Source: Betaproteobacteria bacterium SG8_39 (GTDB taxonomy: Bacteria; Pseudomonadota; Gammaproteobacteria; Burkholderiales; SG8-39). From it: a DNA stretch of 34,356 nucleotides. The notes below the pieces were generated by a model. That model saw nothing but the letters and a program-made list of their open reading frames with translations, was not told where the DNA came from and did not search any database. The stretch covers positions 1-34,356 of the forward strand of contig LJTQ01000015.1 in the NCBI GenBank assembly GCA_001303445.1. Direction: 5' to 3'. Positions 1 through 34,356 of the stretch are shown one piece after another. The stretch's first letter is position 1. Each line of letters starts with the position of its first letter. The position numbers were made by a program, and so were the translations under genes.

Positions 1-930
1 GAGGCGCGGCAGGTCCTTGGCGAGTCGCGCGGAGACCTCCGAGAGCTGCACGTCGAGCGTGGTGCGCACGCGCTGGCCGGCGCCGAGCGTGACCCACATG
101 CGCAGCCCGCCGCGCCCGCGGCTGAGCTCGAACGGATAATCCACCCAGGGCTGCCAGGCGGCGAGGTCGGTGCCGCCGAACTCGGCGTACAGGCGCCCGC
201 TCCATTGCGAAGGCACCGTGACGCTGCCGCCCTTCAGCTCGGCGCGCACCACGAGCGCGCTGCCGAAGCCCTCGGGCGGTCGCGCGTTCAGCCCGAGCGC
301 GTGCACGCCGCCCGCGTTGCGCAGGCGCAGGCTCAGCGCGCTCAGCTTGAGCGGCGGTGCACCGCGCTTCACGTCGATCCACTCGATCTCGGCATTGCGC
401 ACCTCGATTTCGCGCTGGCCGAGGATCCACTCGGCGGCGCTGCCGCCGCGCTCGCCCTTGCCGTCGGCGGTGAGCTCGAGCCCGGCGACGTACAGTCGCC
501 CGGCCGCATCGCGCCGTATCGCGAGCCGCGGCGAGTCGATGATCAGCGAGCGCATGCGCAGCTCGGCGAACAGCAGCGAGCGCCAGGAGATGACGTTGTG
601 CACGGCCGGCAGCACCAGCGCCTCGCGTCCGTCGCGATCGTAGACGCGGACGTCGCTCAGGGTGACGCGCGGGCGCAGTCCCTGCCAGTCCGCCTGGATG
701 CCGCCGACGCGCACCGGCAGGCCGAGGCCGCGGGAGAACGCGCCGACCACGACCTCGCGATGCGCTTCGATGTTGGGCAGCACCCAGTAGCGCAGCGCGA
801 GCAGCGAGACGGCGAACAGCAGCAGCGCGAACCAGGCCAGCGTCTCGAGGATGCGCCACAGCCCGCGCCGCGCAGCCTGCGCGCGGCGGCGCGGCGCCGG
901 CGCGGCCTGGGTCGGAGTCTCGGATTGCAT
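1..930 (-). CDS. YhdP/AsmA-like large membrane-associated protein (TIGR02099 type), N-terminal part; runs off the window edge
   Basis: Minus-strand frame from ATG at 930 stays open to base 1: MQSETPTQAAPAPRRRAQAARRGLWRILETLAWFALLLFAVSLLALRYWVLPNIEAHREVVVGAFSRGLGLPVRV...; single N-terminal TM; located next to glnE as is common in betaproteobacteria. Confidence 0.75.
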   Translation of the reverse strand, partial: MQSETPTQAAPAPRRRAQAARRGLWRILETLAWFALLLFAVSLLALRYWVLPNIEAHREVVVGAFSRGLGLPVRVGGIQADWQGLRPRVTLSDVRVYDRDGREALVLPAVHNVISWRSLLFAELRMRSLIIDSPRLAIRRDAAGRLYVAGLELTADGKGERGGSAAEWILGQREIEVRNAEIEWIDVKRGAPPLKLSALSLRLRNAGGVHALGLNARPPEGFGSALVVRAELKGGSVTVPSQWSGRLYAEFGGTDLAAWQPWVDYPFELSRGRGGLRMWVTLGAGQRVRTTLDVQLSEVSARLAKDLPRL

Positions 931-1109
931 CGCGGCCTGTGTTGCCCCACTATTCGCTGTACGGCGCTGACGCTGCATCTCGTCCGGTCCGTACGCCATG
1001 GTCCTTTGGGGCCCTGCGGCGATAGACGTTCTGCAAAATTCGCCGCACTACGTGGTTCCGGACATGCATTTTAAACCCGAACGCCCGCCTGAATTCCGAC
1101 CTTGCCCGC

Positions 1110-3806
1110 GTGAACCCGCCCGTCTTTGACGCGTCCGGCGTGCCCGCCGCGCTGGCGCCCTCGCGCTATGCCGTCGCGCTGCTCGCCAGCCGGCCGGCGC
1201 TCGCCGAGGGGCTCGACGACCCCGCGCCGTTCACGCGCGCCGAGATCGACGCCGCGCTGGCCGACGCCGGCAACGACGACGAAGGCGCGCTCAAGCGGCG
1301 GCTGCGCCAGCTGCGCCAGCGCGTGCTGCTGCGCGTGATGGCACGCGATCTTGGCGGGCGCGCCGACCTGGCCGAGGTCTGCGGCACGATGAGCGCGCTG
1401 GCCGACGCCTCGATCGCCACCGCGCAGGCCTGGAGCGCGGCGCAGCTGCTGCGCACGCACGGCGTGCCGCGCGACGCCAGCGGCGCGGCACAGCCCTTCG
1501 TGGTGGTCGGCATGGGCAAGCTCGGCGGTGGCGAGCTCAACGTGTCCTCGGACATCGACCTGGTGTTCGTCTATCCCGAGGAAGGCGACAGCGACGGCGC
1601 GCGACCGCTGTCGAATCACGAGTACTTCACGCGGCTCGGGCGCAAGCTGATCGCGCTGCTGTCGGAGGTCACCGAGGACGGCTTCGCGTTCCGCGTCGAC
1701 ATGCGCCTGCGGCCCTACGGCGAGTCGGGGCCGCTGGTGTGCAGCTACGAAGCGCTGGAAAACTACTTCATCACCCAGGGCCGCGAGTGGGAGCGCTACG
1801 CCTGGATCAAGGCGCGGCCGATCACCGGCGACGACAACGCCGCGCACGAGGCGCTGGCGCCGATCGTGCGCCCCTTCGTGTTCCGCAAGTACCTCGATTA
1901 CGCCACGCTGGGCGCGATGCGCCGCCTGCACGCGGAGGTGCGGCGCGACGTCGCGCGCCGCGAGCTGGCCGATCACATCAAGCTCGGACCGGGCGGCATC
2001 CGCGAGATCGAGTTCATCGCCCAGGCGCTGCAGCTGATCCGCGGCGGACGCGACCCCGCGCTGGCCCTGCGCCCGACGCTCACCGTGCTCGCCCGGCTGG
2101 CCGAGCGCAACCTGATCCCGGCGCAGGCCCTGCGCGAGCTGTCGCAGGCCTACGACTTCCTGCGCCGGCTCGAGCACCGCCTGCAGTACCTCGACGACCG
2201 CCAGACGCACCGCCTGCCGGTCGATCCCGACGATCGCGCGCGCATCGCCGCAATGTCCAGCGCGCCGGACTGGGCCGCGCTGGAGCCGCAGATCGAGGCG
2301 GTGCGCGCGAGCGTGACGCAGCAGTTCCAGGCGACGCTCGCCGAGTCGGAGGAAGGCACCGGGCCCGCCGTCTGGCAGGACGATCGCGACGCGGTGGTGC
2401 GCGCGCTCGCCGCGCTCGGCTATCGCGACGCCGACGCCGCCGCTGCGCGGCTGATGTCGATCCGCGCGAGCCAGCGCTACGCGCTGCTGCCGACCGACTC
2501 GCGCCGGCGCTTCGACGCACTGGTCCCCGCGCTGGCGTCGGTGGCGGCGGACACCGCGGACCCGGACACCACGCTGACCCGCGGGCTCGATCTGATCGAG
2601 GCGATCGCGCGGCGCGCGGCCTATCTCGCGCTGCTCGCCGAGCAGCGCGTTGCGCTCGAGCGGGTTGCGCGCATCATCGGCACCTCGAGCTGGGCGGCGG
2701 AGTTCGTCACGCGCCACCCGCTGCTGCTCGACGAGCTGCTCGACGACCGCGTGCTCTACGCCGCGCCCGACTGGCCGGCGTTCGCGCGCACGCTGCGCGC
2801 GCTGGTCGCCGCCGACGCGGGCGACACCGAAGCGCAGATGATCGTGCTGCGCGAGCAGCACCAGGCGCAGGTGTTCCGCCTGCTGGCGCAGGACCTCGCC
2901 GGCCGGCTCAGCGTCGAGCGCCTCGCCGATCACCTGTCGGCCGCGGCCGACGCAGTGCTCGAGGTCTGCCTGGAGACCACCTGGGCCGAGCTGCGCAACC
3001 GCCACCGCGAGGACGCGCCGCGCTTCGCCATCGTCAGCTACGGCAAGCAGGGCGGCAAGGAGCTCGGCTACGCCTCGGACCTCGACATCATCTTTCTCTA
3101 CGACGACGACGACGAGCGCGCGCCGGAGGTCTATGCGCGGCTCGCGCAGCGCGTCAACAACTGGCTGACCACGCCGACCGCGGCGGGGGTGCTGTTCGCC
3201 ACCGACCTGCGGCTGCGCCCGAGCGGCGCATCGGGGCTGCTGGTGTCCTCGCTCACCGCCTTCGAGGAATACCAGGAGAAGTCGGCCTGGACCTGGGAGC
3301 ACCAGGCGCTGACGCGGGCGCGCTACTGCGCCGGCGACGCCGCGGTGGGCGCCGCCTTCGAGGCGATCCGCGAGCGCATCCTGCGCCGCGCGCGCGACCC
3401 GGCGAAGCTCGCCCGGGACGTGCTCGAAATGCGCGAGAAGATGCACGCCGGGCACCCCAACCGATCGACGCTGTTCGACCTCAAGCACGACCGCGGCGGC
3501 ATGATCGACCTCGAGTTCATCGTCCAGACCCTGGTGCTGGCGCACGCCCACGCACACCCCGAGCTGGTCGGCAACCTGGGCAACATCGCACTGCTCGGCA
3601 TCGCCGGCGGCCTCGGCCTCATCCCGACGGCGCTCGCCGCCCAGTGCCAGGATGCCTACCGCGACTTCCGCCGCCGGCAGCACGCGCTGCGCCTGGAAGG
3701 CGCGCAGTACGCGCGCGTGCCGCTGGAGACGGTCGCGGCGCAGGTCAACGCGGTGCGCGAATTGTGGGCGACGGTGTTCGGCGCTTACGCTCGAGCCGGC
3801 CAGTAA
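1110..3806 (+). CDS. glnE: Bifunctional [glutamine synthetase] adenylyltransferase/adenylyl-removing enzyme
   Basis: 898 aa ORF from GTG; two nucleotidyltransferase-type repeats (VVVGMGKLGGGELNVSSDIDLVFVY and IVSYGKQGGKELGYASDLDIIFLYDDDD). Confidence 0.96.
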   Translation: MNPPVFDASGVPAALAPSRYAVALLASRPALAEGLDDPAPFTRAEIDAALADAGNDDEGALKRRLRQLRQRVLLRVMARDLGGRADLAEVCGTMSALADASIATAQAWSAAQLLRTHGVPRDASGAAQPFVVVGMGKLGGGELNVSSDIDLVFVYPEEGDSDGARPLSNHEYFTRLGRKLIALLSEVTEDGFAFRVDMRLRPYGESGPLVCSYEALENYFITQGREWERYAWIKARPITGDDNAAHEALAPIVRPFVFRKYLDYATLGAMRRLHAEVRRDVARRELADHIKLGPGGIREIEFIAQALQLIRGGRDPALALRPTLTVLARLAERNLIPAQALRELSQAYDFLRRLEHRLQYLDDRQTHRLPVDPDDRARIAAMSSAPDWAALEPQIEAVRASVTQQFQATLAESEEGTGPAVWQDDRDAVVRALAALGYRDADAAAARLMSIRASQRYALLPTDSRRRFDALVPALASVAADTADPDTTLTRGLDLIEAIARRAAYLALLAEQRVALERVARIIGTSSWAAEFVTRHPLLLDELLDDRVLYAAPDWPAFARTLRALVAADAGDTEAQMIVLREQHQAQVFRLLAQDLAGRLSVERLADHLSAAADAVLEVCLETTWAELRNRHREDAPRFAIVSYGKQGGKELGYASDLDIIFLYDDDDERAPEVYARLAQRVNNWLTTPTAAGVLFATDLRLRPSGASGLLVSSLTAFEEYQEKSAWTWEHQALTRARYCAGDAAVGAAFEAIRERILRRARDPAKLARDVLEMREKMHAGHPNRSTLFDLKHDRGGMIDLEFIVQTLVLAHAHAHPELVGNLGNIALLGIAGGLGLIPTALAAQCQDAYRDFRRRQHALRLEGAQYARVPLETVAAQVNAVRELWATVFGAYARAGQ

Positions 3807-4306
3807 TCGAACAGGGGCCCGTTCGGGCCGCGGACCGGATCGGCCGCAGGCAGCGGCACGCGCGCCACGGCCTGCGCCGCGCGCGCCGCGTTCGCCGTCG
3901 CGGCGATGCAGGTGTCGGGATGACAGCCCTCGGGGTACGCGCCGACCACGCCGAGGCGGCCCTGCGACGACAGCCGCTTGTGACCGGTGCCCGCGGGCAG
4001 CACGATCACGTCGCCCGGGCGCGCGGTCAGCTCGATCCCGCCCTCGCCGCCGAACAGCACCGTCACTTCGCCGCTGTACACGCCGAGCGCCTCGTGGCCG
4101 TCGCTGTGATAGTGGTGGAAGGCAAACACGCCGTTGCGCCAGGCCGGCGGCCAGCGGTTGCGCGCGAACAGCCGCTCGAACGCGGCCGCCGGGTCGGCGC
4201 CGGCGATCTCGACCGCGCGCGGGTAGACGAGCAACGGCCAGCGCGGATGGTTCGGCACCCGCGCGCGGGCCGGCAGCCGGTGGGCGATGACCGCGGGCGC
4301 GTTCAT
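3785..4306 (-). CDS. Cupin-domain protein
   Basis: 173 aa from ATG 4306: ...FAFHHYHSDGHEALGVYSGEVTVLFGGEGGIELTARPGDVIVLPAGTGHKRL..., cupin motifs. ATGA overlap with the upstream DUF3047 gene. Confidence 0.8.
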   Translation of the reverse strand: MNAPAVIAHRLPARARVPNHPRWPLLVYPRAVEIAGADPAAAFERLFARNRWPPAWRNGVFAFHHYHSDGHEALGVYSGEVTVLFGGEGGIELTARPGDVIVLPAGTGHKRLSSQGRLGVVGAYPEGCHPDTCIAATANAARAAQAVARVPLPAADPVRGPNGPLFDYWPARA

Positions 4307-5112
4307 GGCGCCGCGTACAGCACGATGTCGCCGTAGTAGGCCCGCGCACGGCTGCGGGTGTTGTCGCTGTCGGTCATCAAGCCGATGGCGACGACGTCCC
4401 AGGGCTCCTCGCCGAACGCGCGCCGGTAATCCTCGAGCAGGTTGCGGCGCACGGTGACCCATGCGTCCAGGCCCTGCCGGCCGCTGCCGACCACGATCAT
4501 CCGCACGCGGCCGGTGTGCGCGTTGCGCAGCAGGGTCTCGCGCGGCAGGTCGTTCGCCCAGATGTACATCAGCGTGGCGTAAGGCAGCGCCTGGCCCGAG
4601 AGCGCCTTGGCGAAGCGCAGCTGCGCGCGGTCGGCGAAGTCGAGCTTTTCACGGTCGCCGTGGAACGAGACGATGAGCCGCGCCGCGGCGTCCTCGCGCG
4701 TGGCGATGCGCGGGTCGGCGCCCGGCACCCGCGCCGGCACGCGCCACGCCCATTCGAGCAGCGGGTGGCGGTGCGGATCGACGCGGATCACGCGGTACAG
4801 GCCCGAGGCCGCGCGCTCGGCCTGCGCTTCGAGCGCGACGCGCCCGCCCGCATCGACCAGGCGGTACTCGGTGGCCGGCTTGGACGGCAGAATGATCCAC
4901 GGCTGCCAGTCGGCGGGCAGCGCGTCGCCGGGCCGCGCCGCCGAGAAGCGCGCCACCTCGATGCGCGCGCCGGTCTCGCGCGCGCGGCCCGCGACGACCG
5001 CCGCCGAGGCGAGCAGGCCGTCGTCCTCCGCCGGCGCGTGCAGGCCGGCGCAGCCGCCGAGCAGCAGCAGCAGCATGCCGATGCCCGCTGCACAGCGCCG
5101 GTTCGCCCTCAT
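4303..5112 (-). CDS. DUF3047-family putative lipoprotein
   Basis: 269 aa from ATG 5112; MRANRRCAAGIGMLLLLLGGCAGLHAP lipobox (LLGGC); YIWANDLPRETLLRNAHTGRVRMIVVGSG...DWDVVAIGLMTDSDNTRSRARAYYGDI-like C-terminal DUF3047 pattern. Confidence 0.75.
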   Translation of the reverse strand: MRANRRCAAGIGMLLLLLGGCAGLHAPAEDDGLLASAAVVAGRARETGARIEVARFSAARPGDALPADWQPWIILPSKPATEYRLVDAGGRVALEAQAERAASGLYRVIRVDPHRHPLLEWAWRVPARVPGADPRIATREDAAARLIVSFHGDREKLDFADRAQLRFAKALSGQALPYATLMYIWANDLPRETLLRNAHTGRVRMIVVGSGRQGLDAWVTVRRNLLEDYRRAFGEEPWDVVAIGLMTDSDNTRSRARAYYGDIVLYAAP

Positions 5113-5179
5113 CGTCCACCCTCTTTTTTGCACCCTCGCTAGAATAGCGGTTTCCTTCCCCCCTTCGGAGACACACGGT

Positions 5180-6154
5180 ATGTCCGCCTCGATGGCCGAC
5201 CGCGACGGCTGGATCTGGCACGACGGCAAGCTCGTGCCCTGGCGATCCGCCACCACCCACGTGCTGACGCACTCGCTGCACTACGGGCTCGCGGTATTCG
5301 AGGGCGTGCGCGCCTACAAGACCGTCGAGGGCACTGCGATCTTCCGCCTCAAGGAGCACACCGAGCGGATGTTCACCTCGGCGCACATCTACATGATGAA
5401 GATCCCCTACACGCGCGAGCAGCTGATGCGCGCGCAGGTCGAGGTGGTGCAGGCCAACGGTCACGAATCCTGCTACATCCGGCCGATCGCGTTCTACGGC
5501 TCCGAGAAGATGGGCGTGTCGCCGATCGGCGCGCGCGTGCACGTGGCGATCGCCGCCTGGCCCTGGGGCGCCTACCTCGGGCCGGAGGCGCTGGAGAAGG
5601 GCATTCGCGTGAAGACCTCCTCTTACCAGCGCCACCACGTCAACGTGACGATGGCGCGCGCCAAGATGTCGGGCACCTACCCGAACTCGGTGCTGGCGAC
5701 GCTCGAGGCGACGCAGCACGGCTACGACGAAGGGCTGCTGCTCGACGTCGAGGGCTATGTCGCCGAAGGCGCGGGGGAGAACCTGTTCATCGTCAAGAAT
5801 GGCAGGCTCTACGAGCCGGAGATCACCTCGGCGCTGGTCGGCATCACGCGCAGCTCGGTGATCGAGCTGGCCGCGGGCCTGGGCATGGAAGTCACCTCGC
5901 GGCGCCTGACGCGCGACGACGTCTACATCGCCGACGAAGCCTTCTTCACCGGCACGGCGGCCGAAGTGACGCCGATCCGCGAGCTCGACGGCCGCCAGAT
6001 CGGCGCCGGCCGAGCCGGGCCGGTCACCAAGAAGCTGCAGAAGGCCTTCTTCGACGTGGTCACCGGCAAGGACAAGAAGCACCGCGACTGGCTGACCAAG
6101 GTCGACATGAAGAAGGGCGCGAAGGGCGGCGCGGCGAAGGGCAAGCGCAAATGA
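5180..6154 (+). CDS. ilvE: Branched-chain amino acid aminotransferase
   Basis: 324 aa; WIWHDGKLVPWRSATTHVLTHSLHYGLAVFEGVRAY, GTAAEVTPIRELDGR; class IV aminotransferase. Lys/Gly-rich C-terminal tail KKGAKGGAAKGKRK. Confidence 0.95.
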   Translation: MSASMADRDGWIWHDGKLVPWRSATTHVLTHSLHYGLAVFEGVRAYKTVEGTAIFRLKEHTERMFTSAHIYMMKIPYTREQLMRAQVEVVQANGHESCYIRPIAFYGSEKMGVSPIGARVHVAIAAWPWGAYLGPEALEKGIRVKTSSYQRHHVNVTMARAKMSGTYPNSVLATLEATQHGYDEGLLLDVEGYVAEGAGENLFIVKNGRLYEPEITSALVGITRSSVIELAAGLGMEVTSRRLTRDDVYIADEAFFTGTAAEVTPIRELDGRQIGAGRAGPVTKKLQKAFFDVVTGKDKKHRDWLTKVDMKKGAKGGAAKGKRK

Positions 6155-6351
6155 GCATCCACGGCGCCGATACCGCGCGCAGCGTCGAGGTCGACGCCAC
6201 CGACCTGCCGCTGCACTGTCCGACGCCGGCGGCGCCGCTCTGGGCGCGCCATCCGCGCGTGTTCCTCGACGTCGTCAGGGCGGGCGAGATCAAGTGCCCG
6301 TACTGCGGCACGACCTTCATCTACAAGGGCCCGGCGCCCAAGGGGCATTGA
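6151..6351 (+). CDS. Small zinc-finger domain protein (CPYCGT motif)
   Basis: 66 aa, ATGA overlap with ilvE; C-terminal IKCPYCGTTFIYKGPAPKGH, typical of the zinc-finger protein found after ilvE in betaproteobacteria. Confidence 0.85.
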   Translation: MSIHGADTARSVEVDATDLPLHCPTPAAPLWARHPRVFLDVVRAGEIKCPYCGTTFIYKGPAPKGH

Positions 6352-6436
6352 GAGCAGGGGGATCTGCAGCGCCGCTCGATCCCCCCGTACCCCCCGGACG
6401 CCCCGAGCGAGGCGCGTCGCCGGTCCGGAGCAGGCA

Positions 6437-7468
6437 ATGCCGAAACTACTCGTCGTCGCACCGAACTGGATCGGCGACTGTCTGATGGCGCAGCCGCTGC
6501 TCGCGCGGCTGCGCGACAAGCGCCCGGCCCTGCGCATCGAAGTGCTCGCCCCGCCGTGGGTGGTGCCGCTGTTCGCGCACATGCCCGAAGCCGACGAAGT
6601 GATCGCCGCGCCGTTCGCGCACGGCGCGCTGGCGCTCGGCGCGCGCTGGCGCCTGGGTCGCGCCCTGCGTGCGCGGCGCTACGACCAGGCGATCGTGCTG
6701 CCGAACAGCTGGAAGTCCGCGCTGGTGCCGCTGTTCGCCGACATCGCGCTGCGCTCGGGCTACGTCGGCGAATCGCGCTACGGCCTGCTCAACCTGCTCT
6801 ACCGCGCGCCGCGGCCGGCGCGCCCGATGCTCGAGCACTATGCCCGGCTGAGCGAAGCGCCCGGCGCGCCGCTGCCCGCGTCGCTGCCCGCGCCGCGCCT
6901 GCAGGTCGATGCCGCCGCGGTCGCCGCAACCGCCCTCGCCTTCGGCTTCGCGCCGCCGCCGGGACGCAACATCGTGCTCTGCCCCGGCGCCGAGTACGGC
7001 CCGGCGAAGCGCTGGCCGGCCGAGCGCTTCGGCGCGCTCGCCGCCGACCTCGCGGCGCAGGGCGCAGGCGTGTTCCTGCTCGGCTCGGCGAACGACGCCG
7101 CCGTCTGCGACGCGGTCGTGCAGGCGAGCGGCAGTGCCGCGCAAAGCCTCGCCGGACGCACCCGCCTCGGCCAGGCGATCGAGCTGATCGCGGCCGCGGA
7201 TGCCGTGGTGACCAACGACTCCGGCCTGATGCACGTCGCCGCCGCGCTCGACCGCCCGCAGGTGGCGCTGTTCGGCTCATCGAGCCCGGCGCACACGCCG
7301 CCGCACTCGCCGCGCGCACGCGTGGTCTGGCTGCAGCCCGCGTGCAGCCCCTGCTTCGCGCGCGTCTGTCCGCTGGGCCATTTCCGCTGCATGACCGAGC
7401 TCGCACCGCAGCGCGTGCGCGACGAGGTCGCGCAGCTCGGTGTGCTAGGCTCCGGGCAGTCCCACTGA
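6437..7468 (+). CDS. waaF: Lipopolysaccharide heptosyltransferase II
   Basis: 343 aa; MPKLLVVAPNWIGDCLMAQPLLARL, LCPGAEYGPAKRWPAERF, VTNDSGLMHVAAALDRPQVALFGSSSPAHTPP; GT9 family. Confidence 0.93.
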   Translation: MPKLLVVAPNWIGDCLMAQPLLARLRDKRPALRIEVLAPPWVVPLFAHMPEADEVIAAPFAHGALALGARWRLGRALRARRYDQAIVLPNSWKSALVPLFADIALRSGYVGESRYGLLNLLYRAPRPARPMLEHYARLSEAPGAPLPASLPAPRLQVDAAAVAATALAFGFAPPPGRNIVLCPGAEYGPAKRWPAERFGALAADLAAQGAGVFLLGSANDAAVCDAVVQASGSAAQSLAGRTRLGQAIELIAAADAVVTNDSGLMHVAAALDRPQVALFGSSSPAHTPPHSPRARVVWLQPACSPCFARVCPLGHFRCMTELAPQRVRDEVAQLGVLGSGQSH

Positions 7469-7484
7469 TTGCCGCGCGCGCCGC

Positions 7485-7928
7485 GTGTCCACCAAGATCT
7501 TTCCGACCGCGCAGGACGCCGAAACCGCGTTCTACGAGGCGCTCGAGCACGGCGACTACCCGACCATGGTCGCGGTCTGGGCCGAGGACGAGGAGGTTGT
7601 CTGCGTGCACCCGGGCGGCCCGCGCCTGCGCGGCACGGACGAGGTCCTCGCACAGTGGAAGCGCATCTTCGAGGGCGGGCAGCGCCTGCAGCTGCGCATC
7701 ACGAACCAGGTGGTGATCGCCGGCATGATGATCGCCGTGCACAGCGTGCAGGAGAACATCACCATCGAGGGCGAGGGCCCCGCACCGCACCCGGTGGTTG
7801 CGACCAACGTCTACCAGCGCATCGGCCCGGGCTGGCGCATGGTCGCGCACCACGCCTCGCCGGCGCCGACGCCGCCGGCCCCGGCGCCGACGGAAAACCG
7901 GCTGCCCGGAAGCGCGACGCTGCATTGA
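7485..7928 (+). CDS. NTF2/SnoaL-like fold protein
   Basis: 147 aa from GTG; AFYEALEHGDYPTMVAVWAEDEEVVCVHPGGPRLRGTDEVLAQWKRIF pattern. Confidence 0.75.
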   Translation: MSTKIFPTAQDAETAFYEALEHGDYPTMVAVWAEDEEVVCVHPGGPRLRGTDEVLAQWKRIFEGGQRLQLRITNQVVIAGMMIAVHSVQENITIEGEGPAPHPVVATNVYQRIGPGWRMVAHHASPAPTPPAPAPTENRLPGSATLH

Positions 7929-7930
7929 GC

Positions 7931-8887
7931 GTGCACTCTTCGTACCGCGCGCCGTGGTGGCTGCCGGGCGGGCATCTGCAGACCATCGTCGCGGCGCTGC
8001 GCCCGCCGCCGCGTCCGGCGATGACGCGCGAGCGCTGGGACACGCCCGACGGCGATTTCATCGACGTCGATTTCGCCGGCCCGGCCCAGGCCGCGCGCAC
8101 GCTGGTCGTGTTCCACGGCCTTGAGGGCAGCGCCGACAGCAGCTACGCGCGCGGCCTGGCGCGCGCCGCCGCGGCGGCCGGCTGGCGCGTCGCGCTGCCG
8201 CATTTCCGCGGCTGCTCGGGCGAGCCGAACCGGCTCGGGCGCGCCTACCACTCGGGCGACAGCGAGGAGCTCGACTGGATCCTGCGCCGCCTCGCGGCGA
8301 ACGCCGGGCCGCTGCTCGCCGCCGGCGTCTCGCTCGGCGGCAACGTGCTGCTGAAATGGCTCGGCGAGCAGGGCCGCGCAGCGAGCAGCCGGGTCTCGCG
8401 CGCCGCGGCGGTGAGCGCACCGCTCGACCTGCAGGCCGCCGGCGATGCGCTCGACCGCGGGCTGAACCGCCTGCTCTACACGCGCCTGTTCCTCAGTTCG
8501 ATGAAGGCCTCCGCGCGCGCCAAGGTCGCCGCCCACGCGCTGCCGGTGGATGCCGCGCGCGTGCAGGCGGCGCGCACGCTGCGCGAATTCGACGACGCCT
8601 ACACCGCGCCGCTGCACGGCTTTCGTGACGTCAACGATTACTGGACGCGCGCCTCGAGCGCGCCGTGGCTCGCGCAGATCCGCGTGCCGACCCTGGTGCT
8701 GAACGCGAGGAACGATCCTTTCCTGCCGGCTGCCGCGCTGGCGACGGCGACGCACGCGGCGAGCGCAGCCGTACTGCTAGAATCGCCCGACACGGGCGGA
8801 CACGTCGGTTTCCTGGAGGGCCCCTTCCCGGGACGACACGGCTGGCTGGCCCGCCGAGTGCTCGACTTCCTTTCCCAGGACACATGA
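7931..8887 (+). CDS. Alpha/beta hydrolase, YheT family
   Basis: In-frame GTG 7931 (or TTG 7925); YRAPWWLPGGHLQTIVAAL, VVFHGLEGSADSSYARGLARAAAAAGWRVALPHFRGCSGEPN, AGVSLGGNVLLKWLGE. Confidence 0.85.
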   Translation: MHSSYRAPWWLPGGHLQTIVAALRPPPRPAMTRERWDTPDGDFIDVDFAGPAQAARTLVVFHGLEGSADSSYARGLARAAAAAGWRVALPHFRGCSGEPNRLGRAYHSGDSEELDWILRRLAANAGPLLAAGVSLGGNVLLKWLGEQGRAASSRVSRAAAVSAPLDLQAAGDALDRGLNRLLYTRLFLSSMKASARAKVAAHALPVDAARVQAARTLREFDDAYTAPLHGFRDVNDYWTRASSAPWLAQIRVPTLVLNARNDPFLPAAALATATHAASAAVLLESPDTGGHVGFLEGPFPGRHGWLARRVLDFLSQDT

Positions 8888-10257
8888 AGGTACCCGCAGA
8901 GATCTTTCGCGCCTACGACATCCGCGGCATCGTCGGCAAGACGCTCACGCCGGCGGTGGTGCACGCCGTCGGCCAGGCGCTCGGCTCGCTCGGGCGCGAG
9001 CGCGGCGCAGCGACCTTCGCGCTCGGGCGCGACGGTCGCCACTCCGGGCCGATGCTGCTCGACGCGCTCGCGGCCGGGCTCACCTCGGCCGGCGCCGACG
9101 TCATCGACCTCGGCATGGCGCCGACGCCGGTCACCTACTTCGCCGCCTTCCACCTCGGCTGCGCGAGCTGCGTGTCGGTCACCGGCAGCCACAATCCGCC
9201 CGATTACAACGGCCTCAAGATGGTCGTCGGCGGCACCACGCTCGCCGGCGACGAGATCCAGCGCCTGCGCGAACGCATCGAGAACGACGACGTGGCGAGC
9301 GGCGCGGGCAAGCGCTCGCAGGCCGAGGTGATCGACGCCTACGTGCAGCGCATCGTCGGCGACGTCAGGCTGGCGCGCGGCATGAAGATCGCGGTCGACT
9401 GCGGCAACGGCGTCGCCGGGATGGTTGCGGCGCGCCTGTTCCGCGCGCTCGGCTGCGAGGTCGAGGAACTGTTCTGCGAGGTCGACGGCAGCTTTCCGAA
9501 CCACCACCCGGACCCCTCGCACCTGGAGAACCTCGCCGACCTGATCGCCGCGCTGCGGCGCGGCGGCGCCGAGCTCGGCTTCGCCTTCGACGGCGACGGC
9601 GACCGCCTCGGCGTGGTCACGCACGACGGCGAGGTGATCTTCCCCGACCGCCAGCTGATGCTGTTCGCCGCCGACGTGCTGGCGCGCAACCCGGGCGCGC
9701 AGATCATCTACGACGTGAAATCGACGCGCCTGCTCGCGCCCTGGATCGAGCGCCACGGCGGCGAGCCGGTGATCTGGAAGACCGGGCACTCGTTCATCAA
9801 GGCCAAGCTCGCCGAAACCGGCGCGCCGCTCGCCGGCGAGATGTCCGGTCACACCTTCTTCAAGGAGCGCTGGTACGGCTTCGACGACGCGCTGTACGCC
9901 GGCGCGCGACTGCTCGAGATCGTCTCGCAGACGCCCGACGCCAACGCGACGCTGAAGGCGCTGCCGAACGCGCCCTCGACCCCCGAGCTGCAATGGAAGC
10001 TCGAAGAGGGCGAGCCGCATGCGCTGGTCGAAAAGCTCCAGGCGGCCAAGCCCTTCCCGAACGCCGAACGGGTGCTGACGATCGATGGCGTGCGCGCCGA
10101 GTACAAGGACGGCTTCGGCCTGGCGCGCGCCTCGAACACCACGCCGGTGGTCGTGCTGCGCTTCGAGGCCGAGACCGACGCGGCGCTCAAGCGCATCCAG
10201 GAAGAGTTCCGCAGCGCGCTCGCGCCGCTCAAGCCCGAGGCGCCGCTGCCGTTCTAG
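8884..10257 (+). CDS. Phosphomannomutase/phosphoglucomutase
   Basis: 457 aa; EIFRAYDIRGIVGKTL, CVSVTGSHNPPDYNGLKMV, FAFDGDGDRLGVV, GEMSGHTFFKERWYGFDDALYAG; ATGA overlap with upstream gene. Confidence 0.95.
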   Translation: MKVPAEIFRAYDIRGIVGKTLTPAVVHAVGQALGSLGRERGAATFALGRDGRHSGPMLLDALAAGLTSAGADVIDLGMAPTPVTYFAAFHLGCASCVSVTGSHNPPDYNGLKMVVGGTTLAGDEIQRLRERIENDDVASGAGKRSQAEVIDAYVQRIVGDVRLARGMKIAVDCGNGVAGMVAARLFRALGCEVEELFCEVDGSFPNHHPDPSHLENLADLIAALRRGGAELGFAFDGDGDRLGVVTHDGEVIFPDRQLMLFAADVLARNPGAQIIYDVKSTRLLAPWIERHGGEPVIWKTGHSFIKAKLAETGAPLAGEMSGHTFFKERWYGFDDALYAGARLLEIVSQTPDANATLKALPNAPSTPELQWKLEEGEPHALVEKLQAAKPFPNAERVLTIDGVRAEYKDGFGLARASNTTPVVVLRFEAETDAALKRIQEEFRSALAPLKPEAPLPF

Positions 10258-10287
10258 GCGTCCGGCCGACGAACGGCCGGCGGACGC
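10258..10287 (+). terminator. GC-rich inverted repeat after the phosphohexomutase gene (possible terminator, no T-tract)
   Basis: GCGTCCGGCCG-ACGAA-CGGCCGGCGGACGC immediately 3' of the stop codon; 3-nt bulge. Confidence 0.35.
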
Positions 10288-10374
10288 GCCGCGCCGCGTG
10301 ACTTAATTGACAGCCTGCCGCCGCAGGGGTCGCCTATAGTGGGTGGCGTCACCGACGCCAGGGAAAGGCCCGCC

Positions 10375-10572
10375 ATGAAAACGCTGATCGCGATCGCCCT
10401 CGCCGCTGCGCTCGCCGGCTGCGGCGTAGAGACCGCCAGCACCGCGGCGACCGCCGCCGCGCTGAAGAAGCAGGAGCTGCAGCAGGGTCAGAACAGCATG
10501 CAGCGCGCGCAGCAGAACATCGACAGCGCGATGCAGCAGGCGCAGCAGCGCGCCGCAAACGCCGACCGCTAG
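10375..10572 (+). CDS. Small Ala/Gln-rich putative lipoprotein
   Basis: 65 aa: MKTLIAIALAAALAGCGVETASTAATAAALKKQELQQGQNSMQRAQQNIDSAMQQAQQRAANADR; LAGC lipobox. Confidence 0.7.
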   Translation: MKTLIAIALAAALAGCGVETASTAATAAALKKQELQQGQNSMQRAQQNIDSAMQQAQQRAANADR

Positions 10573-10643
10573 GCGCGCGCCCCCGGGACGGCGGCGCGCG
10601 CAACGCCAACCATGCCGACGCCCGTTTCTTTTTCCGCGCCGCC

Positions 10644-11477
10644 TCAGGCGGCCGAGGCCCCCAGCCGCTTGCGGTAGCGCGACAGGTCCTGCAGCGTGCG
10701 GATCGGCGCGTCGAGCAGCTTCGACAGGTTGAGCAGGATCATGTCGATGACCTTCTTCTCCCAGTCGCGGTCGAAGCGGATCTGCTCGCTCAGCCAGCGC
10801 TCGAGCCACTCGGGATCGGGCAGCCGGCTCTGCACCGTGTCGTGCGGGAACAGCGTCTCGTTGACGTGCAGGTTGGTGGGATGCAGCGGCTTGCCGCTGC
10901 GCATGCTCGCGGCCATCAGCACGCCCATCTTGGCGAACGCGGCCCGCGCCTGGTCGCCGAGGCGCTCGATGGCGCGCTTCATGTACTGCAGATAGGCACC
11001 GCCGTGGCGCGCCTCGTCGCGCGACAGCAGCGTGTAGATCGCGCGGATCACCGGCTCGCTGTGCCACTCGGCGGCGCAGCGGTACCAGTGGTTGAGCCGG
11101 ATCTCGCCGCAGAAGTGCAGCATCAGGGTCTCGAGCGGCGGCGCCGGATCGAAGGCGAAGCGCACGGCGTGCAGCTCGGCTTCCGTGGGCGCGAGCTCGG
11201 GCCGAAAGCGCCGCAGGTACTCGATCAGCGCGAGCGCGTGCTTCTGCTCCTCGAAGAACCACACCGACATGAAGGCCGAGAAGTCGCTGTCGTCGAGGTT
11301 GTCGCGCAGGAACATCTCGGTTGCCGGCAGCGCGGCCCACTCGGTGATGGCGTTCATCTTGACAGTGAGCGCCTGCTCGTCGGACAGGCGCGCGCCGTCG
11401 AACGCGGCCCAGGGCACGTCGTCCTCCATGTTCCAGCGCACGCGTTCGAGCGACTTGAAGATCTCGGGATAAAGCAT
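10644..11477 (-). CDS. Ferritin-like / acyl-ACP-desaturase-like di-iron protein
   Basis: 277 aa from ATG 11477; FFEEQKHALALIEYLRRF (EExxH) and SRDEARHGGAYLQYM (DExxH) di-iron motifs in helices. Confidence 0.75.
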   Translation of the reverse strand: MLYPEIFKSLERVRWNMEDDVPWAAFDGARLSDEQALTVKMNAITEWAALPATEMFLRDNLDDSDFSAFMSVWFFEEQKHALALIEYLRRFRPELAPTEAELHAVRFAFDPAPPLETLMLHFCGEIRLNHWYRCAAEWHSEPVIRAIYTLLSRDEARHGGAYLQYMKRAIERLGDQARAAFAKMGVLMAASMRSGKPLHPTNLHVNETLFPHDTVQSRLPDPEWLERWLSEQIRFDRDWEKKVIDMILLNLSKLLDAPIRTLQDLSRYRKRLGASAA

Positions 11478-11559
11478 CGCGGGTCTCGGACCAGTCAAAC
11501 CGCCGCGATGGTAACAAGCATTGGCGCCGCGCGTTCGCACCGGCGCCGGGCCGCGAGAC

Positions 11560-12477
11560 TCAGCCGCGCGCAGCCACGTGCTGCGCCCGCCAGCGGTCGA
11601 GCGCCGCGCTGACCTGGTCGAGTCCGCCAAGCGCCTGGATGCCCTTCGCCGCGCGCTTGAGCCGCGCCGCGCCCGCCCCGCCGCACCACAGCGCGACGGC
11701 GCCCGGCAGCTGCGCGCGCAGCAAGCGAACGCTTTCTCCGACCTGCGCGGCCGAGGCATTGGCGCTGATCGAGAGCGCGACCACGTCCGCCTTCTGCGCG
11801 ATCGCCGCCGCGACAATATCGCGCAGCGGGGTCTGCGTGCCGAGCGAGACGCACTGCGCGCCCTCCAGCGTCGCCATCGCCTCCGCCATCAGCAGGCCGA
11901 GGCCGTGGCGCTCGTCGGGCAGCGTCGTCATGAGGATGCGCGGCGGGCCGGCGCTTGCGCCGAGCTGCGCGATCGCCTGGCGCAGCACCGCCTGCAGCAC
12001 CTCGGTCAGCAGGTGCTCCTCGTAGACCTGCAGCTCGCCGCGCGTCCAGGCGTCGCCGACCTGCACCGTGAGCGGCGCGACCGTGTCGAGCACGAAGCGC
12101 TTGACGCCGTCGCGCATCAGCACCTGGGTGAGCTCGCGGCGCAGCTCCGCGGCCTGGTGGGTCTTCAACAGGAACAGCGCAAGGTCGTGCAGCGCGCTGC
12201 GCGGCGGCGCCTCGCCGGCGCCTTCCTCGGCGAGCGCCTGCAGCGCCGCGGCGTCGAGCTTGAGCAGGCGCCCGGGGCGCAGGCCGCGATCCATCAGGCG
12301 CTTGACGACGCGCAGCTGCGCGACCTGCGCCTCGGGGTAAAGACGATCGCCGCTGGCATCGCGATCGGGCTGCGGAAAGCCGTAGCGCCGCTCCCAGACG
12401 CGCAGGGTGTCCTTGGGCAGGCCGGTTTCGCGTTCGACGGCGGCGATCGGCATCAGGTGGTCGGGTCCAGATTGCAT
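11560..12477 (-). CDS. MerR-family regulator with cobalamin-binding domain (LitR/CarH-like)
   Basis: 305 aa; MerR HTH (PIAAVERETGLPKDTLRVWERRYGFPQPDRDASGDRLY); W-x9-EH (WTRGELQVYEEH) and E-x-H-x-x-G (ERHGLG) B12-binding motifs. Confidence 0.88.
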   Translation of the reverse strand: MQSGPDHLMPIAAVERETGLPKDTLRVWERRYGFPQPDRDASGDRLYPEAQVAQLRVVKRLMDRGLRPGRLLKLDAAALQALAEEGAGEAPPRSALHDLALFLLKTHQAAELRRELTQVLMRDGVKRFVLDTVAPLTVQVGDAWTRGELQVYEEHLLTEVLQAVLRQAIAQLGASAGPPRILMTTLPDERHGLGLLMAEAMATLEGAQCVSLGTQTPLRDIVAAAIAQKADVVALSISANASAAQVGESVRLLRAQLPGAVALWCGGAGAARLKRAAKGIQALGGLDQVSAALDRWRAQHVAARG

Positions 12478-12478
12478 A

Positions 12479-12491
12479 TTGTCCTAGACAA
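12479..12491. promoter_or_regulatory. Candidate operator 1, inverted repeat TTGTC-CTA-GACAA
   Basis: Direct reading of the divergent intergenic region; 5-bp perfect arms, 4 bp upstream of a TTGACA -35. Confidence 0.6.
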
Positions 12492-12495
12492 AATG

Positions 12496-12524
12496 TTGAC
12501 AAACTCTGAAAACGCCATCATTAT
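12496..12524 (+). promoter_or_regulatory. Candidate sigma70 promoter for the FAD oxidoreductase operon
   Basis: TTGACA (12496-12501), 17-bp spacer, CATTAT (12519-12524). Confidence 0.6.
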
Positions 12525-12548
12525 CCGCCATGATATTGTTTTTGTCCA
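12520..12548 (-). promoter_or_regulatory. Candidate sigma70 promoter for the MerR/B12 regulator gene
   Basis: Minus strand TGGACA (12548-12543), 17-bp spacer, GATAAT (12525-12520). Confidence 0.6.
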
Positions 12549-12554
12549 GGACAA
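12542..12554. promoter_or_regulatory. Candidate operator 2, inverted repeat TTGTCC-A-GGACAA
   Basis: Perfect 6-bp arms around a single central base; overlaps the minus-strand -35. Confidence 0.6.
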
Positions 12555-12557
12555 CTA

Positions 12558-12848
12558 ATGATCCGTCCGATCTGCGTTTCGCTGCTTGCTGCCCTCGCCG
12601 GGCCCGTGCTCGCGGGCCATCCCTCCCACCCGCAACCGGGCCCGTCGGGGGCGGCAGCCGCGTTCGCATTCCTCATCGAGGCGCATCACCTGGCCAGCGG
12701 CGGCAGCGGGCTGCTGCCGCTGCGCCTTGCGCCAGCGCCGCGGCGCTCGCGCCTGTGCCTGCCGGGCCGGGAGGCGGATACCGCCGGCGTTGGCCCCGTC
12801 ATCCCAGACCGCTCGACCGACGCGCGCCTCGCGCGCCTCGCGGTCTGA
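12558..12848 (+). CDS. Putative small secreted protein, first ORF of the operon
   Basis: 96 aa; AGGA 6 nt before ATG; signal-peptide-like N-terminus MIRPICVSLLAALAGPVLAGHPSHP; high G/C at third codon positions. Confidence 0.45.
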   Translation: MIRPICVSLLAALAGPVLAGHPSHPQPGPSGAAAAFAFLIEAHHLASGGSGLLPLRLAPAPRRSRLCLPGREADTAGVGPVIPDRSTDARLARLAV

Positions 12849-12868
12849 GCCGCAAGGCGGGTCAGCGC

Positions 12869-14200
12869 ATGCGCATCGCCGTCGTCGGATCGGGGATCTC
12901 GGGTCTCGCCACCGCCTGGCTGCTCGCCGAGCGCCACGCGGTCACGCTGTTCGAAGCGGCCGCGCGCCCCGGCGGCCACACCCACACGGTCGAGGTGACG
13001 CTCGACGGCGTGTCGCACGGCGTCGACACCGGCTTTCTGGTGTTCAACCACAAGACCTATCCCAACCTCGTCGCCCTGTTCCGGCAGCTCGGCGTGCCGA
13101 CCGCGGCAAGCGAGATGAGTTTCAGCCTCTCGCTCGAGGCACCGCACATCGAATGGTCCGGCGACAACCTCGACACGCTGTTCGCGCAGCGCCGCAACCT
13201 GCTGCGACCGGCGTTCCTGCGCATGCTGCGCGACGTGCTGCGCTTCAACCGCGAAGCGGCGCAGGACGCGCAAGCGCCGCAGGCCGCCGACGCGACGCAA
13301 TCGCTCGGTGCCGTTCTCGCCCGCCGCGGCTACAGCGCCGAGTTCCGCGACTGGTACCTGCTGCCGATGGCCGCGGCGATCTGGTCCTGCCCGACGCGCA
13401 GCATGCTCGAGTATCCCTTCGCCAGCTTCGCGCGCTTTTTCCGCAACCACGGCCTGCTCGAGCTGACCGACCGGCCGCAATGGCTGACCGTCGCCGGCGG
13501 CGCACGCCAGTACGTCGACCGCCTGCTCGCACGGCTGCGCGACGTGCGCCTCGCCACGCGCGTGCTGCGCGCGCGGCGCGACGCCAGCGGCGTGACGCTC
13601 GATTTCGTGCACAACGCGCCGGGCCTGCCGCGCGGCAGCGAGCGCTTCGACGCGCTGGTGCTCGGCTGCCACAGCGACCAGGCACTGCAGATCCTCGGCG
13701 TGCAGGCGAGCGGCGCGGAGCGCGCGCTGCTCGAGGCGATTCCCTACCAGCCGAACCGCGCCGTGCTGCACACCGACGCGGCGTTGCTGCCGCGCAACCG
13801 GCGCCTGTGGTCGGCCTGGAACTACAGCGCCGGTGCCGACGGGCCCGACGGCCGCGCGGTCGGCGTGCACTACCTGATCAACAAGCTGCAACCGCTGCCG
13901 TTCAGCGCGCCCGTGGTGGTCTCGCTCAACCCGCATCGCGAGCCGGCGCCGGAGGCGGTCATTGCCGAGTTCGACTATGCGCACCCGGTGTTCGACGCGC
14001 GCTCGGCCGATGCGCAGGCTGCACTGGCGGGCCTGCAGGGCGTCAACCGCACCTGGTTCTGCGGCGCCTGGACGCGCTACGGGTTTCACGAAGACGGGCT
14101 GCGCTCGGCGCTCACGGTGGCGAACGCCCTGGGCGTCCGCGCGCCCTGGCAGGCGGCAGCGCAGACGCCGCCCGCGGACCGCCAGTTGGAGGCGGCGTGA
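12869..14200 (+). CDS. FAD-dependent oxidoreductase (amine-oxidase/desaturase-like)
   Basis: 443 aa; MRIAVVGSGISGLATAWLLAERHAVTLFEAAARPGGHTHT Rossmann motif; C-terminal FCGAWTRYGFHEDGLRSALTVANALG. Confidence 0.92.
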   Translation: MRIAVVGSGISGLATAWLLAERHAVTLFEAAARPGGHTHTVEVTLDGVSHGVDTGFLVFNHKTYPNLVALFRQLGVPTAASEMSFSLSLEAPHIEWSGDNLDTLFAQRRNLLRPAFLRMLRDVLRFNREAAQDAQAPQAADATQSLGAVLARRGYSAEFRDWYLLPMAAAIWSCPTRSMLEYPFASFARFFRNHGLLELTDRPQWLTVAGGARQYVDRLLARLRDVRLATRVLRARRDASGVTLDFVHNAPGLPRGSERFDALVLGCHSDQALQILGVQASGAERALLEAIPYQPNRAVLHTDAALLPRNRRLWSAWNYSAGADGPDGRAVGVHYLINKLQPLPFSAPVVVSLNPHREPAPEAVIAEFDYAHPVFDARSADAQAALAGLQGVNRTWFCGAWTRYGFHEDGLRSALTVANALGVRAPWQAAAQTPPADRQLEAA

Positions 14201-14964
14201 ACGCACCGCGCGCGGAGCTGCTGCTCGGCACGGTCATGCACCGGCGCCTGCGTCCGGTGGAGAACCGTTTCGCCTACGGCGTGTACTTCCTGCGCATCCC
14301 GCTCACGCGCCTGGACTCGATGCGTGGTCCGCTGCTGTCGATCAACCGCTGGAACCTGCTGAGCTTCGATTTTCGCGATTACGGCGCGCGCGACGGCTCG
14401 CATCCGCTCGCCTGGATCCGTGATCTGCTCGCCCGCGAAGGGCTTGCGGCCGCCGATGGCGAGATCTGGCTGCATACGTTTCCGCGCGTACTCGGCTACG
14501 TCTTCAACCCGGTGAGCTTCTGGTTCTGCGAGGACCGCGCGGGGCGCACGCGCGCGATCCTCGCCGAGGTCAGCAACACCTTCGGCGAGCGGCACGGCTA
14601 CCTGCTGGCGCAGCCCGAGGGTCAGCCGATCACCCCGGGCCAGACGCTCACCACGCGCAAGCAGTTCCACGTCTCGCCGTTCTGCACGCTGTCCGGTGGC
14701 TACCGCTTCCGCTTCCTCACAAAGAACGGCCAGCGCATCGCACGCATCGACTATGCGGACGAGGCAGGCCCGCTGCTGCTCACCAGCCTTTCCGGCAAGG
14801 CAACGCCGCTATGCAGCAGCGCGATCCTGCGCGCACTGCTGCGCTACCCGCTGCTGACGTTCGGCGTCATCGCCCGCATCCACTGGCAGGCGCTCAAGCT
14901 TTGGATCAAGCGCGTGCCGTTCCATTCCAAGCCCGCCCTGCCGCTGGAAGAGGTGACGCGATGA
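14197..14964 (+). CDS. DUF1365 family protein
   Basis: 255 aa from GTG (GTGA overlap); GTVMHRRLRPVENRFAYGVYFLRIPL, FPRVLGYVFNPVSFWFCED, EVSNTFGERHGY. Confidence 0.92.
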   Translation: MNAPRAELLLGTVMHRRLRPVENRFAYGVYFLRIPLTRLDSMRGPLLSINRWNLLSFDFRDYGARDGSHPLAWIRDLLAREGLAAADGEIWLHTFPRVLGYVFNPVSFWFCEDRAGRTRAILAEVSNTFGERHGYLLAQPEGQPITPGQTLTTRKQFHVSPFCTLSGGYRFRFLTKNGQRIARIDYADEAGPLLLTSLSGKATPLCSSAILRALLRYPLLTFGVIARIHWQALKLWIKRVPFHSKPALPLEEVTR

Positions 14965-16157
14965 ACAGCACCGCCCTGTCACGCGCGGCGCTGCCGATGG
15001 CCGCGCGCGCCGTGCTGAAGGCGCTGGAGCGCCTCGCGCATGGCCGCCTGCAACTCACGCTGCCGGACGGCGCGACGCTCGATTTCGGGCCGGGCGGCGC
15101 CGCCGCGCACATCGACGTGCGCGACTGGCGCGCGTTCCACCGCATCCTGATTTCGGGCGACATCGGCTTCGCCGAAGGCTGGATCGACGGCGACTGGACC
15201 AGCAGCGACCCGGCCGGACTGCTGAGCCTGCTCGCGCGCAACCGCGCCGCGCTCGACGGCGCGATCTACGGCAGCTGGGTCGGCCGCGTGACGCACGGTC
15301 TGCTGCACGCGCTGCGCGCCAATACCCGGCGGGGCGCGCGGCGCAACATCGCCGCGCACTACGACCTGGGCAACGACTTCTACCGCCTCTGGCTCGACCC
15401 CGGCATGACCTATTCGAGCGCGCTGTTCGAGGGCGATGCAACACGCGGCCTGGAGCAGGCGCAGACGGCGAAGCTCGAGCGCATCCTGCAGCGCCTCGCG
15501 GCACCGGCGGGCAGCCACGTGCTCGAGATCGGCTGCGGCTGGGGCAGCTTCGCCGAGCGCGCCGCGCGGCGCGGCCTGCGCGTGAGCGGGATCACGCTGT
15601 CGCGCGAGCAACTGGCCTACGCGCGCAGCCGCGTCGCGCAGGCCGGCCTCGGCCACCATGTGCGTCTCGAGCTGCGCGATTACCGCGACCTGCATGCGCG
15701 CTACGACGCCGTGGTCTCGATCGAAATGCTGGAAGCCGTGGGCGAACGCTGGTGGCCGACGTACTTCGCCAAGCTCGCGGCCTGCCTGCCGCGCGGCGGG
15801 CGGGCGCTGCTGCAGTCGATCGTCATCGACGACGCGCTGTTCGCGCGCTACCGCCAGGGCAGCGATTTCATCCGCGAGCGCATCTTCCCCGGCGGCATGC
15901 TGCCCAGCCTGCCGCGGATGCAGGCCGAGGCGGCGCGCGCCGGACTCGAGGTCGTCGAGACGCAGGCCTTCGGCGCCGACTACGCGCGCACGCTGGCGCT
16001 GTGGCGCGAGCGCTTCGTCGCGGCGCAGCCGCGGCTGCGTGCGCTCGGCTTCGACGCGCGCTTCGAGCGGATGTGGATGTTCTACCTGGCCTACTGCGAA
16101 GCGGGCTTTCTCGCCGGCTCGACCGACGTCGTCCAAGTTCTGCTGCGGAGGTCGTGA
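14961..16157 (+). CDS. Cyclopropane-fatty-acid-synthase-family SAM-dependent methyltransferase
   Basis: 398 aa; NIAAHYDLGNDFYRLWLDPGMTYSSALFEG, VLEIGCGWGSFAERAARRG, SIEMLEAVG, ERIFPGGMLPS, FGADYARTLALWRERF; ATGA overlap. Confidence 0.93.
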   Translation: MNSTALSRAALPMAARAVLKALERLAHGRLQLTLPDGATLDFGPGGAAAHIDVRDWRAFHRILISGDIGFAEGWIDGDWTSSDPAGLLSLLARNRAALDGAIYGSWVGRVTHGLLHALRANTRRGARRNIAAHYDLGNDFYRLWLDPGMTYSSALFEGDATRGLEQAQTAKLERILQRLAAPAGSHVLEIGCGWGSFAERAARRGLRVSGITLSREQLAYARSRVAQAGLGHHVRLELRDYRDLHARYDAVVSIEMLEAVGERWWPTYFAKLAACLPRGGRALLQSIVIDDALFARYRQGSDFIRERIFPGGMLPSLPRMQAEAARAGLEVVETQAFGADYARTLALWRERFVAAQPRLRALGFDARFERMWMFYLAYCEAGFLAGSTDVVQVLLRRS

Positions 16158-16699
16158 TGCGCACGGTCCTAAGCGTGGTGCTTTTCGCGCTGGCGGCGGT
16201 GACTGCGCCGGCGGGCGCAGTCACCGAGCTTGCGCGGGCGCCGAAAACGCCGGCTCCGCCCGCAGGCTATGCGCTGCAGCCCGTCGGCCAGGGCACGCTC
16301 ACCTGGTTCGGCCTGCACATCTACGACGCCGCGCTGTGGGCGCCGAACGAGGCAGTCGATTTCGAACGGCCGTTCGCCCTGGTGCTGCGCTACGCACGCT
16401 CGCTCGACGGCGCATCGGTCGCCGCGCGCTCGATCGAGGAGATCGAACGTCTCGGCGCGGGCAGTGCCGCGCAGCGCGTGGCCTGGGGCGCGCTTCTGCG
16501 CTCGACCGTGCCCGATGTCGAGGCGGGTGACCAGATCGCCGCCGTGCACCGGCCCGGCTGGGGCGCGCGCTTCTACCTCAACGGGCGGCTGCTGGCCGAG
16601 ATCGCGGACCCCGCGTTCTCGCGCGCATTTTTCTCGATCTGGCTCGACCCGCGCACCCGCGTGCCCGAGCTGCGCGCCGCGCTGATCGGCGCGCACTAG
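16157..16699 (+). CDS. Chalcone-isomerase-like periplasmic protein
   Basis: 180 aa with signal peptide; GYALQPVGQGTLTWFGLHIYDAALWAP ... FSIWLDPRTRVPELRAALIG; TGATG overlap. Confidence 0.8.
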   Translation: MRTVLSVVLFALAAVTAPAGAVTELARAPKTPAPPAGYALQPVGQGTLTWFGLHIYDAALWAPNEAVDFERPFALVLRYARSLDGASVAARSIEEIERLGAGSAAQRVAWGALLRSTVPDVEAGDQIAAVHRPGWGARFYLNGRLLAEIADPAFSRAFFSIWLDPRTRVPELRAALIGAH

Positions 16700-16702
16700 C
16701 GC

Positions 16703-17983
16703 GTGCCGCCAAGCCCGCGCATTCCGGGCCGCGCGCTCGCGGCCTACGGCGCGCTCGGCCTGCCGCTGGCGAGCGCCGCGCTGCCGGTCTACGTGCACCT
16801 GCCGAACCTGTACGGCGGCCTGCTCGGCATGGAGCTCGCGCTGCTCGGCGCGCTGCTGCTCGCCGCGCGGCTGCTCGATGCGCTGGTCGACCCGCTGATC
16901 GGCGTGCTCAACGACCGCCTGCAGCGCCCGCGCCTGCTCGCCGGCATGGGCGCGCTGCTCCTCGCTCTCGGCATGCTGGGGGTGCTCAATCCGCCGCGCG
17001 ACGGCAGCGGCCTCGCCGTCTGGCTGGTGCTCGCGCTGGTTCCCGTGTACCTCGGCTTCAGCCTGGCGAGCGTCAGCTACCACGCCTGGGGCGCGCTGCT
17101 CGGCGACGACCCGCACGAGCGCACCCGGGTCACCGCGAGCCGCGAAGCCTTCGGCCTGGCGGGCGTCGTCGCCGCGAGCGTGCTGCCCACGCTGCTCGCG
17201 CCGACGCTCGACGTCGGGCTGGCGCGCTTCGCCTGGCTGCTCGCCGCAGCGACCGCGCTCGCCGCCGCGGTGACGCTGCTCGCGGCACCGCGTCCGGCCG
17301 GGCCGGCGCGGACCGCCCACGACGCCGGGCGGCCCAAGCGGTTCGGCGGCATCGCCGCGCCGTTCGGCAACCCGGCGTTCCGCCGGCTGTTCACGGTCTT
17401 CATGCTGAACGGCATTGCGACCGCACTGCCCGCCACGCTGGTGCTGTTCTTCGTCGCCGATGCGCTGCAGCTGCCGCGCCACGCCGGCAGCTTCCTCGCG
17501 GCTTACTTTCTCGCCGGCGCGCTCAGCCTGCCGCTGTGGGTGACCGTCGCGCGTCGCAGCGGCAAGGCGCGCGCCTGGCTCGGCGGGATGCTCGCCGCGG
17601 TGCTCGCCTTCGTCGGCGCGTTCGTGCTCGGCCCCGGCGACGTGCTCGCCTTCGGCGCGATCTGCCTGCTCTCGGGACTTGCGCTCGGCGCCGACCTGGC
17701 GCTGCCGCCGGCCTTGCTCGCCGACGTGATTCGCGAGGGCCGCGAGGAACAGCGCGCCGGCGCCTACTTCGGGCTGTGGAACTTCGCCACCAAGCTCAAC
17801 CTGGCGCTCGCCGCCGGCCTCGCGCTGCCGCTGCTCGCCTGGCTCGGCTACCAGCCCGGCGCGACGCCGACCGTCGCACCGCTCTACTACGTGTACTGCC
17901 TGGTGCCCTGCGCGCTGAAGCTCGCCGCGGCGGCGCTGTTGTGGCGCGAGTTCGGCCGCTCACCGGAGATCTGCCATGCCTAG
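16703..17983 (+). CDS. MFS transporter, GPH (glycoside-pentoside-hexuronide:cation symporter)-like
   Basis: 426 aa from GTG; multiple TM helices; LLDALVDPLIGVLNDRLQ, YHAWGALLGDDPHERTRVTASREAFGL. Confidence 0.85.
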   Translation: MPPSPRIPGRALAAYGALGLPLASAALPVYVHLPNLYGGLLGMELALLGALLLAARLLDALVDPLIGVLNDRLQRPRLLAGMGALLLALGMLGVLNPPRDGSGLAVWLVLALVPVYLGFSLASVSYHAWGALLGDDPHERTRVTASREAFGLAGVVAASVLPTLLAPTLDVGLARFAWLLAAATALAAAVTLLAAPRPAGPARTAHDAGRPKRFGGIAAPFGNPAFRRLFTVFMLNGIATALPATLVLFFVADALQLPRHAGSFLAAYFLAGALSLPLWVTVARRSGKARAWLGGMLAAVLAFVGAFVLGPGDVLAFGAICLLSGLALGADLALPPALLADVIREGREEQRAGAYFGLWNFATKLNLALAAGLALPLLAWLGYQPGATPTVAPLYYVYCLVPCALKLAAAALLWREFGRSPEICHA

Positions 17984-18506
17984 ATTCCTCACCGCTCTGT
18001 GCGCCGCGCTGCTGCTCGTCGCGGGCTGCTCGAGCGTCGATCCCGCCGTCTACCGCAGCGAGAAGCCGGCGCTCGACCTGTACCGCTATTTCGACGGCAC
18101 GGTCGACGCCTGGGGCCATTTCGCCGATCGCTCGGGCACGGTCGTCAAGCGCTTCAAGGTCGAAATCCGCGGCCGCGTCGAGAACGGCGCGCTGGTGCTC
18201 GACGAGGCCTTCCGCTACTCGGACGGCACGGCCTCGCGCCGCGTGTGGACCATCACGCGCAGCGCCGACGGAGGCTACCGCGGCACGGCCGCCGACGTGG
18301 TCGGCGAGGCGCAGGGCGTGGTGAGCGGCAACGCGCTGCACTGGGCCTACGTGCTCGCACTCGAGGTCGACGGCACGACCTGGAACCTCGAGGTCGACGA
18401 CTGGATGTACCTGCAGGACGCGCAGGTCATGCTCAACAAATCGGTCATGCGCAAGTTCGGCTTCCGCGTCGGCGAGGTGATCCTCGCCTTTCGCCGCCGC
18501 GGCTGA
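17976..18506 (+). CDS. DUF3833-family putative lipoprotein
   Basis: 176 aa; LLLVAGCSSVDPAVYRSEKPALDLYRYFDGTVDAWGHFADRSGTVVKRFKVEI; overlaps the transporter by 8 bp. Confidence 0.88.
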   Translation: MPRFLTALCAALLLVAGCSSVDPAVYRSEKPALDLYRYFDGTVDAWGHFADRSGTVVKRFKVEIRGRVENGALVLDEAFRYSDGTASRRVWTITRSADGGYRGTAADVVGEAQGVVSGNALHWAYVLALEVDGTTWNLEVDDWMYLQDAQVMLNKSVMRKFGFRVGEVILAFRRRG

Positions 18507-18529
18507 CGGGCGCAGGAAGGCCGCCGCCG

Positions 18530-19303
18530 ATGGCACTCAATCCACCGATCCGCGACTGGCGCGAACGCCGCGTGTGGATTGTCGGCGGCTCGACCGGCAT
18601 CGGCGCGGCGACCGCCGAGCGCCTGCTCGCCGCCGGCGCGCGCGTCGCGGTGAGCGCGCGCAGCGCGGACACGCTCCAAGCGCGCTTCGCGCGCCACGCC
18701 GAGTGTCTGCGGCTGCCGGCCTACGTGCTCGACGTCGCCACGCTCGAGGCCGGCCTGGCGGCGATCGTCACGCGCTGGGGCGGGCTCGATCTCGCCATCG
18801 CCTGCGCCGGCACCTACCGCGAGATGCGCGCCATCGCGCCCGACCGCGAGGCCGCGCGGACGATCGGCCGCACCAACTTCGAAGGCGCGTTCAACGTCTA
18901 CGCCACCTGCCTGCCGCAGTGGCAGTCGCAGGGCGGCGGCGCGCTGGCACTCGTGTCGAGCGCGGCGGGCTACACCGGCCTGCCGAACAGCCTCGCCTAC
19001 GGCGCCTCGAAGGCCGCGCTCATCAACCTGGCCGAGTCGCTGTGGCTCGACCTCGCGCGGCACGGCATCGCGGTGACGCTGATCAACCCGGGCTTCGTCG
19101 ACACGCCGCTCACCGCGCAGAACCGCTTTCACATGCCGGCGATGATCTCGGCCGAGGCCGCCGCGCACGAGATCCTGCGCGGCTTCGCGCGCGGCGCGTT
19201 CGAGATCCATTTTCCCAAGCGCTTCACACGCAGCCTGAAACTCATTGCGATGCTGCCGCATGCGCTGCGCTTCTGGTGCATCCGTCGCTTTACAGGCGCA
19301 TGA
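18530..19303 (+). CDS. Short-chain dehydrogenase/reductase
   Basis: 257 aa; VWIVGGSTGIGAATAERLL, SSAAGYTGLPNSLAYGASKAALINLAE (S-Y-K), INPGFVDTPLT. Confidence 0.92.
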   Translation: MALNPPIRDWRERRVWIVGGSTGIGAATAERLLAAGARVAVSARSADTLQARFARHAECLRLPAYVLDVATLEAGLAAIVTRWGGLDLAIACAGTYREMRAIAPDREAARTIGRTNFEGAFNVYATCLPQWQSQGGGALALVSSAAGYTGLPNSLAYGASKAALINLAESLWLDLARHGIAVTLINPGFVDTPLTAQNRFHMPAMISAEAAAHEILRGFARGAFEIHFPKRFTRSLKLIAMLPHALRFWCIRRFTGA

Positions 19304-20877
19304 TCTCGATCGCAATGCCAAGCAGCCCGTCGAGCCTCGCGCCGCGCACCCCGCGGGCACTGGACCTGCGCTATCGCCTGTTCATGGCGGGCGCCGGCCT
19401 GGTCGACTTGCTGTTCACCGGCGCCTACCTCGCGGTGGCGGGCATCGGCGCCGCGCCGCTGGCGATGCTCGCGCTCGACCTGGCGGTGTTCATGGCACTG
19501 AACGCGACCGCCGCCGGCCTGCTGTTCGCCCCGGTGCGCGCCGCGCTCGAGGGCCGCGCGCCGGTGCGGCGCGCCTACCGGCGCCTCAACCGCCTGCCGC
19601 TGTATTCCGGGCTGTGGGTCTTCGTCATCGGCTTCGCCTACGCCGCCTGGGTGTTCGCCAGCGGCGCCTACGTCTACGACGAAACGCTGCTCGGTGTGCT
19701 CTCGCCCTCGTACAAGGCGCGCGCGCTGGCCTGGTATGCGCTGGTCTACGCCACCTACTTCGCGCTCTACGCCGCGTTTGCTGCGAACGACTGCGCGCGG
19801 CTGGCGCGCCGCGCGCTCGCCGCGCTCGGCCCGGACAGCGCACCGCGTCCACGCGAGCTCGACGGGCATCTGGTGCCTCGGCTCTGGCTTGCACTCGCCA
19901 TGCTCGCGATCCTGCCGCCGCTGATCATCGTCATGGACCTCACCGCCTTCGCGCCGCTGCGCCGCGTGCAGGGCCTGTCGACCGAGGACGTGATCATCCT
20001 CGACCTGCTCGCGACGCTCGCCGCCGGCGGGCTCGCCGCGGTGTTCGCCGCGCGCCAGATCAGCGAGCCGCTCGACCAGCTCGAGCAGGCGGTGACGCGC
20101 ATCGCGCGCGGCAGGTACGGCGAGCCGGCGCCGGTGCTCGGCGACGACGAGCTGGGACGCCTCACGCTGCACGTCAACCACATGAGCGAGGGCCTGCGCG
20201 AGCGCGAGGTCATCCGGCGCGAGTTCGGCCGCTTCGTCAGCCCGGAGATCGCTTCGCGTATCCTCGATGACGCCCTGAACGAGGCGCCGGAAGCCGCCGC
20301 GCACGAGCTGCGCGACACCACGATCCTGTTCAGCGACCTCAAGGGCTTCACCACGCTGGCCGAAAAGCTGCCGCCGGAGAGCATGATCGAGCTGATGAAC
20401 CGCTACTTCCGCATCATCGACGAGACGATCCGCGCGCATGGCGGCATGATCCATTCCTTCATCGGCGACGCCGTGCACGCCTCGTTCAATTTCGCCGACG
20501 ACTGCCCGGGCCATGCGGCGCGCGCGCTCGCCGCGGCGCTCGCCATCCAGGCGCGGCTCGACGCGGCGCGCTTCGCCGGCGGCGAGACCATGCACACGCG
20601 CATCGGCGTGCACACCGGGCCGGTGGCGGCGGCCGCGGTCGGCAGCGAGGAGCGCATGAACTACGCCATGTTCGGCGACGCGGTGAACGTCGCCATGCGC
20701 ATCGAGCAGCTCAATAAGGACAAGGGCACGCGCGTGCTGGCGAGCAGCGAGACCGTCGCCGCCTGCGGGCCCGAGGACCGGCTGCGCCTCGGGCTGCGCG
20801 CGCTCGGCGAGGTCCGCCTGCGCGGGCGCGTCTCGCCGATCCGCATCTACGAAGTCGGCGCCGGAGCCCGCGCATGA
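19300..20877 (+). CDS. Membrane-bound class III nucleotide cyclase with HAMP-like linker
   Basis: 525 aa; several N-terminal TMs, HAMP-like ISEPLDQLEQAVTRIARGRYGE, catalytic TTILFSDLKGFTTLAEKL ... FIGDAVHASFN ... MFGDAVNVAMRIEQ; ATGA overlap with SDR. Confidence 0.92.
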   Translation: MISIAMPSSPSSLAPRTPRALDLRYRLFMAGAGLVDLLFTGAYLAVAGIGAAPLAMLALDLAVFMALNATAAGLLFAPVRAALEGRAPVRRAYRRLNRLPLYSGLWVFVIGFAYAAWVFASGAYVYDETLLGVLSPSYKARALAWYALVYATYFALYAAFAANDCARLARRALAALGPDSAPRPRELDGHLVPRLWLALAMLAILPPLIIVMDLTAFAPLRRVQGLSTEDVIILDLLATLAAGGLAAVFAARQISEPLDQLEQAVTRIARGRYGEPAPVLGDDELGRLTLHVNHMSEGLREREVIRREFGRFVSPEIASRILDDALNEAPEAAAHELRDTTILFSDLKGFTTLAEKLPPESMIELMNRYFRIIDETIRAHGGMIHSFIGDAVHASFNFADDCPGHAARALAAALAIQARLDAARFAGGETMHTRIGVHTGPVAAAAVGSEERMNYAMFGDAVNVAMRIEQLNKDKGTRVLASSETVAACGPEDRLRLGLRALGEVRLRGRVSPIRIYEVGAGARA

Positions 20878-21311
20878 GCAAGCGGCCGGTGCGCGACGCG
20901 CTCGACCGGCTCGTCGGCTGGTACGAGACGCTCACGCCGGAGACGCTCGAGCGCATCACCGAGATCTACGCGCAGGACGCGCACTTCAAGGACCCGTTCA
21001 ACGACGTCACCGGGCGCGCGGCGATCCGCCGCGTGTTCGCGCACATGTTCGCGACCACCGGGGCGCCGCAGTTTCGCATCCTGGCGCGCGTCGCCGGCGA
21101 GGGCGAGGCCTTCGTCACCTGGTGCTTCGCCTTTCGCGCGGCGCGGCGCGCCTTCGAGATCAGAGGCGCGACGCATCTCGTGTTCGATGCGCGCGGCAAA
21201 GTGGTCGAGCACCGCGACTACTGGGACGCGGCCGAGGAACTCTACGCCAAGCTGCCGGTGCTCGGTGGGCTCCTGCGCCTGCTGGGCCGGCGGTTTCGCA
21301 CGCCCGATTAG
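20874..21311 (+). CDS. NTF2/SnoaL-like protein, last gene of the operon
   Basis: 145 aa; YAQDAHFKDPFNDVTGRAAIRRVFAHMF ... HLVFDARGKVVEHRDYWDAAEELYAKLP; ATGA overlap with cyclase. Confidence 0.88.
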   Translation: MSKRPVRDALDRLVGWYETLTPETLERITEIYAQDAHFKDPFNDVTGRAAIRRVFAHMFATTGAPQFRILARVAGEGEAFVTWCFAFRAARRAFEIRGATHLVFDARGKVVEHRDYWDAAEELYAKLPVLGGLLRLLGRRFRTPD

Positions 21312-21324
21312 CGCGCCCGCCCGC

Positions 21325-21735
21325 TCAGGCCGCGTATTCGTCGAACCCGGGCAGCGCCGAGCCGTCGCAGGACCAGCCGGCGCGCGAGCCCTCGAAGATG
21401 CGCGCCTGCGGGCGGATCTCCGGCTCGTCGTCGAGCGAGCCCGCGGGGATGAGCACCATGCCCTGCTGCTCGATGAAGCGTGGCAGGCGCCCGCCGCAGG
21501 TCGTGCAGAAGGCGTTGGTGAAGCGCTCGGCCTGCGGCAGCTTGAAGCGGCGCACCAGCGCCTCGCCGCTGTCCCAGCGCAGGCTGCCCTTGACGAACAG
21601 GTTGCTCGAGTGCCCGCTGCCCGTGGCCTTGCGGCAGCGCGAGCAATGGCAGTGATAGAAGCGCTGCGACACGCCCTCCACCGTATAGCGAACGGCGCCG
21701 CACAGGCAGCTGCCGCCTAGCGTTCGTGCAGTCAT
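21325..21735 (-). CDS. GFA-family (glutathione-dependent formaldehyde-activating-like) zinc protein
   Basis: 136 aa; GGSCLCGAVRYTVEG, FYHCHCSRCRKATGSGHSSNLFV, FCTTCGGRLP; GGAAGG 6 nt before ATG 21735. Confidence 0.9.
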   Translation of the reverse strand: MTARTLGGSCLCGAVRYTVEGVSQRFYHCHCSRCRKATGSGHSSNLFVKGSLRWDSGEALVRRFKLPQAERFTNAFCTTCGGRLPRFIEQQGMVLIPAGSLDDEPEIRPQARIFEGSRAGWSCDGSALPGFDEYAA

Positions 21736-21807
21736 GCGCACCCTTCCGGTTCGGTCAATGAAAGCACCGATTGTGCCCGACTCCGGCGGGCGCCCCGCCG
21801 TGCGGAA

Positions 21808-22629
21808 CTAGCCGCTGCGCCGCAAGCGCTGCAGCAGCCCGCGCTTGGCCGTGGGCGGCGCGGGCCGAGCGAACTCCGGCCCGATGCGCTTGAGCGCGTC
21901 GGTGACGATGCAGTCGACCCCCCAGCCCAGCAACTTCCGCGCGGCGCGCGGATCGTTCACCGTCCAGGCCAGCACCGCGAACCCGGCCTCGTGCATCGCG
22001 CGCACCAAGGCCTGCGTCAGCGCGCGATGGCTGCAATGCAGCGCGACGCACTCGAGGTCGCGCGCCATCTCGCACCAGTGCGGCGGCACGCGCTGCAGCA
22101 GCAGGCCACGCGGCAGCTCGGGCGCCGCCTCGCGCGCGGCGCCGAGCGCGAGCGGCGAGAACGACGACAGCACCGGCATGCGCGGCGCGCCCTGCCACAG
22201 CGCGCGGGCGGCACCGGCGACCGCCTCGCCGGTGCGGCGCTCATAGCCTTTCGCCGGCTTGATCTCGACATTCGTCCACAGGCCAAGCTCGCGCGCGAGC
22301 CGCACCGCCTGCGCCAAGCTCGGCACCGGCTCGCCGCGCCAGCGCCGCCCCTTCCAAACGCCCGCGTCGAGCCGCGCGAGCTGCGCGGCGCTGTGCGCAG
22401 TGACCCGGCCGCGCCCGCTGGTGGTGCGCTCGAGCGTCTCGTCGTGCATCAGCACCGGCACGCCGTCGCCCGCGAGCATGACGTCGAGCTCGATCCCATC
22501 GAAGCCGAGCGCCGCGCCGGTGCGGATCGCGGCGAGCGTGTTCTCCGGCGCCAGCGTGCCGCCGCAGCGGTGCGCAACGACGTTCGGATAGGGCCAGAGA
22601 GCAGGCATTCCGTGCTCGCGCGAAGCCAT
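21808..22629 (-). CDS. ugpQ: Glycerophosphodiester phosphodiesterase
   Basis: 273 aa; NVVAHRCGGTLAPENTLAAI, GIELDVMLAGDGVPVLMHDETLERTTSGRG, AWTVNDPRAARKLLGWGVDCIVTD. Confidence 0.9.
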   Translation of the reverse strand: MASREHGMPALWPYPNVVAHRCGGTLAPENTLAAIRTGAALGFDGIELDVMLAGDGVPVLMHDETLERTTSGRGRVTAHSAAQLARLDAGVWKGRRWRGEPVPSLAQAVRLARELGLWTNVEIKPAKGYERRTGEAVAGAARALWQGAPRMPVLSSFSPLALGAAREAAPELPRGLLLQRVPPHWCEMARDLECVALHCSHRALTQALVRAMHEAGFAVLAWTVNDPRAARKLLGWGVDCIVTDALKRIGPEFARPAPPTAKRGLLQRLRRSG

Positions 22630-22650
22630 GAGATCGCAATCCCGCGGCCG

Positions 22651-23571
22651 CTACTGGAGCTTGCCCGGATCGATCCGGAACACCAGCGGGAAGAAGAGCT
22701 GCCAGTAGAGCCAGCGCTTGGCGCCCGCTTCGCTCACCGACCAGAGACGGCCATCCGAATCGAAGCCGAGATCCTCGATGCCGATCGGCGCGTCGAAGCG
22801 CGCGAGGACCTTTCCACTCCTTGCATCGAGCTTCAGCAGCTCGCCGAAGCGGCTCGACGAGTGCGACGTCCAGAGCGAGCCGTCCGGGTGAAAGCTTGCG
22901 CCTTGCGCACGCTCGGGGATCTCGACGCTGCGCCTCGCATGCGCTTCGGTGAGAATGCCGTTCGTGTCGAGCGCGGCGAGCGGTATCGCGTAAATGCGCG
23001 CGCTGCGTTCCGGATGCCAGGTGCCGAGCCAGACTTGGCCGTCGTGGAACGCAGCGAACGAGCCGCGCAGCTCTCCACTCAGATCCCAGCTGCGCTCGAA
23101 AGCCGCACTGCCCTCGCCCGCGAGGGCACGCGCGAGGTCGACGCGCAGCAGGCGCCGGGTATCGCTGACATAGAGCCGCTTGGCGCCCCGGTCCCAGGCA
23201 AGACCGCCCGCATGGCCAAACGCGGCGGGCAGGTCGAAATTGCCGAGCTCGGCGCCCGAGTCGGCGTGAACCGCGTAGACCCGCGTCGGGCCCGATCCGA
23301 CCTTCGGGTCCTCGCTGCGGTAGGCGCTCATCAGCACCTTGCCGTCTGCGAACGAGATCCCCTGCGGGACGTAGCCCTCGTTCAGCCCCGGCGCCCAGAA
23401 CTTTCGGTCCATCGCATCGACGTTTGGCGGGTTACCCGGCTCGCTGTCGTAGTACGTGGGTTTCGATCCGCGCAGCTCCGCGGCCTGCGCGACGGCAACG
23501 CCGAGGACGACAAGAAGCGCCGCCAGGTACGCCAAGTACGATCCGCCGCGTCGCGCGACCCGGGCCATCAT
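22651..23571 (-). CDS. Secreted/anchored beta-propeller-like protein of unknown function
   Basis: 306 aa from ATG 23571 with N-terminal hydrophobic segment; repeated blade-like motifs ([66 protein letters not shown]); ATGA overlap with ugpC. Confidence 0.7.
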
Positions 23572-24581
23572 GCCTCGATGCGCCGGCCGCTGTCGGCGTC
23601 GAACCAGTGCCCCTGCGCCGGGTCGTAGCGCAGCGGCAGCCGGCCGGTGCGCGCATCGAGCGACGCGTGCAGCCGCGCGGCAATGCGCACGCCGTCGCCG
23701 TTGCCCGCAAGGTGGCCGTAGACCAGCGTGTCGGCACCGAGCGGCTCGATCAGGTCGACGTCGATGACGAACTTCGCCTCCGATTCGGCGCAGGGCTCGA
23801 GATGCTCGGGGCGGATGCCGAACAGCCGCGCCTGCCCCTCGCGCGTCTCGGGGAGCAGGTTCATCGCCGGCGAGCCGATGAAGCCGGCGACGAAGGTGGT
23901 CGCCGGCCGGGCGTAGACCTCGAGCGGCGCACCGATCTGCTCGGCGCGTCCGCCGTTCATCACGATCATGCGCTGCGCCAGCGTCATCGCCTCGACCTGG
24001 TCGTGGGTGACGAACAGGCTGGTGGTGCCCAGGCGGCGGTGCAGCGCCTGCAGCTCGGCGCGCATCTGCACGCGCAGCTTGGCGTCGAGGTTCGACAGCG
24101 GCTCGTCGAACAGGAACACCGCCGGCTCGCGCACGATCGCCCGCCCCATCGCCACGCGCTGGCGCTGGCCGCCCGAGAGCTCGCGCGGGCGGCGCTCGAG
24201 CAGCGCGCCGAGCTCGAGGATCTCGGCCGCGCGCTTGACGCGCGCGTCGATGTCGGCTTTCGTCATGCCGCGGATCCTCAGACCGTAGGCCATGTTGTCG
24301 TACACGCGCATGTGCGGGTAGAGCGCGTAGTTCTGGAACACCATCGCGATGTCGCGGTCCTTCGGCTCGAGGTCGTTGACCACCCGGGCGCCGATCGCGA
24401 TCTCGCCCTCGCTGATGCGCTCCAGCCCGGCGACCATGCGCAGCAGCGTCGACTTGCCGCAGCCCGAGGGCCCGACGATCACGACGAATTCGCCGTCGGC
24501 GACGTCCATCGTGACGCCGTGAATCACCTGCACGCCCGCGGTGTAGCTCTTTTTCACATCGCGGAAAGAAACCTCGGCCAT
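23568..24581 (-). CDS. ugpC: sn-Glycerol-3-phosphate ABC transporter ATP-binding protein
   Basis: 337 aa; [51 protein letters not shown]; MalK/UgpC type with C-terminal TOBE region. Confidence 0.93.
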
Positions 24582-24584
24582 CGT

Positions 24585-25433
24585 CTATTTCTCCGTCTCG
24601 ACAAGACCCTTGACGAACCACTTCTGCATCAGCAGCACCACCAGCGCGGGCGGCAGCATGGCCAGCAACGCCGTCGACATGACCAGGTGCCACTCGGTCG
24701 CGGCGTCACCGCCGACGATCATGCGCGCGATGCCGATCACGCTGGTGTACATCGACTCCTCGCTGGTGATCAGCAGCGGCCAGAGATACTGGTTCCAGCC
24801 GTAGATGAACTGGATCACGAACAGCGCCGCCATGGTCGTCTTCGACAGCGGCAGCACCACGTCCCAGAAAAAGCGCATCGGCCCGGCGCCGTCGATGCGC
24901 GCCGCCTCGGCGAGCTCGTCGGGCACGGTCATGAAGAACTGGCGGAACAGGAACGTGGCCGTCGCCGATGCGATGAGCGGCAGCGTCAGGCCGGCGTAGG
25001 TGTTGAGCATGCCCAGGTCCGCGATCACCTGGAAGGTCGGGATGATCCGCACCTCCACCGGCAGCATCAGGGTGACGAAGATCATCCAGAAGAAGAAATT
25101 TCGCAGCGGAAAGCGAAAGTAGACGATCGCGAACGCCGAGATGATCGAGATCGTGATCTTGCCGAACGGGATCACCAGCGCCATCACCATGCTGTTGAAC
25201 AGCATCCTCGAGACGGCGGCACCCGAGCCCTTGGTCGAGCCGTGCAGCAGCACCTGGCCGTAGTTCTCCAGCAGCCGGTCGCCGGGCATCAGCGGCATCG
25301 GAACCGCCACGATCTGCTCGTAGGGCAGCGTCGAGGCGACGAACGCCACGTACAGCGGGAACGCGATGACGACGGCACCGAGAATCAGCACCGCATGCGC
25401 AAAGAAATTCAGCCAGGGACGGTTTTCGACCAT
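24585..25433 (-). CDS. ugpE: sn-Glycerol-3-phosphate ABC transporter permease
   Basis: 282 aa; MalG-type permease EAA loop [40 protein letters not shown]. Confidence 0.93.
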
Positions 25434-25437
25434 GGCT

Positions 25438-26319
25438 TCAGTACTGCACCCTGCGCTCGATGAAGCGGAACTGGATCACCGTCAGGGTGATGACGATGAA
25501 CATCAGCACCACCGACTGGGCGGACGAACCGCCCAGGTCGCCTGCCTTGACGCCGTCGTAGAACACCTTGTAGACGAGGATCTGCGTCGCGCCCGCGGGG
25601 CCGCCCTGCGTGGTCGCGTCGATCACGCCGAAGGTGGCGAAAAAGGCGTAGACGATGTTGATCACCAGCAGGAAGAAGGTGGTCGGCGACAGCAGGGGAA
25701 GGACGATCGACCCGAAGCGCCGCACGGGGCCGGCGCCGTCGATCGCCGCGGCCTCGATCAGCGACTTCGGGATCGACTGCAGCCCGGCGAGGAAGAACAG
25801 GAAGTTGTACGAAATCTGATTCCACACGGCGGCGATCACCACCAGCAGCATCGCCTGGTCGCCGTTCACCACCCAGTTCCAGTCGACGCCCATCTTCTTC
25901 AGCGCGTAGGTGACGATGCCGATCGACGGCGCGAACATGAACGCCCACAACACGCCGGCGATCGCCGGCGCCACCGCGTAGGGCCAGATCAGCAGCGTCT
26001 TGTAGGCCAGCGCGCCGCGAATCACGCGATCGGCCATCGCCGCCAGCAGGAGCGAAATCACGATTCCGCTGCCGGCCACCAGCACGCTGAACAACGCGGT
26101 GATCTTGAACGACTGCAGGTAGTGCGGGTCGTTGAACAGCGCGACGAAGTTCTGCAGCCCGACGAACTGCGTCTTCAGGCCGAACGCGTCCTGCAGCAGG
26201 AACGAATACCAGACCGCCTGCACCGCGGGCCAGAAGAAGAACACCACGGTGATGGCGATCTGCGGCGCCACCAGCAGGTAGGGCAGCCACGCCGAGCGGA
26301 AGACGACGCGCTTTTCCAT
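25438..26319 (-). CDS. ugpA: sn-Glycerol-3-phosphate ABC transporter permease
   Basis: 293 aa; MalF-type, EAA loop [56 protein letters not shown]. Confidence 0.93.
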
Positions 26320-26328
26320 GCGACGGTC

Positions 26329-26360
26329 AAAAAAGGGGCGCCTCGCGGCGCCCCTTTTTA
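26329..26360. terminator. Bidirectional intrinsic terminator between ugpB and ugpA
   Basis: AAAAAAGGGGCGCC-TCGC-GGCGCCCCTTTTTA; 8-bp GC stem, flanking A and T tracts. Confidence 0.85.
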
Positions 26361-26371
26361 CGCTGGATCAG

Positions 26372-27682
26372 CTACTTGTTGGCGGCCTGAAACTTGCGCA
26401 GCGTGTCGTTGCCGCGTTTCACCGCGTCGTCGAGCGCCGCCTTGGCGTCCTTCTTGCCTGAGAACGCCGCCTCGAGCTCCTCCTTGATGATGTCGCGGAT
26501 CTGCACGAAGTTGCCGAAGCGCAGGCCCTTGGAGTTCGCCGTGGGGTTGTGCAGCGTGAGCTGCTTCACCGCCATGTCGAAGCCCGGGTTCTTGTCGTAG
26601 AAGCCCGAGGCGCGCGTCTGCTCGTAGGCCGCCAGCGTGATCGGCACGTAGCCGGTGCCGGTATGCCACTCGACCTGGGTCTCGGGCAGCGACAGGAAGC
26701 CGAGGAACTTGGCCACGCCCGTGTAGTCGCCCTTGGGCTTGCCGGCCATCACCCACAGCGAGGCGCCGCCGATGATCGAGTTCTGCGGCGCACCCTTGAC
26801 GTCGTCGTGGTACGGCAGGAAGTTGACCGACCAGTCGACCTTGCCGGCCTTCTTGATGCCGCCAATCGCGCTCGCGCTGCCGGTGAACATCGCGCACTCG
26901 CCGCCGGCGAACTTGGCGTCGCCCTGGCTGGTGCGCCCGGCATAGACGAACAGCCCCTGCTTCGCCATGTCGGCGAGCATCTGGATGTGCCGCACGTGCA
27001 GCGGCGAATTGAACTCGAAAACCGTGTCGAAGCCGCCCATGCCGTTCTGCTTGGTGCCGATCGGCACGTTGTGCCAGGCGCTGAAGTTCTCCACATGCAC
27101 CCACGACGGCCAGCTGGTCGTGTAGACGCAGGCCTGCCCCGCGGCCTTGAGCTTCTCGGCGACGGCACGCAGCTCCTTCCAGGTCTTCGGCGCCACCGGC
27201 TCGAGCCCGGCCTTCTTGAACGCATCCTTGTTGATGTAAAAGAGCGCCGTCGAGCTGTTGAACGGCAGCGACAGCATGTTGCCCTTGAGGTCGGTGTAGT
27301 AGCCGGTCACCGTCGGCAGGTAGGCCTTGGGATCGAATTTCTCGCCGGAGTCCTTCATTACCTTCGCCACCGGGACGATCGCGCCCTTGGCCGCCATCAT
27401 GGTCGCGGTGCCGACCTCGTACACCTGCACGATATGCGGCGGATTCTTGGCGCGGAACGCGGCGATCGCCGCGGTCATCGACACCGGGTAGCTGCCCTTG
27501 TAGACCGGCACCACCGTGTAGTCCTTCTGGCTCGCGTTGAACTTCTCGGCGATGGCCTTGACCCGTTCGCCGAGCGCGCCCCCCATCGAGTGCCACCACT
27601 GAATCTCGGTCGCGGCCTGCGCCGAACCCAACGTGATCAGGCCGGCGCCAAGCAGCGCGGCCGCAATTGCCTTGCGTTTCAT
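26372..27682 (-). CDS. ugpB: sn-Glycerol-3-phosphate ABC transporter substrate-binding protein (copy 1)
   Basis: 436 aa from ATG 27682 with signal peptide; ATEIQWWHSMGGALGERV, PHIVQVYEVGTATMMAAKGAI, LPFNSSTALFYINKDAF. Confidence 0.93.
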   Translation of the reverse strand: MKRKAIAAALLGAGLITLGSAQAATEIQWWHSMGGALGERVKAIAEKFNASQKDYTVVPVYKGSYPVSMTAAIAAFRAKNPPHIVQVYEVGTATMMAAKGAIVPVAKVMKDSGEKFDPKAYLPTVTGYYTDLKGNMLSLPFNSSTALFYINKDAFKKAGLEPVAPKTWKELRAVAEKLKAAGQACVYTTSWPSWVHVENFSAWHNVPIGTKQNGMGGFDTVFEFNSPLHVRHIQMLADMAKQGLFVYAGRTSQGDAKFAGGECAMFTGSASAIGGIKKAGKVDWSVNFLPYHDDVKGAPQNSIIGGASLWVMAGKPKGDYTGVAKFLGFLSLPETQVEWHTGTGYVPITLAAYEQTRASGFYDKNPGFDMAVKQLTLHNPTANSKGLRFGNFVQIRDIIKEELEAAFSGKKDAKAALDDAVKRGNDTLRKFQAANK

Positions 27683-27782
27683 CTGAGTCCCCTTCCTCCG
27701 TTGAACGCCGGCCCGCACCGGCACCGGCGCAGCCTAGCGCGCGAATGTTACGCCTATTCCCTTTGTTCCAGCCACGAAGGGG

Positions 27783-29135
27783 CTACTTGGCCTTGGCACG
27801 GCGCGCCCGCCCGCCCGCCGGGGCATTGGCCCGCTCGAATTCCTCGAGCAGGGCGTTGCCGCGCGCCACCGCGGAGTTGAGCGCGTCGAGCGGGGTCTTG
27901 CGATCGCCCCACACCGCCTCGAGCTCTTCCTCGATGATGGCGCGGATGGCGAGAAAATGGCCGAGGCGGATGCCCTTGGACTCGCGCGTCGGGTTGCGCA
28001 GCAGCAGCTGGCGCACCGCGACCTGGTGGCCCGGGTTGCTCAGGTAAAAGCCGTTTTTCTCGGTCAGCATGTACGCTGCCTTGGTGATCGGCACGTAACC
28101 GGTGGTCTGGTGCCACTGCGCCTGCACCTCGGGCTGCGCCAGGTAGGCGATGAACCTCGCCATCGCCTTGTATTCGCTGCGCGTCTTGCCGTTGAGCGCC
28201 CACAGCCCGGCGCCGCCGATCAGCGTGTTCTGCGGCGCCTCGGGGAAATCGTCGTAGTACGGCAGCTGCGCAACGCCGAAATCGAAGCGCGCGGCACGGC
28301 GCAGCTCGGCATAGGACGAGGACGACGCGGTAAGCACCGCGCACTCGCCGGAGGCGAAGCGCGCCTCGGCGTCGTCGCGCCGGCCCGACCAGGTGAAGTA
28401 GCCCGACTTGTACCAGGAGGCGAGCATCGAGATCCAGCGCACCATCAGGCGGGTGTTGAAGTTCAGGCGCGCGTCGGTGCCGCCCAGGCCGTTGTCCTCG
28501 GTCGCGAACGGCTGGTTGTGCCAGGCGCCCATGTTCTCGAGCAGCACCCAGCTCGGCCAGGTCGTGGTGAGCGCGCATTTCGCGCCGCTGTCGAGCAGCG
28601 CGCCGAGCGCCTTCGGCATCTCGTACCAGGTCTTGGGCGCGTGCTCGGGGTCGAGCCGCGCCTTGCGGAAAGCGTCCTTGTTGTAATACAGCACCGGCGT
28701 CGAGGTGTTGAACGGCAGCGCGAGCAGGCGACCCCGCGCGTCCGAAAAGTACGCCGCCACGGCGGGCACGAAGGCCCCGTGATCGAGCGGCGACCCGGCG
28801 TCGACCATCAGCCGCCACACCGGCTTGACCAGGTCGCGCGCGGCGATCATGTCCGCCGTGCCGACCTCGAAGACCTGCACCAGGTGCGGCGTGCGCTTTG
28901 CGCGGTAGGCTTCGAACACCGCGCGCTCGACGACGTCGTACGGTCCTTTGTAGGTCGCGACGACGCGCACGTCCTTCTGCGCCGCGTTGAAGCGCGCAAC
29001 CAGCGCGTCGATCTCTGCGCCACGCGCGCCGCCCATCGCGTGCCAGAACTGGATCTCGGTGGCCTTGGCCAAGGCCGGTGCGGACCACGGCAGGGCCAGC
29101 AGCGCGGCCGCCAGCGCCATGACAATGCGAAACAT
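27783..29135 (-). CDS. UgpB-like substrate-binding protein (copy 2, paralog)
   Basis: 450 aa from ATG 29135; ATEIQFWHAMGGARGAEIDALV, PHLVQVFEVGTADMIAARDLV, LPFNTSTPVLYYNKDAF; colinear with copy 1; basic C-terminal tail GGRARRAKAK. Confidence 0.9.
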   Translation of the reverse strand: MFRIVMALAAALLALPWSAPALAKATEIQFWHAMGGARGAEIDALVARFNAAQKDVRVVATYKGPYDVVERAVFEAYRAKRTPHLVQVFEVGTADMIAARDLVKPVWRLMVDAGSPLDHGAFVPAVAAYFSDARGRLLALPFNTSTPVLYYNKDAFRKARLDPEHAPKTWYEMPKALGALLDSGAKCALTTTWPSWVLLENMGAWHNQPFATEDNGLGGTDARLNFNTRLMVRWISMLASWYKSGYFTWSGRRDDAEARFASGECAVLTASSSSYAELRRAARFDFGVAQLPYYDDFPEAPQNTLIGGAGLWALNGKTRSEYKAMARFIAYLAQPEVQAQWHQTTGYVPITKAAYMLTEKNGFYLSNPGHQVAVRQLLLRNPTRESKGIRLGHFLAIRAIIEEELEAVWGDRKTPLDALNSAVARGNALLEEFERANAPAGGRARRAKAK

Positions 29136-29158
29136 TCGCCTCCCCCAGTCAAACCAAA

Positions 29159-29179
29159 CCGCGCCGCGCTGCGGCGCGG
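29159..29179. repeat. 9-bp perfect inverted repeat upstream of the second ugpB-like gene
   Basis: CCGCGCCGC-GCT-GCGGCGCGG; on the minus strand followed by TTTGGTTTGACT and then GGGGGAGG before ATG 29135. Confidence 0.6.
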
Positions 29180-29285
29180 CAGAGTGCGAGTATCGCATCA
29201 CCGCAGCGATTGCCTCGCATGAACCTGTGCTGTTCCGCAGACCACGGCGAGGCTAAGATGGTTCCGCACCGGATCGAAATTGCGC

Positions 29286-30683
29286 ATGACCGCCCTTCAC
29301 CAACTCAGCGCCGCCGAGCTCGCCGCGCAGTATGCCGACGGCCGACTGTCGCCGGTCGAAGTCACCACGGCCCTGCTCGCGCGCATCGATGCCTGGGAGC
29401 CGACGCTGAACGCGATGTACCGCCTGCGGCGCGAGGACGCGCTCGCCGACGCGCGCGCCGCCGAGGCACGCTGGCGCGCCGGGGCGCCGCTGTCGCCGCT
29501 CGACGGCGTGCCGATCACCATCAAGGAGAACATCGCGACGCGGGGTGAGCCGGCGCCGATCGGCACCCGCGCCAACGAGGGCCTGCCGCCCGCCGCCGAG
29601 GACGCGCCGCCGGCGGCGCGGGTGCGCGAGGCAGGCTGCGTCGTCCTCGGCAAGACGACGATGCCCGACTTCGGCATGCTGTCCTCGGGCCTGTCGAGCC
29701 TGCACGGCATCACGCGCAACCCCTGGCGCCGCGACCGCAACACCTCGGGCTCGAGTTCCGGCGCCGGCGCCGCCGCCGCCGCGGGCTACGCGCCGCTGCA
29801 CATCGGCACCGACATCGGCGGCTCGGTGCGCCTGCCGGCGACGCATTGCGGCATCTTCGCCCTCAAGCCGTCGCTCGGCCGGATTCCGGTCTATCCGCCC
29901 TACATCGGCCGCGTCGCAGGACCGATGACGCGCAGCGTGGGCGACGCGGCGCTGCTGCTCAACGTGCTCGCCCGGCCCGACGCGCGCGACTTCATGAGCC
30001 TGCCGCAGGACGCGACCGACTACGCCGCGGCGCTCGAGGGCCGCGCGCTCAAGGGCCTGCGCATCGGCCTGCTCACCGACATGGGCGTCGGCCTGCCGGT
30101 GCACGCCGAAGTGCGCGCGGCGGCCGAGGCCGCCGCGCAGGCGCTCGCTTCGGCCGGCGCGACGCTGGCGCCGCTGGCCCCGTTCCTCGGCGCCGAACTG
30201 TTCGACGGCGTGCTGCGTTTTTTCGAGGCGCGCTCGTATGCGGATTACCGCGCGCTCGCGCCCGAGCGCCGGGCGAAGGTCCTGCCGTTCATCGTCGAGT
30301 GGTGCACGCATCGCGCGCGGCACTTCAGCGGCGAGGACGTCATGACGGCCTACAACAGCCTCGTCGCGCTGCGCGATGCGACGGTGCGCGCGACGCAGCC
30401 CTTCGACTACGTGATCACGCCGGTCTCGCCGATCCTGCCCTACGAAGCCGAGCTCCCCTGCCCCGGCAACGATCCGCACAACGCGCTGCCGCATATCGCC
30501 TTCACGGCGCCCGCCAACTTCTCCGAGCAGCCGGCGGCTTCGATCAACTGGCAGGCGAGCGCCGAGGGCCTGCCGATCGGCGTGCAGGTGATCGGCCGGC
30601 GCTTCGACGACCGCGGCGTGCTGCAGGTCGCGCGCGCCCTCGAACAGCTGCGCCCCGCGCAGGCGCCCTGGCCGGAGCCCTGA
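29286..30683 (+). CDS. Amidase (amidase signature family)
   Basis: 465 aa; GVPITIKENIATRG, NTSGSSSGAGAAAAAGYAPLHIGTDIGGSVRLPATHCGIFALKPSLGRIP. Confidence 0.93.
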   Translation: MTALHQLSAAELAAQYADGRLSPVEVTTALLARIDAWEPTLNAMYRLRREDALADARAAEARWRAGAPLSPLDGVPITIKENIATRGEPAPIGTRANEGLPPAAEDAPPAARVREAGCVVLGKTTMPDFGMLSSGLSSLHGITRNPWRRDRNTSGSSSGAGAAAAAGYAPLHIGTDIGGSVRLPATHCGIFALKPSLGRIPVYPPYIGRVAGPMTRSVGDAALLLNVLARPDARDFMSLPQDATDYAAALEGRALKGLRIGLLTDMGVGLPVHAEVRAAAEAAAQALASAGATLAPLAPFLGAELFDGVLRFFEARSYADYRALAPERRAKVLPFIVEWCTHRARHFSGEDVMTAYNSLVALRDATVRATQPFDYVITPVSPILPYEAELPCPGNDPHNALPHIAFTAPANFSEQPAASINWQASAEGLPIGVQVIGRRFDDRGVLQVARALEQLRPAQAPWPEP

Positions 30684-30685
30684 GC

Positions 30686-32170
30686 ATGGCGCAGGCCGAC
30701 CTCGTCATCCGCGACGCGTTGCTCTACGACGGCAGCGGCGCCGCGCCCGTGACCGGCGACCTTGCGATCGAAGGCGGCCGCATTGCAGCCGTCGGCTCGG
30801 TCGGCGGCAGCGCCAAGCGCACGCTCGATGCGCGGGGCCTTGCGCTCGCCCCCGGCTTCATCGACGTGCACACGCACGACGACTTCGCGCTGCGCAAGCA
30901 CCCCGACATGGCGTTCAAGGTACTCGGCGGCGTGACGACCTGCGTGGTCGGCAACTGCGGCTTCGGCCCGGCGCCGTTTCGCGAGGCCTGGCAGATGGCC
31001 GCCGGCTTCCAGAGCGCAGGCGAGCTATCCGGATGGGAGGGCCATCGCGGCTACCTCGAGACGCTGGAGCGCGAGCCACCGAGCGTCAACGTCGCCACGC
31101 TGATCGGCCACGGCACGGTGCGGCTGGCGGCGATGGCTGCGCCGAAGAATCCGGCGCCGAGCGACGCCGAGATGGCGAAGATGAAGGCCATCGTGCAGGA
31201 GGGCCTCGACGCCGGCGCGGTGGGGATGTCGACCGGCCTGGTCTACGAGCCCGGGCGCAACGCGGCGACCGACGAGATCGTCGAGCTGGCGAAGCTGATG
31301 GCCGGCAGCGGCGCGCTGTACGCCACCCACATGCGCGACGAAAGCCTCGGCCTGCTCGATTCGGTCGACGAAGCGATCGCGATCGGCGTGCGCGCCGCGG
31401 TGCCGGTGCAGATCTCGCACCACAAGGCCTCCGGGCGGCGCGCCTGGGGCATGGTTTCGCAGTCGCTCGCCCGCATCGACGCCGCGCAGCGCAGCGGGCT
31501 CGACGTGCACGCCGACCAGTATCCGTACACCGCAGGCAGCACCATCCTCTCGGCGGTGGTTGCCGACGGCCGCTTCGGCGGCGGCCTCGGCACGCTCACC
31601 GCGGACGACGTGGTGATCGCATCGAGCAAGGGCCACGCCGACTGGGAGGGCAAGTCGATCGCCGTGCTCGCGCGCGAGATGAACCTCGAGCCGCTCGCCA
31701 CCGCGCACCGCATCCTCGAGGCGGCGCCCGGCACGACCGCGGTGCTGCACGCGATGAACGAGGACGACGTGCGCACGGTGATGCGCCATCCGAGCACCAT
31801 GATCGGCTCGGACGGCATCCCCGCGCTCGACGGCCGGCCGCACCCGCGCCTGTACGGCACGTTCGCGCGCGTGCTGGGCCGCTATTCGCGCGACCTGGGG
31901 CTGTTCCTGATGGAGGAGGCGGTCTACCGCATGACCGGTTTTCCGGCGGCCAAGTTCGGTTTCCGGGACCGCGGCCTGCTGCGCGACGGCTTCGCCGCAG
32001 ACCTGGTGCTGTTCGACCCGAAGACGGTGATCGACGTCGGCAGCTACGAGGACCCCAAGCACCCGCCGAAAGGCATTGCCCGGGTCTTCGTCAACGGTGT
32101 CGAGGTCGTCGCCGCCGCGCAACACAGCGGCGCGCGCCCGGGGTGCGTGTTGCGCAGGACGACGCGCTAG
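30686..32170 (+). CDS. N-acyl-D-amino-acid deacylase / D-aminoacylase family amidohydrolase
   Basis: 494 aa; ALAPGFIDVHTHDDFALRKHPDMAFKVLGGVTTCVVGNCGFGPAP, AVGMSTGLVYEPGRNA, HMRDES, MIGSDGIP. Confidence 0.92.
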   Translation: MAQADLVIRDALLYDGSGAAPVTGDLAIEGGRIAAVGSVGGSAKRTLDARGLALAPGFIDVHTHDDFALRKHPDMAFKVLGGVTTCVVGNCGFGPAPFREAWQMAAGFQSAGELSGWEGHRGYLETLEREPPSVNVATLIGHGTVRLAAMAAPKNPAPSDAEMAKMKAIVQEGLDAGAVGMSTGLVYEPGRNAATDEIVELAKLMAGSGALYATHMRDESLGLLDSVDEAIAIGVRAAVPVQISHHKASGRRAWGMVSQSLARIDAAQRSGLDVHADQYPYTAGSTILSAVVADGRFGGGLGTLTADDVVIASSKGHADWEGKSIAVLAREMNLEPLATAHRILEAAPGTTAVLHAMNEDDVRTVMRHPSTMIGSDGIPALDGRPHPRLYGTFARVLGRYSRDLGLFLMEEAVYRMTGFPAAKFGFRDRGLLRDGFAADLVLFDPKTVIDVGSYEDPKHPPKGIARVFVNGVEVVAAAQHSGARPGCVLRRTTR

Positions 32171-33087
32171 CGTCCGGCCTTCACGATCCTGTTGCGTATC
32201 CGTCCGATTCCCTCGACTTCGGTCTCGAGGACGTCGCCCGGCGCCATGAATTCGGGCGGCGTGCGCGCATGGCCCACCCCCGCCGGCGTGCCGGTCGAGA
32301 TGATGTCGCCCGGCTCGAGCGTCAGCCCGGCCGACAGCTCGGCGATGATGCGCGGGATGCGGAAATACATCTGGCGCGTGCTGGCGTCCTGCTTGGTCAC
32401 GCCGTTGACGCGGCAGGCGACGCGCAGCGCATGCGGGTCGGGCACCTCGTCGGCAGTGACGATCCACGGCCCCATCGGGCAGCTGCCGTCGAGGCTCTTG
32501 CCCTTGAACCACTGCTGGCCGTGCTGGCGCTGGACCTCGCGCGCCGAGACGTCGTTCACCACCGTGTAGCCGAACACGTGCTTCATCGAGTCGCGCTCGG
32601 CGATATTGCGCCCGCCGCGGCCGATGATCACGCCCAGCTCGACCTCCCAGTCGAGCTTCTCGGTGACCCCCGCGTGCAGCGGCACCGGATCGGCGGGCCC
32701 GACGACGGTGGTCGGCACCTTGCTGAAGAAGGTCGGATGCTGCGGCATCTCCTGCTGCTGCGGGCGCGCCTTGGCGCCCTCCTCGAAGTGCTCGAGGTAG
32801 TTCCAGCCGACGCAGAACACGTTCTTGCGCGGCCGCGGGATCGGCGCCAGCAGGCGCAGCGCGGCGAGCGCAACGCCCTTGCCGCGATAGGCCTTCGCCA
32901 GCCGGCGCAACGCGGCAAGGCCGCTGCGCCCGGAGGCGATGAGCGAGAGCATGTCGCCCGCATCGAACGGCAGGCACTGGCGCGCGCGCGCCGCCGCGGC
33001 CCCGACGTCCATCACGCCGCCCGATTCGAGCAGCACTCCGATGCGCGCCGCACCGCCGCGCTTGGGTTTGAACGTGAGCAGTCGCAT
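32167..33087 (-). CDS. Fumarylacetoacetate hydrolase family protein
   Basis: 306 aa; NVFCVGWNYLEHFEEG, DWEVELGVIIGRGGRNI, GYTVVNDVSAREVQ, GDIISTGTPAGVGHAR. Confidence 0.93.
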   Translation of the reverse strand: MRLLTFKPKRGGAARIGVLLESGGVMDVGAAAARARQCLPFDAGDMLSLIASGRSGLAALRRLAKAYRGKGVALAALRLLAPIPRPRKNVFCVGWNYLEHFEEGAKARPQQQEMPQHPTFFSKVPTTVVGPADPVPLHAGVTEKLDWEVELGVIIGRGGRNIAERDSMKHVFGYTVVNDVSAREVQRQHGQQWFKGKSLDGSCPMGPWIVTADEVPDPHALRVACRVNGVTKQDASTRQMYFRIPRIIAELSAGLTLEPGDIISTGTPAGVGHARTPPEFMAPGDVLETEVEGIGRIRNRIVKAGR

Positions 33088-33105
33088 GGTCGGTCCCCCG
33101 GTCCG

Positions 33106-34356
33106 TTAGCCCTGATGCACCGGACCGAGCGGGCGCAGGCGCACGCCCTCGCGCAGCTTGGTCCAGTGGAATTCGGCCGGGTCGGCGAGCGCCGGGCCGG
33201 GCGACTTCACCACCAGCACCTCGCGGGCGATGGGCTGGAAGTCGGCGCGGAAGTGCACCGAGCTCTTCAGCCCGAGCACGCGCTGCGTGCGCGGCTCGAT
33301 GCCGAGGTGGCGGAACATCTCCTGGTCGGCGGCCTGCACCTTGCGCGAGGCGAGCACCACGCGCACGCCCGGAGCGGCGCGGCTGCGCAGCAGCGCCATG
33401 GTGCCGAGCGTCATGCGAAAGCCCTTGAACATCGGCCCCGTGCAGGTGAAGCGCCCGTCGCCGATGCGCTCGACGGTGAATTCGCCTTCGAACGGCGCGT
33501 CGCCGGGAATGTTGGAGCGCCCGCCGAGCGCGAATGCCAGCGTCGCGCCCTGCCCCGCCTCGCGCGCGCGCTCGGCCGCCTGGGCGTCGATCAGCAGGCC
33601 GAGCACGGCGTCCTCGGCGCGCTGCTCGATCAGCGCGGCGAGCAGGCCCGTGGTGTCGCCGTTGCCGCCCGCGCCGGGATTGTCCTGGGTGTCGGCGAGC
33701 ACCACCGGCGCGCCCGGCGCGCCCTGCGCGCGGGCGCGGCGCACCGCGTCCTGCGGCGCGTGCAGCTCGAGCGCGAAATCCTTCTCCGCGCCGGCGACCC
33801 GCTCGCGCAGCGCGCCGACGCAGCGCTCGACCGCGCGCCGGTCCGGACCGTAGCCGAACACCGCCATGCCGCACTCGGCGAAGTCCGCCATCGGAAAACC
33901 GGGAGTGAACGACAGCGTCACGTCGTGGCGGTTCTCGAGCTCGCCGAGATCGGCGTAGATGCCGCGGCAGGGCTCGATGAACGAGCACTGCGAAGGAATC
34001 CCGGTCAGGAAGTCGAGGCCGTGGTCCACCGCCGCGAGGCGCTCGCCGCTTTTCAGCATGCGCTCGAGCAGGCGCGCGGCGCGCGCTCCGGTGTCGGCCA
34101 TGTCGACGTGCGGATAGGTGCGGTAGGCGGCCAGCGCGTCGGCGGTGTCGAGCATCGCGCGCGTCACGTTGGCGTGCAGGTCGAGGCTCGCCGCGATCGG
34201 CACGCGCGGGCCGACCGCCTCGCGCACGCGTCGCAGCAGCTCGCCTTCGCCGTCGTCGAATTCCTCCGACACCATCGCGCCGTGCAGGTCGAGATAGACG
34301 CCGTCGACACGGCCCGCCGCACGCAGCCGCTCGATGAGCTCGCCGGCGATGCGCTC
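33106..34356 (-). CDS. M81-family metallopeptidase (MlrC/microcystinase-C-like), 5' end outside the window
   Basis: Open frame to window end (ERIAGELIERLRAAGRVDGVYLDLHGAMVSEEFDDGEGELLRRVREAVG...); AASLDLHANVT, DTQDNPGAGGNGDTT motifs. Confidence 0.9.
   Translation of the reverse strand, partial: ERIAGELIERLRAAGRVDGVYLDLHGAMVSEEFDDGEGELLRRVREAVGPRVPIAASLDLHANVTRAMLDTADALAAYRTYPHVDMADTGARAARLLERMLKSGERLAAVDHGLDFLTGIPSQCSFIEPCRGIYADLGELENRHDVTLSFTPGFPMADFAECGMAVFGYGPDRRAVERCVGALRERVAGAEKDFALELHAPQDAVRRARAQGAPGAPVVLADTQDNPGAGGNGDTTGLLAALIEQRAEDAVLGLLIDAQAAERAREAGQGATLAFALGGRSNIPGDAPFEGEFTVERIGDGRFTCTGPMFKGFRMTLGTMALLRSRAAPGVRVVLASRKVQAADQEMFRHLGIEPRTQRVLGLKSSVHFRADFQPIAREVLVVKSPGPALADPAEFHWTKLREGVRLRPLGPVHQG

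Follow-up and report, generated by a model that had tools for sequence, protein, structure and literature searches.

A class III nucleotide cyclase gene within a putatively LitR-controlled, furan-fatty-acid type operon of a single betaproteobacterial genus

The window, by which we mean the whole stretch of 34,356 nucleotides analyzed from Betaproteobacteria bacterium SG8_39, carries a gene for a membrane-HAMP-class III nucleotide cyclase inside a run of lipid-modification genes. This insertion is a real, genus-specific variant that is under purifying selection. Both the operon and the B12/light switch belong to a known kind, and what is new is the cyclase. In the reading that we consider probable, a LitR-controlled, light-inducible operon for furan and methylated fatty acids received the cyclase gene between its SDR and SnoaL genes in the ancestor of the genus. 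Since the cyclase was gained under a putative B12 light switch, light may also start an internal chemical signal.

Ten genes occupy positions 11560-21311, where a LitR/CarH-type regulator is divergent from a tightly packed run of nine genes (Table 1). Pfam backs each of these assignments, and all ten genes stand where the original prediction had placed them. The run consists of the UfaD-like FAD, UfaO-like DUF1365, UfaM-like methyltransferase, Chalcone_3, GPH, DUF3833, SDR, cyclase and SnoaL genes, in that order. From the FAD gene to the chalcone isomerase-like gene, neighbors overlap by GTGA (14197-14200), ATGA (14961-14964) and TGATG (16155-16159); farther along, 8 bp are shared by the GPH and DUF3833 genes (17976-17983), and ATGA overlaps join the cyclase to the SDR gene (19300-19303) and to the SnoaL gene (20874-20877). 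Only two gaps interrupt this pattern, one of 3 bp at the GPH gene and one of 23 bp at the SDR gene. Terminator-like sites within the run did not exceed chance, and the run terminates at 21311, facing a convergent GFA gene.

Two further candidates at this locus were set aside. The 96-codon open reading frame at 12558-12848 has no Pfam match and was rejected as a conserved first gene, having no homologue in the loci of relatives and being absent from the sister species, where just 96 bp separate the litR and FAD matches. A chimeric assembly was ruled out because an independent genome of the genus (locus L031, genome G001) has the identical arrangement, which is therefore not an assembly artefact.

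Table 1. Genes and candidate regulatory sites of the locus, with positions in the window
Feature	Position	Strand	Basis or remark
LitR/CarH-type MerR regulator, class I	11560..12477	-	Pfam MerR_1, B12-binding_2, B12-binding
Candidate operator palindrome, Site 1, TTGTCCTAGACAA	12479..12491	.	Just upstream of operon -35 and litR start codon
Operon promoter-like site, TTGACA-N17-CATTAT	12496..12524	+	Identical hexamers and 17-base spacer in L031
litR promoter-like site, TGGACA-N17-GATAAT	12520..12548	-	Overlaps operon promoter and Site 2
Candidate operator palindrome, Site 2, TTGTCCAGGACAA	12542..12554	.	63 bp from Site 1
96-codon ORF between operator and FAD gene	12558..12848	+	No Pfam match; absent from sister species
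FAD oxidoreductase, UfaD-like	12869..14200	+	Pfam Amino_oxidase, NAD_binding_8
DUF1365 protein, UfaO-like	14197..14964	+	Pfam DUF1365 1e-79
SAM methyltransferase, CFA-synthase fold, UfaM-like	14961..16157	+	Pfam CMAS 2e-86
Chalcone_3 (chalcone isomerase-like) protein	16157..16699	+	Pfam Chalcone_3
GPH/MFS_2 transporter	16703..17983	+	Pfam MFS_2
DUF3833 lipoprotein-like protein	17976..18506	+	Pfam DUF3833 9e-65
Short-chain dehydrogenase (SDR)	18530..19303	+	Pfam adh_short 3e-38
Membrane-HAMP-class III nucleotide cyclase	19300..20877	+	Pfam HAMP 1e-12, Guanylate_cyc 1.5e-25; hydropathy
SnoaL/NTF2-like protein, last gene of the run	20874..21311	+	Pfam SnoaL_2
GFA gene, convergent to the end of the run	21325..21741	-	

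The lipid genes match the Ufa set, with a UfaD-like FAD enzyme, a UfaO-like DUF1365 protein and a UfaM-like CMAS methyltransferase in the order D-O-M, as expected of the Ufa-like lipid cluster that had been proposed. The same order is found in the R. palustris locus RPA2571-2568 (Ufa genes RPA2571-2569), and R. sphaeroides has the UfaD-like FAD, UfaO-like DUF1365 and UfaM-like methyltransferase genes in RSP1087-1091 plus ufaM; in both species, UfaD, UfaO and UfaM make methylated furan fatty acids (PMC7380195). The UfaM-like methyltransferase of the window has Ser in place of the Cfa-type Cys and Gln in place of the His. In Cfa, these two positions belong to the bicarbonate site. In a comparison confined to homologues from the operon and Cfa-type residues, Gln stood at the His site in all 36 sequences covering it, and Ser, Ala or Gly stood at the Cys site in 37 of 37. 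This residue pattern would fit a UfaM-type enzyme over a Cfa enzyme.

A close homologue of the SDR is held by 154 of the 399 genomes of the window's order. Examination of 40 loci from families across the order revealed the whole gene set minus the cyclase in nearly all of them, usually with LitR nearby; the exceptions were one locus whose SDR homologue lacked the rest of the set and a few loci of small genomes, where some of the genes were missing. The cyclase-free version is the known, widespread, light-inducible operon of furan-fatty-acid type, common in Burkholderiales-like betaproteobacteria.

The regulator combines a MerR helix-turn-helix with both B12-binding subdomains (Pfam) and aligns over its full length to T. 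thermophilus CarH (3whp/5c8d). The published light signature of class I LitR/CarH proteins comprises GxxW, EH, GxxH and GxxxP (PMC11796333). Our regulator keeps GxxW, EH and GxxxP, and its third element reads DERH instead of GERH, with the cobalt-ligand His retained. The position of TtCarH His132 is occupied by Thr and is likewise non-His in all of the other 28 LitRs compared. After light, His132 of TtCarH becomes the second ligand of cobalt (bis-His cobalamin), and the H132A mutant is unable to monomerise (PMC11796333), so the release of this LitR must differ or be poorer; CtMerR is also without an equivalent of His132, yet it is light-responsive (PMC11796333). The regulator misses the NCBIfam CarH equivalog cut-off (134.7 bits vs 400), and the genome encodes a PduO-type cobalamin adenosyltransferase. 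The presence of most of the adenosylcobalamin-photosensor signature upholds the LitR/CarH-like identity that had been suggested, and the predicted light control of the operon gains support.

Two TTGTCYNRGACAA palindromes, spaced by 63 bp, frame the divergent, overlapping promoter-like sites between litR and the FAD gene. Site 2 lies downstream of the operon -35, where it partly overlaps the litR -35. The window genome contains exactly two such palindromes genome-wide, where none is expected by chance, and the sister genome likewise contains exactly two, at identical spacing. The motif recurs in the LitR-FAD gaps of relatives: across 25 divergent gaps it was counted 15 times in 21.5 kb, versus once in 692 kb elsewhere. 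A search of 10.4 kb returned two promoter-like sites in total, both of them in the litR-FAD gap, divergent and overlapping.

A close precedent for this arrangement is the nine-gene ufaM operon of P. mendocina, which is under LitR and in which ufaM is light-induced 25-33 fold (PMC9758184). The LitR-controlled operon of P. mendocina and P. putida (PME6650-6610) resembles that of the window in its SDR, FAD oxidoreductase and UfaM, alongside uncharacterised genes, and the promoter plan of P. mendocina is shared as well: a sigma-70-type promoter flanked by a first operator at -35 and a second past the transcription start (PMC9758184). However, the Pseudomonas LitRs belong to class II, with no full B12-binding domain and a LOV partner, whereas the LitR of the window is of class I; the Pseudomonas operator is TGTACA-N12-TGTACA rather than TTGTCYNRGACAA; and the genes listed for the Pseudomonas operon include no cyclase (PMC9758184). 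The R. sphaeroides set also differs, being controlled through ChrR/sigma-E and having no described cyclase (PMC7380195). That mode of control, together with the use of both ChrR and MerR by the blue-light genes of V. cholerae (PMC5241685), raises the alternative that singlet oxygen or another stress is the main cue of the operon, acting through a different regulator, with LitR as a modulator only. Given that a sigma-70-type promoter and LitR-linked palindromes are conserved here, we regard this alternative as improbable.

The distribution of the cyclase was surveyed at 150 SDR loci in the window's order, from which 18 second copies, identified by hand, were removed to leave 132 genomes; at each locus, at least 1.5 kb downstream of the SDR was inspected unless the contig ended. 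Outside the window's genus, SnoaL came directly after the SDR gene in 117 of 130 genomes, and the inspected stretch contained a class III cyclase in none of them. The cyclase stood between SDR and SnoaL in two of the 132 genomes, both of them drafts and both of the window's genus, and in each an ATGA overlap is present at either end of the cyclase gene. The sister-species cyclase, which is also found in JAJDNJ010000177.1 of the MAG Betaproteobacteria bacterium ALJrbin.28, is 86% identical to that of the window, the two species being ~14% apart in protein. When the genome collection was scanned with the cyclase alignment, the sister-species genome was the sole match.

Between the two species, dN/dS of the cyclase is 0.21, within the 0.17-0.49 of its neighbors; with this value and a stop-free frame, a decaying insert was rejected. 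No cyclase was present at 29 further loci of a phylum-wide sample, in which some genomes repeat the order set and DUF3833 adjoins the SDR in only 11, so that many of these loci are not this operon. Given the counts of 2/132 and 0/29, we rejected the idea that the cyclase generally belongs to the operon. The original prediction of a cyclase in the operon holds for its position inside the run, where it is kept by selection in two species, and not for the operon at large; the synteny survey it had called for found conserved linkage inside the genus (two genomes) and none outside it (0/130).

The cyclase is built of about 5-6 hydrophobic helices (from hydropathy), a HAMP domain and a class III domain. 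The photoactivated adenylyl cyclases bPAC and OaPAC are among the closest solved catalytic domains. Comparison with bPAC shows that both metal-binding residues (D346, D390) and both transition-state residues (N463, R467) are retained, and all four are invariant. The substrate-selecting residues, however, are altered (Lys to Ser386, Thr to Ala456), alike in the two species; in relatives, Asn or Gln replaces the Lys, and the Thr is mostly retained. Catalytic activity is probable. As the enzyme has neither the canonical ATP-selecting (Lys + Asp/Thr) nor GTP-selecting (Glu/Cys-type) residues, its product need not be cAMP or cGMP.

These substitutions bear on the possibility that the cyclase is altered or dead toward ATP and GTP and either has a sensing or scaffolding role at the membrane or makes another cyclic nucleotide. 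Both changes occur in both species, whereas relatives mostly keep the Thr, but the intact and invariant catalytic residues weigh against such a loss, and some characterised class III cyclases are active despite non-canonical residues. On balance, we find this explanation unlikely. An AlphaFold model of the cyclase built from two sequences was unusable (mean pLDDT 36).

The membrane half is rare, with a near-complete relative in four other genomes of the 399 in the order (E 1e-8, 29-39% identity); two more relatives in the window's family were found with the whole protein as query. These distant relatives share no conserved neighborhood, being flanked by cytochrome-c maturation, metal efflux and ABC genes, and therefore do not independently point to a function in lipid or light responses. 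The window genome has 17 matches to cNMP-binding domains and 21 to class III cyclases, so cyclic-nucleotide signaling is at home in it. These neighborhoods and the abundance of cyclases, along with the confinement of the linkage to one genus, are what would be seen if the cyclase were a passenger, transcribed with the operon yet serving a general cyclic-nucleotide role under its own stimulus and tied to lipids and light through expression level only. A passenger is less easily reconciled with a selective constraint comparable to that on the neighbors, with exact ATGA coupling kept at both ends across the two species, or with a place inside the operon rather than at its end, and we consider it rather unlikely.

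For the LitR-controlled operon with an inserted cyclase, which we favor, the following course can be inferred from sequence. In the dark, adenosylcobalamin-bound LitR would occupy the two palindromes and block the overlapping divergent promoters. Light would break the Co-C bond and release LitR, allowing the operon to be transcribed as a single message. The UfaD/UfaO/UfaM-like enzymes would then act on membrane acyl chains by methylation and oxidation, and ATGA translational coupling would ensure that the cyclase is co-produced with them. Its membrane domain may act through HAMP on the cyclic-nucleotide product, which would report the state of the membrane. A link from light to a second messenger through the inserted cyclase is plausible.

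Known cyclases offer partial parallels. M. tuberculosis Rv3645 (MacE) has six predicted TM helices, a HAMP and a class III domain, and a link to fatty-acid physiology (PMC9995111). It is without a light link, the likeness is one of architecture that does not imply homology of the membrane domains, and the authors of that study argue against long-chain fatty acid sensing (PMC9995111). bPAC and OaPAC have a flavin BLUF domain, whereas the window's cyclase has no BLUF and different substrate-selecting residues, and light would act here via transcription. When the literature was searched for LitR together with adenylate cyclase, the latter term turned up solely in a two-hybrid context, and a light- and lipid-gated second-messenger circuit was not found in the literature searched.

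Beyond the cyclase, the predicted paired LitR operator TTGTCYNRGACAA provides a cheap, direct handle on light control in many betaproteobacteria. We tentatively put forward, as a doubtful proposal, that one insertion wired the B12 light switch to a membrane-sensing cyclase, such that light would remodel acyl chains and at the same time raise the level of a cyclic nucleotide, perhaps non-canonical, as a readout of whether the remodelling has taken place. Known light responses of non-photosynthetic bacteria are programmes for repair, pigments and lipids. A cyclase under the light switch, if true, would extend bacterial light responses to second-messenger signaling and would provide an example of a conserved stress operon rewired by the insertion of a single signaling gene.

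The window has a 96-codon ORF after a predicted LitR operator; the sister species lacks this ORF, and its FAD gene begins at that point. Many relatives carry a folE2-like gene (GTP cyclohydrolase) between litR and the FAD gene, including loci L065, L067, L076, L078 and L082, and for the L067 copy the family was confirmed as GCHY-1 by Pfam. What looks like folE2 in these relatives was either lost from this position in the window's genus or never there. Downstream, the SnoaL gene diverges faster than its neighbours, with a dN/dS of 0.49 between the two cyclase-carrying species.

Coordinates of the features discussed
Feature	Position	Strand	Remarks
Small ORF	12558-12848		directly after operator Site 2; signal-peptide-like start
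Diiron/ferritin-like protein	10644-11470	minus	weak FA_desaturase_2 and AurF matches; adjoins litR
SnoaL gene	20874-21311
LitR-type palindrome (L106)	G010:C11:50535-50547

In a genome of the same family (G010), a second palindrome of the strict LitR type lies outside the litR-operon region and possibly marks another regulon member.

Many of the 40 loci from relatives have a homologue of the diiron/ferritin-like protein close to litR or to the operon, and this protein may represent an unrecognised lipid-oxidising partner.
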